Positions 1-64,000 of a DNA stretch of 64,000 nucleotides are shown here, in pieces. Location: positions 62,001 through 126,000 of the forward strand of contig JAQTZE010000003.1 in the NCBI GenBank assembly GCA_028687935.1. The letters run 5' to 3'. How positions within the stretch are numbered: position 1 is the first letter of the stretch; each line of letters opens with the position of its first letter. The notes under the pieces were generated by a model. That model was not told the origin of the DNA. It worked only from the letters and a program-made list of their open reading frames with translations, and made no database searches. This stretch comes from Sulfurimonas sp. (lineage in GTDB: Bacteria; Campylobacterota; Campylobacteria; Campylobacterales; Sulfurimonadaceae). The position numbers and the translations under genes are program-made.

Positions 1-1
1 C

Positions 2-775
2 TATGAGTTTGTCAAAACACTCGAAGAGCTTAGAGCTGCCGCAGCACGTATGGGTTTTCCATGTGTTATCAAACCTGTTATGAGCTCTTCTGGACATGGA
101 CAGAGTGTTGCCAAAAGTGCAGATGATATAGAAAAATCATGGGAAATTGCAAAAGAAGCTCGCGGCGATGCGAGTGAGCTGATTGTTGAAGCGTTTGTGG
201 ATTTTGACTATGAGATAGCACTACTCACAGCACGTAACGGCAAAGAGACGATCTTTTGTGAGCCTATCGGTCATGAGCAGCGAGACGGTGATTATGTATT
301 TTCATGGCAGCCGATGCAGATGAGCGCAGTGGCAAAAGAAAAAGCGCAGGATATGGCAAAAAAAATCACTGACGGTCTTGGCGGTCGCGGTCTTTTTGGT
401 GTGGAGCTTTTTATCAAAGGTGATGAGGTCTATTTTTCAGAAGTCTCTCCACGTCCACACGATACGGGAATGGTGACACTTATTACTCAGTCTCAGAGTG
501 AGTTCGCTCTGCACCTTCGTGCGGTTCTTGGATTGCCGCTTGGCTTTACTTTTTATGGAGACGGTGCATCGGCTGCGTTTAAGTCAGATGCTCACAACTA
601 CGCGCCTGTGGTGGATGTGGATGATTCTCTCTTCTCTACGAACAGCTTTGTGCGTATCTTCTCTAAGCCAGAAGCACATAAAGGCAGACGTTTGGCTGTG
701 GCACTTGTCTTTGACAAAGTCGACAGTGCACTCGCTCAAGCAAGAGAACTTATCAAAAAAATCAAAGACGCATAA
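2..775 (+). CDS. purT: Formate-dependent phosphoribosylglycinamide formyltransferase, 5' end cut by window
   Basis: PurT is an ATP-grasp ligase that makes formyl-GAR from GAR, formate and ATP in the third step of purine synthesis. The reading frame is open from base 2, so about the last 257 residues are present and the N-terminus lies outside the window. The run [19 protein letters not shown] is the ATP-grasp nucleotide-binding segment typical of Pur[11 protein letters not shown] and the [15 protein letters not shown] stretch carry the metal and substrate residues of the family. The protein ends normally in a lysine-rich helix. The next gene starts 3 bases downstream, so the two may be co-transcribed. 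Identity is firm; only the true start is unseen. Confidence 0.95.
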
Positions 776-778
776 TCC

Positions 779-1705
779 ATGATGCAAATTGTTCTTCTTG
801 ATACCCTGACTTTTGGTGATACGGATCTTAGTGGATTTGCTGCGCTTGGAGAAGTAGAAGCGTATCAGACGAGTACCGCTCATGAAGTGCAAACACGCAT
901 AACAAACGCAGATGTTATCGTAACAAACAAAGTTGTTATAACGGATGCGCATATGCAAAACGCAAGCCACCTCAAGCTTATCTGTGTGGCGGCGACGGGT
1001 ACAAATAATGTTGACCTAAACGCAGCAAACGCAAGAGGCATCGTGGTCAAAAATGTAGCAGGCTACTCAACGGACTCTGTAATTCAGCATACTTTTTCTA
1101 TGCTCTTTTATCTTATGGGGCACTCTCGCTACTATGATGAAGTAGTCAAAGACGGCACCTATTCACGTAGTCCTATTTTTACTGATGTTTCTAAACCTTT
1201 TTTTGAGATCAAAGGCAAAAAGTGGGGCATCATCGGTTTAGGAGAGATTGGTCGAGGGGTTGCAAAAATTGCTGCTGCGTTTGGAGCAGAGATTTTTTAC
1301 TACTCTACAAGCGGACAAAACAGAAGTGATGATTTTCAAAGAACAACATTAGATGCACTTTTAAAAACCTGCGATATTATCTCTATTCATGCCCCTTTAA
1401 ATGAAAAAACAACCAACCTTTTAGACTATGAACAGTTGTTAACTTGTAAGGATGGAGCAGTTGTTTTAAACCTTGGGCGCGGGGGAATCATCAATGAAGA
1501 GGCAGTTGCGCGTATCGTAGATGAGAAAAAAATCTCCTTTGGTTTGGACGTGCTTACAAAAGAACCAATGCTAGAAAATCATCCGTTTTTTTGTGTCAAA
1601 AATCAAGAAAATCTCTATGTCACACCGCATATCGCTTGGACTTCTGTTGAGGCGAGAGAGAAACTCATAGCACTCACGATAGAGAATATTGCATCGCTGA
1701 ACTAG
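779..1705 (+). CDS. D-2-hydroxyacid dehydrogenase (glycerate/hydroxypyruvate reductase-like)
   Basis: A 308-residue NAD(P)-dependent D-2-hydroxyacid dehydrogenase, normal in length for the family. The Rossmann signature GLGEIGRG lies at residues 153-160. The catalytic triad appears as Arg234 (NLGRGG), Glu262 (KEP) and His284 (PHIAW). HprA-like members reduce hydroxypyruvate or glyoxylate, but substrate cannot be read from sequence, so no symbol is given. Two ATGs (779, 782) are possible starts and neither has a clear Shine-Dalgarno. Its 3' end overlaps the reading frame of the next gene, whose N-terminal coding appears to begin inside this gene. Confidence 0.88.
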   Translation: MMQIVLLDTLTFGDTDLSGFAALGEVEAYQTSTAHEVQTRITNADVIVTNKVVITDAHMQNASHLKLICVAATGTNNVDLNAANARGIVVKNVAGYSTDSVIQHTFSMLFYLMGHSRYYDEVVKDGTYSRSPIFTDVSKPFFEIKGKKWGIIGLGEIGRGVAKIAAAFGAEIFYYSTSGQNRSDDFQRTTLDALLKTCDIISIHAPLNEKTTNLLDYEQLLTCKDGAVVLNLGRGGIINEEAVARIVDEKKISFGLDVLTKEPMLENHPFFCVKNQENLYVTPHIAWTSVEAREKLIALTIENIASLN

Positions 1706-2097
1706 CTCTCTTTTTCGCTGCATTTCTTGCGGCGACTATCTTTCCATTTTCTTCTGAAGTAGCTTTTGTCGCTGCTTTAGCAAATGATATGCCTTTCATA
1801 AACGCAATGCTTGCAGCTTCGAGTGGAAATATACTTGCGATTATTGCAAACTATTGGTTTGGTTATTGGTTGTATGAGAAGAGTAGAACAAAACTTGCAG
1901 ATTCAAAAGTAGGAAGATGGAGTATTGAATATGGACATAAGTACGGTTACTTCATTTTGCTCTTTTCTTGGCTTCCTGTTTTGGGTGATCCGCTCACACT
2001 GGTCGCAGGTGTACTGCGTTTACGCTTTGTTTGGTTTGTCATCATTGCCGGAAGCTTAAGGGTTATGAGATACTATTTTATAGCACAGATTATTTAA
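1693..2097 (+). CDS. YqaA-family (SNARE/DedA-related) inner membrane protein; no canonical start
   Basis: Small membrane protein of the YqaA/VTT family. The segment with WLPVLGDPLTLVAGVLR matches the conserved family core (in E. coli YqaA, SWMPVVGDLLCLLAG). The first ATG in frame is 1789, which would give only 102 residues, but the same frame upstream encodes a typical family N-terminus (AELALFFAAFLAATIFPFSS). From the in-frame stop at 1648-1650 down to 1789 there is no ATG, GTG or TTG. I place the start tentatively at an ATC codon (1693), giving about 134 residues, close to the roughly 140 of the family. Alternatives are another rare start, frameshifting from the preceding gene, or a decayed start. 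Function in the family is membrane maintenance and not precisely known. Confidence 0.6.
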   Translation: MAELALFFAAFLAATIFPFSSEVAFVAALANDMPFINAMLAASSGNILAIIANYWFGYWLYEKSRTKLADSKVGRWSIEYGHKYGYFILLFSWLPVLGDPLTLVAGVLRLRFVWFVIIAGSLRVMRYYFIAQII

Positions 2098-2149
2098 TCA
2101 TTTTGTTGTACTATTTGTTTGAAAATTTGAAGAATTTTAGAGGGTCTAT

Positions 2150-3769
2150 ATGAGAAGCGATGTTTTAATCATAGGAGCAGGTGGAGCTGGATTGGTAGCG
2201 GCTCTTGCTGCGAATGAAGCCGGCGCAAAAGTGCGTGTCATCACAAAAGAGTATCCAACACGAAGTCAGACTTCTATGGCGCAGGGCGGTATAAACGCAG
2301 CCTTAGGAAACGCAGGTGCGGACAGTGTCGAAGCACATATCCAAAACACGCTCAAGTCTGCACACGGCATGGCAAACGAAGAAGCGGTGCGTTATCTCTG
2401 CGAAGAGGCGCCCAAAGCTATTGAGTGGCTTGATAGTATCGGCGTCTGTTTTTCTCGTACAAAAGAGTCCAAAATCGCGCAAAGAACACTTGGTGGGGCT
2501 TCAGCTCCTCGCGCTTGTTACGCGCAGGATTATACGGGTCTCAAAATCCTTCACACGCTTTATGATAGATGTCTTGAAGCGGGTATCGAGATACTTTCTG
2601 AGCGTTATCTACTGAACTTCATCGTCAATCATGACCAATATGACAAAGCTTATGTCGGTGGAGCAACCGCGCTCAATATCCAAAGTGGAGAGGTAGAAAT
2701 CTATGAGAGCGCTTCTGTCATAGTAGCAACGGGTGGATATAGCCGTATTTATGACAAACACTCGACTAACTCTACAAGCTCAACGGGTGATGGCATCGCT
2801 GCGGCAATCCGCGCAGGTGCACGGCTAAGTGACATGGAATTTGTGCAGTTTCACCCCACAGCGCTCAAAAACTCCTCCATACTTATCTCGGAGAGTGCCA
2901 GAGGTGCGGGTGGCTATCTTGTCAATTCTAAGGGCGAGCGTTTTACAAATGAACTCGCACCCAGAGATGAAGTGGCGCGCGCTATCAACGATGAGATAAA
3001 CAAAGGTGAAGAGGTCTTTTTGGACATCCGACATTTGGGCGAAGCTTTTATCGATGAAGAGTTACCACAAGAGCGAAAACTCGCAAAACTCTATGAAAAT
3101 GTAGATCCTGTTTATGACCTGATTCCCGTAAAACCAGCAGCGCACTATACGATGGGCGGGATTGAAGTCGATAAAAACTCTCACTCAAAACTCAAAGGAC
3201 TTTTTGCCGCAGGCGAATGTGCTAACCATAAAGTCCACGGTGCTAACCGTTTGGGTGGAAACTCACTTTTAGAGTTAGTCGTCTTTGGCAAACAAGCTGG
3301 TCTAAACGCAGCTGCGTTTGCAAAGAAATTTGACAAGCCAATTGATACTTTAATGCAAAAGACAAGTGCAAATAACTTTGTAAAAGGTGTGAAATACTTT
3401 ACAAACCAGATAGATTTTTATGAAAAACGCAGCTTCATCGGCAAGATTTTTTATAACAATGCTGGGATAAGTCGTGATGACATGGGACTCAAAGCTGTTC
3501 TTGGTGCTGTGCGTCAGATACAAAGAGAGATCCCTTTTATGGGTCCAAAAGATAAGTCCAATATCTGTAATACAAACCTTATCGAGTTTATAGAGTTTGG
3601 CAATATGGTCGAGCTTTGCGAAATTATTTTGGTCTGTGCTATCAGCAGAAATGAGAGTCGTGGCGCGCACTATAGAAGCGATATTCCGCAGGCAAATGAT
3701 ATGGCCTACAAAGCACACACGATCACATGGAAAGAAGACGGCGTTTTGTGTGCCGACTTTATGGAGTAG
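2150..3769 (+). CDS. Fumarate reductase/succinate dehydrogenase-like flavoprotein subunit
   Basis: A 539-residue complex II-type flavoprotein that interconverts fumarate and succinate. The FAD dinucleotide motif GAGGAG is at residues 9-14. Substrate-site segments FHPTAL, SARGAGGYLVN, HYTMGGI and GANRLGGNSLLE are all present. The histidine that normally carries covalent FAD (RSHT in E. coli FrdA) is glutamine here (TRSQTSMAQGG, Gln40), so FAD is predicted to be non-covalent. ATG at 2150 follows a good AGAGGG site. The gene is followed after 3 bases by the iron-sulfur subunit. No membrane-anchor gene follows, so electron partner and direction are open. L-aspartate oxidase shares the fold but would not be paired with a FeS subunit. 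Confidence 0.85.
   Translation: MRSDVLIIGAGGAGLVAALAANEAGAKVRVITKEYPTRSQTSMAQGGINAALGNAGADSVEAHIQNTLKSAHGMANEEAVRYLCEEAPKAIEWLDSIGVCFSRTKESKIAQRTLGGASAPRACYAQDYTGLKILHTLYDRCLEAGIEILSERYLLNFIVNHDQYDKAYVGGATALNIQSGEVEIYESASVIVATGGYSRIYDKHSTNSTSSTGDGIAAAIRAGARLSDMEFVQFHPTALKNSSILISESARGAGGYLVNSKGERFTNELAPRDEVARAINDEINKGEEVFLDIRHLGEAFIDEELPQERKLAKLYENVDPVYDLIPVKPAAHYTMGGIEVDKNSHSKLKGLFAAGECANHKVHGANRLGGNSLLELVVFGKQAGLNAAAFAKKFDKPIDTLMQKTSANNFVKGVKYFTNQIDFYEKRSFIGKIFYNNAGISRDDMGLKAVLGAVRQIQREIPFMGPKDKSNICNTNLIEFIEFGNMVELCEIILVCAISRNESRGAHYRSDIPQANDMAYKAHTITWKEDGVLCADFME
3304..3319. repeat. 16-bp perfect palindrome made of two abutting AAACGCAG words
   Basis: Inside the flavoprotein gene the sequence AAACGCAGCTGCGTTT is a perfect 16-bp palindrome formed by two copies of the over-represented word head to head. 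It is in frame and encodes Asn-Ala-Ala-Ala-Phe. Confidence 0.85.
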
Positions 3770-3772
3770 AAG

Positions 3773-4501
3773 ATGAAAGTACAGATAAAAAGATATGTCA
3801 GCGAGCCTGAAGTCAAAGAGGCACTTTTAGAGTATGAAGTCGCACTCCAAAACGCAACTCTGCTTGAACTTTTACAAGAGATAAAAACCAAACAAGATGC
3901 TTCTCTCTCTTTTTCAAGCGGATGTAGAAGCAGTGTTTGTGGCAGCTGTTCGATGCGTGTCAACGGCAAAGAGGTGTTAGCGTGTTCTTATAAAGTCCAA
4001 GAGGGCGATATCATCGAGCCGCTCAAAAATGTGCCTGTGCTTCGTGATCTTATTGTTGACATGAACAAATCCTATGCCTTTAATGCAAAAGCAAAAGCGT
4101 GGCTGAGTTCACTCACACAAAATGCAGCTCTCTCGCCTGAAGATGAGAAGATAAACGAGGTTCAGAGTGACTGTATCCTCTGTGGTTCGTGTTATAGTGC
4201 TTGTCCTGTTTATAGCGTCAATGAAGAGTTCTTGGGTCCATTTGCCCTGACAAGAGTCTGGAAATATGTAGGCGACAAACGCGAGAGTGATAACGTGAGC
4301 AAACTTGATGTTATTCAGACAAACGGTGTTTGGGATTGTACGCTTTGTAATGAGTGTACGATTGTTTGTCCGCAAAATATCTCAAGCAAATCTGACATAG
4401 AGAAACTTCGCTCAAAATCTGTGATGGCAGGCTATAAAGACCCTAGTTTTGCCAACAATTTTGGTGGTGGTTTTGGGTTTGATGGAAGCCCTTCCTTTTA
4501 A
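3773..4501 (+). CDS. Fumarate reductase/succinate dehydrogenase-like iron-sulfur subunit, E-type-like cysteine pattern
   Basis: A 242-residue FeS subunit of the complex II family. The N-terminal ferredoxin domain has the 2Fe-2S cysteines (CRSSVCGSC and a later LAC). The C-terminal domain has CILCGSCYSACP and CTLCNECTIVCP. In canonical SdhB/FrdB the second motif has a hydrophobic residue at the second position (E. coli FrdB CTFVGYC) and binds 3Fe-4S. Here that position is Cys, which is expected to give a second 4Fe-4S cluster, as in E-type enzymes of Sulfolobus. The tail is glycine/phenylalanine-rich (NNFGGGFGFDG), which I cannot explain. The gene is followed by a 257-base non-coding region rather than a membrane subunit. 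Confidence 0.85.
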   Translation: MKVQIKRYVSEPEVKEALLEYEVALQNATLLELLQEIKTKQDASLSFSSGCRSSVCGSCSMRVNGKEVLACSYKVQEGDIIEPLKNVPVLRDLIVDMNKSYAFNAKAKAWLSSLTQNAALSPEDEKINEVQSDCILCGSCYSACPVYSVNEEFLGPFALTRVWKYVGDKRESDNVSKLDVIQTNGVWDCTLCNECTIVCPQNISSKSDIEKLRSKSVMAGYKDPSFANNFGGGFGFDGSPSF

Positions 4502-4511
4502 TTTATAGTAT

Positions 4512-4626
4512 CACTAAAACGAACTTGTCCGTTTTAGTGGCATGGACTAATACCCAAGGGGCAGACCTAGTCCCTGCAACCCCCTAAAGCTACGAAAAAC
4601 TATGTTTTTCGAGAAGTGCAGGATTT
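4512..4626 (+). other. Structured intergenic region: candidate small RNA or attenuator-like 3' element
   Basis: Downstream of the FeS subunit lies a series of inverted repeats. CACTAAAACG/CGTTTTAGTG (4512-4521/4530-4539) forms a 10-bp stem. GCAG/CTGC (4561-4564/4574-4577) plus GGG/CCC forms a second. CGAAAAAC/GTTTTTCG (4593-4600/4604-4611) forms an 8-bp stem with a 3-base loop. CCTGCA (4573-4578) can pair with TGCAGG (4617-4622), enclosing that stem and followed by ATTTTT like an intrinsic terminator. The second and fourth pairings share bases and exclude each other, as in attenuators. The first hairpin could simply be the operon terminator. No match to tmRNA, SRP RNA, 6S or RNase P RNA was recognised. 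Confidence 0.45.
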
Positions 4627-4630
4627 TTAA

Positions 4631-4663
4631 TAAACGCAGTAGTCTAAAAAATTACTGCGTTTA
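4631..4663. repeat. Intergenic hairpin from inverted AAACGCAG words
   Basis: TAAACGCAGTA (4631-4641) and TACTGCGTTTA (4653-4663) are perfect 11-base inverted arms around an A-rich loop. A G-T and a T-A pair can extend the stem inward. This is the over-represented word in inverted pairing, between the structured region and the yajQ promoter. In Haemophilus and Neisseria, uptake-sequence pairs placed like this act as terminators; there is no long T-run here. Confidence 0.75.
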
Positions 4664-4699
4664 CCTTATAGTAACACACCCTCACAAACATCTCTTTAT

Positions 4700-4735
4700 G
4701 CTAACGTCATTTTAAAATATGTTATAATCAACCTA
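4700..4735 (+). promoter_or_regulatory. Probable sigma-70 promoter of yajQ
   Basis: TATAAT at 4723-4728 lies 30 bases before the yajQ ATG in A/T-rich DNA, without a clear -35 hexamer, as is common in Campylobacterota. A GGTTG ribosome site precedes the ATG. Confidence 0.6.
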
Positions 4736-4758
4736 ATTGTTATAAAAAAGGTTGAAAA

Positions 4759-5256
4759 ATGGCGAAAGAATATTCATTTGATATTAGTGCGAAAATAAAT
4801 ATGCAGAGTTTTAAAGATGCTATAAACCTCGTGGATCGCGAAGTGGCAAATCGTTATGACTTCAAAGGGACTCCTTTTGAAGTGAATTATAAAGAAAAAG
4901 ATAAGCAGCTAGTGTTAGTAGCTTCGAGTGATAACAAACTCGATGCACTCAAAGATGTTGTTATCGCAAAGCTTTTAAAACAAGGACTCTCATCAAAAGT
5001 ACTTGAGGAACAAAAAACAGAAGATGCAAGTGGTGGGACGAGAAAAGCGACTTTTAAAATTGTTGACTATATCGAGTCTAAAGAGGCGAAAAAGATAACA
5101 GCTGAGATAAAAAACCTCAAACTCAAAGTAAATGCACAGATAGAAGGGGATTCTATCCGTGTCAAGGGTGCTAAACTTGATGATTTGCAAACAGTGATTG
5201 CGACAATCCGTTCTATGGAATGGGAAGCACCGCTTGTTTTTGAAAACATGAGATAA
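4759..5256 (+). CDS. yajQ: YajQ family nucleotide-binding protein
   Basis: A 165-residue soluble protein with the family opening (EYSFDISAKINMQ), followed by NRYDFKGT and the C-terminal KGAKLDDLQTVI segment. YajQ proteins are two ferredoxin-like domains; in Xanthomonas and Pseudomonas, members bind c-di-GMP and modulate transcription factors. Whether this one binds c-di-GMP is not visible, but the window is rich in c-di-GMP enzymes. It has its own TATAAT promoter and a good ribosome site. The next gene begins 7 bases after its stop, so the two are probably one transcript. Confidence 0.9.
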   Translation: MAKEYSFDISAKINMQSFKDAINLVDREVANRYDFKGTPFEVNYKEKDKQLVLVASSDNKLDALKDVVIAKLLKQGLSSKVLEEQKTEDASGGTRKATFKIVDYIESKEAKKITAEIKNLKLKVNAQIEGDSIRVKGAKLDDLQTVIATIRSMEWEAPLVFENMR

Positions 5257-5263
5257 AGGGTTT

Positions 5264-5908
5264 ATGATGAGCAAGATGAGCGTAGCGGATGCGGCTGAGT
5301 ATTTTGGTGTTTCTAAAGAAGCAATCCACAACAGAGTCCGAAGAGGCTCGCTTGAAAGCGTGCTTGAGGGCGATGTGAAGATGGTTCTTGTAGATGAAAA
5401 ACCAGCTACGCAAGCCAGAACTTCGGTGAAAAAACCGCTTGCTCAAGCGGGAAATGATAAATATTATAAATTTCTCGAAGAACAAAACGCAAAGCTTCAA
5501 AGTAAAGTCGAAAAACTTGAAGATGAAACGCGAAGTTTACGCGATCAAAAAGAGCAGATGCTCATCGAAGAACGTATTAAAATAGAGCAGATATATAGAG
5601 ATAAAGATGAACAGCTCAAAAATATTCTCTCGACATTTCAGTCGCAGTTTGCGCTAAGCCCTTCACCTCTCAAAGAAAATGATAGTGTGCTTGATGCAGA
5701 AATAGAGATAGAAGATGTGCGATACAGCAATCCAAATGGAGTTATTTCACTCAGTAAATATCTCAAAGAACAAGATCTCTCAAGTAAAAAGATAAAAAAG
5801 ATAAAAAAAAGATTTCAAGAGAGAGCGACAAAAGAAGAGCGTATCATCATCGTTGGTAAAAAGTACTATATCGACTTAGAACAATATAGCTACGAGGATA
5901 TCCTCTAG
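5264..5908 (+). CDS. Helix-turn-helix DNA-binding protein with coiled coil
   Basis: A 214-residue protein with three visible parts. Residues about 5-45 are an excisionase/MerR-like helix-turn-helix (SVADAAEYFGVSKEAIHNRVRRG). Residues about 70-125 are a charged, heptad-like coiled coil. A lysine-rich C-terminal domain (KKIKKIKKRF) ends in an aromatic tail. I recognise this as a conserved Campylobacterota type but know no function. The coiled coil suggests a dimer, and the HTH a DNA-bound regulator or chromosome-organising protein. Translation may start at 5264 or 5267 behind AAAGGG. It lies directly downstream of yajQ and converges on the diguanylate cyclase gene. Confidence 0.8.
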   Translation: MMSKMSVADAAEYFGVSKEAIHNRVRRGSLESVLEGDVKMVLVDEKPATQARTSVKKPLAQAGNDKYYKFLEEQNAKLQSKVEKLEDETRSLRDQKEQMLIEERIKIEQIYRDKDEQLKNILSTFQSQFALSPSPLKENDSVLDAEIEIEDVRYSNPNGVISLSKYLKEQDLSSKKIKKIKKRFQERATKEERIIIVGKKYYIDLEQYSYEDIL

Positions 5909-5922
5909 CTGAATTGTTGAAA

Positions 5923-7212
5923 TTAAGGCCAGACGCTCACAACTTGGTTTCTGCCATTCTCTTTTGCGGAGTAGAGCGCTTTATCTACCATAGCAAGGTA
6001 CTCTTCTTGGAAACTTTTTTTATAGAGAAACTCAGGAGTGATCTCCATCATACCAATACTGACAGTAGCGTGAATGGTTGCGTTTGCTATCGTTAGCGGC
6101 ATCTCTTGAAACTCTTTGCGTATAGTTTCTAAAATTGCTATGCCCTTCTCTTTGTGAATAGTTGGAAGCATGATGATAAACTCTTCTCCTCCATAGCGGA
6201 TGATAATATCTGAGTTTCTAATATTCTTCTTCACAACCTGCACAAATAACTCCAGAACCTTATCTCCTGCGATGTGACCATAGGTGTCATTTATGACTTT
6301 GAAGTAATCCAAATCACACATAGCGAGTATAAATGGTGTGCTTGTAGCCAAGGAAAGTTCATATTGACTCTCAAAAATATTTTTCAAGGCTTGGCGATTG
6401 AGCGCACCTGTGAGTGCATCTTTTGTGATGCGTTTATTCATCAGTATATTATCAATAAGGGCAAGTTCAGTCCCAATACCAAGGGATATCAGCTCACATT
6501 TCTCAAGATAGTTGATGAGTATATGGTACTCTTTCTCATCTATATAATCATGAATCTTTTGAGCAAAAAGATGCAGATTCATATGCAGATTTTCAAGGGA
6601 TTTGTACTTTGAGTTATTTTGAATAATTTTTTTCCCTTTTCCGTGCAGCCAGAGACCAAAATCGCACAGAGTATGGTCTAACTGTACAAAATCTTCTGTT
6701 TGCGCCTTTTGAATACTAGCTGCAAGCTCACTGAGCCAGATGAGATGGGATTCATAATGGGAGATTATATTTTTTTCAAAAAGATCTGCGATCGAACTTA
6801 TACGTATATTGTTTAAAGAGATCAGTTTATCTATATAGTTATCAAGATAGATATGCGCAACTCTATTACTAATTTTTTTGATAAGTGCCAGAAGTTCTAC
6901 GACTTTACCATGCGTAGTGTGTTGCGACATTTTTGCAATCAAAATAGTTTGCAATCCATATATCTCATTTATAAGAATTACATAAGGAATGCCACATGAA
7001 AGCTTATAGTGTGCAAGCTCTTCAAAGGAGCAAAGAAGCTTATCCTCATGAAAAGAAGCAGCTAAAATCTCGAGTATATTTTTGTAATACTCTGGAGTCA
7101 GAGGAGGCTTTTGACCTGCAGTATAGTGAATACAAGCGGTGTATTTATCTATAAAATCCTCAAGGATAATCTCATTTTGCCCTTTATAAAGATCGGAAAA
7201 GTCATATATCAT
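5923..7212 (-). CDS. Diguanylate cyclase with CZB zinc-binding sensor domain
   Basis: A 429-residue soluble GGDEF protein. Residues 1-145 are an alpha-helical N-terminal domain I cannot name. Residues 150-225 form a CZB (chemoreceptor zinc-binding) domain: His156 (ESHLIWL), Cys183, His190 ([11 protein letters not shown]) and a His at 210 or 214. The GGDEF domain has active site GGEEF at 341-345 and an intact inhibitory RxxD (332-335) five residues upstream. It should make c-di-GMP under product inhibition. In E. coli DgcZ, zinc bound to CZB inhibits the cyclase, so zinc control is inferred. Its ATG overlaps the stop of the DUF1538 gene by 4 bases, so the two are coupled. Confidence 0.88.
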
Positions 7213-9137
7213 AAGTCACTACTTTTGAGCGTTACGCCTTTGAGATGCGAAACTGGATAAGCAAACGCAATACCCTCGCCATCGCCAGTTATATCGAGTT
7301 TATCCATGATATTTCTAATGATAGCATTGACATTTTTGGATGGAGTGATAAACATCAGATTTGAGTCTGTCGCATCACTGTGGAGCCTGTTGTAGAAGTT
7401 GTCCATTTCATCAAGCCCCATGCCGTGGGCTTGCATGATAGTCACACCACGAGCTCCTGCATCTTTTGCTGCGAGGAGTGCTTCATCTTCTCTCTCATGT
7501 GGCACGATGACATGCACTGCTGAAAATGGCATACGGTAGGAGTGGCGTTTTTCTGTAGCACCTTGAACTTTTACAGTGGTAAGACCCATGTTTTGTGCAT
7601 CTTCAAGAGCATAGCGGAGTTCTTGGAGGTGCATTGACTCAAGTTCATGTTCTCCTTTGATACCCATCTTCTCGGTAATAACACCATAAAGCATCACAGT
7701 GAGCATAGGAAATAGCGAAGCAAACGCAATGAGCCCAAAACCATCAATAAGCGGATCACGCCCTGGGATATTGGTCGCAAGTCCAAGCCCAAGTGCCGCA
7801 ACAAGAGGCACCGTAACAGTTGATGTAGTCACTCCCCCGCTATCATAAGCAATTGGGACGATATATTTTGGGGCGATAAATGTTAGCGCGATAACAAACA
7901 TATAACCAGTCATGATATAGTAGACAATCTCGCCGCCGTTGACTATTCTAAACGCACCCAAAGAGATACCCATAGCCACACCTAAAGCGACAAACAAACG
8001 CAGTACAAAGTCATTTATCTTGCCATCACTTATCTCTTTGGCTTTTTTTGCAATAGCTGTCAGTGAAGGCTCAGCCATAGTCGTAGAAAAACCGATAGCA
8101 AAAGCAAAAGAGTAGATGACGACGGTACTGTCATTTTGTGTGAGTTGGAGCGCCATTGTCTCACCAAGAGAGAAAAGACCCATCTCCAAACCGATAACAA
8201 AAGCGTCAAGTCCGACTATAACAAGAGCAAAGCCTATGAGCACCTCTTTGAGGTTATCAATAGGTTTTTTTAAAACGGCATATTGAAAGAAGAGGATGAT
8301 AGCGAGGATAGGAATCACATCGGTTCCGACACTCAGAATCCCTTTGAGTAGAGCCAGCAGAGAAAAGTCAAACGCAGCTGCTGTTTCAGCCGTATGATGC
8401 ACCAGAGGCACTGCAACATCAGAAACTTGAATAAATTCGTAGACATATATCCCATAAAATTGTACAAAGATCATCGGTGTCAGTGACGCAAACGCAATCA
8501 AACCGAAGCCATCAAGGACAGGGTTACGTCCTTTGATAGTAGAAGCGAGACCAATTCCAAGCGCTGCGACAAGAGGGACTGTAACAGTAGATGTCGTAAC
8601 ACCGCCAAGGTCATAGGCAAGCCCAACGATCTCTTGAGGCGCAAACGCAGTAGTAGCCACGACGAGGATGTATCCAGAGATGATGTAGTAGTGAATAGGT
8701 GTGCCCTTGATGATTCTCCAGACACCCAAAACAATAGCAAAACCAACGGAAAACGCCACAACCATTCGTAGAGTAAAGGCGTCTATTCGCCCTGCACTGA
8801 TACTTGCAGCCTTGTCAGCTATGACTAAGAGCGCAGGTTCTGCAACTGTTGTCCCAAATCCTATCATAAACGCAAAGAGGACAATCCATCCAGTAGAACC
8901 TTTATGTGCAAAATCACTTGCAAGCCCTTCTCCTACTGGAAAAACTCCGACTTCAAGCCCAAGAAGAAACACTGCAAGACCTACGCCGACAATGGCAAGG
9001 CCGATGGCTGTTGAGAGCCAATTATCAGGCACATTTTGGATAATAGCGAGTTGGAAAAAGATGATGACCAATATGATAGGGAGCAGATCCCGAAAAGATT
9101 CTCGTAAAAGTATGAGAAAAGATCTGATATTGAGCAT
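7209..9137 (-). CDS. DUF1538 tandem-repeat membrane protein with P-II-like C-terminal domain
   Basis: A 642-residue polytopic membrane protein built from two homologous DUF1538 halves. Both carry the repeated signature of [17 protein letters not shown] and [11 protein letters not shown]. Residues from about 535 form a soluble domain ([20 protein letters not shown], then [16 protein letters not shown]) that resembles the P-II signalling fold. The architecture suggests a transporter or channel with a cytosolic nucleotide- or ligand-sensing domain; the substrate is unknown to me. The ATG at 9137 follows AAGGATAGCT. The diguanylate cyclase overlaps its end, so both are in one operon. Confidence 0.82.
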
Positions 9138-9298
9138 AGCTATCCTTAGTAAATAATGGTGGAATTGTATAACAAAGCCTCTGAGTTTGGGATAAATATA
9201 GATAGAAAAGGGATGAAACGCAGGCTAAGAAACTTTTTTTTAAGAAACTTTTAGGATAGATAAATATAACTATTGCTAAAATTCCATTCCTCCACAGT

Positions 9299-9386
9299 GG
9301 ACAATTGGGAGAGTGGTTGAATCCAGTCGCCTGGAACGCGGCCGTAGTTAATTCTACCGTGAGTTCGAATCTCACATTGTCCACCA
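9299..9386 (+). tRNA. tRNA-Ser (anticodon GGA)
   Basis: The acceptor stem GGACAAT pairs with ATTGTCC. The anticodon stem GTCGC/GCGGC encloses the loop CTGGAAC, giving anticodon GGA (reads UCC/UCU). A long variable arm (GTAG/CTAC) identifies class II serine tRNA. The T arm is GTGAG TTCGAAT CTCAC. The CCA end is encoded (9384-9386). The discriminator base is A, where G is commoner for tRNA-Ser. The cus locus begins right downstream. Confidence 0.95.
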
Positions 9387-9425
9387 CTCATTCATTGCAC
9401 ACACTTCCCAATTCAAATCAATTAC

Positions 9426-12400
9426 CTACTTTGATCGCAACATGTATTTCGCATAGATCTCATATAAAACAGGAATCACCACAAGGCTAAGCAATGCTGA
9501 ACTCAGTACGCCGCCGAGCATCGGTGCGGCTATGCGCTGCATCACTTCACTGCCGACTCCGTGCGTGTACATGATAGGCAGAAGTCCTGCAAGTATGGCA
9601 AAAACCGTCATCAGTTTTGGTCGTACTCTTTTGACTGCACCCTCATAAATAGCATCATTGAGTTCTTTGTGGCCAAACTCCTCACCAAACTTCTCTTTTG
9701 ACTCCTGGAGTGCTTCTTGAAGATAGACTATCATCACTATGGCAGTCTCAGCGGCGATGCCAAGGAGTGCCAAAAAGCCTACGACTACGGCTATACTCAT
9801 GTTGAAATCGAGTATATCCACATATAAAAGTCCTCCCAAAAGTGCAAAAGGTAGCGTGAAAAAGACGATGAGTGTTGGTACAAGCTCTTTGAGTGCGAAG
9901 TAGATAAGTAGAAGAATCACCAAAAGTACAGAGGGGACGATCCATATTATTTTGGCCATTGCAGAGTCAAGATATTCACTCTGACCGGCCCACTCCAGAT
10001 AATAGCCAGCAGGCAGTTTTACATTTTCTAAAAGTTTCTTTGCCTCTTGTTTGTACTCGGAGGCGCTTATATTTGTCTGCGGTGTGATGTAGATAAATGT
10101 CACTGGAGCCGCCATCTCACTTTTGATGACAGAAGCGCTCTCTTTGTAGTCGACTTTTGCAAAAGTACGCAGCGGTACAAAACCAAGCGGTGTTTTTATC
10201 AGAAGATTTTTTATAGACTCTATCTCTCTTCTTTCATTGTCATCAAATCTCAGTGCGATCGGATAGCGTTCCAGCCCTTTATACATTGTCGATATTTTCA
10301 TACCTCCAATAGCGGTCGAGACATAATCCAGGAGATACTCTTTTTTGATGTTGTATCGGGCAAGTTCTTTTGCATCTATATTGATGTCAAGATAGTATCC
10401 TGCACTCGCCTGATCTGCAAACACGGAGAGTGTCTTGTCGTAGCCTCTGAGGGTACTCTCTATCTCTTTGCCGTACTTTTGGAGTCCATCTGCATCTTTG
10501 CCGTAGAGTTTGATGCCAAGAGGCGTTCTGATACCGCTGAGAAGCATATCGATCCGTCCACGAATCGGGTAGGTCCATGAGTTTACAAGCCCTGGGATAT
10601 GAAGCGCTTCTTCGAGCTGATTCATCAGTTTTTCGTGCGTCATTCCTTCTCGCCACTGCTCTTTTGGTTTGAATGTTATGATAGTTTCTATCATGCTCAG
10701 CGGAGCGGGATCGGTCGCTGAGTTTGCACGCCCGCCTTTGCCAAAAACCATCTCTACTTCAGGGAATGACTTGATGATAGCATCTGTTTTTTGTGTGATC
10801 ATCTTGCTTTGATCGACGCTTATGCCGTAGGGGGTGACAGGCATATACATCACGCTCTGCTCATTGAGCGGCGGCATAAACTCCCATTTGAGACCTTTGT
10901 AAAGCGGATAGATATATCCAAGAGCCAAAATAACTGCTATGAGAACAAGGTATTTGAGTTTAAGTCCATAGACGATAAGCGGATGGTAAAGCCAGATAAA
11001 AAAACGGTTGAGCGGATTTTTGTTTTCACTAAGAATCTTCCCTTTTACGAAGAAGAGCATCAAAACCGGTACGAGTGTTATAGACAAAATTGCTCCTGCA
11101 CTCATGGCAAAAGTTTTTGTAAACGCAAGTGGCGTAAAGAGTAAGCCCTCTTGACCTGAAAGTGCAAAGATAGGTAAAAAAGAGACGACGACCAAAGAGA
11201 GAGCAAAAAAGATGGGACGACCGACAACTTTGGAAGAAGCTGCAATCGCTTCAAATCTCTCTTTTTGGCTGAGTCTCTCGCCTTTTATCTCTTCAAGTTT
11301 CACAATACTTTTATGTGCATTTTCTATCATGACTATCGTAGCGTCCACCATTGCGCCGATGGCGATAGCAATACCGCCCAAACTCATGATGTTTGAGCCG
11401 ATGCCAAAGAGTTTCATCAATAAAAATGTAGCACCGATTGTAAGCGGTAAAACGATGAGAACAATGATTGATGAGCGAAGATGCATCAAAAACAGAGCGA
11501 TAACCACGATAACGATGATACTCTCTTCGATGAGGGTGGACTTTAGATTTCCGACGGCTTTTTCAATGAGCGTAGAGCGGTTATAGACATTGAGTACTTC
11601 GACACCATCGACTTGGAGTTCACTCATCTTTTTCTCGATGCGTTTGATAGTTGTGTAGACATCTGCACCGTATCGCACCATCACGATGCCGCCGACTACT
11701 TCGCCTTCCCCGTTGAGATCAGCCACACCACGGCGAGGTGCAGGGACAAGCTCTACTTTTGCTATGTCGCCTATGGTTATAGGTGTGTCCGCTTTTGTGC
11801 CTACGACAAGGGATCGGATGTCACCTAGATCTTTGAGATATCCTTTTGCCTGAACCATCCATTCGTAGCCGTTTTGTATGACGATCCGTCCGCCTGTGTC
11901 GTTGTTGTTTGCCTGAAGGGTTTTTGCAATATCCTGGATGCTGAGGTTGTATCTGACTAAAGTATCATTCTCTATGGTGACCTGATACGTCGGTACAAAT
12001 CCGCCAATACTTGCCACTTCACTGACCCCATCCACGCCTAAGAGGGCAAATTTGTAGTAATAGTCCTGCAGCGTTCGGAGCTCGCTGAGGTTTTTGGTCT
12101 TGGAAGTGAGCGCGTACTCATAGACCCAGCCGACACCACTTGCATCGGGACCGAGACTCACTTTCATAGAAGAGGGAAGCTGTGCGTTGAGCGTGGTTAG
12201 CTGTTCAAGTACACGTGAGCGTGCCCAGTAAAGGTCTGTGCCTTCTTTGAAGATGATGTAAATGAGGGCATTCTCATAGGTAGAAAATCCTCTGACAGTT
12301 TTTATGTCCGCTATGGCTAAAAACTGGGAGACTAAGGGGTATGTACCCTGCGTTTCGATGATCTCAGGCGATTGTCCTGCCCAGTTTACTTGAACGATAA

Positions 12401-12539
12401 CCTGAGGAGGAGAAAGATCAGGAATAGCATCAAGAGGGGTGTTTCTCATAGCCCAAAAAGATGAAAAAATTAAAAAGAGGCCTGCCATGAGTACCAAAAA
12501 ACGATTTTTGAGACTCAGGTCTATAATCTTTTCTATCAT
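9426..12539 (-). CDS. cusA: Cu(I)/Ag(I) efflux RND transporter, inner membrane pump
   Basis: A 1037-residue heavy-metal RND pump that exports monovalent Cu/Ag from periplasm or cytosol through a tripartite complex. The three methionines of the E. coli CusA binding site are recognisable by context: YMPVTP (Met573 equivalent), DPAPLSMIE (Met623) and RIDMLLSG (Met672). The TM4 proton-relay segment IGAMVDATIVMIENAHK is intact. Twelve membrane segments and two large periplasmic loops fit the family. The order with CusB and CusC is conserved, with a 25-base gap to cusB. The over-represented AAACGCA word is almost absent here, unlike neighbouring genes. A CzcA-type divalent specificity is less likely given the methionines. 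Confidence 0.93.
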   Translation of the reverse strand: MIEKIIDLSLKNRFLVLMAGLFLIFSSFWAMRNTPLDAIPDLSPPQVIVQVNWAGQSPEIIETQGTYPLVSQFLAIADIKTVRGFSTYENALIYIIFKEGTDLYWARSRVLEQLTTLNAQLPSSMKVSLGPDASGVGWVYEYALTSKTKNLSELRTLQDYYYKFALLGVDGVSEVASIGGFVPTYQVTIENDTLVRYNLSIQDIAKTLQANNNDTGGRIVIQNGYEWMVQAKGYLKDLGDIRSLVVGTKADTPITIGDIAKVELVPAPRRGVADLNGEGEVVGGIVMVRYGADVYTTIKRIEKKMSELQVDGVEVLNVYNRSTLIEKAVGNLKSTLIEESIIVIVVIALFLMHLRSSIIVLIVLPLTIGATFLLMKLFGIGSNIMSLGGIAIAIGAMVDATIVMIENAHKSIVKLEEIKGERLSQKERFEAIAASSKVVGRPIFFALSLVVVSFLPIFALSGQEGLLFTPLAFTKTFAMSAGAILSITLVPVLMLFFVKGKILSENKNPLNRFFIWLYHPLIVYGLKLKYLVLIAVILALGYIYPLYKGLKWEFMPPLNEQSVMYMPVTPYGISVDQSKMITQKTDAIIKSFPEVEMVFGKGGRANSATDPAPLSMIETIITFKPKEQWREGMTHEKLMNQLEEALHIPGLVNSWTYPIRGRIDMLLSGIRTPLGIKLYGKDADGLQKYGKEIESTLRGYDKTLSVFADQASAGYYLDINIDAKELARYNIKKEYLLDYVSTAIGGMKISTMYKGLERYPIALRFDDNERREIESIKNLLIKTPLGFVPLRTFAKVDYKESASVIKSEMAAPVTFIYITPQTNISASEYKQEAKKLLENVKLPAGYYLEWAGQSEYLDSAMAKIIWIVPSVLLVILLLIYFALKELVPTLIVFFTLPFALLGGLLYVDILDFNMSIAVVVGFLALLGIAAETAIVMIVYLQEALQESKEKFGEEFGHKELNDAIYEGAVKRVRPKLMTVFAILAGLLPIMYTHGVGSEVMQRIAAPMLGGVLSSALLSLVVIPVLYEIYAKYMLRSK

Positions 12540-12564
12540 AAGCGCATCCTTTTTTTATATTTAC

Positions 12565-13560
12565 TCAATATAAGCCGTTGATTTGGGCATCACTATCCAT
12601 CATAAAGAGCGCGTTGTTTACGACTTCATCACCTTCAGCAAGGCCGCTTTTTATGATATACGTATCAGGATTCAAGAGTTTAACCTGAATCTCTTTAGGT
12701 GTGTATTCGCCTTGATATTCTCCAAGGCCAAAGACAAAGAACTTGCCATTTTTTCTCACAACTGCAGTCGAGGGAAGGGTAAGATACTCTTTTTCACCCG
12801 AGCTCATTACAGCGCTCATGTACATGCCTGGTTTGAGAACAAGACCTTTGTTTGCAACTTCTAGTCTGAGGGTAAAGCTCTCCTCTTTTTGGTCAAGACG
12901 GGGGTAGAGTTCTCCTTTTTTTGCTACAAATATTTCTCTACTTGAGGGTGTCGTGAGTTTGAACTCCTGCACATCATTTACAAGTGCGAGCTGATCTTGA
13001 TGTACCTTTAGCTCCACCCATACTTTGTCAAGATTGACGATCTCAAAAAGGCTGCTTTTTGCGTTGAATGATGAGCCATTGCTGATGGATTTTTTAAATA
13101 CATATCCGTCTGCGGGTGATATGAGCGTAGTAAATCGCGATACTTTGTTGTTTTTTCTCACACTCGCTATCTCGGCAGAGGGGATATCTAAAAGTTCAAG
13201 CTTTGTTTTTGCGCTCTCAAGCATAGAAGGATTTGGGCGTATTTCTGAGAATTTTATAGTGCTAAGATAGTCGTCTTTGGCTTTGAGAACTTCTGGAGAG
13301 TAGACCTTTGCCAAGGCTTCTCCTTTTCTCACTTTTGTATAGAGCTTATCTGCGTACATAGATTCTACAAAACCACCAAATCTAGGAGAGATATCATAGA
13401 CTCTTGCCTCATCCACTTTGACAAAACCATAGCTCACGCTGCTTTTTGTATGTGGAGCGTGTTGTACTTTGACAGTCTGGACATTGAAAAGTTGTTGTAC
13501 GTTTGCCTCTTTCGCGTGTGAAAAAGTCACTAAAAGAGCTAAGGCTACTAAATATCGCAT
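12565..13560 (-). CDS. cusB: Cus-type RND efflux periplasmic adaptor (membrane fusion) protein
   Basis: A 331-residue adaptor that links the CusA pump to the outer membrane channel. An N-terminal signal peptide (YLVALALLVTFSHA) is followed by barrel and lipoyl halves and a short alpha-hairpin. The segment VYDISPRFGGFVESMYADK begins the lipoyl domain, and the ADGYVFKK-GSSFN region ends it. It is shorter than E. coli CusB (about 400) because it lacks the long N-terminal methionine extension. Its start codon overlaps the cusC stop (TAATG), showing translational coupling. Confidence 0.88.
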   Translation of the reverse strand: MRYLVALALLVTFSHAKEANVQQLFNVQTVKVQHAPHTKSSVSYGFVKVDEARVYDISPRFGGFVESMYADKLYTKVRKGEALAKVYSPEVLKAKDDYLSTIKFSEIRPNPSMLESAKTKLELLDIPSAEIASVRKNNKVSRFTTLISPADGYVFKKSISNGSSFNAKSSLFEIVNLDKVWVELKVHQDQLALVNDVQEFKLTTPSSREIFVAKKGELYPRLDQKEESFTLRLEVANKGLVLKPGMYMSAVMSSGEKEYLTLPSTAVVRKNGKFFVFGLGEYQGEYTPKEIQVKLLNPDTYIIKSGLAEGDEVVNNALFMMDSDAQINGLY

Positions 13561-14750
13561 TACATTTCTCCTCGCATTGCTTCAAGCGAAGCTAAAGTTT
13601 TAAAGTACAAGGCCACCGCATCTATGCTCTGCTCATCAAGAGAGAGTTTTTTTTGCAAGAGTTCGATGTAGACGAAAAGATCTGCGCCGTTTTGTATGGA
13701 AGAGCTTGTCAGATCAAACATATGTGAGAGTTTTGGCAGAGAATCATTTTGGATAATAGTGTAGGTTTTATGTGCATAGAGAAGTCTTGCATACGCCTCT
13801 TCAATCTCTGCACTGAGTGAGTTTTGAAAATCAGAGACTTCGCTTTTGTTTGCCAGCAAGAGTTTTCTTGATGCCTCTTCCTGAGACTTTTCAGTTCCAT
13901 AAATTGGCAATGAAAAAGCGATCCCAACGCTCAGATAATCTTCAAATGATTCACGGCGATAGTAGCCCACTTGTACGCTAGGATCGACGTAAGAGGCAAG
14001 CTCTTTGATTTTCAGCTCAGCAGCTGCCTCTTTTGTCGCTGCTTCTTTTAGTTTATAGGTGCTATTTTGATTTGTTGCATCTTGGAAGTATTGCAAAGTT
14101 TTTGGTCTATCCATCTTCATATTGAGTTCAACCGAGCTTACATCCATGGCACTGAGATAGCTTACTTTTTTATAGAGTCCTGTGAGGATACTCTCGAGTT
14201 TGATCTTTTTTATTTTAAGTTCAGAGAGTGAGAGTTCTGCTGACATTATGCCCATGTGAGATCTGTTGTCGCTGCTGCTGTAGGAGGTGTAGAGATCGAT
14301 ATTCTGGTCTGTGAGTTTGATGTTGTCGTTGGTTATTTTGATATTTTCTTCAATCTGCCAGATGGAGTAGGCTGTTGTTTTGAGTGCTTCGATGAGCTTG
14401 ACTTTTGCCTCTTCGAGACTAAAGCTGAGCTTCTCTTTTTTCGCAGTTATTTTTTCGCTGTTTGCATCTCTTTTGCCAAAATAGGGAATTTTTTGTTTGA
14501 GGCTTATGGAGCTGTATTGCATAGGTTCTATAGAACGGTTTGTCGGATCTTTGAACTGTATATCGCCAACACTAAGAGAGAGCTCGGGGTTTGTAAAGTT
14601 TCTGCTTGCATCATACTCATCATCGATACTGCTCAGCTTTTGCTCGATAGCACTCAGGGAGATATGTGTATTTTTTGCATTCTCAATGAGTGTGGCGAGA
14701 GGCGTTGCACCAAGCCACAGAGGAAAAAACAGTAAGAGATACCGTTTCAT
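13560..14750 (-). CDS. cusC: TolC-family outer membrane channel of the Cus efflux system
   Basis: A 396-residue outer membrane efflux protein with a signal peptide (LLLFFPLWLGATPLA) and the two internally similar helical repeats of the TolC family. SLKQKIPYFGKRDANSEK and SVGIAFSLPIYGTEKSQEE are the two repeat landmarks. It gives the exit duct for the CusBA pump. A strong AGGAGAGG site precedes the ATG. It lies 9 bases after the YtkA-like gene and overlaps cusB. Confidence 0.85.
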   Translation of the reverse strand: MKRYLLLFFPLWLGATPLATLIENAKNTHISLSAIEQKLSSIDDEYDASRNFTNPELSLSVGDIQFKDPTNRSIEPMQYSSISLKQKIPYFGKRDANSEKITAKKEKLSFSLEEAKVKLIEALKTTAYSIWQIEENIKITNDNIKLTDQNIDLYTSYSSSDNRSHMGIMSAELSLSELKIKKIKLESILTGLYKKVSYLSAMDVSSVELNMKMDRPKTLQYFQDATNQNSTYKLKEAATKEAAAELKIKELASYVDPSVQVGYYRRESFEDYLSVGIAFSLPIYGTEKSQEEASRKLLLANKSEVSDFQNSLSAEIEEAYARLLYAHKTYTIIQNDSLPKLSHMFDLTSSSIQNGADLFVYIELLQKKLSLDEQSIDAVALYFKTLASLEAMRGEM

Positions 14751-14759
14751 AGCCTCTCC

Positions 14760-15140
14760 TTAGATGTTGAGTGAAGTTTTCACTCTGATTTTTTTACCCT
14801 CTTTTGGAGTGATAAATATTTGTACCTGCCAAGTCCCTCGCATAGAGAGATTTACTTCCGCTTCATAAGAACCATTACCGAGATCCTTCGCTGTACTTGT
14901 CCCTTCCATCGCTGGCATACCAGGCATCGCGGGCATAAAAACTTTTATACTCACCTCAGCATCCTTGAACTTCTCATCCGCAAGGACGATTTTCATGCTG
15001 TTGTTACCAACGCTCAGCGGCTTTTCAGAGATGAGTGTTACTTTGACATCAGCCGAAGTAGCGACCTTTTCAAAAGCGCTAGCTTGCAGCAGAGTTGCAC
15101 CTAAAAGTGTTACAAATAAGATTTTTACCAATGTTTTCAT
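14760..15140 (-). CDS. YtkA-like periplasmic protein with methionine-rich metal motif
   Basis: A 126-residue exported protein. A signal peptide (about 1-22) is followed by an immunoglobulin-like YtkA/FixH domain. The stretch MPAMPGMPAMEG places four methionines close together, a pattern typical of periplasmic Cu(I) or Ag(I) binding. It is the first gene of the cus transcript and may serve as a metallochaperone, like CusF by position but not by sequence. An AAGGATAG site precedes the ATG. Metal binding is inferred. Confidence 0.75.
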   Translation of the reverse strand: MKTLVKILFVTLLGATLLQASAFEKVATSADVKVTLISEKPLSVGNNSMKIVLADEKFKDAEVSIKVFMPAMPGMPAMEGTSTAKDLGNGSYEAEVNLSMRGTWQVQIFITPKEGKKIRVKTSLNI

Positions 15141-15200
15141 TTTTCTATCCTTGTAGTGTTTGCAAGAATTATATTTGCGGATTGTGAGGAGTTTGTGAGC

Positions 15201-15206
15201 TATAAT
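15201..15206 (+). promoter_or_regulatory. -10 box of a probable leaderless promoter for the cusR-like gene
   Basis: TATAAT ends 6 bases before the ATG at 15213, so transcription should start at or next to the start codon. There is no usable Shine-Dalgarno at that ATG. The divergent cus transcript starts less than 100 bases away, so both share this control region. Confidence 0.55.
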
Positions 15207-15212
15207 GCTTTT

Positions 15213-15860
15213 ATGAAGATTTTATTACTAGAAGACGATACGGTACTTGCCAACATTTTGGTGGATTTTTTGAGCGAGAAGTATGAAGTGGTACACACAT
15301 ACAGCATGAAAGAGGCGCTTCGTCTAAGCGAAGCAGATAATTATGATCTCTACATCTTTGACATCAATGTCCCTGATGGAGACGGTATCTCTCTTGTGCG
15401 TGAGATCAGAGCTTTTCGTGATGAGACGCCTGTGATTTTTATCACTGCGTTTCATGACACGAAACACCTCAAAGATGCTTTTGAATCAGGTGCAAATGAC
15501 TTTATAAAAAAACCTTTTGACCTCGAAGAACTCACACAACGTGTAGAAAACATTAAAAGATATTGTGGGCTTGCGTCCATACTTCACTTGGGCGATGAAA
15601 TGGAGTTTGACACGAGTACCTTTATGCTCAAAAACAGAGGTATTTTACATAGACTCAGTAGTAAAGAGAGTATGTGTCTGCACTATCTCTACAAGAATCG
15701 TCATCGCGTCGTAAGTGCGGATGAGATGCTACAAAATCTGTGGGAATATGATGAGATGCCATCTTCAGACACCATCAGGACACTTATAAAAGAGCTCAGA
15801 AAACATCTCGGACATGCACATATTCAAAATATACGAGGGGAGGGCTACAGGTTTGAATAA
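15213..15860 (+). CDS. OmpR/PhoB-type response regulator of the Cus system
   Basis: A 215-residue two-component regulator. The receiver domain starts MKILLLEDD (acidic pocket). The phospho-acceptor Asp is in the YIFDINVPDGDG segment, and the conserved Lys in FIKKPF. A winged-helix DNA-binding domain follows, ending in RTLIKELRKHLG and IRGEGYRFE. The start at 15213 is chosen because the receiver fold begins there; upstream codons contain the promoter. It lies divergent to the cus pump genes and overlaps its kinase by 8 bases, so CusR-like copper control is the likely role, though the signal is inferred from neighbours. Confidence 0.88.
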   Translation: MKILLLEDDTVLANILVDFLSEKYEVVHTYSMKEALRLSEADNYDLYIFDINVPDGDGISLVREIRAFRDETPVIFITAFHDTKHLKDAFESGANDFIKKPFDLEELTQRVENIKRYCGLASILHLGDEMEFDTSTFMLKNRGILHRLSSKESMCLHYLYKNRHRVVSADEMLQNLWEYDEMPSSDTIRTLIKELRKHLGHAHIQNIRGEGYRFE

Positions 15861-16980
15861 CTTGGAAAAAAGATCGTTTTACTCCTTTTTGGCACTTTAT
15901 CTTGGCTCTTCACTCTTTTTTTTGATGCTCTCCGGGTATTGGTACTTCACTGCACAAAAGAGCGCTTTAGAAAATACGACCTACTATAAACTCCAACACT
16001 TGGCGGATAGTATATCGGGTCTTATCATCCATGCACAGATGAGTGGTACTCCGCTAATATTGCCAAAAATAGAAGAACATTATGAGTATATGCTGATAAA
16101 GAGCGAAGAGAAGCGCTCGTTTGAGAAAAACTATTTTGAAGAAAACGCTTATAAGATCTTAGTCTCTTCGGCACCTCAGAAGCACTTGGATATAGAGTAT
16201 GTCGTCATAAAAACAGATGTCTATCATCATGAGCTGCAGAAGCTTCAAAAAAATATTCTGCTTACCTCAATAGCTATTTTTTTGGCTATAGTCCTTATCT
16301 CTTGGATACTTTCAAAACTTTTTATGCGACCTATCCATGAAAAAGTAAGGCAGATAGAGCAGTTTATACAAGATATCTCACATGAGCTCAATACACCGAT
16401 AACAGCACTGCAGATGAGTGCCAAAAGAGCGATGCAAAAAGGGGTCTATGATGCAAAAATCCTCACAAATATCTCGATAAGCACAAAACAACTCTACAGT
16501 ATCTATCAGTCTTTGGCATATCTGAGTTTTAACATACCGCAGCAAGAAGCAAAGCCTGTAAGCCTCAAGCCTGTCTTGGACTCTGCCATCGAGTACTACA
16601 GAGAGCTCTCCCATGCAAAAAACATAATAATAAGAGCAACTGTCGCAGATGTGACACTCACAATTATAGAGACAAAAGCAGAATTGCTTTTCTCCAACCT
16701 CATCTCAAACGCCATAAAATACTCTATGCCAAATACGACAATCGGCATCATTTTGCGTGAAGGCTATTTCAGTATTGAGGATGAAGGTGTCGGTATTGCA
16801 AAAGAGAAGCTCGAAGAGATCTTCAAACTTTACAAAAGAGGCTCAAGCCTCGCAGGCGGTTTTGGAATCGGGCTGAGTATCGTAAAGCAAATTTGTGATG
16901 AGTTTCATATAAAGGTGGATGTGCGCTCTGAGTTAGACCATGGAAGCTGTTTTACACTTACCTGGTCGAGCAATCACTAG
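15853..16980 (+). CDS. Sensor histidine kinase of the Cus system (TTG start)
   Basis: A 375-residue membrane kinase. A first transmembrane helix near residues 10-30, a short periplasmic sensor of about 110 residues and a second helix precede the H-box DISHELNTPITALQ. The ATPase domain has N-box NLISNAIKYS and G-boxes DEGVGIA and GFGIGLSIV. No ATG is available at the start. TTG at 15853 lies about 8 bases after a strong GGGGAGGG site and overlaps the regulator gene. The stop is shared with the converging thiE end (4-base overlap). Confidence 0.87.
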   Translation: MNNLEKRSFYSFLALYLGSSLFFLMLSGYWYFTAQKSALENTTYYKLQHLADSISGLIIHAQMSGTPLILPKIEEHYEYMLIKSEEKRSFEKNYFEENAYKILVSSAPQKHLDIEYVVIKTDVYHHELQKLQKNILLTSIAIFLAIVLISWILSKLFMRPIHEKVRQIEQFIQDISHELNTPITALQMSAKRAMQKGVYDAKILTNISISTKQLYSIYQSLAYLSFNIPQQEAKPVSLKPVLDSAIEYYRELSHAKNIIIRATVADVTLTIIETKAELLFSNLISNAIKYSMPNTTIGIILREGYFSIEDEGVGIAKEKLEEIFKLYKRGSSLAGGFGIGLSIVKQICDEFHIKVDVRSELDHGSCFTLTWSSNH

Positions 16981-17600
16981 ACTTTATACATCTCTTTGAG
17001 TAGATTTTCTACATTTTTTTTGATATCACCTTCAAACAGGGCACTGACAAGCGAAACCATATCGGGTTTTTCTTCGCAGATTTCTGCGATATTTTCAAGA
17101 TTTATTCCGCCTATGACACATACGGGAATATCAAGTGCGGCTTTGGCTTTTTGTATGACGCTTTTTGAGACGATACCTGAGTGTGGTTTTGTTGGAGAAG
17201 CAAAGAAAGAGCCAAAGGCAACATAGTCCGCACCGTTCATCTGAGCATCTACTGCGTTTTTGACACTGCCATAACATGAAACGCCGATAATCCCTTTTGT
17301 GAATATGGCTCTTGCTTCTTTGAGACTCATATCGTCTTTGCCGATATGAAGACCATCTGCTCCGAGCTCTTGTGCGAGATGAGGTCTGTCATCGATTATA
17401 AATGGGATTTCGTTCTCACGACAGAGTACTAAAAGCGCTTTGCAAACTTCTTTGACTGCATCATCGCTTTTGGTTTTGTTCCTATACTGCACGATATTTA
17501 CCCCTGCGTTTATGGCAATTTTTACCTGCACAACTACGGTTGCATCGGGTGTGAGTATCTCGTCTGTGATGGCATAAAGCCCCTGAAGTTTAGCGATCAT
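16977..17600 (-). CDS. thiE: Thiamine-phosphate synthase
   Basis: A 207-residue TIM-barrel enzyme that joins HMP-pyrophosphate and thiazole phosphate to give thiamine phosphate. Landmarks are VQYRNK (substrate-binding start), FIIDDRPHLAQELGADGLHIGKDD, SCYGS, YVAFGSFFASPTK and CVIGGIN. Length is normal. It overlaps thiD upstream by 11 bases, so the two pyrimidine-branch steps are translated together. Its end overlaps the end of the converging sensor kinase, leaving no room for a terminator between them. Confidence 0.95.
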   Translation of the reverse strand: MIAKLQGLYAITDEILTPDATVVVQVKIAINAGVNIVQYRNKTKSDDAVKEVCKALLVLCRENEIPFIIDDRPHLAQELGADGLHIGKDDMSLKEARAIFTKGIIGVSCYGSVKNAVDAQMNGADYVAFGSFFASPTKPHSGIVSKSVIQKAKAALDIPVCVIGGINLENIAEICEEKPDMVSLVSALFEGDIKKNVENLLKEMYKV

Positions 17601-18372
17601 CTCTCACTCCCGCTTTATGATTTATAGGTCCTGCACCATGACCGATATTTGGAGCGTGGAGGATTGCTTGGTAGACAAAAGCTTTGGATATTTCTATTGC
17701 GTTTTGCAAAGAGTGTCCCAAAGCAAGATTTGCAGCAATAGCGCTAGAGTACGAGCACCCTGTACCGTGAAGGTTTGTCGTCTCTATCATTGGGGATTGA
17801 AATATTCTCTTTTGGTGTTTGAAAAAAAGCTGATCCACACTTACTTTGTGCCCTGGCATCTCTAGGACTTGATGTTTGATAAGCACGGGACATGGGGTGT
17901 GATGGAGTGGTTCTAAAGAGGCAGTGTCTCCATATTTATAGCCAAAAAGTGCATCTGCTTCGTAGATATTTGGTGTGATGAGGGTGACGTGTGCCAAGAG
18001 CGTTTTTATTGCCTCTATCGCGTCTTCTTCGAGTAATGGAGAGCCTACCTTGGAGATAAAAACGGGATCTAAAACGATAGGGATTTTCAAATCAGCGATA
18101 ATTTCTCTCACCGTATCAATAATTTCTTTGTTATAAAGTACACCTATTTTGATGGCTGCAACGTCAAAATCTTGTAGAACTGCTTCAATCTGCTCTTTAA
18201 CAAACGCAGCAGGGAGTGCAGAGACGCTTCTGACTCCTTGTGTGTTTTGTGCTGTGAGTACCGTGATAGCGCTTGTGCCAAATACTCCAAATGCCTCAAA
18301 TGTTTTGAGATCAGCTTGGATACCAGCACCTCCGCTAGAATCGCTTCCCGCAATTGTTAATACAACTTTCAT
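17590..18372 (-). CDS. thiD: Hydroxymethylpyrimidine (phosphate) kinase
   Basis: A 260-residue ribokinase-fold enzyme that phosphorylates HMP and HMP-P for thiamine synthesis and salvage. It opens with [20 protein letters not shown], the substrate-binding signature, and has the anion-hole and catalytic segment [19 protein letters not shown]. Translation starts at 18372 behind AGGAGTGTT. No TPP riboswitch (THI-box) was found upstream; only a short inverted repeat overlaps the ribosome site. Confidence 0.95.
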
Positions 18373-18381
18373 ATAACACTC

Positions 18382-18407
18382 CTAAAATATTTGCTCTTTT
18401 ATTTTAG
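18382..18407 (-). promoter_or_regulatory. Inverted repeat overlapping the thiD ribosome-binding site
   Basis: CTAAAAT (18382-18388) and ATTTTAG (18401-18407) are 7-base inverted arms. On the minus-strand mRNA the downstream arm covers the first two bases of the AGGAG site (18379-18383). A weak A/U hairpin might modulate initiation; no known riboswitch is evident. Confidence 0.3.
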
Positions 18408-18459
18408 AAGTGTATAGTTTCTTCGCTGCGTTTCGTAGGGTTTATTTGTAGGTTTATTT

Positions 18460-18942
18460 TTATTTTGAGCTATGATGTCCGCCACCACCGCTACGTGGGA
18501 CAAGCTCATTCATACCGACGCCACCGATGATATACGCCTCACCAAAACCAAAAGTAGCCTCTCCTGAGAAGACTTCGAGTTCAAAAAGATTGAAGTCGCT
18601 CATCTTTTTGAGCATCTCCACCATTGAGGGATCAAACTTTTGTGTATAGAGAGCAAAGAGCTCCTCAAAACGCAGTGAATCTCTTTCTATCTTTTTGGAA
18701 ATACACTGTAAAGAGATGCGTTTGCGTGCGAAGAGGTTTTCTGTTTTGCTCTCATCTTCTGCGAAAAAGAGTGATGCGTTTGGATTTGCGAGGATATTTT
18801 TTGTATGTGTTGCGATGCTAGAGATGTAGATATAGAAGCGATTGTCATCATAGATATATGGTGCATAGGAAGAAAACGGGTGATTGTTCGCATCGATAGT
18901 GCCAATAACAGCTGTCTTTATTGGAGCGATAAAGTTTTTCAT
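18460..18942 (-). CDS. Pyridoxamine-5'-phosphate-oxidase-like (HugZ-type) protein
   Basis: A 160-residue split-barrel protein of the PPOX class, closest in pattern to Campylobacter/Helicobacter HugZ heme-utilization proteins (TAVIGTIDANNHPFSSYAPY near the N-terminus; FGFGEAYIIGG near the C-terminus). HugZ is about 250 residues, so this is a single-domain form. The C-terminus is GGGGHHSSK; HugZ proteins also use a C-terminal histidine for heme, but binding is inferred. The start is placed at 18942, where the conserved domain begins. It is transcribed alone, divergent from the lipocalin gene. Confidence 0.7.
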   Translation of the reverse strand: MKNFIAPIKTAVIGTIDANNHPFSSYAPYIYDDNRFYIYISSIATHTKNILANPNASLFFAEDESKTENLFARKRISLQCISKKIERDSLRFEELFALYTQKFDPSMVEMLKKMSDFNLFELEVFSGEATFGFGEAYIIGGVGMNELVPRSGGGGHHSSK

Positions 18943-19068
18943 GGAGGACTCTTTTTTGGATGATTTTAGCGTAATTTTTACTTCTAAGAAGTGGCATAAA
19001 ATATTAACTGTCAAAAAACAGATACAAATAAACTCACTTCTAGTATAGTATTTGGCAAAGGATTTGTT

Positions 19069-19575
19069 ATGCGTACATTTTTATTTTCATGTTTTGTTTT
19101 ATTTTTCAGTGCGTGTTCCTCGCATCATGAGCCGCTTCCAACAGTTGCCAAGGTAGAGCTAGAGCGCTATCTTGGGACTTGGTATGAGATCGCTCGCTAT
19201 GAGCATTTTTTTGAAAAAGGGTGCTCAAACGTCAGTGCGACTTATGCGCTCAGAGGTGAAGATACAATAGATGTCACCAATCGATGCACAGAAGAGGATG
19301 GCTCACTCAGCGAAGCCAAAGGAGTAGCCTATGCCCTAGATGCTTCAAACGCAAAGCTCAAAGTGAGTTTTTTTAGACCTTTTTATGGAAATTATTGGAT
19401 CATAATGCTCGACGATGCTTATAGTTATGCAGTGATTGCAGAGCCTTCAAGAGAGTATTTTTGGATACTCTCTCGCACAAAAGAGCTCGATGCACAGACC
19501 AAAGAGAAGATACTTCAAGCACTTCCTTCTTATGGATACGATACGAGCAAGCTTATCTGGACAAAACAAGACTAA
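19069..19575 (+). CDS. blc: Outer membrane lipoprotein, lipocalin family
   Basis: A 168-residue lipocalin. The signal peptide ends in a lipobox (FFSAC), so the mature protein begins with lipidated Cys. The lipocalin signature LGTWYEIARYEHFFEKGC and later NYWIIMLDDAYSYAVIAEPS and WILSRTKEL match bacterial Blc. Blc proteins bind lysophospholipids or fatty acids at the outer membrane under stress. AAAGGA precedes the ATG. The next gene starts 12 bases downstream. Confidence 0.9.
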   Translation: MRTFLFSCFVLFFSACSSHHEPLPTVAKVELERYLGTWYEIARYEHFFEKGCSNVSATYALRGEDTIDVTNRCTEEDGSLSEAKGVAYALDASNAKLKVSFFRPFYGNYWIIMLDDAYSYAVIAEPSREYFWILSRTKELDAQTKEKILQALPSYGYDTSKLIWTKQD

Positions 19576-19587
19576 CAAGGAAGAAAA

Positions 19588-20004
19588 ATGAAGACAAAGA
19601 TATTTTTATATAGTGCTGCGTTTGTTCTTGGCGTGACTATTTCTGCACAGGAAACGCAGCTCAAAGAGGATGTTTTGGAGCAGATGCTCAAGCCTCGCGT
19701 GACTCTTGATTCTTCGTATATAAGCGAAACAACCCTCTTGCGTTTTGGGATGATATATTCGCAATCACTTATCAAGCTCAGCGATACAAGCACGATAGAA
19801 GCTGCTGGATACATCGAAGCAAAGGATTACATGAGCAACATTGGTATCTCTTACACCTTTAATCCTCAAATCACGCCGGAGACTGATATTCTCTACTCCA
19901 TCAAGCGTGAATTTACGCTTTATAACAGCGCGGCAGATGAGGGAGCAACATACTCAATTGATCCATCTTTGGGTGCTAATTTTCGTTTGAAATACCTTTT
20001 TTAA
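19588..20004 (+). CDS. Exported protein, probable small outer-membrane barrel; function unknown
   Basis: A 138-residue protein with a signal peptide (about 1-20, KIFLYSAAFVLGVTISA). The mature part has alternating polar/hydrophobic strands and ends in phenylalanine (LKYLF), as outer membrane beta-barrels do. I do not recognise a family. It has a GGAAG ribosome site and lies between the lipocalin gene and a cytosolic protein gene on the same strand, probably in one transcript. Confidence 0.65.
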   Translation: MKTKIFLYSAAFVLGVTISAQETQLKEDVLEQMLKPRVTLDSSYISETTLLRFGMIYSQSLIKLSDTSTIEAAGYIEAKDYMSNIGISYTFNPQITPETDILYSIKREFTLYNSAADEGATYSIDPSLGANFRLKYLF

Positions 20005-20018
20005 CAGGAGAAGAGAAT

Positions 20019-20885
20019 ATGGAATTATTTATTTACGCAAAGAGTTCACACAGAGACGGTTTGGAAAATGTCAGACGCGCGGCAGCCCTGTGCAATATGC
20101 TTGAAGTGTGCAAACCTACACTGTGCACGGGAGACTATCGAGCGGCTTCGATAGTCAGAGAAACAATGGGCGTAGCCAGAACTATGGGGATAGATGCGAT
20201 GGGCAATCTACCTCATACGATGGAGCGTCAAGATATACTTATATACGACAATGAAGATGTGACTGAGGAGATGCACGAAGAGATGAACTCCTTTTGTAGT
20301 CGCGTTTACAGAGTTGGTGAGGCGATTCCTATGGAGATGGTAGAGGCAGAGTATTTTGGCACATTTGAGACAAAACGCAACAAAGCTCTTTTCTTTGGAG
20401 ATGATGATTATAAAAAATGGTTTTTGGATTTTTGCGAAGGCTCCCAAAAGTATGATTTTGCACTTTTAAATGGAAACTATTTCTTCCTTGATAGTGCTGC
20501 TGTGCTCAAAAACTCTTTTGCTGAGATCGTGGATGAAGAGGAGTATATGCAGACTCTACAAGAGACAAAATATCTCTTAAGTGCTTCTGTGCAGGCGTGT
20601 CTTGAGTCGCTGGCCGCAGGAAACGCAGCTGTGTATTTCCAAAGAGGAGATAAAGAGGCACAAAACATTGCGCTACTGAAAAAATACAATATCCCAACAG
20701 CGAGCGGAGATACACTTGATGCTGTGATAGAAAGTTTTGAAAATATTATCACGGCATATCCAGCGACAAACAGACCAGAAAAATATGAGGTAAGTGCCCT
20801 AAGAGAAGAGATTCTCGCAGTTTTTGAGTCGCACAAAAACATTCCAAAATCTCTTGATTACAGTTACGATTATGCAGACAAATAG
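20019..20885 (+). CDS. Conserved-type hypothetical protein upstream of the UbiD-family gene
   Basis: A 288-residue soluble protein with no signal peptide or membrane segment. The N-terminal half has an alpha/beta pattern and many cysteines early on (Cys in ALCNMLEVCKPTLCTGD), with ILIYDNED and ALFFGDDDYKKWF suggesting a Rossmann-like or glycosyltransferase-like fold. The C-terminal half is helical. I do not recognise a family and give no function. Its last 14 bases overlap the UbiD-family gene, so it is translationally coupled to a quinone-biosynthesis enzyme, which hints at a linked role. Confidence 0.75.
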   Translation: MELFIYAKSSHRDGLENVRRAAALCNMLEVCKPTLCTGDYRAASIVRETMGVARTMGIDAMGNLPHTMERQDILIYDNEDVTEEMHEEMNSFCSRVYRVGEAIPMEMVEAEYFGTFETKRNKALFFGDDDYKKWFLDFCEGSQKYDFALLNGNYFFLDSAAVLKNSFAEIVDEEEYMQTLQETKYLLSASVQACLESLAAGNAAVYFQRGDKEAQNIALLKKYNIPTASGDTLDAVIESFENIITAYPATNRPEKYEVSALREEILAVFESHKNIPKSLDYSYDYADK

Positions 20886-22689
20886 CACGATAGAGCTTTT
20901 AAAAAAGCATGATTTATTACGGGTTATAGATGAAGAGTTGGATATTTATCTTGAGATTCCGCATGTGGCCTATGTTGAGGTAAAGAGTCCAGACTCAAAA
21001 GCGCTTCTCTTTACAAACGCAGTCGATAGAAAAAGCGGCAAAAAGTTTGATGCACCGATACTGATGAATGTTTTTTGTTCTCCAAAAGTAGTAGAGCTTC
21101 TCATCGGCGATGGCGATGCCATTGGCGCGCGTATTGAGGAGCTTTTGCATATGAAGCCTCCAAGCGGTTTTATGGACAAACTTTCTATGTTTGGCACACT
21201 TTTCAACCTCAAGTCTGTCTTTCCAAAAAAGCTCTCTAAAAAGGGTGAATGTCAGGAGGTCATCAAACTAGGGCACGATGCAAAACTCAGTGATTTGCCA
21301 GTGCTCACAACCTGGGAACAAGATGCTGGAGCATTTATCACAATGGGACAGGTCTATACAAAAAGTCTCGATGGCAATCTCAGCAATCTTGGGATGTATA
21401 GACTTCAAGTGCATGATGACCACACACTTGGAATGCACTGGCAGATACACAAAGACTCTAACCATTTCTTCCACGAGTACAAAAAAGCAGGCAAAAAAAT
21501 GCCCGTTAGTGTCGGTATCGGCGGCGATCCACTCTATATTTGGTGTGGACAAGCGCCTTTGCCTATCGGTGTTTTTGAACTGATGCTTTATGGATTTATC
21601 AGGGGCAAAAACGCAGAGCTTGTGAAATGTATCACAAACGATCTCTATGTTCCGCGTGATGTGGATTATGTCATGGAAGGCTTTGTGGATGTAGAAAATT
21701 TGCGTATAGAAGGGCCTTTTGGAGACCACACAGGATATTACACTCTTGATGAAGAGTATCCGTTTATGGAAGTAACAGCCATCACACACAAAAAAAATCC
21801 TATCTTTGCAGCCACAGTCGTCGGCAAACCGCCACTTGAAGATAAGTATATGGGACATGCAACGGAGCGCATATTTTTGCCACTGCTCAAAACAACTGCA
21901 CCTGATCTTTTGGACTATTATATGCCTGAAAATGGGGTCTATCATAACCTTATTTTGGCAAAGATAAAAACGCTCTATCCAGGACACGCACAGCAGGTGA
22001 TGCATGCGTTTTGGGGAGTGGGACAGATGAGTTTTGTCAAACATGCGATATTTGTGGGTGAAGACGCCCCCGCACTCACAGACCATGAAGCGCTCACAGA
22101 ACATATCCTCAACCGCATAGATATAGATGATCTTATGCTTAGCCGCGGTGTCGTCGATGCTCTTGATCATAGCTCCAATAAGTTTGGAGTAGGTGGAAAG
22201 CTCGGGATTGATTGTACGGGTGAGCTAGTGCAAAAGAGTGAGATAGATCTTCTTGAAGATGCAGTTTTGTATGCAAAAATGAGAGCAATCACGGATGAAG
22301 TAATAGAGCTCAAACAGTATTTTACAAACACTAACACACCACTGTGTGTTATCTCTGTAGACAAACGCAGAACGCAAAAAGAGCTTTTCGCAGATCTCAC
22401 ACTTCTACTAGAACATATCAAAGTGCTCATCGTAGTAGATGCAAAAAACAACTACCTTGACAATCCCTACATGCTCATCTGGAGAGTGGTCAATAACATC
22501 GATGCAAACAGAGACTTCCATTTCGCACACAAAAGCCTCTGTATCGATGCGACAAACAAAAACGCAATGGACGGATTTACGCGAAGATGGCCTGATGATG
22601 TCTCATGTACGCCAAGTGTGATAGAAGCCCTCAAACGCAAGGGTGTTATAGCGATAGATGCTGCGTTTGAGAGGAAGTTTTTGTTGTAG
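20872..22689 (+). CDS. Menaquinone biosynthesis decarboxylase, UbiD family
   Basis: A 605-residue UbiD-type decarboxylase that uses prenylated FMN. The signature EGPFGDHTGYYTLDEEYPFMEV and the downstream GHATERIFLPLLK match the family. Campylobacterota make menaquinone by the futalosine route, in which a UbiD homologue decarboxylates the naphthoate intermediate, so that is the expected role rather than ubiquinone synthesis. The start at 20872 (MQTNSTIELLKKHD) fits the family N-terminus and overlaps the preceding gene. A UbiX-type flavin prenyltransferase is needed but not in the window. Confidence 0.88.
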   Translation: MQTNSTIELLKKHDLLRVIDEELDIYLEIPHVAYVEVKSPDSKALLFTNAVDRKSGKKFDAPILMNVFCSPKVVELLIGDGDAIGARIEELLHMKPPSGFMDKLSMFGTLFNLKSVFPKKLSKKGECQEVIKLGHDAKLSDLPVLTTWEQDAGAFITMGQVYTKSLDGNLSNLGMYRLQVHDDHTLGMHWQIHKDSNHFFHEYKKAGKKMPVSVGIGGDPLYIWCGQAPLPIGVFELMLYGFIRGKNAELVKCITNDLYVPRDVDYVMEGFVDVENLRIEGPFGDHTGYYTLDEEYPFMEVTAITHKKNPIFAATVVGKPPLEDKYMGHATERIFLPLLKTTAPDLLDYYMPENGVYHNLILAKIKTLYPGHAQQVMHAFWGVGQMSFVKHAIFVGEDAPALTDHEALTEHILNRIDIDDLMLSRGVVDALDHSSNKFGVGGKLGIDCTGELVQKSEIDLLEDAVLYAKMRAITDEVIELKQYFTNTNTPLCVISVDKRRTQKELFADLTLLLEHIKVLIVVDAKNNYLDNPYMLIWRVVNNIDANRDFHFAHKSLCIDATNKNAMDGFTRRWPDDVSCTPSVIEALKRKGVIAIDAAFERKFLL

Positions 22690-22767
22690 TGGGATGAATT
22701 GACATATTTCTGCTACGAATAAAGTTTGCGTTTGAGTACAATTTTTCAAATAGTATTGGAGAAGCAC

Positions 22768-23661
22768 ATGAAATTAAAAATCGCATTGGAATGGTTTATA
22801 AATCCAGATCATTTGCCATTTATCGCAGGTGTGGTGAGTGGTAGATATAAAGAGGCGGGCTTGGATGTTGAGATCATTCAGCCAGTTGAACATTATGATG
22901 GTTTTGAAGACCTCAAGTCAGGCAAGATAGATATTCACTGTAACGAGCCTCTGCATCTGTACGAGCACTATTTTGATGGTATCAAATCACTTGGCTGTTT
23001 CTTTGAAACACGTGGCGGAGTGATGATACGCGCAGACAGAGTAGAAAAACTCAGAGCAAACGGCAAGATAAAGATAACGACGCCAGCTGCAAATCCTGTG
23101 ACAAACAAGATAGGCTATGAGATTCTCAGACGCTACGCAGAGAAAAACGGTTTTGTGATTGATAGAAAAAATGTAGAGTTTGTTGAGACGGATTTTTGGC
23201 ATATCGCAAACATGAAGAATGATGAAAGTTTTGATGGTGCGTGGCTCTGTTTTTACAACTTTGAAGGGATAGAAGCTGAGATGGAAGGGTTTGAGAACCT
23301 CTTTATTGACCAGTTCGCATCACCATATCCAAACTTCTCAGCGCTTGAGCTTATGACAACACAGGCAATCATCGATGAAAAAGGCGAGGCACTTTGCAAG
23401 TTTATCGAGGTGACAAACGCAGTGGCTGTATATCTACAAAAAAATCCTCTTGAAGCGATGAGCATCTATTATGACCATACAAAAGAGCAAAAAAGTGTAC
23501 TGATGGACAAAATCATCGAAGATACCCTGCCAAGACTCGAGTCTGATATCAAAGCAGATGCACAAAGATGGAGTAGATTGTATGATTTTCTCGAAGAGCT
23601 CAATCTCGTAAAGCTCACACCAAAAGAGTACAACGCAATCTGGGAAACACCTAAACACTAA
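22768..23661 (+). CDS. NMT1/THI5-family substrate-binding-like protein without signal peptide
   Basis: A 297-residue protein of the THI5/NMT1 periplasmic-binding fold (IALEWFINPDHLPFIAG at the N-terminus, then SGKIDIHCNEPLHLYEH). ThiY-type members bind pyrimidine precursors for an ABC importer; fungal Thi5 makes HMP in the cytosol. This protein has no visible signal peptide, and there is no ABC permease or ATPase nearby. The CCCFC motif of Thi5 is absent. A strong TTGGAG site fixes the start at 22768. A cytosolic role, possibly in thiamine or in quinone metabolism (next to the UbiD gene), is open. Confidence 0.75.
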   Translation: MKLKIALEWFINPDHLPFIAGVVSGRYKEAGLDVEIIQPVEHYDGFEDLKSGKIDIHCNEPLHLYEHYFDGIKSLGCFFETRGGVMIRADRVEKLRANGKIKITTPAANPVTNKIGYEILRRYAEKNGFVIDRKNVEFVETDFWHIANMKNDESFDGAWLCFYNFEGIEAEMEGFENLFIDQFASPYPNFSALELMTTQAIIDEKGEALCKFIEVTNAVAVYLQKNPLEAMSIYYDHTKEQKSVLMDKIIEDTLPRLESDIKADAQRWSRLYDFLEELNLVKLTPKEYNAIWETPKH

Positions 23662-23689
23662 GCTAAACGCAGCACAAAAGGAGTTTACG

Positions 23690-24139
23690 ATGAAGATTTA
23701 CGAAAAAACATCACTGATAGAGTGCTCTCTTGAAGCGCTCTTTGCGTTTCATATCGACACGAAAAATCTTCAAACGATAAGTCCAAAAAATATAAAAGTG
23801 ACGCTTTTAAATAAAGATTTTGTTGCAAAAGAGGGCGCTATTCTCAAGCTCAAAACTGTGCAAAATTTTCTTCCTATCGTCTGGGAAGTTAAGATTGAAA
23901 AGCTTGAAAAACCGAGCTTGCTTGTAGATGTAGCGATAAAATCTCCGTTTAAATTCTGGAAACACTCACACATCTTTACGCAAAAAGAGGATGGCGTTTG
24001 TGAGCTTAAAGATAGAGTCCAATACACCTTGCCTTTTGGATTTTTAAACTGCTTGTTGGATAGTTTTGTATATCATCAGCTAGAAGCTATGTTTGTCTAT
24101 CGACATCATGTGAGCAAAGAATTATTGGAGGCAAAATGA
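23690..24139 (+). CDS. SRPBCC (START-like) domain protein
   Basis: A 149-residue single-domain protein with the polyketide-cyclase/SRPBCC pattern: an opening strand (IYEKTSLIECSLEALFAFH), a central antiparallel sheet with FKFWKHSHIF, and a long C-terminal helix. These bind small hydrophobic ligands. The substrate is unknown. An AGGAG site precedes the ATG. It overlaps the glutathione-peroxidase-like gene by 4 bases (ATGA), so the pair is co-translated. Confidence 0.75.
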   Translation: MKIYEKTSLIECSLEALFAFHIDTKNLQTISPKNIKVTLLNKDFVAKEGAILKLKTVQNFLPIVWEVKIEKLEKPSLLVDVAIKSPFKFWKHSHIFTQKEDGVCELKDRVQYTLPFGFLNCLLDSFVYHQLEAMFVYRHHVSKELLEAK

Positions 24140-24675
24140 TGAAAAAGATCTTGATGCTATTGCTAGTGACACTAAGCCTTATGGCAGGAGAAAATATGAG
24201 TATTTATGAGTTCGAAGTAAAAGATATAGACGGACAAAACGTCAAACTTGAGAAGTATAAAGGTCGTGTGATGCTTATCGTCAATGTTGCAAGTCATTGT
24301 GGCTACACAGGACAATACGCGGGACTAGAAGCGCTACATGAGCGCTACAGCGACAAAGGTCTCTCTATTCTTGGTTTTCCTTGTAATCAGTTTCTTTCAC
24401 AAGAACCAGGCACAGAAGAGGAGATCAAAAACTTCTGCACAAGCAGCTATGGCGTGAAGTTTGATATGTTCTCCAAGCTCGATGTCAACGGTGCAAACGC
24501 ACATCCGCTCTATAGATTTCTCAAAAAACACGCTGGTGGCGCAATGGGACTTGATCTTATCAAGTGGAACTTTACGAAGTTTTTAATCGACCAAGAGGGA
24601 AATGTACTCCAGAGATATGCCCCAGCCGCAACGCCTGAGAGTATCGAAGAAGATATCCAAAAATTACTCAAATAA
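24136..24675 (+). CDS. Glutathione peroxidase-like thiol peroxidase, exported
   Basis: A 179-residue GPx-family protein. A signal peptide (LMLLLVTLSLMA) predicts export to the periplasm. The peroxidatic Cys is in VASHCGYTGQY; the Gln and Trp of the catalytic tetrad are in GFPCNQF and KWNFTKF. The CNQF cysteine could be the resolving residue. Bacterial members usually use thioredoxin-like donors. ATG at 24136 or 24139; the first overlaps the previous stop and follows TTGGAGG. Confidence 0.88.
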   Translation: MMKKILMLLLVTLSLMAGENMSIYEFEVKDIDGQNVKLEKYKGRVMLIVNVASHCGYTGQYAGLEALHERYSDKGLSILGFPCNQFLSQEPGTEEEIKNFCTSSYGVKFDMFSKLDVNGANAHPLYRFLKKHAGGAMGLDLIKWNFTKFLIDQEGNVLQRYAPAATPESIEEDIQKLLK

Positions 24676-24685
24676 AGGAGAAAAA

Positions 24686-24949
24686 ATGTTCAAAGATTTG
24701 ATCTACGCAGGCATTGGTGCCGCGAGTGTTTTAAAAGAAAAAGTAGAAGAAGAGGTTAAAAAACTCGAAGAGCAAGGCAAGCTCAAAACGAGTGACGCAA
24801 AGAGCTTTTTGGAATCTATCGAGAAAAAAGGCAAAGAAGAAGAAACGCGCGTCAAAGATGAGCTCAAACGTGCACTCAAAGAGGTGATAGATGAACTAGG
24901 CCTCGCGACAAAGGCAGATATTGAAAAACTCAAAGAGGATTTGAAATAA
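24686..24949 (+). CDS. Phasin-like small helical protein
   Basis: An 87-residue charged, almost wholly alpha-helical protein beginning FKDLIYAGIGAASVLKEKVEEEV, a pattern of the PhaF/phasin-related family. It is rich in Lys and Glu with heptad-like spacing. Canonical phasins coat polyhydroxyalkanoate granules, but no PHA genes are visible, so a coat or scaffold role is inference. A perfect AAAGGAG site precedes the ATG. It lies just upstream of the AarF/UbiB kinase gene, whose coding frame opens inside it. Confidence 0.7.
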   Translation: MFKDLIYAGIGAASVLKEKVEEEVKKLEEQGKLKTSDAKSFLESIEKKGKEEETRVKDELKRALKEVIDELGLATKADIEKLKEDLK

Positions 24950-25026
24950 ACTCTTTTTTCAAAAATCTCGGGCTATATGCCCCGACTCGGATCTATAGCG
25001 TTTTTGCTTTTTTACTTACTATCTAT

Positions 25027-26502
25027 TTGGTGATAAAAAAGAAAAAAAGCTTTTTAGGCCTCAAGCCTCTTGGTCCAAAAGGACTCAAACGCAGCATAAC
25101 GACTCTGGGTGCAAGTTTTATCAAACTCGCGCAAGTACTCGCTACGCGTGCGGACTTTTTTGACAAAGAGTACCTTGAAGAGCTCAAAGAGTTGCATGAT
25201 CAGTTGCCTTGCATGAGTGCAGATGACTTTGCGTTTGTCTATAAGGCTGCGTTTGCTGAGGCTGCGTTTAAGAGTTTTGAACGCGCACCGATAGCTTCGG
25301 CTTCTATCGGTCAAGTGCATATCGCTTATACGCATGAGGGTGAAAAAGTGGCTGTGAAACTGCGCCGTCGCTACATCAAAGAGCAGGTGAGTGCAGATAT
25401 TCGTATCATCAATTTTTTCAATCATCTCTTTCGTCCACTCTTTTCACACCATACAAAAAACTCCATAGAAGCGGTCGTGAGCGAGTTTTCAAAGATGATA
25501 CTTCAAGAAGTGAGTCTCACGCATGAGCTGGGAAATCTTGTGAAATTTTCGAGCGTTTACAAAGAGAGCGGGGTGCGTTTTCCTCGTCCCTACAAAGAGC
25601 TTTGTTGTGATGATGCGCTTGTGATGAGCTTTGAAGAGGGTTTTCGTTTTGATGATAAAGAGAACATCTTCAAACATGAGATAGATTTTCGCGCTATCAT
25701 CGCAAAGCTTGTTGATTTTTACACGACGCAGATGCTCATCAATGGTTATTTCCATGCAGATCCACATCCTGGGAATTTGCTCGTGAGCAGAGAAGGCGAG
25801 CTGATTTTGCTTGACTTTGGGATGGTAAAAACTGTGCCAAATAACTCCCGTGTAGCGATTATCGAGTTGATAAAATCCGCACATGAGCAAGATTATGAGC
25901 GCTATATCGCAGCAAACAAAAAACTCGGAACTATCGCCTATGAAGCGCCCGTTGCGGAGCTTGCAGAGTTTACCGCCAAGATGTTTGAGATATTTTCCAA
26001 CGACAATCTCTCTAGCGAGTCGATGCAAGAGCTTGCGTTTGATGTGCTTGAATCTACGAGAGATTTGCCATTTAAACTCCCCAGTGATGCGATCTATATT
26101 TTGCGTGTAAGTGCCATTATTGAGGGACTTGGGACGACTTATATAGAAAACTTCAACGGAATAAAAGATATCCTTCCGATACTGCAAAAAAATATTCCAA
26201 AGGCACTCGGAGCAAAAGAGGGCATCATTGAGACGCTTGTAGATGAGATAAAAGAGTTGCCTTTTTTGATCAAAGATATGAAATCTGCCATCAAAAAAAT
26301 AGCTTCCAATGAACTCATCATAGAACTCTCCAATGATCAGCTAGAGTGGATCAAAAAAGACACCAAAGAGAGTGTCAAATCCTACGCACTCTCTTTTGCG
26401 CTCATGCTTGGTGGTCTGTTTGTACTTTTGTATGACAAGGAGCTTAAAGAGTGGGCAGTGGGACTTTTTGTATTTGGTTTTGTGAGAGTTTTTTACAAAT
26501 AG
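25027..26502 (+). CDS. AarF/UbiB (ABC1) family atypical kinase
   Basis: A 491-residue protein kinase-like ATPase linked to quinone biosynthesis. The family motif KxGQ is KLAQ here (ASFIKLAQVLATRADFF). ASIGQVH is the alanine-rich loop, HADPHPGNLLV the catalytic loop and LLDFGM the metal-binding DFG. Two C-terminal transmembrane helices end the protein. The listed start is TTG at 25027. The same frame upstream (from 24925) encodes a plausible family N-terminus (FFKNLGLYAPTRIYSVFAF) but has no ATG, GTG or TTG, so the true start may be a rare codon near 24946. Confidence 0.82.
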   Translation: MVIKKKKSFLGLKPLGPKGLKRSITTLGASFIKLAQVLATRADFFDKEYLEELKELHDQLPCMSADDFAFVYKAAFAEAAFKSFERAPIASASIGQVHIAYTHEGEKVAVKLRRRYIKEQVSADIRIINFFNHLFRPLFSHHTKNSIEAVVSEFSKMILQEVSLTHELGNLVKFSSVYKESGVRFPRPYKELCCDDALVMSFEEGFRFDDKENIFKHEIDFRAIIAKLVDFYTTQMLINGYFHADPHPGNLLVSREGELILLDFGMVKTVPNNSRVAIIELIKSAHEQDYERYIAANKKLGTIAYEAPVAELAEFTAKMFEIFSNDNLSSESMQELAFDVLESTRDLPFKLPSDAIYILRVSAIIEGLGTTYIENFNGIKDILPILQKNIPKALGAKEGIIETLVDEIKELPFLIKDMKSAIKKIASNELIIELSNDQLEWIKKDTKESVKSYALSFALMLGGLFVLLYDKELKEWAVGLFVFGFVRVFYK

Positions 26503-26520
26503 CTATTGTTAAAAATAAGG

Positions 26521-26526
26521 TATAAT
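26521..26526 (+). promoter_or_regulatory. -10 box of a probable leaderless promoter
   Basis: TATAAT ends 6 bases before the ATG at 26533 of the PAS-GGDEF gene. No proper Shine-Dalgarno lies between, so the mRNA probably begins at the start codon. Confidence 0.55.
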
Positions 26527-26532
26527 AAGAGC

Positions 26533-27813
26533 ATGAATAGAGCAATAAATGATATGAAACTTCTTTTAAAACAATTGGATATATTGTCTTTACTCAATGC
26601 TTTTGAATTCTCTATCGATCCAATCGTGCTTACAACTGTGAATTGGGATGAGGGGATAAAATTTCTCTATGTCAATCCAGCTTTCACTGCTGAAACGGGC
26701 TATACAAATGAAGAGCTCTTTGGTCAAAGTCTTGAGATACTTCAAGGTGAAAATAGCGATAAAAATGAGCTAGCAAGAGTAAAAACGCAGCTTCTCTCAG
26801 GTAAAAACTTTCTTGGTCAAAATATCAACTACACAAAAGAACAGCTTCAATACGTAGTAAAACGCAGCGTATCACCCTTGTTAAATAGCGCAGGAGAACT
26901 TGTTGCATATATCTCATTTCAAAAAATCATCACCAAACTTGTAGCAATGCAAGAGGAGAACTTTTTACTCAAAGCTGTTGTCAAAGAAGCGCCAGGAATG
27001 ATTTTGGTAACAGATATTAAAGCCAATATCGTTTATGTTAACGACGCATTTTGTAGCAACATGGGTTATCTTGAGAGTGAACTTATTGGGCAAAACGCAA
27101 GAGTACTCAAGTCAGGAAAGCAAGACAAACATTTTTACAAAAATATGTGGGACTTTTTGATTGAACATGGCTATTTTGAAGATGTCTTTTTGAATAAGAA
27201 AAAAGATGGAACGCTCTTTTATGATAAGAAAAAAATCAAATCTATCACAAATACAAAGGGAGAGGTCTCCAACTATTTTAGTGTGAGCTACGATGTGACA
27301 AAAGAGCGACGCAACGAAGCAAGAATGCTTGGCGAGATCTATACAGATTCCCTTACAAAACTTCAAAATAGAAAAAAATATGATTTAGATTTTGCTGAGA
27401 ATGTTCTTGCGTTTGAGCAAAACGCAAGACCTTTTTCTCTTATTTTATTTGATATCGATTTTTTCAAAACTGTCAATGATACTTACGGGCATGACAAAGG
27501 GGACTTTGTCCTCAAAGAGACTTCCAGACGTATAAAATCTTTGATGATTCAAGGCAAAGATATGCTTTATCGATGGGGTGGCGAAGAGTTTGCGATACTC
27601 ACAAATAGAGATCTCGATGACGCATTTAATCTTGCAAAAGTTGTTCGAACATTGATAAAAGAGCATGATTTTGATGGCATAAGAATAACGCTAAGCTTTG
27701 GTCTTGGAGAGATACGCTCAGAGTGGAGTGGGGAAGAGTTTTTCAAGCAGATAGACAAAGCTCTCTATGAAGCCAAAAAAACTGGTCGCGATAAGATAGT
27801 CAAAACTAACTAA
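26533..27813 (+). CDS. Diguanylate cyclase with two PAS domains
   Basis: A 426-residue soluble protein: PAS 1 (about 20-130, FLYVNPAFTAETGY), PAS 2 (about 140-260, ILVTDIKANIVYVNDAFCSNMGY) and a GGDEF domain with active site RWGGEEFAIL and metal Asp in LFDIDFFKTVNDTYGHDKGD. The inhibitory RxxD site is not conserved (QGKD at the expected place), so product inhibition is probably weak. It should make c-di-GMP in response to PAS ligands (redox, oxygen or flavin), which are not predictable. The start follows a TATAAT box by 6 bases. Confidence 0.9.
   Translation: MNRAINDMKLLLKQLDILSLLNAFEFSIDPIVLTTVNWDEGIKFLYVNPAFTAETGYTNEELFGQSLEILQGENSDKNELARVKTQLLSGKNFLGQNINYTKEQLQYVVKRSVSPLLNSAGELVAYISFQKIITKLVAMQEENFLLKAVVKEAPGMILVTDIKANIVYVNDAFCSNMGYLESELIGQNARVLKSGKQDKHFYKNMWDFLIEHGYFEDVFLNKKKDGTLFYDKKKIKSITNTKGEVSNYFSVSYDVTKERRNEARMLGEIYTDSLTKLQNRKKYDLDFAENVLAFEQNARPFSLILFDIDFFKTVNDTYGHDKGDFVLKETSRRIKSLMIQGKDMLYRWGGEEFAILTNRDLDDAFNLAKVVRTLIKEHDFDGIRITLSFGLGEIRSEWSGEEFFKQIDKALYEAKKTGRDKIVKTN
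27406..27428. repeat. Inverted pair of AAACGCAAG words inside the PAS-GGDEF gene
   Basis: CTTGCGTTT (27406-27414) and AAACGCAAG (27420-27428) are perfect 9-base inverted arms with a 5-base loop. It is a third inverted pairing of the over-represented word, this time in coding DNA. Confidence 0.8.
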
Positions 27814-27883
27814 CAAAATTCGGCTACAAACAGTTTGTTTTAGCGAGTAAAATTCTCTCAACAATACGAGATAAGGATTTACC

Positions 27884-28240
27884 ATGCCGCATATAGTTTT
27901 AGAAAATATTAACTCCACTCAAGAAGCCTTTGATGCTGTCACTCCTTTTGGGGAAAAGACGCCAGAGGGTATCCTCAAAGTTATAGACAAATACATAAAC
28001 GCAAGTAAACAAAGCGCTTTGATAGAGTCCTTGGCTATCGAAAATGGTATAAACCAGAGCTTTTTTATCCAACTTTCCCAGAAAAAATCAAGCCTAACCG
28101 TACGACTGCTTCCTCTGACTGACCCTGAAAAAACAGCAGGTGTCAAAACAATCATGGCGCTCATCGCCAAACAGATCAAAGATACAAACGCAGCTATAAC
28201 ATACGGTAAAAACAATCTTGAAGAGTTTCTTATTCACTAG
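27884..28240 (+). CDS. Hypothetical protein upstream of pdxH
   Basis: A 118-residue soluble protein, mostly helical at the N-terminus with a central beta segment (SFFIQLSQKKSSLTVRLLPL). It has no signal peptide, cysteines or recognisable motif, and I do not assign a family. An ATAAGGA site precedes the ATG. It ends 6 bases before pdxH, so both are likely one transcript. Confidence 0.75.
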   Translation: MPHIVLENINSTQEAFDAVTPFGEKTPEGILKVIDKYINASKQSALIESLAIENGINQSFFIQLSQKKSSLTVRLLPLTDPEKTAGVKTIMALIAKQIKDTNAAITYGKNNLEEFLIH

Positions 28241-28246
28241 GAGAAG

Positions 28247-28888
28247 ATGATGTTAGATTTACAAAGCATGAGAAGTGAATATAAACGTGCGCAACTTGAT
28301 GAAGAGAGTGTTGATGCAAACCCTTTTTTACAGTTTGAAAAGTGGTTTGGTGAGGCACTCTCTGCGAAGTCACTTGAGCCAAACGCAATGGTGCTTGCAA
28401 CGGCGTCCGTTGATAGTATGCCAAATATCCGTACGGTATTACTGAAGATATTTGATGAAAAAGGTTTTGTTTTTTTTACAAACTATACTTCTCAAAAAGC
28501 AAAAGAGATAGAGAAAAACCCCAATGTTGCGGCACAGTTTCTTTGGTTTGATCTTGAGCGTCAAGTGCGTATACGCGGGAGATGTGAGCGAGTATCGCAC
28601 GCCGAATCGCTTGCGTATTTCATGAAGCGTTCACGCGACTCCCAGATCGGCGCTTGGGTGAGTGAGCAGAGCACGGTTGTGAGTTCACGCAAAATGATTC
28701 TCATGGTGATAGAGAAGATGAGAGAGAAGTTTAAACAAGGCGATGTCCCTTTGCCCGATTTTTGGGGAGGATATCGCATCATTCCTGAGAGTATAGAGTT
28801 TTGGCAAGGACGAGAAAGCCGCCTACATGATAGGATACTCTACACAAAAGAGGGCGAGAGTTGGAATATCTCAAGACTTGCTCCCTAG
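28247..28888 (+). CDS. pdxH: Pyridoxamine 5'-phosphate oxidase
   Basis: A 213-residue FMN enzyme oxidising PNP and PMP to pyridoxal phosphate, last step of vitamin B6 synthesis. Landmarks are PNIRTVLLK, FVFFTNYTSQKAKEI, RQVRIRGRCERV, SRDSQIGAWVSEQS, WGGYRIIPESIEFWQGRESRLHDR and the final LAP. All catalytic and FMN-contact segments of E. coli PdxH are present. Starts at 28247 or 28250 follow AGGAGAAG. PLP made here supports neighbours such as TrpB. Confidence 0.95.
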   Translation: MMLDLQSMRSEYKRAQLDEESVDANPFLQFEKWFGEALSAKSLEPNAMVLATASVDSMPNIRTVLLKIFDEKGFVFFTNYTSQKAKEIEKNPNVAAQFLWFDLERQVRIRGRCERVSHAESLAYFMKRSRDSQIGAWVSEQSTVVSSRKMILMVIEKMREKFKQGDVPLPDFWGGYRIIPESIEFWQGRESRLHDRILYTKEGESWNISRLAP

Positions 28889-29009
28889 CCTTCGTGGCAG
28901 TGAAAATTATTACAACTCATGCCGTAAATCTATCTCAACTAACAAATTTATCCTACTAAACGCAGCCTCTTTTTTCTAAAATACACTATTAAAATTAAAG
29001 AGGTGTTTG

Positions 29010-30074
29010 ATGTCATGCAACAAATGTAACGAAGTTTTTTATCTTGAGTCTTGTGCGGCGAAGATATATTGGATGAGTGAATTTGACGAATTGAATTCCA
29101 AAAGCAAAATATTTATAAAAAATTTGGGCTTTGAAGTGCAGGAAAATGGAGGTGTCAAGTACATAGAAGTTGATGATACAAAAATTTTTTTTGAAGAAAA
29201 TATTGATGCGATTTTAGGAGCTTTTAATGAGCTAGAACGTGAAAGTATCAAAATATATGTTCAAAATAATGGGACGGATTTTAACTTTTTGTCTGTTTTA
29301 GGTGCGAAAACACTCCAGAGATATGTGAGTCTCATCGAGGATAAAGAGTTTTTTGATATTATCAACAACAAGACGCTGACTTCCTATTTTCAGCCTATTA
29401 TAAACGCAAGTGATAGAAGTATTTATGGTTATGAAGCGCTTATTCGCGGAGTAAAAGAAAACGGTGAGCTAATGTTCCCAGATGAACTTTTTACCAAAAG
29501 CACACGCAATGATCTCAACTTCAAGCTCGATCGCATGTGTAGAGAATCCGCTCTCAAAACCGCAGCGGTCAAACGCATCACGCAAAAAGTCTTTATCAAC
29601 TTTATCCCGACAGCTATTTATGACCCAGAGTTTTGTCTGAGTTCTACTGTGAAGTGGGCAAAACAGCTTGAGTTCGATCCGAAAAACATCATCTTTGAAG
29701 TGATTGAAACAGAGTCCGTAAAAGACAAAGAACATCTCAAAAAGATTTTGACTTACTATAGAGAGCAAGGTTTTGAGATAGCGCTTGATGATGTCGGAGA
29801 AGGCTATTCAAGTCTCAATATGCTGATAAATCTCAAACCAAACATCATCAAAGTCGATAGAAATATCATAGAAAACATTGATAAAGACGAACTCAAACAA
29901 TCGACCTACAAAGCACTTTATAGCCTTGCGAAAGAGAACGGTATCAAGGTCTTGGCTGAGGGTGTTGAAACATCTTTTGAGGTGGAGATGATTGAGAGCA
30001 TCGGAGTGGATTATATGCAGGGATACTATTTTGGAAGACCTCAAGCTGAACCACTGAGAAAAATAAATATTTAG
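29010..30074 (+). CDS. EAL-domain c-di-GMP phosphodiesterase with N-terminal cysteine motif
   Basis: A 354-residue soluble protein. The N-terminus [15 protein letters not shown] has a CxxC and third Cys, like a small metal or redox site. Residues 20-110 form an unassigned domain. The EAL domain (from about 120) has [47 protein letters not shown] and QGYYFGRP, so the catalytic glutamates and DD pair are kept and it should cleave c-di-GMP. The ATG at 29010 follows AGAGGTG. Confidence 0.85.
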
Positions 30075-30082
30075 GAGATTTT

Positions 30083-30190
30083 ATGTTTACAACAACTTCA
30101 ATGCTAAACGCAACTCCGGTACTGTTCTTGGGCAAGGGATATTACGAGACAACTACACAAAATCCAAAGCGTGTAGAGAGAAGGGTGTGA
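30083..30190 (+). CDS. 35-residue ORF translationally coupled to trpB
   Basis: A short ORF with a strong AGGAG site, starting ATG at 30083 and stopping TGA at 30188-30190, where the last base is also the A of the trpB ATG. It encodes a 35-residue peptide beginning [15 protein letters not shown] and ending in a basic tail. It contains no Trp codon, so it is not a classical trp leader. I do not recognise it. The coupling suggests it either controls ribosome loading on trpB or is a real small protein. Confidence 0.5.
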
Positions 30191-31392
30191 TGGAGTACTA
30201 TATCCCTACTGCGTTTGACTTTGATCCTGACGCGAGCGGACATTTTGGAGAGTTTGGCGGAAGATATGTTCCAGAAACGCTCATGCCTAGCCTCATTAAG
30301 CTGGAGAGGGTCTATAAAGAGCTGCGTTTTGACAAAGATTTCTGGGCAGAAGTTGACTACTACTTCAAAGAATATGTTGGTCGTCCTTCGCCTTTGTATC
30401 GTACGGATAGTCTTTGTAGAGAACTTGGTGCTGAAATCTATCTCAAACGCGAAGATCTCAACCATACGGGCGCACACAAAATAAACAATACAATTGTGCA
30501 AGGCTTACTTGCAAAACGCATGGGTAAAACAAAAGTCATAGCTGAGACGGGTGCAGGGCAACACGGCGTAGCAACGGCGACAATTGCTGCACTTATGGGG
30601 CTGGAGTGCGAAGTTTTTATGGGTGAAAAAGATGTGGCACGTCAAGAGCTCAATGTCTTTCGTATGAAACTTATGGGAGCGAAGGTAAACGCAGTGACAT
30701 CAGGCAGTCGCACACTCAAAGATGCGATGAATGATGCTATTCGTCACTGGGTCACACATGCTAGAGATACTTTTTATATTATCGGTACAGCCGCAGGTCC
30801 GCATCCTTATCCGCTTATGGTCCGTGATTTTCAAGCTATTATCAGCTATGAAGCCAAAAAACAGATACTTGAAAAAACGTCCAAAATGCCTGATATGGTC
30901 ATCGCTTGCATCGGTGGAGGCAGTAACGCACTAGGAATGTTCGCACATTTTATCAACGAAGAACAAACGCAGTGTATCGGGATAGAGGCGGGCGGACATG
31001 GGCTTGAGAGTGGTAAACATGGAGCGAGTTTAGCACTTGGACGTCCCGGTATTTTGCACGGACAGCTCAGTTATCTGCTCCAAAGTGAAGATGGGCAGAT
31101 AGATGAAGCGCACTCGATAAGTGCTGGGCTTGATTATCCTGGTATCGGACCTGAGCACTCCTATCTTATGGAACAAGGCAAAGTCATCTATGACTCCATC
31201 ACCGATGATGAGGCGATGGAAGCTTTTGTTTGGCTCAGTCGTGCAGAGGGAATCGCTCCTGCGTTTGAGAGCGCACACGCTGTCGCGTATCTCAAAAAGA
31301 TACCAGATATCAAAGGCAAAACTATCATCATCTCACTCTCAGGTCGCGGAGACAAAGATATGCCTCAGGCAATGGAGATATTGAAGCTTTAG
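30190..31392 (+). CDS. trpB: Tryptophan synthase beta subunit
   Basis: A 400-residue PLP enzyme that condenses indole with serine. The opening [20 protein letters not shown] is typical of TrpB1. The PLP lysine is in [15 protein letters not shown], the catalytic Glu in [11 protein letters not shown], and the phosphate loop in [10 protein letters not shown]. It stands apart from other trp genes in this window. Its ATG overlaps the stop of a 35-residue ORF. No attenuator or trp operator was recognised. Confidence 0.96.
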
Positions 31393-31527
31393 ATGGTTCT
31401 AGAAAGCGATAGAGAGTAAAACGTGGGTAAAATTAGAATAAAAACGTTACAGAAAATTGTTTTTTAATTAATCCGTTATAAATAATGATACAATTAACCT
31501 TAATCCATAAAATGATAGAGGATGTGT

Positions 31528-33552
31528 ATGCAACAAGAGATGAAGAACTATCAAGACCTTGTGGAGAGTGAGCTATTTACAATGGGGCCTATTGTTGTCT
31601 TTATTTGGGAAAATAAAGAGAATTGGCCAGTGTATTCTGTGAGCAAAAATATAGACAGACTCTACGGGTATACAGCGCAAAGTTTTATAGATGCTAAGTT
31701 GCAGTATGCGCATATTATACATCCTGATGATATTACACGGGTATTTGAAGAAGTCGCAGAAGCCTCTCTCGTGCCAACAACGCGTTCATTTACGCATGAA
31801 CCCTATAGACTCAAATGTGCTGATGGAGTCTATACGTGGGTGCAGGACACTACGATCATACTGAGAGAAAATGAAGAAATTCTCTACTACGTCGGCTATA
31901 TAAGCGATATATCCGAGCTCAAAGATCTCGAGCAACAAAATCAAAAGACACGTGATGAACTTCTCACAAACGAAGCTTTTTTAAAAAGTTATAAAGTTGC
32001 TATGGATTCGTCGAGTATGGTTTCGATCTCCAATCTTGCAGGTGAAATTACCTATGCAAATGAGCAGTTTTGTAAAGTTTCAGGATATACGCAAGAAGAG
32101 GTCTTAGGAAAACAGCATAATATTTTAAGACATCCAAGTACTCAAAAAGAGACTTTTATAAAGCTCTGGGAAACTATCCAAGCGAAAAATATTTGGAAAG
32201 GTAAGTTGCAAAACAGAGGCAAATTTGTTGATTACTGGGTAGATATAGCTGTCATTCCGATACTTGATGCAAGCGGTGAGATAGTAGAGTATATTGCAGT
32301 TCGACATGACATTACACAGATGAAAAAGCAAAAAGAGGTACTCAACAGCGCTGCAAATACCGACCTGCTCACAGGATTTGGAAATAGGTATAAACTCTAT
32401 AACGATATACAAAAGAGTGTATCTCCAGCACTTGCGATTTTAAATATAGACAGATTCTCGCAAATCAATGATTTTTATGGCCATGAAAAAGGGGACTTTG
32501 TTATCAAGAGTCTGGGGGATAATATCTACGATATCATCAAAGACAAGAACTGTAAACTCTACCATCTGCAAGGAGATGAGTATGTTATATTTGCTCCTGA
32601 TACATGTAGAGATAGTTTCTTAGATAATATTACTAGCTTACTGCCAGAAATCTCTAAAAACAAAGCGATTATTATTGATGAAGAAGAGGTCTTTTTGGAT
32701 TTCAGTATCGCAGTCTCTTTTGAGAGTAAAGATGAGTTACTCAAAAGTGCCGACATGGCACTCAAAACAGCGAAAAAAGAGAACAAGAGTATCGTCATTT
32801 ATAGTGAGGCACTCTCTTTAAACGGCGCATATCAAAACAATATGAAATGGGCAAAGAAGATAAAAGAGGCGATAGAAAACGATAATTTTGTGGCTGTTTA
32901 TCAACCAATAGTCAATAATCAAAATGGCGTTTGGGAAAAGTACGAAGCCCTTGTACGACTCAGAGATGCAGAAGAACTTATCTCTCCTTATCTCTTTTTG
33001 GATATATCAAAAAAGACGAAATACTATACACAAATAACGATGCTCATGTTGCAGAAATCTTTTGAAATGTTCAAAGAGAGAACTCTTGAGTTTTCTGTGA
33101 ACTTGACTATCGAAGATATCCTCAATGAAGATATAAAAAGATATATTTTTGATTTACTCGAGAGTTCAAAGATAGGGCACAAAGTCGTTTTTGAAATCGT
33201 CGAGTCTGAGTCTATTGAGAACTTTGAAGATATAGCGTTTTTTATTGATAAAGTGAAAAGTTATGGCTGTAAAATAGCGATAGATGACTTCGGTACAGGA
33301 TACAGCAACTTTGAGTATTTGATGAAACTCAAAGCAGATTATATAAAAATAGATGGAAGCATGATCAAGCAGATAGATAGCTCTGCAGAGGCACAGATGG
33401 TCGTCTCGATCATCGTAGAATTTGCGAAAAAAATGGGGATGAAAACGATAGCAGAGTTTGTTGAAAACGAATCTATTTTCAATAAAGTCAAAGAACTCGG
33501 CATAGATTACTCTCAGGGCTACTACTTCTCAAAACCTCAATTACATCTCTAA
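31528..33552 (+). CDS. PAS-PAS-GGDEF-EAL protein with degenerate cyclase site
   Basis: A 674-residue soluble hybrid. PAS 1 (about 10-125) ends in WVQDTTIILRENEEILYYVG; PAS 2 (about 145-270) has GEITYANEQFCKVSGY. The GGDEF domain has the site YHLQGDEYVIF, so the first Gly and the final Phe are changed and cyclase activity is unlikely. The EAL domain has YEALVRLRD, NLTIED, FEIVESE, IDDFGTGYSNF, YIKIDGSMI and AEFVENE. This is probably a phosphodiesterase with GTP-sensing GGDEF. The start at 31528 fits GATAGAGG spacing better than 31522. The over-represented AAACGCA word is absent from the whole gene. Confidence 0.87.
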   Translation: MQQEMKNYQDLVESELFTMGPIVVFIWENKENWPVYSVSKNIDRLYGYTAQSFIDAKLQYAHIIHPDDITRVFEEVAEASLVPTTRSFTHEPYRLKCADGVYTWVQDTTIILRENEEILYYVGYISDISELKDLEQQNQKTRDELLTNEAFLKSYKVAMDSSSMVSISNLAGEITYANEQFCKVSGYTQEEVLGKQHNILRHPSTQKETFIKLWETIQAKNIWKGKLQNRGKFVDYWVDIAVIPILDASGEIVEYIAVRHDITQMKKQKEVLNSAANTDLLTGFGNRYKLYNDIQKSVSPALAILNIDRFSQINDFYGHEKGDFVIKSLGDNIYDIIKDKNCKLYHLQGDEYVIFAPDTCRDSFLDNITSLLPEISKNKAIIIDEEEVFLDFSIAVSFESKDELLKSADMALKTAKKENKSIVIYSEALSLNGAYQNNMKWAKKIKEAIENDNFVAVYQPIVNNQNGVWEKYEALVRLRDAEELISPYLFLDISKKTKYYTQITMLMLQKSFEMFKERTLEFSVNLTIEDILNEDIKRYIFDLLESSKIGHKVVFEIVESESIENFEDIAFFIDKVKSYGCKIAIDDFGTGYSNFEYLMKLKADYIKIDGSMIKQIDSSAEAQMVVSIIVEFAKKMGMKTIAEFVENESIFNKVKELGIDYSQGYYFSKPQLHL

Positions 33553-33568
33553 AATTACTTCCACATAA

Positions 33569-33606
33569 AGCTTTTGCAATGTTTTTCTTTAAGCCTTGCA
33601 AAAGCT
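33569..33606. repeat. 11-bp inverted repeat between the GGDEF-EAL gene and tetR
   Basis: AGCTTTTGCAA (33569-33579) and TTGCAAAAGCT (33596-33606) are perfect inverted arms with a 16-base loop. No T-run follows, so it may be a weak terminator for the upstream gene or a protein-binding site for the tetR promoter region. Confidence 0.6.
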
Positions 33607-33630
33607 CTAAACTACTACAATTCTTTTAAT

Positions 33631-33647
33631 TGACTGATAGTCGGTCA
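33631..33647. promoter_or_regulatory. Probable TetR operator upstream of the RND efflux operon
   Basis: TGACTGATAGTCGGTCA is a 17-bp imperfect palindrome (TGACyGAynnnTCrGTCA type) 17 bases before the tetR ATG at 33664, with the GGAGAG ribosome site between. Its position and form fit autoregulation by the TetR repressor next to it. Confidence 0.65.
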
Positions 33648-33663
33648 TTTATGGAGAGTGAGT

Positions 33664-34260
33664 ATGGCAATAATTGTAGATAAAGTACAAAAGAAAAAAG
33701 ATATAGCGCTTTCATGTAAAGCGCTCGTCGTCTCAAAAGGGATCAACGTTTTGACAATCGCTCAGATTGCCAAAGCTGCGGGTGTAGGGAAGGGAACGAT
33801 ATATGAGTATTTTAAGAACAAAGAAGAGATAGTCTTTGAGATCATAAATATCATGAAGTTCGAACACTCTCAAAAGCTCGCACACCAGCTCTCGCAGCTC
33901 AAGAGTACGAAAGAGATGGTCAAAAAGTTCTCTGAGTTTTTTTACTCTAATGAAGAAAAAGAGCTTCGAGAGATCTATAAAGAGTTCATTTCTCTCTCCC
34001 TAATGAATTCAAATCCTGAGATGATGGCATACCAAACGCAGTGTTTTAACAACTACTACGGCTGGTTTACAGAGATTCTTCAAGAAGGGGTCAACAACGG
34101 TGAGCTAAGAGCTGAGAGTATCAAGCTTGCCAGAGGTATTTTTGTGATGGGCGAGGGAATGTTTATCACAAACAGTGTTACGCATTCGATAGAAAATCTC
34201 AAAGAAGAGCTTGAGATGTTTATAGATACAATTTTTGAATTATTAGAGGTGAAAAAATGA
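33664..34260 (+). CDS. TetR/AcrR family transcriptional regulator
   Basis: A 198-residue repressor. The N-terminal helix-turn-helix is clear (VLTIAQIAKAAGVGKGTIYEYFKNKEEIVFEI), followed by a helical ligand-binding domain. ATG at 33664 follows GGAGAG. It overlaps the TolC-like gene by 4 bases, so it heads the efflux operon and likely represses it through the palindrome at 33631-33647. The ligand is unknown. It is comparable in arrangement to drug-efflux operons controlled by a TetR gene at their head. Confidence 0.9.
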   Translation: MAIIVDKVQKKKDIALSCKALVVSKGINVLTIAQIAKAAGVGKGTIYEYFKNKEEIVFEIINIMKFEHSQKLAHQLSQLKSTKEMVKKFSEFFYSNEEKELREIYKEFISLSLMNSNPEMMAYQTQCFNNYYGWFTEILQEGVNNGELRAESIKLARGIFVMGEGMFITNSVTHSIENLKEELEMFIDTIFELLEVKK

Positions 34261-35483
34261 AAAAGGTTCTGTTTTTACTACTTCCTGCGTTTATCTACGC
34301 AGATACGCTTCACTCGCTCTTAGAGTACGCAGGAACCAATAACAAACTCGTTGTGGCGGAGAGTCTAAGCAAAGATTCTAAACAAAAAGAACTTGACGCG
34401 CAGCAGAGCAGTTACTACCCGACTGTAGATATGGGTGCGTTTTATCAAAGCAGCCATGAGCGCTCAGCTATGATGCCTGGAGATGTTTATAGCGGCTATG
34501 CAAAAGTAGGTTTTGATATCTATGACGGCGGCAAGCGATCTTCTTTGGTTGATCAAAAACGCAGTGAATATCAGGCAAGTTCTTATGATGCAAGTGAACT
34601 CAAAAAAAGTCTTTCGCTTCAAGTAGTGCAAGATTTTTTTACGATTAAAAGCTTAGAGTCTTCACAAAAGGCAAAAGAGGAAGCTGGCGTTTCACTCAAA
34701 ACGCAGCTTGAGAGAGTGCGTGCTTTTTATGATGCCAAACTCGCTACAATCGATGAGGTCGATAGACTCCAATCTGCGTACGATACAAATATCTACAACA
34801 TCGAGGCAATCAAACTTGATATTTTAAGTGTCAATCGTGCACTAGAGCTGAAGCTATCCAAAAAAATAGAGACGCTCGAAGATTCGAACTTTAAAGAAAT
34901 CGTAGCAGATGAAATGCAGAGTGTTGATGCCATCAGATCACTTGAAGCATCACGCGATGCCATTAAAAGTCTTGCTGAGTCTATGGATAGTCCCTATTAT
35001 CCACAGCTTCGCATAGAAGATACAATGAGCTATAATGGTTATAACAACACTGATATGACACATCCAGACGGCGTTTATAATCAAAATAAACTTCTTCTAA
35101 GTGCGAACTTCAGACTCTATGACGGTGGCGTTTTACAAGAGAATAGACAAGCATTAGAGTTAAACGCAAAGGCACTTGAGAAGCGTATAGAGTATAAAAA
35201 CGATGAACAGAAGATGAACTATGAGCTCGCAAGTGCGAGAATAGCGACAAATAAAGCAAAGATACAAAGTGCAAAAAGTGCGCTTGTCGCGGCACAGAGT
35301 GCGTTTGCAACGATAGAGCAAAAATATAATGCAGGAATCGTGGATAATGTTGTCTATCTTGATGCTCTGACATCTCGTGCAAGCGCGCAAGCACTCTATG
35401 AGAGTTCGCTCAACGACTTAGAGATAGCGTATGCGTTTTATTATTATTATAGTGGAAAAAATATTGAGGAGTTTTTACAATGA
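34257..35483 (+). CDS. TolC-family outer membrane efflux protein
   Basis: A 408-residue channel with a signal peptide (VLFLLLPAFIYA) and two TolC repeats (AKVGFDIYDGGKRSSLVDQKR; LSANFRLYDGGVLQENRQ). The YDGG motifs are the repeat hallmarks. The protein forms the exit duct for the RND pump three genes on. It overlaps tetR and the adaptor gene by 4 bases each. Confidence 0.88.
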   Translation: MKKVLFLLLPAFIYADTLHSLLEYAGTNNKLVVAESLSKDSKQKELDAQQSSYYPTVDMGAFYQSSHERSAMMPGDVYSGYAKVGFDIYDGGKRSSLVDQKRSEYQASSYDASELKKSLSLQVVQDFFTIKSLESSQKAKEEAGVSLKTQLERVRAFYDAKLATIDEVDRLQSAYDTNIYNIEAIKLDILSVNRALELKLSKKIETLEDSNFKEIVADEMQSVDAIRSLEASRDAIKSLAESMDSPYYPQLRIEDTMSYNGYNNTDMTHPDGVYNQNKLLLSANFRLYDGGVLQENRQALELNAKALEKRIEYKNDEQKMNYELASARIATNKAKIQSAKSALVAAQSAFATIEQKYNAGIVDNVVYLDALTSRASAQALYESSLNDLEIAYAFYYYYSGKNIEEFLQ

Positions 35484-36187
35484 GAAAAGTTTTATTAGGA
35501 TTATTGGGTGTAATGCTCTCTTTGAGCGCAGGTGAGGTATATGCGACTTTCAATGTAGAAGCGGATAAAGATGCAAAGCTTGCGTTTGATGCAAGCGGTA
35601 TCGTACAATCTGTCAAATATGATGAAGCGAGTTTCGTCAAAAAAGGAGCAGTTTTAGCCTCTTTGGAGAGCGCCGACATCAAAGCAACTTTGGATATGGC
35701 AAAAACAGCACTCAAATATGCAAAAGCAGACTATGAAAGACAACTCAAAGTACGTAGTCTCATTGATGAAGGGAAGTTTGATCAGTATGCATTTAAGTAC
35801 GAAGACGCAAAAAATCAAGTTGCTTACGCTCAAGCAAAATACGATAAAACTTTTCTCAAAGCCCCTTTTGATGGAGTTATTTATGAGAAAAATATCGAAA
35901 TTGGGGATACTGTCAGCGGGATGATGCTCACAACAGTCTTTAAAGTGCAGAGTAAATCAGAGCGCAAGCTTATCGTAGAGTTTGACCAAAAATACCACAC
36001 AGAGGTAAAAGCAGGACAAAAATTCAAATACACTGTGGATGGCGATACAGAAAGTTATGAAGGGATTATCACAAAAATATATCCAAGTGCAAGTACCCAA
36101 AATAGAAAGATAAAAGCTGAAGTGAATGCAAAAAATCTTGTTGTCGGTCTCTTTGGCAGCGGCTCTATCATCACAGAGACAAAGTAG
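35480..36187 (+). CDS. RND efflux periplasmic adaptor, short form
   Basis: A 235-residue membrane-fusion protein with a signal peptide (LLGLLGVMLSLSAG). The biotinyl-lipoyl half-motifs (FDASGIVQSVKYDEASFVKKGAVLASL and FLKAPFDGVIYEKNIEIGDTV) enclose a short coiled hairpin. It is much shorter than AcrA-type adaptors (about 380) and lacks a membrane-proximal domain. It links the TolC-like channel and the RND pump. Confidence 0.85.
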   Translation: MRKVLLGLLGVMLSLSAGEVYATFNVEADKDAKLAFDASGIVQSVKYDEASFVKKGAVLASLESADIKATLDMAKTALKYAKADYERQLKVRSLIDEGKFDQYAFKYEDAKNQVAYAQAKYDKTFLKAPFDGVIYEKNIEIGDTVSGMMLTTVFKVQSKSERKLIVEFDQKYHTEVKAGQKFKYTVDGDTESYEGIITKIYPSASTQNRKIKAEVNAKNLVVGLFGSGSIITETK

Positions 36188-36193
36188 TCACTG

Positions 36194-39100
36194 ATGTATA
36201 AACTAGCAATAAGAAGACCTATAACAACACTCATGTATGTTATAACCTTGGTTGTCTTTGGTTATATGAGTTTCAAGGCAATGCCCTCAGCACTCTTTCC
36301 AAATATCGACTTTCCAATGGTCACAGTTCAGACACTCTATCCTGGAGCTGAATCAAGTACAATAGAGTCGCAAGTCACAGACAAAATAGAAGAGGCGATC
36401 TCTCGTATCGGCGGAGTTGACAGTATCACATCGACCAGCAGTGAAGGCGTGAGCGTCGTGATGGTGAAGTTTTTTCTTGAGCGTGATATAGATGAAGCGA
36501 CAAATGATGTCCGTGACAAAGTAGCCTCTGTCGTCCTTCCTCGTGATGCTAAGTCACCGCTTGTAAGCAAGCTGGACATCGGTGGCGCACCTGTTATCAA
36601 CCTCTTTTTAACACCAAAGAGCGGAGATATCAAAGAGCTTATGGTTTTTGCGGATGAGAAGATAAAGCCAGCTATTCAAAAGATAAACGGCGTTGGTGCT
36701 ATTAATATCATCGGCTATAAAGATAGAGAAATAAAAATATTTCCAGATCCCGCGATGCTCAGTAAGTTTGATATCACTGTCTCAGAGCTCAATGACGCAG
36801 TTGCTCGTGAAAATGTCAAAATAGGCGGCGGAAAACTCATCTCTACAAGTAAAGAGTTTGTTCTCAAAACTAAAGCCGACGCGCTGAGTATAGAACAGCT
36901 TGAAAATATCATCATCAAAAATGATACAAAACTAAGAGAGATCGCACGAGTCGAAGACTCTTTGAGTGATGCAAAAAGCTATGCGGCATATAACGGTGTT
37001 GAAGGTGTTATGCTTGAGGTACAGAAGATCTCAGCCACAAACACTATTGAGATAGTAGATAAAGTTAAAGAGAGTTTTCCACAGCTTCAGCTTCTAGCAG
37101 GTGATAAGTATGAGTTGCAACTGCTTTTGGATACGACGCCTGCGATTGTCAGTTCACTTGAACATGTTGAGTTTGACCTTGTCTATGGCTCGCTTTTGGC
37201 AATTGTCATCGTTTTTGTCTTTTTACGAAACTTCACGATTACTCTTGTCTCGGCAATCTCTATCCCTTCGTCTGTTTTTGGGACCTTTGCACTTATGAAC
37301 TATATGGGATTTGAGCTCAACAAAATGACGCTTATCGGGCTTACTCTGGCTATTGGTATCATCATCGATGATGCTATTGTCGTCATAGAAAACATCTACA
37401 AAAAGATGGAAGCTGGTATGGGCAAATATGAAGCAGCGTACGAGGGAACCAAAGAGATGGCCTTTACAATCTTGGCAATCTCTGCGATGCTTTTGGCTGT
37501 TTTTATTCCCGTCTCTTTTATGGACGGTATTGTTGGAAAGTTCTTTGAATCTTTTGCTATGACGGTCGGATTTGCAGTTATCATCTCCTACTCTATAGCG
37601 CTAAGTTTTATCCCGAGTTTGAGTGCGCGTGTGCTTCACAAGGGAGAGAGTTGGTTCTACAACTTCACAGAGCCTTTCTTCAAAGCACTTGAGAGAAGCT
37701 ACGATTTCACACTCAAGTTAGTGTTGCGTTTTAGGTTTGTTACTATAGTGTTAGTGTTAGTTGCGTTTTTTGGTTCGCTCTCACTCTTTCCAAAGATTGG
37801 TATGGACTTTATACCAAAAGAGGACAAAGCAGAGTATGAGATTCAACTCAAAGCAGATGCGAGTGTCTCTCTTGAAGAGATGATACGCAAGTCAAAAAAG
37901 ATAGAAGCACTTGTCAAAGAGGAGAAAGAGGTTGCGTTTACGACGCTGAGTGTAGGTTCAAACTCCGCACAGGAAAAACACAAAGCGATTATCTATGTGC
38001 GTCTTGTAGAGAAAGACCAACGCGCACAAAACCAAGCAGACCTTATTCAGGCATTTCGAGAGAAAGTCAAAGGTCATGAAGAGGGAATGTTTGTCACTGC
38101 AGCAGACATACCAAATATCAGAGGTGCTGGGGTCTCTGTGCCGTATCAGATCGTTCTTAAATCTGACTCTTTTGAAGATCTCAAAACTGCTTCCAAAAAT
38201 CTCACAGAGTATCTTGCAAAGAAAAAAGGCTTTGTGGATATCGATACAAATCTTGATGAGGGCAAACCACAGATAGATATCAACATCTTGCGCACAAACG
38301 CAAACCGCTTGGGTATCTCGGCATCACAGATAGCAAATACTATCGCAACAGCGTTTTCAAGTGATTTGGAACTCTCTTATTTTGAAGAGAATGGAAAACA
38401 GTACAACATTACGCTGCGTTTTGATGATACGCATAGAGTGAGTCTCGAAGATATCAAAAAGCTTCAATTGCGCGATGACAAGGGTAATCTTGTCTATCTT
38501 GATGGCTTAGTAGAGTTTACAACTTCAAGCGCACAAGCAACGATCAACCACTTTGATAGACAAAGACAGGTGAGTATATTTGCAGATCTTTACGGTCTGG
38601 ATCTTGGTGGTGCTGTCTCCTATACGCGCGCTGAGATAGACAATCTTATGCCGCCGAGTGTAAGTTATAGATTTACAGGTTTTGCAGAAGAGATGGAAAA
38701 AACAGGAAAGGCGTTTGGTGTGGCTATCGGACTGAGCGTTATTTTGATGTTTATTATCCTTGCAATCCTCTATGAGTCGCTTATTCAGCCTCTTATCATT
38801 ATGATAGCGCTTCCTTTGAGTATTATAGGCGTTATGCTCGCACTCTATCTCAGCGGGCTTCAGTTTAGTCTTTTTGTTATGATCGGCTTTATGCTTCTTA
38901 TGGGTATGGTCGGGAAAAACGCAGTCCTTTTGGTGGACTTTGCCAACGGAGCGATTGCCCGCGGTAAAGGGGCAGATGAAGCGCTTCTTGAAGCAGGAGA
39001 AAAAAGACTCAGACCTATTTTGATGACTACCATAGCGATGGTTTTTGCGATGCTCCCACTTGCGTTTGGTACAGGGATAGGAAGCGAGACAAACGCACCG

Positions 39101-39235
39101 ATGGCGATATCGGTTATCGGGGGACTTTTAAGTTCGATGTTCTTGACGCTTCTCGTTGTGCCAGTTATCTACAGATATATCTCACCTCTTGATAGATGGA
39201 TGCGAAAATTTTATGAAAACAAGGAGCTAGAATAG
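36194..39235 (+). CDS. RND multidrug-type efflux pump
   Basis: A 1013-residue hydrophobe/amphiphile RND transporter. The proton-relay aspartates are in TM4 (IGIIIDDAIVVIENIYKKM), and the TM10 lysine in GMVGKNAVLLVDFANGA. The N-terminal GAESSTIESQVTDKIEEAI and the ERDIDEATNDVRDK segments match AcrB/MdtB relatives. The substrate is not predictable; the TetR control suggests toxic small molecules. It starts 6 bases after the adaptor gene and ends the operon. Confidence 0.92.
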   Translation: MYKLAIRRPITTLMYVITLVVFGYMSFKAMPSALFPNIDFPMVTVQTLYPGAESSTIESQVTDKIEEAISRIGGVDSITSTSSEGVSVVMVKFFLERDIDEATNDVRDKVASVVLPRDAKSPLVSKLDIGGAPVINLFLTPKSGDIKELMVFADEKIKPAIQKINGVGAINIIGYKDREIKIFPDPAMLSKFDITVSELNDAVARENVKIGGGKLISTSKEFVLKTKADALSIEQLENIIIKNDTKLREIARVEDSLSDAKSYAAYNGVEGVMLEVQKISATNTIEIVDKVKESFPQLQLLAGDKYELQLLLDTTPAIVSSLEHVEFDLVYGSLLAIVIVFVFLRNFTITLVSAISIPSSVFGTFALMNYMGFELNKMTLIGLTLAIGIIIDDAIVVIENIYKKMEAGMGKYEAAYEGTKEMAFTILAISAMLLAVFIPVSFMDGIVGKFFESFAMTVGFAVIISYSIALSFIPSLSARVLHKGESWFYNFTEPFFKALERSYDFTLKLVLRFRFVTIVLVLVAFFGSLSLFPKIGMDFIPKEDKAEYEIQLKADASVSLEEMIRKSKKIEALVKEEKEVAFTTLSVGSNSAQEKHKAIIYVRLVEKDQRAQNQADLIQAFREKVKGHEEGMFVTAADIPNIRGAGVSVPYQIVLKSDSFEDLKTASKNLTEYLAKKKGFVDIDTNLDEGKPQIDINILRTNANRLGISASQIANTIATAFSSDLELSYFEENGKQYNITLRFDDTHRVSLEDIKKLQLRDDKGNLVYLDGLVEFTTSSAQATINHFDRQRQVSIFADLYGLDLGGAVSYTRAEIDNLMPPSVSYRFTGFAEEMEKTGKAFGVAIGLSVILMFIILAILYESLIQPLIIMIALPLSIIGVMLALYLSGLQFSLFVMIGFMLLMGMVGKNAVLLVDFANGAIARGKGADEALLEAGEKRLRPILMTTIAMVFAMLPLAFGTGIGSETNAPMAISVIGGLLSSMFLTLLVVPVIYRYISPLDRWMRKFYENKELE

Positions 39236-39270
39236 CTCTTTGGCTATAATGACGCAAAAAAAGTAGCCAC

Positions 39271-39732
39271 ATGGAACTCACACTTCTTATAAAATCTGTT
39301 ATGGGCCTCGTAGTGATACTGGGTATCTTAGTCTTTTTACTAGTAATGTCATCGAGAAATAAAAAAGCCAAGCTAGCAGCAGCTCTTGTTGCGGCTGCTT
39401 TAGTAGAGAAAGTTGAACCAGCTCCTCGCCCAGAGAGAGACCTTCCAAGCTTGATTGCGATTATTAAAAATAAAAAATCAACTGCGAAAGAGTTAGGTGA
39501 TGCCTTAGATCTTGTGCTCAAGTTTCATGGAAATATCCATCCAAAACTCGGCTCAAGAACTCATCCCGATTTTGATAGCTATATGGGGATTCTCTTTACT
39601 ATCTGTAGACATCCAAATACCAATAAAGATGTGATACTTAATTTTGACAGAGCTTTACAGAAAAAAAATCCAGATTATAAGATAGAGATAAACGAGGCTA
39701 TTGCGAAGGGACTAAACTCCAGAGGAGCTTAG
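39271..39732 (+). CDS. Membrane-anchored hypothetical protein
   Basis: A 153-residue protein with one N-terminal transmembrane helix (residues about 6-26), an Ala-rich linker and a cytosolic domain of about 95 residues (LPSLIAIIKNKKSTAKELGDAL, then HPKLGSRTHPDFDSYMGIL). I recognise no named family. TATAAT at 39245-39250 gives a 5' leader of roughly 13 bases. It converges on the LapD-like gene. Confidence 0.75.
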   Translation: MELTLLIKSVMGLVVILGILVFLLVMSSRNKKAKLAAALVAAALVEKVEPAPRPERDLPSLIAIIKNKKSTAKELGDALDLVLKFHGNIHPKLGSRTHPDFDSYMGILFTICRHPNTNKDVILNFDRALQKKNPDYKIEINEAIAKGLNSRGA

Positions 39733-39745
39733 TTGTATAGCAGTT

Positions 39746-41671
39746 TTAAAGTTCCACTTCGAGTGTGTCACTCATCTTCCCTTGAATAATATCTATATGA
39801 ATCTCTTTGAGTCGCTGGAGTGTCTCAGGCTCCATTACGCCACTTGCAATAAGTGATATTCCGACTGCATCAGTGATAAGTCTAAGCGCTGAGAGTGACT
39901 GTACACTTTGTGTAAGAAAGTAGTCGGCTTCGGCTTTGATGTAGAGAGGACGAAGGTCTTGAAGATATTGGTAGTCATGACTCTCCCCTATAAACTCATA
40001 GATACCCATATCAATGTTATATTTTTCAAACAAGGATTTATACTCTTTGACATCTTTTGTATTTTTTCGTACAAACTTATCAGGCATCTCTATGATAAGT
40101 CTCAGTGGTAATTTTGCACCATATTGTTTTAAGAGTGTAGAGAGTTCTTCATAGCTCTGAGTATCTTCAAGGTACTCATACGAGAGTCTCAAAGAGCAGA
40201 TACTGTTTTTGAGTTGTGGGTCTGTTTTTTTGAAGAGCATATTGAGAATATTTTGGTAGACTTTATTGCTCAGACCAAGTTGATTTGCCGGTGCCATAAA
40301 CTGCCCGTAAGAGTAAGTTTTTTCACTGCTCTCAAGTGCAAGAGAGAGGGCGTAGTGTGCAACTGTTTTTGCCCCTGCGTTTACGACTTTATAAGAGACA
40401 AAACTTAAAGTATCGTGGCTAAGTGCCTCTTTGATGATACTGCGCCAAGCATCCTTACCCATAACTTCCGTTGCGTTTTGTGCACGATCACAATGGATAT
40501 GCGAGTCACAAAATTTTGCTTGCGTGAGCGCATTGTCTGAGAGTGCCAAAAGCTCGCCGATACTTTGTCTGTAGTTATATTCAAAGAGTCCTAGAGAGAT
40601 GAATGTGAGCTCTGGATCAAGCTTATACTCGGCTATTGCGTATTGCGTTGCGTTTTTGATACTTTGGGCTATCTCTGTAGCCTCTTCTTCATCGCAATTT
40701 GGAACAAATATCGCAAACTCTGTTCCGTTCATTCTCGCCACGATAGCTTCCGTATAGAGCGATACGGAGTCAGTGAAAATCTGCGCAAGATTCACAAAAA
40801 GTGCATCGACCTCTTTGTGGCCTATCTGCTCATTTGCCTCGATAACACCGCTGAGTGCGAGCATCATATTAACGCCGCCTTTTGAAGAGGCATCGATTTT
40901 GAGATACTCTGGAAATTTGTCTATAAGATATTTTCTGTTTTTGAGTTTGGTCGCTGGATCGATATACTCAAGCTCTTTTTGTTGTTGGAGCTCTCTATTG
41001 CCTTTGTCAAACATCGCTTTGACTCTTGTAACCATGGTATTCATCCCTAGAACTACATCTTTAAACTCTTTTGTATAAGGGATATCTGCTTGAATGATAA
41101 ACTCATTGCGTATGACAGCTTCTGCTTGTTTTTGCACCCCTTTGAGCGGTTTTAAAACAGCAACTAGAAGGAGGTTGAGAAGGGTGAGGGCAACCGCCGC
41201 TAGTACGCCAAAAGAGATAAGCAGGCTTTTGAGAATAGTATAGAGCTCTGTGTAGGCATAGCTGACATCACTTTGGACATGCAAAATACCTACCTGACTC
41301 CATCCTGCTGAGACATTTGCAGAGGCGACGGGCGCTTCAAGTGTTACGAGCCCTAAAAACCACTTTGGAGCAGCCGAGTAGCTGCTCTCAATCGTTCTCT
41401 CATATAAAACAGCATTATCCACATCGACAAGCGAGATAGAGATATAGTTTCCGCTGTCAAAGTTTGCGTTTATCATAGTGGACATCATGGAGAGATCACC
41501 ATTTGCACCGCCAAGAGAGAGACTCAAAGAGGACGCCGTATTTTTAGCATCTTCATAGAGTCTTTGTGAAACAGACTCATTTGCACTTTTGAAGTTGAGT
41601 GTCAAAACCGTTCCAAGAACTATGAGAAGAAAGAGCGAGAGCAAGATCGCTATCTGCTTGAAGAGTGTCAT
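39746..41671 (-). CDS. lapD: LapD-like c-di-GMP receptor with degenerate GGDEF and EAL domains
   Basis: A 641-residue inner membrane receptor. A first TM helix, a periplasmic LapD/MoxY-type domain (with GWSQVGILHVQSD, like the output strand of LapD), a second TM helix, HAMP, GGDEF and EAL follow. GGDEF is degenerate (RMNGTEF), and the EAL signature residues are lost, so it should bind rather than turn over c-di-GMP. Bound LapD sequesters the protease LapG and so keeps a large adhesin on the surface. It overlaps the LapG-like gene by 4 bases. Confidence 0.87.
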   Translation of the reverse strand: MTLFKQIAILLSLFLLIVLGTVLTLNFKSANESVSQRLYEDAKNTASSLSLSLGGANGDLSMMSTMINANFDSGNYISISLVDVDNAVLYERTIESSYSAAPKWFLGLVTLEAPVASANVSAGWSQVGILHVQSDVSYAYTELYTILKSLLISFGVLAAVALTLLNLLLVAVLKPLKGVQKQAEAVIRNEFIIQADIPYTKEFKDVVLGMNTMVTRVKAMFDKGNRELQQQKELEYIDPATKLKNRKYLIDKFPEYLKIDASSKGGVNMMLALSGVIEANEQIGHKEVDALFVNLAQIFTDSVSLYTEAIVARMNGTEFAIFVPNCDEEEATEIAQSIKNATQYAIAEYKLDPELTFISLGLFEYNYRQSIGELLALSDNALTQAKFCDSHIHCDRAQNATEVMGKDAWRSIIKEALSHDTLSFVSYKVVNAGAKTVAHYALSLALESSEKTYSYGQFMAPANQLGLSNKVYQNILNMLFKKTDPQLKNSICSLRLSYEYLEDTQSYEELSTLLKQYGAKLPLRLIIEMPDKFVRKNTKDVKEYKSLFEKYNIDMGIYEFIGESHDYQYLQDLRPLYIKAEADYFLTQSVQSLSALRLITDAVGISLIASGVMEPETLQRLKEIHIDIIQGKMSDTLEVEL

Positions 41672-42309
41672 ATTTTTTGCCTTTTCATGTTGAGTTTGAG
41701 TTCATCCCATTTTTTGTGGGCTTTGTCGTTGTCTACTTTTTGACCGTTGCCGCTTGTGCTGGCTCTGTAAAGAGATTCGCCGTTGAAGTTATAGACAGGA
41801 ATCAAATCTTTTCTTTGTGAGGCAGGAAAGATTTTGAGATTGTAGTTGTCCAAAACAAGAGGTTCAGAACGCGGTGTTTCAAAGTAGGTGAGAACCATGT
41901 GCGCTGCATTAAAACGCAGTGATTTTACATAGGAGAAGAAGAGTTTTTTTGGATCAACGCCCAGATAGATAAGAGCGAAATATTTGCTGATGACGTAGTC
42001 CTCGCAATCGCCCATATCTTTGCCCAAAAACTCCCACGGTGTTGCCCAATAGTCACTTTTGTTGTAGATTTTTGCGTCTGTTGCGTAGCGCACATTGTTA
42101 AAAAAGTCATTCACTGCGTTTAGCTTCTCCATATCATTTGCGTTTTGGACTTCATCTAAAGTCTTTTGCAAATAGAGAAATCTATTTTTAGCATAGATCT
42201 GGTATTTGCCCTCGATTTTGGACATGAGCGCACCATTCACATAGGGCTCACCTCCATGAAGTGCAAAGACAAATACCAAGAGAAAAAGAGTTATCTTCAA
42301 TCTAAACAT
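41668..42309 (-). CDS. lapG: LapG-like periplasmic transglutaminase-type cysteine protease
   Basis: A 213-residue exported protein of the BTLCP family. A signal peptide (KITLFLLVFVFALHGG) is followed by the catalytic triad: Cys in GDCEDYVISK, His in AHMVL and Asp in VLDNYN. LapG cleaves the N-terminus of a giant adhesin when LapD is free of c-di-GMP. The ATG at 42309 is chosen because the signal peptide begins there and a TATAAT box ends 6 bases upstream. The target adhesin and its type I exporter are not in the window. Confidence 0.87.
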   Translation of the reverse strand: MFRLKITLFLLVFVFALHGGEPYVNGALMSKIEGKYQIYAKNRFLYLQKTLDEVQNANDMEKLNAVNDFFNNVRYATDAKIYNKSDYWATPWEFLGKDMGDCEDYVISKYFALIYLGVDPKKLFFSYVKSLRFNAAHMVLTYFETPRSEPLVLDNYNLKIFPASQRKDLIPVYNFNGESLYRASTSGNGQKVDNDKAHKKWDELKLNMKRQKI

Positions 42310-42315
42310 GCAATG

Positions 42316-42321
42316 ATTATA
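42316..42321 (-). promoter_or_regulatory. -10 box of a probable leaderless promoter for lapG
   Basis: On the minus strand TATAAT (42321-42316) is followed by six bases and the lapG ATG (42309). It lies just upstream of the stop of the radical SAM gene, so lapGD would have its own promoter. Confidence 0.55.
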
Positions 42322-42322
42322 A

Positions 42323-43825
42323 CTAATTTTGTCTTTTGTTGAAGCCTGAAGTTCCCTCTTTGGCACTTGAGACAAAGTCCTGCGCGTAAGGCTTGAGATA
42401 CTTAGGTATTGCTCTGCCTTTGAGTTTCATCATATCTTCAAGCATCTTTTTCGCGACAAGAGATGGCTCAATCTTTTTGACCTCTGTGAGGTAGACAAAT
42501 AAAAGTTCGCCAAGGCGCTCAAGAGATATTTTCCATGTGGAGTCTGTCTGTGTGTAGATCCACAAACTCAAAGCATAAAAGTGCTCATAGATACTCGCCT
42601 CACCCCAAAGCAAAGGGAGAGAACTTTTGAAGTTTCCACTGTTGTATGTCAAATCCCAAAAACGTGCGAAACGCTTCATAATTTGAATATCATTAAAACT
42701 CAAAAGTGAATTTTTGAGAATATCATAGGGTGGTTTGTCACTATATACCATCGCAAAAAGCTCATCATGACGTTTGATATAGGTGCCTGAGAGTTTTTTG
42801 AGTATTCCTATTTGTATCTCACATGAGCTCATGGCGGCAAGTGCGTCAAGATTTGCTCCAAAGCTCTCCAAACTTTCCCCCGGAAGCCCCACAATGAGAT
42901 CAAGATGAATATGCGCATGGGTCTGCGTTTCTAGGAAAGTGATATTTTCGCGTATCTTTTCTAGGTTGAGTTGACGCGAGATATTGTTGGCTACTTCGAG
43001 ATTGAGGGTCTGTATGCCTATTTCAAGCTGCAGAGCGCCGTGAGGGAAGAGGGCAATTTTTTCACGCAAAGACGCAGGAAAATGATCTGGAATAACTTCA
43101 AAGTGTGCAAAATAGGGCTCGCTTTTTGCCAAAAAGAAATCTAATATTCTGTTCGCCGCTTTCATGTTGAGGTTGAATGTTCTATCTACAAATTTGAAGT
43201 TTCTAGCTCCTCTTTGCCAAAGCACTTCAAACGCAGCGAGTACTCTATCAAGGTCGAAAGCACGTACTTTCTCATCCATAGAAGAGAGACAAAATTCGCA
43301 CTCAAAAGGGCATCCACGTGAGATTTCTACATAGATATAGCGGTTTTGTATATCCTCATCGCTATAGTGTGCATAGGGAAGTTCAATAGACTTCAAATCA
43401 GGCAAACTCATCTTGATTATCTTCTCTTGTGGCTGCGTTTGTGTGAGAATCTCTTTGCAAAGTTTATAAAACGCAGTGTCACCTTCACCCTCAATGATAA
43501 AGTCTGCTCGCTCGAGATCAACTCTGTAGGGTTTATAGCTTACTTCAGGACCGCCAAGGACGATGCGTGTATCGGGAGAGACTTTTTTGATAATCTCTAT
43601 AAGTTCGCTCACTTCTAAAGCATTCCAAATATAGACACCTATTCCCAATATTTCGGGAGATTCGATGAGAATTTTTTCTGCGATAGTCTGCATCGCATCA
43701 TTGATACTAAACTCCATGATTTTTGTCTCTGCTTGGAGCTCTTGCATATTTGCATAGAGATATCGCAGACCAATGGCTGTGTGAGCATAGCGTGCATTAA
43801 GGGTTGTAAGGATTATTTTTGTCAT
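42323..43825 (-). CDS. B12-binding domain radical SAM protein
   Basis: A 500-residue protein: an N-terminal cobalamin-binding Rossmann domain (about 1-150, with VLGGPEVSY), a radical SAM core with cluster motif CPFECEFC (about residue 200), the segment LEIGIQTLN and LIVGLPGES, and a DUF4080-like C-terminal domain. Such proteins catalyse methylations or rearrangements; the substrate is unknown. The start at 43825 (MTKIILTTLNARYAH) fits the family; the longer in-frame extension is non-coding in appearance. Confidence 0.87.
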   Translation of the reverse strand: MTKIILTTLNARYAHTAIGLRYLYANMQELQAETKIMEFSINDAMQTIAEKILIESPEILGIGVYIWNALEVSELIEIIKKVSPDTRIVLGGPEVSYKPYRVDLERADFIIEGEGDTAFYKLCKEILTQTQPQEKIIKMSLPDLKSIELPYAHYSDEDIQNRYIYVEISRGCPFECEFCLSSMDEKVRAFDLDRVLAAFEVLWQRGARNFKFVDRTFNLNMKAANRILDFFLAKSEPYFAHFEVIPDHFPASLREKIALFPHGALQLEIGIQTLNLEVANNISRQLNLEKIRENITFLETQTHAHIHLDLIVGLPGESLESFGANLDALAAMSSCEIQIGILKKLSGTYIKRHDELFAMVYSDKPPYDILKNSLLSFNDIQIMKRFARFWDLTYNSGNFKSSLPLLWGEASIYEHFYALSLWIYTQTDSTWKISLERLGELLFVYLTEVKKIEPSLVAKKMLEDMMKLKGRAIPKYLKPYAQDFVSSAKEGTSGFNKRQN

Positions 43826-43864
43826 GATGAGAGTGTAACATAAGGGACTAAAGAAAGAGAAACT

Positions 43865-43895
43865 CTCAAGCCAAAAAGGGAAAAAGAGGCTTGAG
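43865..43895. other. Inverted repeat in the 225-base gap before the MFS gene
   Basis: The gap 43826-44050 holds no gene. CTCAAGCC (43865-43872) and GGCTTGAG (43888-43895) are perfect arms around a purine-rich loop. They lie 40 bases upstream of the radical SAM ATG on its strand, so they could be part of its leader or a divergent control site. The rest is A/T-rich and includes the TATAAT at 44040-44045 for the MFS gene. Confidence 0.45.
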
Positions 43896-44039
43896 GGATT
43901 CATAATTGTTAGGAGGATATATTCTCGCTTATGAAAGGGGGGAAACATAATTGAGAAGAAAATTATAATAATTATAAGTTAACATTTAGTAAATAGTAAG
44001 GTACTATTTCGATTACATTTCAGATATCCTAATCTAAGC

Positions 44040-44045
44040 TATAAT
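44040..44045 (+). promoter_or_regulatory. -10 box of a probable leaderless promoter
   Basis: TATAAT ends 5 bases before the ATG at 44051, with no Shine-Dalgarno between. Confidence 0.5.
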
Positions 44046-44050
44046 TCCTG

Positions 44051-45166
44051 ATGCAAATACTTCTGGCTATTTTTTATTTTTTCTATTTTGGTATTGTTGG
44101 AATATATATTATTTTCATGCCCAAAGTCCTTATGATGGTGGGCTACAGCGGAAGTGAAATAGGTATTATTTTCGCAGCTGCACCGCTTGTGCGTTTTTTG
44201 CTCCCCTTTGCGTTTACAAGAGGTTTAGAACTCAATTTTCAAAGATTTAATGTCGCTCTTGCGATTATGCTTACCAGTTCCATTGCATTTTACCTCCTTC
44301 TGCATAATTTTTGGGGACTTTTTTTCGCCAATATCATGCTCAGTGTCGGAATGAGTCTTATCCTTCCTTATGTCGAAGTCATCGCTCTTGAGGTGGTCAA
44401 AAAAGAGGGATATGGAAAAGTACGCCTTTATGGTTCAATAGGTTTCGTATTTGTGGCACTTTTGTTGGTCAAGTTTTTAAGTTCCGCAGAAATAGCACTC
44501 TATTATATGATGAGCTTTGTCTTTTTGACTGCAGTTTTAGCGTTTTTCATCGCAAAAGATGTGAATAAAAAAGCACTCAAAAAAGAGAAAATCCCCAACG
44601 ATATTACCTTTGTAGCCGACTACAAACTATGGATTGGACTTATTCTTATGCAGGTGAGTTTTGGTGCGTTTTATAACTTCTTTACCATCTATGAGACCGA
44701 TCACGGTATTACTCTGGATATGACTATCTACCTTTGGACTTTTGGTGTTTTGGTGGAGATTATGATGCTCTTTTTTCAAGGTCGCTTACTGCGTTTGAAC
44801 CTTGTGCTGCTTTTGCAAATCACCACCTTCTCGGCTGTAGTACGATGGTTTTTGGTCTATCTTTATCCCACAGATCTTGCAATTCTCTTCTTTACTCAGT
44901 CGCTTCATGCCCTGAGTTTTGCTCTATTTTATTCGGCATCTATTAGCTATTTGCATCAGATTTATGCCAATAAAGTACTTGCTCAACAGTTTTTCTCAGG
45001 ACTGACCTATGGGCTAGGCGGCCTTATCGGAGCGCTGATTTTTGGCTATCTTTATGACTATTTTCCTCAGAGTATCTTTCTCGTCGCTGCGTTTGTAGCC
45101 TTGGCTGCGTTTATCTTTATCACTCTATGGAGCAGAGATGCCGCATCAAGGGATGAAATTGGGTAA
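44051..45166 (+). CDS. MFS transporter
   Basis: A 371-residue polytopic protein with about 12 hydrophobic helices. The early GYSGSEIGIIFAAAPLVRF and FGKVRLYGSIGF-type loop (GKVRLYGSIGFVFVA) match the phenylpropionate/nucleoside-permease branch of the major facilitator superfamily. The central loop is Lys-rich (NKKALKKEKIPND). The substrate is unknown. It is followed closely by the MscS gene. Confidence 0.82.
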   Translation: MQILLAIFYFFYFGIVGIYIIFMPKVLMMVGYSGSEIGIIFAAAPLVRFLLPFAFTRGLELNFQRFNVALAIMLTSSIAFYLLLHNFWGLFFANIMLSVGMSLILPYVEVIALEVVKKEGYGKVRLYGSIGFVFVALLLVKFLSSAEIALYYMMSFVFLTAVLAFFIAKDVNKKALKKEKIPNDITFVADYKLWIGLILMQVSFGAFYNFFTIYETDHGITLDMTIYLWTFGVLVEIMMLFFQGRLLRLNLVLLLQITTFSAVVRWFLVYLYPTDLAILFFTQSLHALSFALFYSASISYLHQIYANKVLAQQFFSGLTYGLGGLIGALIFGYLYDYFPQSIFLVAAFVALAAFIFITLWSRDAASRDEIG

Positions 45167-45187
45167 AATGCCATTTTTGGAGTAACT

Positions 45188-46093
45188 ATGAAAAACAGCA
45201 TATTTTTATTTTTTTTGGCGTCTATAGAGCTGTTCGCGCAAGAGATACTCGATTATACTTTTGTGACTATCGACAACAAAGCTATTACACTTATATTTAT
45301 CTTGCGTATCTTGATGATTTTGATTGTCGGTTTGACTATTGCATGGGTGTATAAATATAAGATTATCAACTCGACAAAAATGTCGGAGAAGATATCTATA
45401 GCAACACGGACTCTCCTTGGAAATCTTGGCTACTACTTTATAATATTTGTGACCTTCGCCATCACTTTAAACGCAGCGGGACTCAATCTCTCCTCTTTGG
45501 CAGTTGTCGCAGGAGCACTTTCTGTAGGTATAGGTTTTGGTCTGCAAAATATCGTCTCAAACTTTATTTCAGGGATTATCTTGATGTTTGAAAAGACTAT
45601 CACGGTAGGTGATTATGTAGAACTCGCAAGCGGTATCCGCGGAACAGTGCGTGAGATACGTCTGCGTGCGACTATAATCACAACAAACGAAGAGATAGAT
45701 ATCATCGTGCCAAACTCTGACTTTATCCAAAATAGTGTCACAAACCTTACCCTCAACAATGAAGTAACACGTCTGCGTGTCCCTTTTGGTGTGGCATACG
45801 GCACTACTGTCGCACAGGTACGAAGCGCAATTTTGGATGAGATCAGTGCTGATGAGAGCTTGCCTCATATAAAACGAGCAGAGTTTGCGCCAAAACTCTG
45901 GATGGTAGGAATGGGCCCAAGCAGTGTGGATTTTGAGCTTGTCCTCTGGGTAGAGGGTGAAAATACGAAAAAACTCCGAACCAACAACTCTATCTATTTG
46001 ATGAGAGTCTATGAACTTCTCTACAAACACGCTATCGCTATACCATTTCCACAAATGGATGTTCATTTAAAAGAGGTTCCCCTAAATGTATAA
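45188..46093 (+). CDS. MscS-family mechanosensitive channel
   Basis: A 301-residue channel. N-terminal signal-like helix, two further TM helices and pore-lining TM3 (AVVAGALSVGIGFGLQNIVSNF) precede the beta domain (VGDYVELASGIRGTVREI). The C-terminal alpha/beta domain ends IPFPQMDVHLK. It releases solutes on hypo-osmotic shock. The ATG follows TTTGGAG; the end overlaps the DUF389 gene by 8 bases. Confidence 0.9.
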   Translation: MKNSIFLFFLASIELFAQEILDYTFVTIDNKAITLIFILRILMILIVGLTIAWVYKYKIINSTKMSEKISIATRTLLGNLGYYFIIFVTFAITLNAAGLNLSSLAVVAGALSVGIGFGLQNIVSNFISGIILMFEKTITVGDYVELASGIRGTVREIRLRATIITTNEEIDIIVPNSDFIQNSVTNLTLNNEVTRLRVPFGVAYGTTVAQVRSAILDEISADESLPHIKRAEFAPKLWMVGMGPSSVDFELVLWVEGENTKKLRTNNSIYLMRVYELLYKHAIAIPFPQMDVHLKEVPLNV

Positions 46094-47993
46094 ACATGTC
46101 AAAATAATTGTCGATGAACTACAAAGCGATCCGCTTTTTGAAGGTTTAATTCCTTATATCAAAGAGCATTATGAGGCGCAGATAGAGATTCATTCACACT
46201 CTGAAATATTTGAAGTGATAGAGGGGAATACGCTTTTTTTGCTTTTTCTTTATGATGAAGAGATCAAGGTATTCTTTCACAATCATCTGAATAAAGGGCT
46301 CTCTCTCGCGATCCTTCCAAACACTCAAGCGCCAATTTCTATGAAAAATTACGGCATCTCTAAAGATCTTTTTGAGGCGGTAGATGATGCGTTTAATGTA
46401 GAGTTAATAAGTGAAGTAGATCTTTTACTCTGTAACGAGCATATCGCATTTAACCGTGTCAGTATTGGGGATATGCACGGGATGAATAGAGTTGATTTTG
46501 ATGAGAAAAATATTTTTGAGAAGATGTTTATATTTTTGAAAAATCTTACAGAGATAAAGTTCAAGCTCTACACACTCGAGACTTCAAGCGAACACAAAAT
46601 CCAAACAGCCGCTTCGGGAATAACTGTACTTGAGCACTCTCTCACAATGGAAAGATCCACGATTAGCGATACCCTCTCTATACATGATGGGAAACTTAAT
46701 GCATTTATCTTGGCGCCTACTTCCATTTTATCTTATATCGTCTATCTTGTATCTATCTTTGTAAGCCAGAGAATATCTCTGCACTCTTTACCAAAAAGTT
46801 TGGGTTTTATCAAATCATCAACACTTAAAATTACGGCTAACAGCCCGATAGAGTATATGTTGGACGGTTCTCTACTCTGCGCAAAAGAGGTGGATATTAT
46901 CGTGAAACCCGATGCTATCAAGGTACATCTTGGACGCACACTTATAGAACAGGTCAAGAAAGAACAAGAGCTAGTTGAAGAAAAAGATTTGATTAAACTC
47001 AGTACATTACCCGCAACGGAGATGAGTTCTGTGCTTGTAGATGGGAAGATTCCTCTGTTTAAAAAAGCGAGTGAAGAGGAGTTTAAAGAACTTTTCTTAT
47101 CACTCAAAGAGAGTGCGCGTTTTTCTTATGTCTATCTGACTCTTATGATACTCAGCACCCTCTTGGCTACGACGGGACTTTTTGCAAATTCTGCTCCGGT
47201 TATCATCGGTGCGATGATTTTGGCTCCGCTTATGGCACCTATCATCTCCTTGTCAATGGGTATCGTGCGTTCAGAAAAGACCCTTGTCAATAATAGTATT
47301 CGTTCGCTTATCATCGGTGTCTTTATGGCACTGCTTTTCTCTTGCGTTTATACGCTTATCATACCTCTTGAGCAGATTACCCAAGAGATGCAGGGCAGAG
47401 TACATCCAAATCTTCTTGACCTGCTCGTAGCGATCTTCTCAGGCATCGCTGGAGCCTATGCAAACTCTAAAGAGGAGGTTGCAAAATCTCTAGCAGGCGT
47501 TGCTATCGCCGTAGCGCTTGTGCCCCCTTTGAGTGTGACAGGAATCGGTATAGGGCTTGGTAACTGGGATGTGATCTATGGCTCTTTCTTGCTCTTTACA
47601 ACCAACCTTATTGGGATAACGCTCAGTGCCGCACTTACTTTTGTCGTACTGGGATATGCCCCAATATCACGAGGAAAAAAAGGACTTTACTATACAAGTG
47701 CACTGCTCGTAATCATCACCCTGCCTCTGCTCCTCTCTTTTTACAAAATGGTAGAGAAAAATAACTACATGAAAACGCTCAAAAGCGTGAAAATGATAAA
47801 GATTCATGATAAAGATGTGGAGCTTTTGATTCGTGATATTGAGATTCAAGAAGATGTGATTGTGGCAGATGTAGAGACGATTGCTTCGAATGCTCTGAGC
47901 AATGGAGATTTCACTGCAGTTAAAGAGAATTTGGAAAAACGATTGGATAAAAAGTTAGAACTAAAAATCAGCTCAAAGATTGTCGTGAAGTAG
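46086..47993 (+). CDS. DUF389 membrane protein fused to a lipid-kinase-like N-terminal domain
   Basis: A 635-residue protein of two parts. Residues about 1-280 resemble the diacylglycerol/sphingosine kinase fold (LSLAILPNTQAPISMKNYGI aligns with the usual ILPLGTxNDFA region, and later VDLLLCNEHIAFNRVSIGD), but the GGDGT motif is not seen. Residues about 330-580 are a DUF389 membrane domain (GANSKEE-VAKSLAGVAIAVALVPPL pattern). DUF389 proteins have no firmly established function. It is coupled to the MscS gene. Confidence 0.75.
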   Translation: MYKHVKIIVDELQSDPLFEGLIPYIKEHYEAQIEIHSHSEIFEVIEGNTLFLLFLYDEEIKVFFHNHLNKGLSLAILPNTQAPISMKNYGISKDLFEAVDDAFNVELISEVDLLLCNEHIAFNRVSIGDMHGMNRVDFDEKNIFEKMFIFLKNLTEIKFKLYTLETSSEHKIQTAASGITVLEHSLTMERSTISDTLSIHDGKLNAFILAPTSILSYIVYLVSIFVSQRISLHSLPKSLGFIKSSTLKITANSPIEYMLDGSLLCAKEVDIIVKPDAIKVHLGRTLIEQVKKEQELVEEKDLIKLSTLPATEMSSVLVDGKIPLFKKASEEEFKELFLSLKESARFSYVYLTLMILSTLLATTGLFANSAPVIIGAMILAPLMAPIISLSMGIVRSEKTLVNNSIRSLIIGVFMALLFSCVYTLIIPLEQITQEMQGRVHPNLLDLLVAIFSGIAGAYANSKEEVAKSLAGVAIAVALVPPLSVTGIGIGLGNWDVIYGSFLLFTTNLIGITLSAALTFVVLGYAPISRGKKGLYYTSALLVIITLPLLLSFYKMVEKNNYMKTLKSVKMIKIHDKDVELLIRDIEIQEDVIVADVETIASNALSNGDFTAVKENLEKRLDKKLELKISSKIVVK

Positions 47994-48557
47994 TTATCCG
48001 TGCCAGCTTCTTGCTGGTCCGACATCGACGTGGACAAAGCCTGATTTAGGATAGTAGCCAACGCCACCTGCGTTTAACGACTCTGCTATCTGTTTGATGC
48101 GTTTGAGCGGTATGCCAGAGATTTTGATATCAGCTGCTTGTCCAAGTGTATGATAACTATTTTTCGCTACCCCTTTTTTTGAGTGGGTGAGTTTTTTGTT
48201 TGTACCGAGTGAACGGTAGCCACATATGATAGTCATTGGTTCTTTGGAGTTAGAGAGTTTTTGTATGGAGTAGAGTGTATCTAAGAGCGCTACATCCATA
48301 TCGACCATATCACCTGATCTTCTGTCTGCCATGATCTTACTGATATCTAAGAGTGCTTTTTCACTATATTTTCCGTTTTTGTAATAGGTAACGCTGAGGT
48401 GTTTTCTTGTATTGATATTAAAAAGTTTCAGACTCTTTGTAGTAGGTGCTTTTGTTTGAGCAAAAAGGGATTTTGGCACTATGAGAGAGCCTAAACATAA
48501 GGCACATGAACTCTTTAAAAAATCTCTTCTGCTTATTATTCCTGCTTTGCTATTCAC
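47994..48557 (-). CDS. Tat-exported DUF882 (YcbK-like) peptidase-fold protein, GTG start
   Basis: A 187-residue protein with a twin-arginine signal (SRRDFLKSSCALCLG). The mature part is a DUF882/M15 peptidase-like domain: metal ligands His and Asp in SYHTLGQAADI and His in FVHVDVGP. It is in tandem with a YcbB-type L,D-transpeptidase, like ycbK/ycbB in E. coli, so a role in peptidoglycan trimming is likely. GTG at 48557 follows AAAAGGAAC. Its stop abuts the stop of the convergent DUF389 gene. Confidence 0.87.
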   Translation of the reverse strand: MNSKAGIISRRDFLKSSCALCLGSLIVPKSLFAQTKAPTTKSLKLFNINTRKHLSVTYYKNGKYSEKALLDISKIMADRRSGDMVDMDVALLDTLYSIQKLSNSKEPMTIICGYRSLGTNKKLTHSKKGVAKNSYHTLGQAADIKISGIPLKRIKQIAESLNAGGVGYYPKSGFVHVDVGPARSWHG

Positions 48558-48576
48558 AATTAGTTCCTTTTATCCA

Positions 48577-50343
48577 TTAGAGCATACTATGACCATCTTT
48601 TATGGCGAGTAGATGACGTGCATCATAGCCATAAACATCATCATAAAAATAGACTCTGTTTTTTGCGTCAACCTCCGCTGTCATGTATCGAATGACAACT
48701 GGAAGCTTCTTTTTGAGCTGCAATACCTTATCCTGAGAGAGCTCTTTTATAGTCTCTTGTACAATTATATTATCTTTTTTTTCTAAAAGATAACTTAAAA
48801 GTTTCATCGGTTCTTTCAATCGAACGCAACCAGAACTTAATGCTCGATAGTTGTTTTGAAATAAATAGGGTTGATTTGTATCATGCATATAGACGGAATA
48901 TTTGTTGTTAAAGATAAACTTTACAACTCCAAGAGGATTGGCTGTGCCACTATCTGCTTTAAAGGTGAATGGAATATGTTCTCTATCAGCATATTCACTC
49001 CAGTTTACATCATCGGGATTGACATCTGTTATTCCATCATCGCTTGTGTTATAAATTTTCATATTATGGCTTGAAAGATATTCCCCCATATTATCCTTGG
49101 CCAAGATATCTTCTTTTACAATAGTTTGTGGTGCAGTCCATGAGGGATTTAAGACAGCATAAGAGAGTTTGCTATTGAGTATTGGCGTTGGTCTCTCTTT
49201 CTTTCCTACAATGATTTTCATCGAAATGACTTCATTACCTTGTTCAAATACTTGCATTGTAAAAGAGGGAATATTGATGCTGATATATCCAGCGGCTTTT
49301 TCCATACCAGTATTGAGCCATCGGAATCTTTCGAGATTTAAGATAATTTTTTGAACGATTTTGGATGATGGAATATTTAAAGCAGTAATCGTTTTATTTC
49401 CAATGATTCCATCCGTATCTAAACCGTAGCGCCCCTGAAATGTTTTGATGGCTTCAATGAGCTCTTCTTCATTATAGAACGTGTTTTCTGGCGATCTGAT
49501 CTCTTTGAGATCACCTGTGATATAGAGCCGCATCTTTATCAGCCCAAGTCTCTCATCGCTTTGGTTGAGACGAATCGTAGGCCCATAAGGAACACTCTCC
49601 CATCCACCTCTTGTATTGAGATCTCTGTAAAACTTCAGCGATGTTACCAAACGATCATACTCAGAAAAATCAGGACGCAAGGCTACAAGGGAAGAAGCTA
49701 TAGTGTTTTGTTTGAGGTTGCTCATAAGATATTTTGGAGTGTTTAAGAGTGTTTTATTCGTTTTATCCCACTCGAATTTTTTTTCTGTATCCTCATCATT
49801 GTCTTCTTCTATTTTGAGTGACTGGAAGATTTTCCAGTCTGTAAATCCATAATAAAGTTCTTTTGCCAGAGAGAGATAAGCATCTGTGAGTAGAAAGTCT
49901 AGACGGATATAAGTCTCATATTTTTCATTCTCACTCACAAAGCTAGCGAGTTCGATTTTTTGAACATAGTTAAGTATCATTTTGTGATGATATCGCTGCG
50001 GATTGAAGCCTTGATCATAAGAGTGTTCGACCGAATCTATAAGCTCATATGCCTGTTGGCTAAGGGTGAGAGAAGGATCAAACCAGGCAAGAAAATTCTC
50101 ATCTTTACAATAATTCGTATAAAATAGTTTTGATTCTGTAGTGCTTTGGAGTCCTAAAAAAAGAGGATTTTTTTTCACTTCTTTAAAGCGCTTGCAGAGA
50201 AGCAAATCAGGCTTGAGCGGAAAGTGTGGCTCTTGCGAAAGAGTGGTGTTTTGTGTCAAATCAGGCGTAAAGGCACTCGGAAGCTCAATATCTGCAAGGA
50301 GAAGCTTGATGGAGAGAAAGAATAAAAGTATAAATTTTAACAT
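48577..50343 (-). CDS. L,D-transpeptidase, YcbB/LdtD type
   Basis: A 588-residue exported enzyme forming 3-3 peptidoglycan cross-links. A signal peptide (FILLFFLSIKLLLA) is followed by a helical scaffold, a peptidoglycan-binding domain (IKTFQGRYGLDTDGIIGNKT) and the YkuD catalytic domain with SVYMHD, then SSGCVRLKEP carrying the nucleophilic Cys. Length matches E. coli LdtD (about 600). It has no ATG-proximal GGAGG, but the signal peptide supports the start. AAACGCA words are absent. Confidence 0.9.
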   Translation of the reverse strand: MLKFILLFFLSIKLLLADIELPSAFTPDLTQNTTLSQEPHFPLKPDLLLCKRFKEVKKNPLFLGLQSTTESKLFYTNYCKDENFLAWFDPSLTLSQQAYELIDSVEHSYDQGFNPQRYHHKMILNYVQKIELASFVSENEKYETYIRLDFLLTDAYLSLAKELYYGFTDWKIFQSLKIEEDNDEDTEKKFEWDKTNKTLLNTPKYLMSNLKQNTIASSLVALRPDFSEYDRLVTSLKFYRDLNTRGGWESVPYGPTIRLNQSDERLGLIKMRLYITGDLKEIRSPENTFYNEEELIEAIKTFQGRYGLDTDGIIGNKTITALNIPSSKIVQKIILNLERFRWLNTGMEKAAGYISINIPSFTMQVFEQGNEVISMKIIVGKKERPTPILNSKLSYAVLNPSWTAPQTIVKEDILAKDNMGEYLSSHNMKIYNTSDDGITDVNPDDVNWSEYADREHIPFTFKADSGTANPLGVVKFIFNNKYSVYMHDTNQPYLFQNNYRALSSGCVRLKEPMKLLSYLLEKKDNIIVQETIKELSQDKVLQLKKKLPVVIRYMTAEVDAKNRVYFYDDVYGYDARHLLAIKDGHSML

Positions 50344-50477
50344 AAGAGAAACTTCTTTTTTTGTAATTAATAATAAAAAACAATTGTAGTGTATTGGTAC
50401 TTCTTGAGAGCTTAATTTGTATAATAAAAAATAATAGAAGAGAAAACTTTTAGAGATACAAGGAGAATCAGAAGGAT

Positions 50478-50497
50478 CGAAGCACCGAAATGCTTCG
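50478..50497 (-). terminator. Hairpin downstream of the DUF481 gene
   Basis: CGAAGCA and TGCTTCG are 7-base arms with a 6-base loop, just past the stop of the minus-strand DUF481 gene. No long T-run follows, so it is a weak terminator candidate. The remainder of 50344-50514 holds no gene. Confidence 0.45.
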
Positions 50498-50514
50498 GAA
50501 TTTATGGATTATTT

Positions 50515-51297
50515 TTAGTAATCCATAATCAGATTGGCAGTAAGTGTCGTATCTGATTTCTCTTTGTCTCCTGGAAGGTTTACGTAATCAATTTTATAGC
50601 TCATGCCTGCTGAAAATAGTGTAGAGAGTTTCGTTGAGAGACCTGTTTTAGAGTAAACAAAGAAGTTACTTTGATCTTTGAATGAACTTCTATAGCTGAG
50701 CTCTTGGCCAAATTTGAGATTTTCTAAAAGTTGTCTTTCATAGACACCCTTGAGTCTGTATGCCGCGTATGATTCAGTATAACTTGGATCATATGTCACT
50801 GTTGCTATATCATCTGCGTTTGGATATTTGATAATATCTCCAGCTGCGTCATAGTTTACTCTTGCAATAGAATCTTTTGCATAGAGTAAGTTTCCGTCTA
50901 CTGTAAGTTTATGAATATCATCTTTGAAAACAAGGTATTTCGCACCTGGTCCAGTATAGATTTGGTAGTCAAAACGCGAGAATTTATCGTCTTTATACCC
51001 TGCAAGATAGTTGAAGTCAAGTCTATCTGTAAGTGCATAATCGTAGTTGAGTTCTGCAACAAATTTATTTTTCGACTCTACGCCGTTATTTTCTGCATAT
51101 TGGCCGTCGATAGAAGCTGTAAATGCATGTTTGCCCAAGTTTTTTTCCGCTTTTCCGTCTAGGTTGAGCGTAGTGGTATCTGTATTTCCACTTGTTTTGT
51201 TAAATCCAAGTTCTGAGTGGCTGATAAATGTGTCACTTTGTTCTGCAGCCATCAAAAATGATGCTGTAGCCAAAGAGAGTAGTAGTAATTTTTTCAT
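50515..51297 (-). CDS. DUF481 outer membrane protein (YdiY-like)
   Basis: A 260-residue exported protein. A signal peptide (LLLSLATASFLMAAEQ) is followed by DUF481 strands: HSELGFNKTSGNTDTTTLNL, LNYDYALTDRLDFNYLAGYK and FLxQELSYRSSF patterns, ending LIMDY with an aromatic. E. coli YdiY is acid-induced; the role here is unknown. AAAGGAAAAC precedes the ATG. Confidence 0.82.
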   Translation of the reverse strand: MKKLLLLSLATASFLMAAEQSDTFISHSELGFNKTSGNTDTTTLNLDGKAEKNLGKHAFTASIDGQYAENNGVESKNKFVAELNYDYALTDRLDFNYLAGYKDDKFSRFDYQIYTGPGAKYLVFKDDIHKLTVDGNLLYAKDSIARVNYDAAGDIIKYPNADDIATVTYDPSYTESYAAYRLKGVYERQLLENLKFGQELSYRSSFKDQSNFFVYSKTGLSTKLSTLFSAGMSYKIDYVNLPGDKEKSDTTLTANLIMDY

Positions 51298-51315
51298 TGT
51301 TTTCCTTTGTAAGTT

Positions 51316-52170
51316 TTATTGTTTTTGATGAACATCCATTTGAGGATAGGGGATAGATATCCCTCTCTCATCAAAGGTCAGTTTTACTTTTTCTGTGACA
51401 CTGAAATAGACATCCCAATAATCATCCGTCTTCACCCAAGAGCGTACAGTGAAGTTGACGCTGCTATCTGCAAGCGCACTTACTGCGACAAAAGGTGCAG
51501 GATCTTGCAGGACTCTTTCATCGGCTGTGATAATCTCCATAAGTGTTTCTTTCGCGAGTTTGAGATCATCTCCATACCCTATGCCAAAAGTAAGATCAAC
51601 ACGACGTTGCCCTTGGCTGGAGAAGTTAGTAATATTTCCACTGATAATAGCAGAGTTTGGAATAATGATAGCTCTGTTATCCGCAGGTGTTATGATGGTG
51701 GAGAAGAGGTTGATATTGCTGACTTTTCCCGTTGCTCCTGCTGCTTCGATGACGTCACCGACTTGAAAAGGACGAAAAACTATGATGAGAACAGCAGCTC
51801 CAATATTTGCAAGTGTCCCTTGAAGTGCAAGACCAACAGCTAAAGAAGCCGCACCTAAAACAGCTATAAAAGAGGTAGTATTGACACCCAAAGCATTCAG
51901 TGAAGCCATGATAACCATCAGCAAAAGAAGGAAATAGACAAGGCTTGAGCCAAATTCTAAAAGTGTTTGGTCAACTTTTGCTTTATGCATAAATGCACGA
52001 ATGATTTTGACTATCTTTTTGACAATCCATTTTCCAATGATGAAGATGAGAAGAGCACCTAAAAGTTTAAGTCCATACTCACTTGCATAGTCCATTGCGA
52101 CTTGGGTGTATTTGTTTACAGTCGTCGTAGCAACTTGTGCGACTTCTTGCGTTTGGGCTATTGCATCCAT
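51316..52170 (-). CDS. mscS: Small-conductance mechanosensitive channel, MscS family
   Basis: A 284-residue MscS, close in length to E. coli MscS (286). The pore helix is LGAASLAVGLALQGTLANIGAAVLI, the beta domain VGDVIEAAGATGKVSNINLF, and the end ISIPYPQMDVHQ. The start at 52170 is preferred over 52176 because AAGGA sits 5-6 bases before it. A TATAAT (52197-52192) gives a short leader. Confidence 0.93.
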   Translation of the reverse strand: MDAIAQTQEVAQVATTTVNKYTQVAMDYASEYGLKLLGALLIFIIGKWIVKKIVKIIRAFMHKAKVDQTLLEFGSSLVYFLLLLMVIMASLNALGVNTTSFIAVLGAASLAVGLALQGTLANIGAAVLIIVFRPFQVGDVIEAAGATGKVSNINLFSTIITPADNRAIIIPNSAIISGNITNFSSQGQRRVDLTFGIGYGDDLKLAKETLMEIITADERVLQDPAPFVAVSALADSSVNFTVRSWVKTDDYWDVYFSVTEKVKLTFDERGISIPYPQMDVHQKQ

Positions 52171-52224
52171 AGGCATCCTTTTTTTGGCGGAATTATAGCA
52201 GTAAATCGTAACAAGATGAAGTGC

Positions 52225-52551
52225 TTAGACGCGTTTTAAGTTGTAAAGGGTGTCGAGATATCTGCTAATGGTGTGATAGGTATTTGTATGCTCTGAGTTG
52301 ATTTTATAAAGTAGCGGTCTATATTTGAGATAGTTTTTCCATGCGCGTTTGCTTGGCTCTTCGCGAGAGCGTTTGATAAGCTCAAAAGAGACAGAAGCAT
52401 TGATAAAACCTTTGAGCAGATCCATCTCAGGATCTTTTTCAAAACGGCGAGGAAACCAGAGCGCTTCAAGGGCTTCATGTGCGTCGTAATAGCGTTTCTC
52501 TTCAAGACAGAGCATAAATTCTTCGAGGCATTTTGCATGTTCAGAGTGCAT
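52225..52551 (-). CDS. DUF309 family protein
   Basis: A 108-residue helical protein with the DUF309 signature (YYDAHEALEALWFP, then LLKGFINASVSFELIKRSR). No function is established for the family. It overlaps the rhodanese-like gene by 11 bases, so both are translated from one message. Confidence 0.82.
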   Translation of the reverse strand: MHSEHAKCLEEFMLCLEEKRYYDAHEALEALWFPRRFEKDPEMDLLKGFINASVSFELIKRSREEPSKRAWKNYLKYRPLLYKINSEHTNTYHTISRYLDTLYNLKRV

Positions 52552-52861
52552 CTTCGTCCAATAACATCATATTTTTTCTCCAGTAACCCCTCCCGCCTTT
52601 GAGCGAGATGCAGTGCATTGTTGGAAATTTCTCTTTGTACTCTCTGAGTCTATCAAGTGTGGCTTTGCCGCTATCGCAGTAAAAGACGAAAACACTCCCA
52701 TCGGGATAGTTTTTCAGTTCATGTGGGTTGTAGGTTGTTGAATTTGCTTTTTCGATGGGAGAGAGGATAGTATCGATAAGGACGACTTTCACACCCTCTT
52801 TTTCTAGCTTGGCTTTATGCTGTAAATACTCTTTTTGTGTCCATTCGTTTGGATACTGCAT
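52541..52861 (-). CDS. Rhodanese-like domain protein
   Basis: A 106-residue single-domain protein. The active-site loop VFYCDSGKAT places a Cys after the central strand as in rhodaneses, and GGRGYWRKNM fits the family's end. Rhodaneses move sulfur from thiosulfate or persulfide. The N-terminal strand VKVVLIDTILS is typical, but the protein is short and the acceptor unknown. AGAAGGT precedes the ATG. Confidence 0.7.
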   Translation of the reverse strand: MQYPNEWTQKEYLQHKAKLEKEGVKVVLIDTILSPIEKANSTTYNPHELKNYPDGSVFVFYCDSGKATLDRLREYKEKFPTMHCISLKGGRGYWRKNMMLLDEDAL

Positions 52862-52923
52862 TGTGAGACCTTCTGTATATTTGTAAAATTATAGGAAAAA
52901 ATTTTGAGTGTAAATTGAAGTGT

Positions 52924-52958
52924 GCTCTTTAGAGCAAAAGATGAAGCTTTTAGGCTTC
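52924..52958 (-). terminator. Two adjacent hairpins between the OMP and rhodanese genes
   Basis: GCTCTTTAGAGC (52924-52935) and GAAGCttttagGCTTC (52943-52958) can each fold. On the minus strand they follow the stop of the zinc operon's last gene, with ATCTTTT after the second, so they may end that operon. Confidence 0.5.
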
Positions 52959-52967
52959 TCTTTTTCT

Positions 52968-53816
52968 CTAAAACTTGTAGTTGAGGATAAGCTTGAGGTT
53001 CTCTACTTCTACGTTTTTGTTGTGGTAGGGGATCTCCTCAGCTCTTTGGAAAACATACTGCACACGTGCTATCCATGATGGTGTAAATGATTTTCCAAAA
53101 CCTACAGCATAGGTTCTATCAAACTCCATAGCGTGGTGTTGGAGTTTAAATCCATCATCCATTATCGCAAAGAGTCTTTTGCCATAATATGCAGCGGCTC
53201 CAAGATGGTAGCTTTCGTAGTGACCATGAAACTTCAGACCAGAGGAGATATAATCCTCATCTGCGTTTTTACTCAGAGGATTTGTTTCATAATCTTTGAG
53301 ATGTATGATATGCGTGATACTTGTAAACTTCATCTTGATATCATCAAGCTGCGTTTTATAGTCAAATTTTATATCACTTTGGTAGACATCAAAATCTTTA
53401 TAGTCTGTGTAAAACTGCGTGAAGTTTGCAGAGAGTTTTGGCGTGATATCGTAGCCAAGACCAGCTCCATAGGACTGCCCATGTGCTGTTGGTACTATAT
53501 TGTCATGGAGGACATTGATATAGTTAATATTTGCATGTAGGCCATTTTTGAAGTCGTAACCGTAACGCAAGAAAAGTTTATCAACATGTAAGTCATCTTT
53601 GAGGGGAGGTTGAAAAGTGTTGGTATCGGTATGTTCATAGACAAATCTGTACTCAGAATTATCCACATGGATATCGCCGCCAAAGCCCAGAACACTTCCG
53701 TCAGTTTTTTGTTTTGAATTTTTAAATTCTAAATTTTCATAATATGTTGTAATACTTGAGTGTATCGGCTCAGCAAAGGCATAGCTTGTCAAACAAAGAA
53801 AGAGAAGAAATCTCAT
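52968..53816 (-). CDS. Outer membrane beta-barrel protein at the end of the zinc operon
   Basis: A 282-residue exported protein. The signal peptide (FLLFLCLTSYAFA) is followed by repeated amphipathic strands with aromatic ends, finishing LKLILNYKF as a barrel would. It contains several His (HVDNSEY, HYESYHLG, LQHHAME). It overlaps the ZnuB-like gene (ATGA), so it belongs to the metal-uptake operon; a role as an outer membrane metal channel is inferred. Confidence 0.75.
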   Translation of the reverse strand: MRFLLFLCLTSYAFAEPIHSSITTYYENLEFKNSKQKTDGSVLGFGGDIHVDNSEYRFVYEHTDTNTFQPPLKDDLHVDKLFLRYGYDFKNGLHANINYINVLHDNIVPTAHGQSYGAGLGYDITPKLSANFTQFYTDYKDFDVYQSDIKFDYKTQLDDIKMKFTSITHIIHLKDYETNPLSKNADEDYISSGLKFHGHYESYHLGAAAYYGKRLFAIMDDGFKLQHHAMEFDRTYAVGFGKSFTPSWIARVQYVFQRAEEIPYHNKNVEVENLKLILNYKF

Positions 53817-54562
53817 ACTATTTGTTCCTTATTTGATGTGAGTAAAACGATGGTCGCACTCAAAGAGGCTCCAAAGAAGACGATGGTATATCCAGTTGGT
53901 AGGTCAAAATAAAACGAAGCGATAATCGCAGCGATACTAAAAAACCATCCAAAGAGATAACTTGTGAGTATTTTGTTTGTAAAGTCAAGTGAAAGTGCCA
54001 CGAGTGCAGGGGCTATAAGTAAAACAAACACGACTAACACACCAGCTAACTGCACAGAAGATGTGACTGTAAGTGCCAGCAAAGAGAAGAATAGAAGCTC
54101 TTTTACAAAGCCTTGTGTTCTAGGATAGATTTTCCAAAGGATAAACGCAATAGCTGCGTAGATAAGTCCACTTTTGATCACTTCATCCATAGGGGTAAAG
54201 AGGATATCACTTGCAAGCAGAGACTTGAAGTGCTCCATTCCTTCTGCTGAGTGTGATAAGACCATCATGATGCCACTCGCACCCAAAACATATAAAAGCC
54301 CGATAAAAGCTTCGAGCTTGATATTTCTTTGCGATGCAAGAGCGATAAGAAAGGCGCTCATAAGGGCAAAAGAGAGGGTGAGAAGATAAAAATATTCTGA
54401 GTGAAAATAGCCAAGAGAGACAGCAGAGCCAAGGGCTGCAAACTGTGCGATGGCAAGGTCTGTGAAGATGATGCCTTTTTGCAAAATTCTCTCACCAAAC
54501 CATGCATGCATCATCACAAGGATGATGACAAGAGCGATGGGGACGAGGAGTATATCTATCAT
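53813..54562 (-). CDS. znuB: Metal (zinc/manganese) ABC transporter permease
   Basis: A 249-residue ABC-3 family permease with about 7-8 helices, starting IDILLVPIALVIILVMMHAWFGERILQKG and containing SSVQLAGVLVVFVLLIAPAL, a family landmark. It moves Zn or Mn through the inner membrane with an ATPase. No ATPase gene is next to it. It overlaps ZnuA and the barrel gene by 4 bases each. Confidence 0.88.
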   Translation of the reverse strand: MIDILLVPIALVIILVMMHAWFGERILQKGIIFTDLAIAQFAALGSAVSLGYFHSEYFYLLTLSFALMSAFLIALASQRNIKLEAFIGLLYVLGASGIMMVLSHSAEGMEHFKSLLASDILFTPMDEVIKSGLIYAAIAFILWKIYPRTQGFVKELLFFSLLALTVTSSVQLAGVLVVFVLLIAPALVALSLDFTNKILTSYLFGWFFSIAAIIASFYFDLPTGYTIVFFGASLSATIVLLTSNKEQIV

Positions 54563-55434
54563 TTTATAGCACCTGTGAGATAATCAAAGAGAGATTTCAG
54601 ATCTTCTATACTCTCGAGTGCACCGATATCGTGTGGCATAAGGATGACTTTTATTCCTGTTTTTTCTGAGATAAACTCTGCCGTTTTTGTCGAGTGGTAG
54701 ACATCGTGCAAGACACAACACGGTTTTTCTCTCTCTATAAGTTGTATCAGTTCGAGCGTATGACGTGAACTTGGCGGAATGCCGGGAAGTGGTTCTATTG
54801 TTCCCACACTTTGAAGTCCGTAAGCATCGTTAAAATAGGCAAGATTGTCATGATATTGGATCACTTTTTTACCGCGTTTATCTGCCATAGTATCTTTCCA
54901 AACTTCCATGTTTTTTGTCCACTCTGCACTAAACGCAGCGTAGTTATCTTCATAGATTGTTCTGTGCTCACCATCTAGAGAGATCAAAAACTCTTCGATA
55001 CGCTTTGCAAGCACTAAAATATTCGCTGGGTTAAGGTGAAAGTGCGGATTGCCATCAGGATGGACATCTCCGCCACTTCTATCAACATTTTGCGGTTTAT
55101 GAAGCAGGACAACATTGTGCGAAAGATTTAAAAAGCTCTTTGCGTTTGTCTGCGTTTTAGGGTTTGCCGCTCTGTTGATAAGCGGAGGCAACCAACCGAT
55201 TTCAAGCTGCCCTCCATTCATGATAAGCGCATCAGCACTACGCATTTTTGCGATAAGCGAAGGACGCGGCACTACAAAGTGCGGATCCCAATTTCCTTTT
55301 GCAAGCACAACTGTATCGACATGGTCGCCGCCAATAGCTTTTGTGATAGCCCCGATATAGGGATAGCTCACTGCGATATTCATGTGCGCTAAAAGTGTGA
55401 GCGGCAGCAAGAGAAAAAGTAAAAAATGCTTCAT
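54559..55434 (-). CDS. znuA: Metal ABC transporter substrate-binding protein (zinc-type)
   Basis: A 291-residue periplasmic cluster A-I binding protein. A signal peptide (FLLFLLLPLTLLAH) precedes the fold. Probable metal ligands lie in DPHFVVPRPS, NPHFHLNP, YHDNLAYF and PHDIG. A short His/Asp insertion (DVHPDGNPH) resembles the His-rich loop of ZnuA. This favours zinc over manganese. It is coupled to the permease gene. Confidence 0.88.
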   Translation of the reverse strand: MKHFLLFLLLPLTLLAHMNIAVSYPYIGAITKAIGGDHVDTVVLAKGNWDPHFVVPRPSLIAKMRSADALIMNGGQLEIGWLPPLINRAANPKTQTNAKSFLNLSHNVVLLHKPQNVDRSGGDVHPDGNPHFHLNPANILVLAKRIEEFLISLDGEHRTIYEDNYAAFSAEWTKNMEVWKDTMADKRGKKVIQYHDNLAYFNDAYGLQSVGTIEPLPGIPPSSRHTLELIQLIEREKPCCVLHDVYHSTKTAEFISEKTGIKVILMPHDIGALESIEDLKSLFDYLTGAIK

Positions 55435-55443
55435 AAAAGTTCC

Positions 55444-56727
55444 TTAAAAACTGTGTGCTCCATGCGCACCGATAGAGATGTTTGCTTGAAGAATCACAGA
55501 ATCTATACTTTGTCTTTGGCCAGCTTCATCAAACATCGCGTTGTTGTGGTCGTACTGAAGTCTAAATCTTGCGAACTCACTTGTGGAGTACTCTGCCATG
55601 ACTGAGTATTTTTCAAGGCCGCTTGGTTGTGCAACTGTCACACCGTCTTTCTCTACATCGTTTTGGATGAAAGCGTCATATCTGATACCTGTTCTCCAGC
55701 TTCTGTCATACGCGTAGATAAGTTGGCTGTAGAGTCCTGCTTGTTTTTTTGCCATATCTGGACTTACAAAAACGTCACTAACATTGTTTGCATATTGTAC
55801 ACCGTCCATATCTCTATAGAGGTATTCACTTTGCCATTTGAGTGAGCTGTAAGAGTCAAAAGAGTGTTTGATGACAAGGTCAGCACCATAGAGTTTGCTA
55901 TCACCCGAAAAAGCATGTTTGTTTTCATCATCTTCAGTGTGGTCTATGCGAGAGCTTCCTTGTGCGTACGAGAGACCTGCAAGTATAGTCGTATCTTCGA
56001 TGTCAAAAGAGGTTTTGATATAGCCTACAAACATTGAAGGAGCTTTTTCGTATTCTGCTTGGGCTGGGTCAGCAGCTGCGTTTATAGCAGTAAGGTCGAT
56101 TGTACTGTTACCAAACATCTGCTCATTGTCCCCCTGAAGCACTTCAGCACCGAACATAAGGTATGTTGAAGTCGGTGCGGTCCATTGGATTTGCAGACCT
56201 GTTTCGTTGATACCGTGCATCCCTAAAAAGGCTTCATAGACCAAAGGCATATCAGCAAAATCCCATGCGTGGTGGTGTTGCTCGTTGAGATAACCAAAGT
56301 TTGAGTTGAATTTTCCTCCTTTGGCCCGAAGACCATTGCCCAAAGCAGTCGAAGTAAAGTAAAGCTCTTCTATGGCTACACCGTTTGGTGAGAAGTGAAA
56401 GATACCGTCCATCGTAAAAAAAGGATCGACTGAGCTTGAGAGAACGAGTTCTGCGTAGTTGAGGTTGAAACCATTTTCTGCGTTATAAGTAGAGTGCGCG
56501 TGTTCACCGTGTGCATGAGAGCCAAGAAGTCCATGCACGACGCCTGGAACTTCTAAGTGCGCGATTGCATCATCACTCACACTTCTGCTTACATATGAAG
56601 CATCCATGACTAGGGAGATATCAGGGATATATTTTGATTGTTCAAACGTTCTTTTTTCAACTGGAAGTACGTCAGCAGCATGGATTAAAGTTGCGCATAG
56701 CGCAGTTGCGAGTAGTATTTTTTTCAT
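55444..56727 (-). CDS. Outer membrane porin-like protein with His-rich loop (probable zinc uptake)
   Basis: A 427-residue exported protein with a signal peptide (ILLATALCATLIHAA). It is porin-like, with a His-rich segment (GSHAHGEHAHS) near residue 70, a further EQHHHAWDF, and a C-terminal SIGAHGAHSF. There is no TonB box or plug domain, so it is not a standard TonB receptor. Position upstream of znuA suggests it helps zinc cross the outer membrane. Confidence 0.75.
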   Translation of the reverse strand: MKKILLATALCATLIHAADVLPVEKRTFEQSKYIPDISLVMDASYVSRSVSDDAIAHLEVPGVVHGLLGSHAHGEHAHSTYNAENGFNLNYAELVLSSSVDPFFTMDGIFHFSPNGVAIEELYFTSTALGNGLRAKGGKFNSNFGYLNEQHHHAWDFADMPLVYEAFLGMHGINETGLQIQWTAPTSTYLMFGAEVLQGDNEQMFGNSTIDLTAINAAADPAQAEYEKAPSMFVGYIKTSFDIEDTTILAGLSYAQGSSRIDHTEDDENKHAFSGDSKLYGADLVIKHSFDSYSSLKWQSEYLYRDMDGVQYANNVSDVFVSPDMAKKQAGLYSQLIYAYDRSWRTGIRYDAFIQNDVEKDGVTVAQPSGLEKYSVMAEYSTSEFARFRLQYDHNNAMFDEAGQRQSIDSVILQANISIGAHGAHSF

Positions 56728-56784
56728 AGGTATCCTAAATGATATATTTTTTTGTATTTGTAAAATTGTTTGTTTTTTTGAGAT

Positions 56785-57051
56785 TTAGGAGTGTTGCGGT
56801 GGTGCGCGAGAATGATAGTTTTTGAGTGATTTTTGGAACAGTGCGCGAAAAGTATCTGTGGCAATAGCATCAAAATGCAAAATTTCATTTTCTTGAAAAT
56901 CGGTGATAAGGTCAAATGAGACAGAGTGGTTATCTACGATACATATTTGACATGAACTACTGTCATGGTTTTGGATATGTCCGAGCTCATGCAGAGCGGT
57001 AAACATAGTGGCAATGATAAAAAGTATGGAAAATATCAGATTGCGTTTCAT
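56785..57051 (-). CDS. Small DUF2946-like protein heading the zinc operon
   Basis: An 88-residue protein: an N-terminal membrane or signal helix, HELGHIQNHDSSSCQICIVDNH with His residues around a CxxC, and a C-terminal RAPPQHS like the RAPP ending of DUF2946 proteins. It likely binds metal at the membrane surface. A TAAAAT box (57064-57059) ends 7 bases before the ATG, and a Fur/Zur-like palindrome lies upstream, so it is the first gene of the transcript. Confidence 0.7.
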   Translation of the reverse strand: MKRNLIFSILFIIATMFTALHELGHIQNHDSSSCQICIVDNHSVSFDLITDFQENEILHFDAIATDTFRALFQKSLKNYHSRAPPQHS

Positions 57052-57058
57052 GGACGGA

Positions 57059-57103
57059 ATTTTAGCAAAGATATATTTAAGGGATAATAATTTTCCATTA
57101 TTA
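57059..57103 (-). promoter_or_regulatory. Zinc-operon promoter with Fur/Zur-like operator
   Basis: TAATAAT-TTTCC-ATTATTA (57085-57103) is a perfect 7-5-7 inverted repeat of 19 bp, the size of a Fur-family box. It lies about 20 bases upstream of the -10 box TAAAAT (57064-57059), over the expected -35 region. Repression by a metal-loaded Zur or Fur is inferred. Confidence 0.65.
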
Positions 57104-57126
57104 AAGTCAAACGCAGTAGCTAGATG

Positions 57127-57146
57127 AAAAAATCCCTCGAAAGGGC
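57127..57146 (-). terminator. Rho-independent terminator of the BFD-like gene
   Basis: On the minus strand GCCCT-TTCG-AGGG is followed by ATTTTTT, a stable tetraloop hairpin with U-run, 16 bases past the BFD-like stop. It insulates the zinc operon downstream. Confidence 0.8.
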
Positions 57147-57161
57147 TAGAGAGTTGGCTTT

Positions 57162-57359
57162 TTAGGCTAACTCTGCAAGCGCTTTTTTGATAGCAAGAGG
57201 CAGTGGCAGCTCTACTTTGTCACAATCCTCTTCCTGACAACATCCACAGACAGTTCCCGCGTCTGTCTCTTCCATGATAGCGTCTATATTATCACCATGT
57301 TTTTTGACAGCCTCTTTTATTGCATCATACTCGATCTCGTTACAGTCACATACCAACAT
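57162..57359 (-). CDS. BFD-like [2Fe-2S] protein
   Basis: A 65-residue protein with VCDCNEIEY (CxC) and VCGCCQEEDC, which fit the CxC...CxxC cluster pattern of bacterioferritin-associated ferredoxin-like domains. It could release iron from a ferritin or supply an electron to another enzyme. It is a single gene with its own terminator, between the zinc operon and a divergent gene. Confidence 0.8.
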   Translation of the reverse strand: MLVCDCNEIEYDAIKEAVKKHGDNIDAIMEETDAGTVCGCCQEEDCDKVELPLPLAIKKALAELA

Positions 57360-57493
57360 GCACTCTCCTTTGTTTTTTCAATTGTATTGCGCTTTGACTT
57401 AAAAAAGTATTGCAGTATAAAATTTAATCATCTCTATACAGCCAGAGCAAAGCGCAAGGGATATAATTTTCCTATACGTTTAGGAGTAATACA

Positions 57494-58357
57494 ATGAAAG
57501 AATATATAGAAATTTTTACAAAGCATCAGGAAAAAATAGAATCTTTTCTCGAAGAGACACTTGATAGTGTGGGTGCTTTGTATGACCCAGAGGATGAGAG
57601 ATATAAGAAACTTTATAAGACTTTTCCCTCTTTAGAGCTCATCTATATCGTGAGCAGTAAGACACATGAACAGCTCTCAGCGAACATCTATAGATATAAA
57701 GTAGATGAAGGCGAAAAAGGAAAAGATAGAAGCTATCTCCTTGATCGTCTCAATATAAGAGAAAGTGGTTTTGCGTTTGCACAGCCCTATCAAAGTGCCG
57801 CGACATCAAATGTATGTATTACGGTCTCCAAAAAAGAGGGCTCAGAGATTATCTTTATGGATCTACAGCTTGAGGTGATACTTGAGAGATTGGGACTGAT
57901 AGAAAAGCACAAGGTTTTTAGCTCTATTACAAGAACATTTTATCTCTTAGCAGGGTATTTTATGATGTTTCTCTCAGGTGTTGCTATCTTTTATGCAGGG
58001 CATGACTTTTTTTATAACATTATGGACGCGAAGCTCAGTATCGATACGATTTTCAAGCCTATTATTGCCGCGACATTGGGACTTGCAATCTTTGACCTTG
58101 CTAAGACGATACTTGAACAAGAAGTCTATTTTAAAAGTTACGTCAAAGACTCAAAAATAGAGATCAAAACGTTAACAAAGTTCCTAGTTACCATCCTCAT
58201 CGCGCTCTCTATTGAAACATTGATGGTCGTTTTCAAAATAGCGATAGAGAACTACGACAAGATGATCAATGCCCTTTATCTGATGACTGGAACATCGATG
58301 TTTATCGTTTCGCTTGCGTTTATGATCTATATCACCAAAAAAGAGAAAGAGAAATAG
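57494..58357 (+). CDS. Membrane protein with PDC-like N-terminal region, function unknown
   Basis: A 287-residue protein. Residues 1-150 look like a PDC/Cache-type region (DRSYLLDRLNIRESGFAFAQPYQSA), as in chemoreceptors and kinases. Then four TM helices occur (LLAGYFMMFLSGVAIFYAG; PIIAATLGLAIFDL; FLVTILIALSIETLMVV; LMTGTSMFIVSLAFMIYI). There is no output domain. A sensor or transport role is possible. TATAAT at 57472-57477 and TAGGAG give a standard leader. Confidence 0.75.
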   Translation: MKEYIEIFTKHQEKIESFLEETLDSVGALYDPEDERYKKLYKTFPSLELIYIVSSKTHEQLSANIYRYKVDEGEKGKDRSYLLDRLNIRESGFAFAQPYQSAATSNVCITVSKKEGSEIIFMDLQLEVILERLGLIEKHKVFSSITRTFYLLAGYFMMFLSGVAIFYAGHDFFYNIMDAKLSIDTIFKPIIAATLGLAIFDLAKTILEQEVYFKSYVKDSKIEIKTLTKFLVTILIALSIETLMVVFKIAIENYDKMINALYLMTGTSMFIVSLAFMIYITKKEKEK

Positions 58358-58369
58358 AGTTACTAAAAG

Positions 58370-58436
58370 AGACTGCCGCGCTGCGCTCGCAGTGATAAAC
58401 GCAGTCATTACGAGGAACGAAGTGACGCGGCAATCT
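58370..58436. repeat. REP-like palindromic repeat between convergent genes
   Basis: AGACTGCCGCG (58370-58380) pairs with CGCGGCAATCT (58426-58436) with one mismatch (a G-U pair in minus-strand RNA). Inside are CTGCGctCGCAG (58381-58392) and TCATTACG/CGAAGTGA (58405-58412/58418-58425). The half TCATTACGAGGAACGAAGTG resembles dispersed repeats found in many bacterial genomes. It also contains AAACGCAG (58397-58404) and lies between convergent stops. Confidence 0.75.
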
Positions 58437-58442
58437 AGGGTA

Positions 58443-60818
58443 TTACTTTTCAAGCTCCGTGACAAGGGTGTGCATATTGAAGATTGAGTCAGGGTTGAGC
58501 GAGATGGAGTCTATCCCCTCTCGTACCAAAAACTCTGTGATTTCTGGATAGTCTGAGGGCGCTTGACCACAGATGCCTATGTATTTGCCTTTTTCTTTGC
58601 ACGCCTGTATCGCCATATGAAGCATGCGTTTGACTGCTTCGTTACGTTCATCAAATATATGCGCTATTCGAGCACTCTCTCTATCGACTCCAAGCGTGAG
58701 TTGGGTTAGGTCATTTGAGCCGATAGAGTAGCCATCAAAGAGTTCTAAAAACTTATCTGCAAGGATGACATTGGCAGGTATCTCACACATTGCGTAGATT
58801 TGAAGTCCATTTTCACCCTGGACAAGCCCTTGCGTTTGCATGATCTCAATCACTTTTTTACCCTCCTCAGGCGTTCTTACAAAAGGAAGCATTATCGTGA
58901 CATTGCTAAAGCCCATCGTATCGCGGACTCGCTTGAGTGCTTGACACTCCCACTCAAAGGCCTCTTTGTAGCTTGCATCATAATAACGGCTCGCACCCCT
59001 GAAGCCTATCATTGGATTCTCCTCTTCGGCTTCATAGATCGCACCGCCGGGCATATTTCTGTACTCGTTACTCTTAAAGTCACTTGTACGGATGATGACG
59101 GGTTTTGGATAAAACGCAGCGGCTATAGTAGCTACTCCTTCGCTGAGTTTTTGCAGGAAAAACTCTTTGCTATCTTCGTACCCTTTGATAAACGCAACTA
59201 TCACCTCTTCATCACTTACATGTTTGCCTTTATAGAGATCAACAAGCGCCATGGGATGTGCTTTGATAGAGTTGCCCATGATAAACTCCATGCGCGCAAG
59301 ACCGACACCGTCATTTGGTATTTTGGCAAAGTTAAAGGCCTCGGCAGGATTGCCTATATTCATATAGAGTTTGGTCTTCGTTGGTTTGAGTTCACGCATA
59401 TCCTGCGTTTTTGTATCAAACGCAAGTATGCCTGCGTAGATATGACCTTCATCTCCTTCCGCACAACTCACAGTCACTTCTTGCCCTTGATGCAACACTT
59501 CGCTTGCGTTTGTGCATCCAACAACTGCTGGTACACCTATCTCGCGTGCCACGATAGCTGCATGACAGGTTCTGCTACCTCTGCTTGTCACGACTGCAGA
59601 AGCTTGCTTCATGATAGGTTCCCAGTCGGGGTTGGTCGTATCAGCGACAAGGATATCTCCTTTGACAAAGTTTTTAAACTCTGATGTGTCATGGATGATA
59701 TTCACTCTGCCGCTGCCTATCTTACCTCCGACAGCACGTCCTGAGGTGAGAAGTTTTGCCTCTTCTTGGTTACGCAACGTGTACTTGGTGAAACTCACTT
59801 CTCCTAAGCGCTGACTTTGTACGGTCTCAGGTCTTGCCTGAACGATATAGAGCTTTCCATCATCTGCGTCTTTTGCCCACTCGATATCCATAGGACGTTT
59901 GTAGTGTAAGGCAATGATATCTGCCTGCTTGGCGAGTGCAAGTACCTCTGCATCAGAGAGAGAAAAACTATTTTGCTCTTCTTGTGTTGTGGGTATATTT
60001 TTTGTTCGTCCTCCCTCATCACTGTAGATCATTCTCTCTTTCTTGCTTCCAAGAGCGTGCTTGAGGATGCTCTTAAAGCCTTGCTTGAGTGTTGGTTTGA
60101 AGACAAAAAACTCATCTGCGTTTACGTGACCACTGACGATATTTTCACCAAGCCCCCAGATAGAGTTGATGAGAATGAGGTTCTCGCAACCGCTTTCAGT
60201 GTCGATACTGAACATAACACCGCTGGATGCCCCATCGCTTCGCACCATTTTTTGCACACCAATAGAAAGGGCGACTTTCATATGGTCAAACTTACGGGAA
60301 GTTCGGTAGCTGATAGCTCTGTCTGTAAAGAGTGAAGCAAAGCATTTTTTGATACACGCAAGCAACTCTTCCTCGCCTTTGACATTTAAAAAGCTCTCTT
60401 GTTGTCCCGCAAATGAGGCATCAGGTAGATCTTCCGCAGTTGCAGAGGAGCGTACGGCTACATCGATAGCGTCACTTTTATATTGTTGGGACAATGTTCT
60501 GTAGGCTAGTAAAAGTTCCTCTTGTAAGGATTTTGGCAAGCTTGCGTTTAAGAGAATTTCACGGATTTCGGCGCCGCGTTTTTGTAGGTTTGCACTATCA
60601 GAAATATCAAGTGTTTTGAGTAGCGTTTGTATGCTCTCCTTGATGCCGTTTTCTTCAAGTAAAAGCCAATATGCCTCACTCGTCGTAGCAAAACCATTGG
60701 GAATAAGAATGCCTTTTGGCGTGAGATTTTGGTACATCTCACCTAGCGAAGCGTTTTTTCCACCGACGGAAGGGACATCAGAAATTGTGAGGGTGTTAAA
60801 AAATTTAATGTATTTCAT
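58443..60818 (-). CDS. ppsA: Phosphoenolpyruvate synthase
   Basis: A 791-residue PEP synthase making PEP from pyruvate and ATP for gluconeogenesis. The N-terminal nucleotide domain ([36 protein letters not shown]), the phospho-His in [17 protein letters not shown] and the C-terminal PEP domain ([30 protein letters not shown] with catalytic Cys) are all intact. Length matches the family (about 790). AAGGTTG precedes the ATG. The gene fits autotrophic carbon flow from acetyl-CoA via pyruvate. Confidence 0.96.
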
Positions 60819-60911
60819 AAGAGCAACCTTTTGATATTAGCTGTTAAAGATTATAACTTAAATGAATAAAATTGAGTGAAAAAGTGAAGAGAAAAAGTTT
60901 TTGGAGGAAAT

Positions 60912-60962
60912 AAAAAAGCCCACATCCGTAGATGTGAGCAGGAGGTCGTCTATCAGACCTCC
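60912..60962 (-). terminator. Double hairpin terminator of the lipoprotein gene
   Basis: On the minus strand GGAGGTC-GACCTCC (60962-60941) is followed by CACATC-TACG-GATGTG (60936-60921) and GGCTTTTTT. The second stem with its T-run is a strong intrinsic terminator about 60 bases past the stop of the lipoprotein gene. The rest of 60819-60996 holds no gene. Confidence 0.8.
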
Positions 60963-60996
60963 ACTCAAAGAGTAGATATTTTAGAGTGCAACCTTA

Positions 60997-63900
60997 CTAA
61001 GGAGCAACAATATTGGAGATATTGAAATCTACTCGTCCAAACCAGCTGTCAAGACCGCTGAAAGGATCAGATTGATTATACTCTTCTGATTCTTGTAGCC
61101 AAACATTGTAGATAGTTTTACCATCTGGAGATGCGTAGCTTTCAACTTCTTTTTCTTGGAGAACAGCGCCGTCTCTTGCAGCTAGCATCGATGCGTTTGC
61201 ATCCCAGTTCCAAACTCCATCCACATAAAGAGCACGTTTGTAGTAAAGGTTACTTTCCGCTTTACCTAAGTCATGATCTTCATTGTTGATCCAGTCAATT
61301 TCGCCCCATGTTACAAAAAGTACATTTGGGTTACTTTGATCAGACGGCAATCCACTATTGATACCTTCTCCTGTTCCAAAAAATCTTGCATCCACTGTAG
61401 TAGAGCCACCTTTTGTAACCATCGTCACATTTTGAGGTGGTAACCAAGTAGTTCCTGTATAAATATGCGTGTGGAAATTGCTCGGCATATTTTCTTGAGA
61501 TGTTTTTACATCATTTGGCGTATATTCAAATCCTGTATAGATAGCATTTCCTCTTAAAAAGATACGAGGAGAGAATGTATTGTCATTAGGGTTTTCATAT
61601 GTATTGTCATCAAGATTTGCCTCAGTCCAAGATACATTATAGTCCACGATATTTTCAACAACTACTGCTTTTTGAGCGCTTACATTGGTCACATTTCTCT
61701 CATCAAGTGCTATAAATGAGCCATATGTAAAGCCGTTGTTTACACGGATGAACATATCTGAAGAAGCTCCCTGCGTATCAAATGACTGTTTGTACATAAA
61801 CGCAAAGTTAAATCTATCTGCATCACAAGCATCAATCTGTTCCCCAATAACTAAACGGCGAGCATTTTCATAAATCATCTCAGATGTATTTTGATCAGGT
61901 ACTTTCACATTGATGATATTACCTGCACTCACAAGAGGCATCGCCATTTTTTGGATGATATCCGGATCAGTTGCATTAAAGTCATCTATAGCATCAAATA
62001 AGAAGCTTTCAAAGTAAACAGATTTACCTTCAAGAGCGATGATTGTTTCGCTATCACCTTTCTCTTGGTCTGGCACACCAGGATCACTTTCTGAGAGCCC
62101 TTTTGTCTCTTCATATCCAAAAACTACTACTGTCTGACCTTCGGTTGTTTCGAGTAATTTAAGTGCTGATCTCGAAGCTCCCGTATCACCGTTAAGTATG
62201 GCCGTAGTGTCTGTGAGCATATCTATATCGTAAGTATTACAGCGAGTGATATCGTCTGCTTTATTGTTATTTGTAGTAAATGTTTCATATCCATAAGTGT
62301 TACATAAGCTTTTACAATATGCTTTTGTATCATCGTTAGAACAGCTTTGGTTATCTGTTATACGCATTGGATAGTGAAAGTTATATTTAGATTTAGGTTT
62401 TGTGGTATCTAATTCATCTGTACTATTTGTCTCAGCAAACTGAGTCATTTTGATAGATGTGTACCAGATATCCGAGCCGTGGTTTGTCGTAGCACCACTC
62501 CATCCATCTCCTGGGCCTTCACCTTTACCTGCACGAAGACCTTCTGTGTCCTCTTGCCATGTCATAGCAAAACCTGCTGCAGAACCCTCTATCCAAATAT
62601 GGTTGGAGTCTCTTGTTCCTGTAGTGAGTTGCATAGGTGCGTGCCAAGTAACTTCTCCTGTAACTGGATCGAAAATACCTCTTGCAGTCCATACGCATGA
62701 GAATGGTACTTCGTAAACTTCTTTGCCGTTAGGTGCAATCATTACAACACGAGAACCATCTTGTGCTTCAGCATAGTCGATAGAGTTTTGTTTGCCGTTT
62801 ATAGCAAAAAAGTCTTCAGGATAACTTGTATTTGTATCCGTAGTCACGGCTGTAAGATTAAATGGATTACCACTTGGACAGTATTTATCATTCCATGCTA
62901 CTAAGATATTATTTCCCTCAACTGCCATCGTCGGTTTTTGCGCATGACCTGGGTACTCTATTTTTGTAGCTGTTTTATCTAGATCCCAAACTACTTCCAT
63001 AGAAGATTTATCTGAAGTATCTGAGATAGTGTAGTTTTTCCATGTAGTACCTTTGTCTAAAGATACAGCCGTAAAGACACCATCAACATGTGTAGGATCA
63101 CCGATATCCGCACTACCATCTCCCATTTCATAACCACCAACAACTTGTTGTGTGTAGTTTACGAAAATCGGGTGAACACTTACGCCACTACCAGTTAAGT
63201 TACCATCTGACGTTCTTTCAGGAACAATCACATCAAGACGCTCTATAGTGTTATGTGAAGTCGGATTTTGTCTGTTTGCATCTTCTACAGATTTTGATGA
63301 AACATTTCTTTTTAGTGTTTGAGAAGCATTGAAATCTGCTGCAAAAGGAACTTCAGCAGGAGAAACACCGTCATTATCACACTTTAATGTACCACTAATA
63401 ACAGGTGATGGTGGTGGTTTAGGAAGAGAATCTTCTAAGTGCGCTACCGAATCATTTGCATCTACAACTTCATCAAGATTAGAATAGTTGCCATCAACAA
63501 CAACAGTAAGAATATCTGTTATGTTTTGGTCATCCAATACACTGATGTTGACATCAGTTAAACTTGGAAAATAAGTTGGAACCAAGGCTGCTTCAAGAGC
63601 AGCAATACCATCAGAAGTAATAGTAATACCGTTGCTTGTATTGCCGTCCGCGTCAAGTGATTGAAGTAATCTTAAGATATTGCTTACTCTTGTATCATCT
63701 GCGTCTACAGTACCGTCAAAGAAGTCTAGAGGCGATACAGGAGTAGTTTTTGGTACTAAGCTTCCAAGTACTAAACTTTGACCTAGTCCAAATGTGACCC
63801 TCTCGCTACCTTGAAAGTCATAATTTCCATCAATGTTTGTCGTTCCGCTTTTAACACCTTTGTAACTTAGTCCTTGAACACGAGCATCAACGAAAGTACC

Positions 63901-64000
63901 AACCTGTGTTGCCACAGCAGTTGTACCACCATCGACAGTACTATCAGTCGAGCCACCTGAGCTACTACAACCAGCTATTATCGCCACTCCTGAGAGCACG
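60997..64000 (-). CDS. Large surface lipoprotein with sialidase-type Asp box, 5' end cut by window
   Basis: A reading frame of about 1000 residues open to the window end. It begins inside a lipoprotein signal (VLSGVAIIAGC, lipobox IAGC), so only a few codons are missing. A Ser/Gly/Thr-rich linker follows, then repeated DxDG-type segments (DADGNTSNGI; VDANDSV). A long beta-rich domain contains SLDKGTTWKNY, which fits the sialidase Asp box (SxDxGxTW), and several Cys (SCSNDDTKAYCKSLC). It is probably a beta-propeller or other surface-binding protein; enzymatic activity is not shown. AAACGCA words are sparse. Confidence 0.75.
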   Translation of the reverse strand, partial: VLSGVAIIAGCSSSGGSTDSTVDGGTTAVATQVGTFVDARVQGLSYKGVKSGTTNIDGNYDFQGSERVTFGLGQSLVLGSLVPKTTPVSPLDFFDGTVDADDTRVSNILRLLQSLDADGNTSNGITITSDGIAALEAALVPTYFPSLTDVNISVLDDQNITDILTVVVDGNYSNLDEVVDANDSVAHLEDSLPKPPPSPVISGTLKCDNDGVSPAEVPFAADFNASQTLKRNVSSKSVEDANRQNPTSHNTIERLDVIVPERTSDGNLTGSGVSVHPIFVNYTQQVVGGYEMGDGSADIGDPTHVDGVFTAVSLDKGTTWKNYTISDTSDKSSMEVVWDLDKTATKIEYPGHAQKPTMAVEGNNILVAWNDKYCPSGNPFNLTAVTTDTNTSYPEDFFAINGKQNSIDYAEAQDGSRVVMIAPNGKEVYEVPFSCVWTARGIFDPVTGEVTWHAPMQLTTGTRDSNHIWIEGSAAGFAMTWQEDTEGLRAGKGEGPGDGWSGATTNHGSDIWYTSIKMTQFAETNSTDELDTTKPKSKYNFHYPMRITDNQSCSNDDTKAYCKSLCNTYGYETFTTNNNKADDITRCNTYDIDMLTDTTAILNGDTGASRSALKLLETTEGQTVVVFGYEETKGLSESDPGVPDQEKGDSETIIALEGKSVYFESFLFDAIDDFNATDPDIIQKMAMPLVSAGNIINVKVPDQNTSEMIYENARRLVIGEQIDACDADRFNFAFMYKQSFDTQGASSDMFIRVNNGFTYGSFIALDERNVTNVSAQKAVVVENIVDYNVSWTEANLDDNTYENPNDNTFSPRIFLRGNAIYTGFEYTPNDVKTSQENMPSNFHTHIYTGTTWLPPQNVTMVTKGGSTTVDARFFGTGEGINSGLPSDQSNPNVLFVTWGEIDWINNEDHDLGKAESNLYYKRALYVDGVWNWDANASMLAARDGAVLQEKEVESYASPDGKTIYNVWLQESEEYNQSDPFSGLDSWFGRVDFNISNIVAP

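Follow-up and report, generated by a model that had tools for sequence, protein, structure and literature searches.

A pair of adjacent genes in a Sulfurimonas genome encodes a complex II-type flavoprotein (A) and an iron-sulphur protein (B), with no membrane anchor gene beside them. On balance we think it probable that the two proteins form a soluble, cytoplasmic fumarate reductase that binds its FAD non-covalently and serves the reductive TCA cycle. In the Campylobacterota of vents and sediments, the source of electrons for CO2 fixation (quinone pool or soluble carriers) hinges on the fumarate-to-succinate step, and the question becomes testable with an anchorless enzyme that is conserved and has an altered flavin site. 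The pair is also a natural case in which to ask what purpose the covalent FAD bond serves.

The gene pair and its conservation

The window, by which we mean the whole 64,000-nucleotide stretch analysed, belongs to a Campylobacterota genome of 2.58 Mb in 42 contigs. It contains the following features.

779..1705, + strand: D-2-hydroxyacid dehydrogenase gene, a conserved neighbour of A in several families (NF006263, above cut-off)
2150..3769, + strand: A subunit, complex II-type flavoprotein of 539 aa without a Tat-type N-terminal extension (FAD_binding_2, Succ_DH_flav_C)
2267..2269, + strand: codon CAG for Gln40, at the position of the FAD-linking His (alignment)
2489..2491, + strand: codon for Leu114, where E. 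coli FrdA (numbered from Met) has the conserved active-site Phe F117 (alignment)
3773..4501, + strand: B subunit, FeS protein of 242 aa with ligand sets for one 2Fe-2S and two 4Fe-4S clusters (motifs; TIGR00384 above cut-off)
4346..4348, + strand: codon TGT for the extra Cys192 of CTLCNEC (alignment; found in every aligned orthologue of B)

The sequence-only reading had described a two-gene complex II-like pair at 2150-4501, and both open reading frames, 539 and 242 aa long and 3 bp apart, are indeed there. An AlphaFold model of the A subunit (mean pLDDT 89.8) superimposes on E. coli FrdA (1kf6) over 529 residues at 1.7 A with a Z score of 54.5, which is the full-length FrdA fold; together with FAD_binding_2, Succ_DH_flav_C and the dicarboxylate ligands this places A in the complex II flavoprotein superfamily. 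The model of B had a mean pLDDT of 47.6 and was left out of the analysis. B itself scores 196.4 bits against TIGR00384 (dhsB; cut-off 88) and has the 2Fe-2S and dicluster domains. Solved structures matched by sequence were those of complex II and NadB and nothing beyond. With dN/dS against the nearest relative at about 0.04 for A and about 0.08 for B, both genes are under purifying selection.

Most genomes of the genus have an orthologue of B at 66-88% identity, and about a dozen others in the order have one at 48-57%; orthologues of A are distributed in the same way; a search of plasmids for the pair returned distant homologues only, below 60% identity. Gene order is conserved in the genus, running from purT through the D-2-hydroxyacid dehydrogenase and a VTT protein to A, B, yajQ and an HTH protein. 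The two subunits lie on separate contigs in four genomes (G040, G047, G054 and G059). In three of the four the 2-hydroxyacid dehydrogenase gene still adjoins A (L156, L157 and L158), overlapping it by 8 bases in L156 and L157. We found no conserved electron-donor gene near the pair; this dehydrogenase, its sole conserved oxidoreductase neighbour, is at most a candidate associate.

Flavin site and active site of the A subunit

The earlier proposal that Gln40 stands in place of the FAD-linking histidine is borne out by alignment. Gln40 falls opposite H45 of E. coli FrdA and SdhA (numbered from Met), and the position is occupied by Gln in 23 of 24 orthologous A subunits and by Asn in the other; conservation of Gln or Asn across all 24 rules out a sequencing error at this codon. 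The MFR of Wolinella, which has Ala here, binds FAD non-covalently and does not oxidise succinate, and E. coli and yeast variants lacking the histidine likewise hold FAD non-covalently and lose succinate oxidation (PMC2680327). Covalent attachment lifts the FAD potential by about 100 mV, as is needed for succinate oxidation (PMC10238741). By analogy, the FAD of the A subunit is predicted to be non-covalently bound, and the precedent of the Wolinella enzyme makes the flavin-site change more telling about the pair than the extra cysteine in B. A histidine introduced into MFR (variant A86H) made that protein fluorescent under UV on SDS-PAGE. An SdhE/SDHAF2 flavinylation factor (PF03937) was not found in the source genome, an absence that is uninformative since the other two flavoproteins keep their histidine.

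As judged from the alignment, the active site carries a third conserved change beyond those in the flavin and cluster ligands: the Phe is replaced by Leu in 22 of 24 orthologues and by Met in two. The active-site Thr is usually Ser. Six residues of A (H235, E248, R251, R272, H332 and R367), the equivalents of dicarboxylate and hydride-transfer positions in E. coli FrdA, SdhA and NadB, are invariant in the orthologues.

Co-occurrence with ATP-citrate lyase and the proposed role

We compared the pair with ATP-citrate lyase, scored as AclA (PF16114; matches with E above 1e-6 not counted), in 298 genomes that are at least 90% complete. Kinship ignored, 62 genomes have both, nine the pair only, 14 AclA only and 213 neither; a genus-level Fisher test gives p 5.5e-5, a value that ignores phylogeny and is confounded by shared ancestry. 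The pair is present in 48 of the 57 AclA-positive genomes that lack FrdABC. Conversely, every pair-bearing genome without FrdABC has AclA (48/48), and every pair-bearing genome without AclA, most of them from family f9, has FrdABC (9/9). Again with kinship ignored, this co-occurrence ties the pair to the reductive TCA cycle, as befits a soluble fumarate reductase. Nine AclA-positive genomes without FrdABC (seven from family f16, plus G045 and G250) have no pair, so it is not strictly needed for the cycle; loci read from families f16 and f13 (L154 and L153) contain another Frd-like complex.

In five f9 genomes that lack a full ATP-citrate lyase (G257, G289, G303, G308 and G338), three of them carrying the pair, Citrate_bind weakly matches proteins of about 390-400 aa, which are possibly other CoA ligases.

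The effects of histidine loss in other enzymes, taken with the pathway link, favour a one-way fumarate reductase. In the mechanism that we propose, a soluble donor, for which ferredoxin or NAD(P)H acting via a partner is our guess, would pass electrons to B, whose clusters (one 2Fe-2S and two 4Fe-4S, as predicted from the ligand motifs) would relay them to the non-covalent FAD of A, where fumarate would be reduced to succinate. The missing His-FAD bond would keep the flavin potential low and confine the enzyme essentially to the reducing direction. In the reductive TCA cycle the pair would carry out the fumarate step in place of the quinol-linked FrdABC or as its backup; succinate oxidation would fall to a separate, histidine-bearing and quinone-linked SdhABE. 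A soluble NADH-dependent fumarate reductase operates in the reductive TCA cycle of Hydrogenobacter thermophilus.

The change from Phe to Leu or Met could instead mean a different substrate, the pair reducing another unsaturated acid such as mesaconate or crotonate, or sharing a pathway with its neighbour, the 2-hydroxyacid dehydrogenase. MFR also has Met at this position, and the title of a paper on the C. jejuni Mfr, as cited in PMC6682613, names fumarate, mesaconate and crotonate as substrates. The persistence of the 2-hydroxyacid dehydrogenase beside A when B is elsewhere points the same way, as do the nine genomes with the pair and no ATP-citrate lyase. However, the remaining C4-dicarboxylate ligands are all kept, the tie to autotrophy and to the absence of FrdABC is tight, and Leu at the Phe position also occurs in a histidine-bearing group of relatives (Desulfoscipio, Pelotomaculum and a Syntrophobacteraceae MAG). 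We consider such an alternative substrate or pathway unlikely.

The anchor question and the FeS subunit

That no membrane subunit follows the pair, as the sequence-only reading stated, holds both here and in the relatives: the next gene after B is yajQ/DUF520 at 4759, and no anchor gene was seen beside the pair in the window, in the genus loci, in the split-pair loci or in the other relatives' loci that were read. The pair therefore differs from the membrane-bound classes A-F, in which an anchor is encoded with the catalytic subunits (a comparison made on linked loci only) and in which, MFR excepted, the FAD histidine is present where the pair has Gln or Asn.

The same reading called the pair an orphan, and this is true in the sense that no anchor is linked to it; other complex II operons, two in number and each complete, are nevertheless present in the genome. 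Contig 26 carries an SdhABE operon whose SdhA has the FAD histidine (SHSGAAQGG) and no Tat-type extension, whose extended SdhB has the extra cysteine (CVKCMEC) and whose SdhE has two CCG domains. On contig 41 lies an FrdCAB operon with the FAD histidine and a 3Fe-4S-type motif (CMTLLGC). Covalent-type homologues with their own anchors thus exist elsewhere, but as separate operons with FeS subunits of their own.

The extra cysteine in CTLCNEC, which the sequence-only reading had also noticed, is C192: the motif C189-T-L-C192-N-E-C195-TIV-C199 aligns with CTFVGYCSEVC of E. coli FrdB, and the residue is present in 29 of 29 orthologous B subunits aligned. The argument from it about the cluster is correct, but the feature is not special. 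It is known from E-type enzymes (PMC2680327), and since the SdhABE of the same genome has it as well, the extra cysteine is by itself ordinary.

Could A and B then serve as catalytic subunits docked on the CCG subunit SdhE of SdhABE, or on an unrecognised anchor, in a quinone-linked enzyme? Such an SdhE is encoded in the same genome, and the extra cysteine is common to E-type enzymes. Yet in the loci sampled, FeS subunits that work with a separately encoded SdhE are 315-349 aa long and have a C-terminal extension, whereas the B subunits of the pair, at 225-266 aa, lack it and resemble in size the FeS subunits of membrane-anchored enzymes. The SdhABE operon, moreover, has its own A and B. Sharing an anchor with another complex is unlikely because, of the 71 genomes among the 298 that carry the pair, 48 lack FrdABC and thus have no FrdC to lend. 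Docking of this kind therefore seems to us rather improbable. The earlier reading had allowed for a soluble or a separately anchored reductase; the evidence supports the former and disfavours the latter.

An ordinary succinate dehydrogenase or fumarate reductase, with a neutral Gln40 and an anchor encoded elsewhere, would fit the overall fold and sequence but is very improbable given Gln or Asn in all orthologues, the loss of succinate oxidation on loss of the histidine in characterised enzymes (PMC2680327, PMC10238741) and the same 48 genomes with no FrdABC anchor to borrow.

Phylogeny and relation to known enzymes

In the main tree of A (70 sequences, rooted on NadB with long branches) the A subunits of the pair form a single clade with support 100/99; all the histidine-bearing complex II enzymes sampled, and MFR, fall in another (100/99), leaving the clade of the pair outside. 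An AU test rejects (p 3e-6) a union with the histidine-bearing ABE enzymes found in Nautilia-like, Thiomargarita and Chlorobi-like genomes, and an origin from an SdhABE operon that lost its E gene is thereby ruled out. A grouping with the Campylobacterota orphan flavoproteins that have Asn is allowed (p 0.58), and the two were placed together in a second quick tree that included a Tfr-like sequence (SH-aLRT 83). With the root placed on long-branch NadB, the lineage may have lost the FAD histidine or may never have had it.

An enzyme of this kind had already been proposed from genome data. According to PMC4674564, Sievert et al. 2008 proposed that a two-subunit enzyme of Sulfurimonas denitrificans is cytoplasmic and acts in the reductive TCA cycle. 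An FrdAB encoded by two genes is reported for a related organism in PMC4674564; of the two complexes in S. denitrificans, PMC2628731 implies that one has no anchor. Like the pair, the S. denitrificans fumarate reductase comes from a Campylobacterota autotroph and is anchorless with two subunits; the two very probably belong to the same orthologous group. As a genome-based suggestion, then, both the enzyme without an anchor and its role were known before, and the pair is a better-defined variant and not a discovery. In the S. denitrificans reports we found no mention of the residues at the FAD and the clusters, of the clade or of the pattern of co-occurrence. To the earlier suggestion we add that the changes at the flavin, the Phe and the cluster are conserved, that the A subunits form a clade apart, that the FeS subunit is short and that the distribution complements that of FrdABC. 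No biochemical study of the pair was found in the literature searched. More tentatively, we suggest that the pair represents an anchorless class of complex II, confined so far to Campylobacterota and lying outside the covalent-FAD lineages (possibly never covalent), that may replace the quinol-linked FrdABC in most of the phylum's autotrophs and make the fumarate step soluble and uncoupled from the quinone pool.

Several known enzymes share some of these features. The 8-methylmenaquinol:fumarate reductase MfrABE (MFR), which is the SdhABE of Wolinella and of Campylobacter (PMC2680327), has also lost the FAD histidine and replaced the Phe, and it has the extra cysteine, but it differs in its Tat export, CCG subunit E, quinol site and separate branch; the A subunit of the pair scores 441 bits against an MFR flavoprotein cut-off of 1100 and has neither the N-terminal extension nor an adjacent CCG partner. 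The thiol:fumarate reductase TfrAB is a two-gene complex with the extra cysteine in its FeS subunit, but TfrB has fused CCG domains, which B lacks, and A reaches 404 of the 718 bits of the TfrA cut-off; the Tfr-like genes of one archaeon (L184) differ in having His at the FAD position and in branching apart. The class E SdhABE of the same genome shares the extra cysteine and the complex II fold and is set apart by its FAD histidine, extended FeS subunit and CCG subunit. The flavoprotein NadB shares the fold, is soluble and likewise lacks the FAD histidine, but it has no FeS partner. The absence from A of Glu121 of L-aspartate oxidase, Leu at the equivalent position, and the presence of a separate NadB in the genome rule out an L-aspartate oxidase-like function.

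In an order-level set of 60 genomes, G046 alone exceeds the cut-off for the MFR flavoprotein; those SdhABE flavoproteins that were sampled elsewhere in the set have the FAD histidine and are probably not MFR. In a Nautilia-like locus (L154:6613-9683) a histidine-type A and a 236-aa B are split by a kinase-like open reading frame with no CCG subunit nearby, and in its relative L153 A, B and CCG are all present. The source genome also encodes, on contig 30 (L050:1935-3599), an orphan complex II-like flavoprotein of 554 aa with Asn at the FAD-histidine position and no FeS partner. Its gene adjoins those of an aldo/keto reductase and a GAF/sigma-54-type activator, an arrangement similar to that in L159, and the protein falls in a clade with Nautilia-like proteins (L171 and L175).

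Follow-up and report, generated by a model that had tools for sequence, protein, structure and literature searches.

The window considered here is a stretch of 64,000 nucleotides from a Sulfurimonas genome (G000:C39:62001-126000; G000 comprises 2.58 Mb in 42 contigs), and in the intergenic space at positions 4631 to 4663 it carries a hairpin whose arms are two copies, facing each other, of a short word that is dense in this genome. An earlier note had read the word as uptake-like and its inverted pairs as comparable to the terminators of Haemophilus and Neisseria. The question is whether such pairs are a feature in their own right, or are what would be expected of neighbours wherever a word is dense. 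Neisserial DUS are described as mostly intergenic and often forming terminators (PMC2397512).

Abundance, placement and dialects of the word

The word AAACGCAG occurs 73 times in the window (39 on the forward and 34 on the reverse strand), with flanks of little information content, and 2,331 times across G000 (1,187 and 1,144), against 83 copies (46 and 37) of the reversed control word; the genome thus has one short word in high copy on both strands, as expected of an uptake sequence. The form of the word was defined in a 464-kb sample consisting of the window and 20 hand-picked stretches, and the gene calls used here are those of a custom hexamer-based caller. As stretches around pairs were avoided, pair counts in this sample run low, and the conclusions on pairs are based on genome-wide counts. 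In the sample both AAACGCAG (419 copies) and AAACGCAA (368) are plentiful, whilst the 21 variants altered in the first seven positions have at most 64 copies each, mostly close to or below the Markov expectation; the working word is therefore AAACGCAR. It is a dense, strand-symmetric, uptake-sequence-like word, at about 1.7 copies per kb, ranging from 0.6 to 2.95 per kb among stretches. Extrapolation from the same sample puts the number of AAACGCA copies in the genome at about 5,023.

Words are under-represented between genes, with 19 of 419 copies of AAACGCAG being intergenic in the sample (26.3 expected) and 13 of 368 copies of AAACGCAA (23.1 expected). Within genes two readings are favoured, N-A in the sense direction (310 of 744 coding words) and A-F in the antisense direction (238). 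In classical uptake-sequence genomes, words with one mismatch are in excess; no such excess was found for AAACGCAR in the 464-kb sample, and this counts against the uptake-word account. The longest word-free stretch of the sample (L219:549-14121) covers 13.6 kb at 28.8% GC, carries genes for TniQ, a PAPS-reductase domain and DndB, and looks like a mobile defence-type island. In the two next-longest gaps, the proteins scanned include GGDEF proteins, citrate transporters and a Schlafen-type helicase.

Amongst the 24 other genomes of the genus, AAACGCAG is abundant in G014 (1,367 copies) and G016 (1,822), and intermediate in G009 (409), G010 (361), G023 (406) and G003 (146). A second dense word, CTCACGCA, emerged in G007, G020 and G022 (stretches L232, L241 and L243) from k-mer tables of 20-kb stretches of 20 relatives. 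Counted over 30 genomes, it has 767 copies in G007, 688 in G013, 621 in G020 and 948 in G022, as against 25, 23, 22 and 39 for the respective reversed controls, and at most 132 in every other genome. The core ACGCA is common to AAACGCAR and CTCACGCA, and the latter replaces the former in these four relatives, so that related species carry dialects with a shared core. The uptake-like character proposed in the earlier note is thus borne out by copy number, by occurrence on both strands and by dialects.

Inverted pairs in the window

The three pairs of the earlier note were recovered with the same letters, positions and gene context (Table 1), two of them inside genes. They had all been called head to head, which holds for the pairs at 4631 and 3304; the pair at 27406 has the opposite geometry, its words diverging. 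The list was also incomplete, the window holding three converging and five diverging AAACGCA pairs at gaps of up to 30 bases. Neither number is above chance, since placing the words at random 5,000 times gave 3.1 of each (p 0.59 for converging and 0.20 for diverging pairs); those for AAACGCAG alone, two converging and two diverging, compare with 0.8 of each (p 0.18 and 0.19).

Table 1. Coordinates of word pairs and neighbouring features in the window.
Feature	Position	Strand	Remarks
Succinate dehydrogenase/fumarate reductase-type flavoprotein gene	2150-3769		Contains the 3304 palindrome
16-bp palindrome AAACGCAGCTGCGTTT, converging words	3304-3319	.	Inside the flavoprotein gene; encodes N-A-A-A-F
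Iron-sulfur protein gene	3773-4501		Upstream neighbour of the 4631-4663 pair
Word-free hairpin	4512-4539	+	10-bp stem; 10 bp downstream of the stop codon of gene 3773-4501; no U-tract
Left arm TAAACGCAGTA, intergenic converging pair	4631-4641	+	From sequence; hairpin by RNA folding
Right arm TACTGCGTTTA, same pair	4653-4663	-	From sequence; no U-tract on either strand
DUF520 protein gene	4759-5256		Other neighbour of the 4631-4663 pair
Further converging AAACGCA pair	22633-22668	.	Gap 22; intragenic, 21 bp from gene end; missing from the earlier list
PAS/GGDEF protein gene	26533-27813		Contains the 27406-27428 pair
Diverging pair CTTGCGTTT (27406-27414) and AAACGCAAG (27420-27428)	27406-27428	.	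Inside the PAS/GGDEF gene

The intergenic pair has 11-bp arms around an 11-base spacer and is predicted to fold as an RNA hairpin on both strands (z -3.6 on the forward and -3.0 on the reverse strand), as is the pair at 27406 with its 9-bp arms and 5-base loop (z -2.8). The 3304 palindrome was rejected as an RNA hairpin (z 0.06). A stable hairpin at 4631 is what a Rho-independent terminator requires, but the U-tract that should follow the stem is lacking, and the pair is not among the terminator-like sites detected. It is also separated by 130 bp from the stop codon of the upstream iron-sulfur protein gene, behind the word-free hairpin at 4512-4539, which is the nearer candidate for a gene-end structure.

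The idea that the 4631 pair is an old conserved element was rejected. The block in which it lies has no second full copy in G000, where only partial matches of 40 and 24 bp were found; Rfam gave no match in the window; and in the nearest relatives, L017 and L018, most of the block is missing. The downstream DUF520 gene, which we take to be yajQ, finds its best matches among Sulfurimonas records (98% for L017, Sulfurimonas sp. GWF2_37_8), which places G000 in that genus. AAACGCA was absent from the 300 bp upstream of yajQ in nine of nine relatives examined. Of the two partial matches within the genome, one is a 40-bp hairpin stretch (4512-4545) that recurs at C36:17982-18021 (83%); the other, 24 bp long (4570-4593), recurs at C8:38295-38318 (96%). 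A similar GCAACCCCCTAAAGCTACGAAA stretch stands upstream of yajQ in L019.

The palindrome at 3304 is a product of the reading frame, an in-frame fusion of N-A and A-F, and all four coding copies of AAACGCAGCTGCGTTT encode N-A-A-A-F. L018, the nearest relative with the region, reads N-A-A-I-Y and has the left word only, and the palindrome is absent from the printed codons of 50 of 50 aligned relatives; the second word was apparently gained along with amino-acid changes.

Pair orientation and gene ends across the genome

If inversion were favoured, converging or diverging pairs should show a greater excess over expectation than direct ones. At gaps of 0 to 30 bases, G000 has 30 converging, 27 diverging and 67 direct pairs of AAACGCAG (66 direct pairs after filtering of duplicates), where uniform placement predicts 16.3, 16.3 and 32.6. 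The excess is about 1.8-fold and the same in all orientations, thus the words cluster without any preference for inversion; variation in density between stretches could explain part of this clustering. Eight of the 67 direct pairs belong to one 18-bp tandem array, leaving 59 outside it. The array (G000:C11:50597-50748; L153) repeats the unit AAACGCAGTTCCAAATGT, which holds the word, in at least eight steps and ends near the contig end.

For AAACGCA at gaps of 0 to 32, 97 converging and 90 diverging pairs were counted in G000 against about 80.6 of each expected (one-sided p 0.04 and 0.16). The word-rich relatives have 28 converging and 31 diverging pairs (G014) and 59 and 64 (G016), and the three genomes together 184 and 185. 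Overall, AAACGCA pairs in G000 reach 1.1 to 1.2 times expectation, whereas those of AAACGCAG reach some 1.8. Inverted pairing as a feature in its own right was rejected on this orientation balance. In the earlier note, a pair frequency no higher than that given by word density was to speak against its reading; with 97 and 90 AAACGCA pairs against about 81, and direct AAACGCAG pairs as much in excess as inverted ones, the counts go largely against it. Its remark that the pairs are not just terminators does stand, most pairs being intragenic (for AAACGCAG, 24 of 30 converging, 25 of 27 diverging and 65 of 66 direct).

Gene context was examined for all AAACGCAG pairs and for 27 of the 67 converging and 20 of the 63 diverging pairs of other composition, 57 and 47 in all; C8:155396/155409 was present twice and is counted once, giving 56 distinct converging loci. 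Ten of the 57 converging and four of the 47 diverging pairs are not wholly coding, and of these nine and three, respectively, have the 3' end of a gene no more than 30 bp away; the two kinds of pair do not differ significantly (Fisher p 0.25 and 0.22). Among random segments of comparable length, 9.2% are not wholly coding and 3.7% lie near a 3' end. Against the latter figure converging pairs are enriched (8 of the 56 distinct loci, p 0.001) and diverging pairs are not (3 of 47). The signal at 3' ends is real, and small.

The best account of this signal is the fusion of words with stop codons. At 417 gene ends, 12 sense words overlap the stop codon (eight by two bases, four by one) against an expectation of 0.35 per offset, or about 0.7 for both, and no antisense word does so; in the fused form, TAA-ACGCAR, the word doubles as the stop codon. 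Of the eight 3'-end loci, L103, L107:4756, L117, L151 and L222 have at least one such word and the other three have none. L151 and L222 each hold two tail-to-tail genes that both end with a stop-fused word; positions 17080-17100 of L222 read TAAACGCAACTCTTGCGTTTA. L103 and L124 stand between convergent genes, no more than about 10 bp from either stop, and have strong predicted folds (z -4.4 and -5.0). The concentration at 3' ends that the earlier note had proposed to look for is thus present to a small extent among converging pairs, with stop-fused words as its best explanation.

A stem followed by a U-tract was detected at 33 of 414 gene ends, including 12 of 82 convergent ends, as compared with 12 of 380 gene-internal controls. 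The word lies in the stem of none of these 33 U-tract terminators, although the search was crude and finds few terminators, so that this is weak evidence of absence. Together with the missing U-tract at 4631, it speaks against the terminator analogy with Haemophilus and Neisseria for most of the pairs; that inverted pairs act as terminators is a secondary trait of uptake sequences, not a strictly defining one, and both the orientation balance and the 33 terminators speak against it in this genome.

Explanations of the pairs and of the word

In our view, with a probability of about 0.75, the pairs are mostly chance neighbours of the dense word AAACGCAR, shaped by codon frame and stop fusion, and form no special class of terminator. 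At about 1.7 words per kb, two words would often land within 30 bp of each other. The intragenic word, mainly N-A in sense or A-F in antisense, would occupy one shared codon frame, and head-to-head fusion of the two readings would create the palindrome encoding N-A-A-A-F. At gene ends, fusion with the stop would come at no amino-acid cost and would place a converging pair between tail-to-tail genes. Such pairs could form hairpins in the RNA and might in some few cases act as weak 3' ends, without the U-tract of an intrinsic terminator. Converging pairs at stops would then arise without selection for the hairpin, and the 3'-end cases would be by-products. This reading draws on what was observed above, namely the counts, the balance of orientations, the codon frames in use, the words fused to stops, the in silico folds and the lack of conservation at 4631; weighing against it are the excess of AAACGCAG pairs in all orientations, which this account does not fully explain, and the 3'-end enrichment, with three of eight loci free of stop-fused words.

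That enrichment, confined to converging pairs, and the strongly folding pairs close to both stops at L103 and L124 are what would be expected if, at a minority of gene ends, converging pairs had been recruited by exaptation to terminate transcription, a role reported for DUS in Neisseria and for USS in Haemophilus. We regard this as unlikely, as stop fusion accounts for five of the eight loci, converging and diverging pairs do not differ significantly when compared alone, most pairs have no U-tract in their printed flanks, no detected U-tract terminator has the word in its stem, and the 4631 pair is neither near its stop nor conserved; exaptation may nevertheless have occurred at a few sites such as L103 and L124. 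The likeness to a Rho-independent terminator consists in a hairpin at some gene ends, the differences in the absent U-tract and, at 4631, in the distance from the stop and the intervening hairpin. A different doubt concerns the word itself, which might instead mark sites of some other process acting along the whole chromosome (involving a nucleoid protein, segregation, repair or methylation), with the pairs incidental. Consistent with this are the sharp edges of the word, its one-mismatch variants being near background, and the lack of an uptake assay on record in the literature searched. ComEC, moreover, was found in 24 of 25 genomes, G000 among them, word-rich or word-poor alike, and T2SSE-family ATPases in 25 of 25; competence machinery is thus present in G000 but unspecific, and this counts against the uptake-word account. 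We nonetheless find another such process doubtful, since the word totals show no strand preference, members of one genus carry alternative words built on the ACGCA core, and the 13.6-kb word-free stretch, with TniQ and DndB and its low GC, looks like foreign DNA.

The pairs themselves are close to ordinary, and the notable part is the word with its dialects. We lean, with some reserve, towards an uptake-sequence system proper to Sulfurimonas, in two dialects or more (AAACGCAR and CTCACGCA, core ACGCA), whose words sit in tolerant frames and stop fusions and not, as in Neisseria, in terminators; AAACGCAR would then serve DNA uptake. To our knowledge, Neisseriaceae and Pasteurellaceae are the only families with established uptake sequences. 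No report of them in Sulfurimonas or Campylobacterota was found among the titles and abstract openings listed from the literature searched, which mostly excludes subscription journals and preprints, and a search for the letters of the word listed unrelated sequences. With Pasteurellaceae USS (Hin and Apl types) the word has in common thousands of copies and two related types sharing a core; it differs in its core, ACGCA and not GCGG, in the little information in its flanks and in the absence of a one-mismatch excess. DUS of Neisseriaceae have another sequence and belong to another phylum. They resemble the Sulfurimonas words in being short, in high copy, on both strands and in dialects, those of related neisserial species having an inner core in common; a pair of ACGCA words in a single genus also recalls the dialects known in Neisseriaceae and in Pasteurellaceae (PMC12616744). 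In contrast to neisserial DUS, mostly located between genes and often part of terminators (PMC2397512), the Sulfurimonas words are under-represented between genes and do not favour inverted pairs. If the proposed system is real, a dialect-bearing uptake word in Campylobacterota would represent an independent origin, and comparisons of close species with and without the word would make it possible to test whether biased uptake spreads such words and whether they come to lie where the cost is lowest, in stop codons and tolerant frames.

In a ComEC tree of 22 rows (without G003, which had no match, G015, which was not included, and G013, in which no open frame was found at mid-locus), the AAACGCAR genomes fall into separate clades, G000 with G016 and G014 with G023. 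AAACGCG(A) is enriched in G009 (L233), where AAACGCG has 649 copies genome-wide against 204 for the control; it may be one more variant of the word. Stretches of G004 (L229) and G006 (L231) that carry neither uptake-like word show an enrichment of TACATGTA(G).
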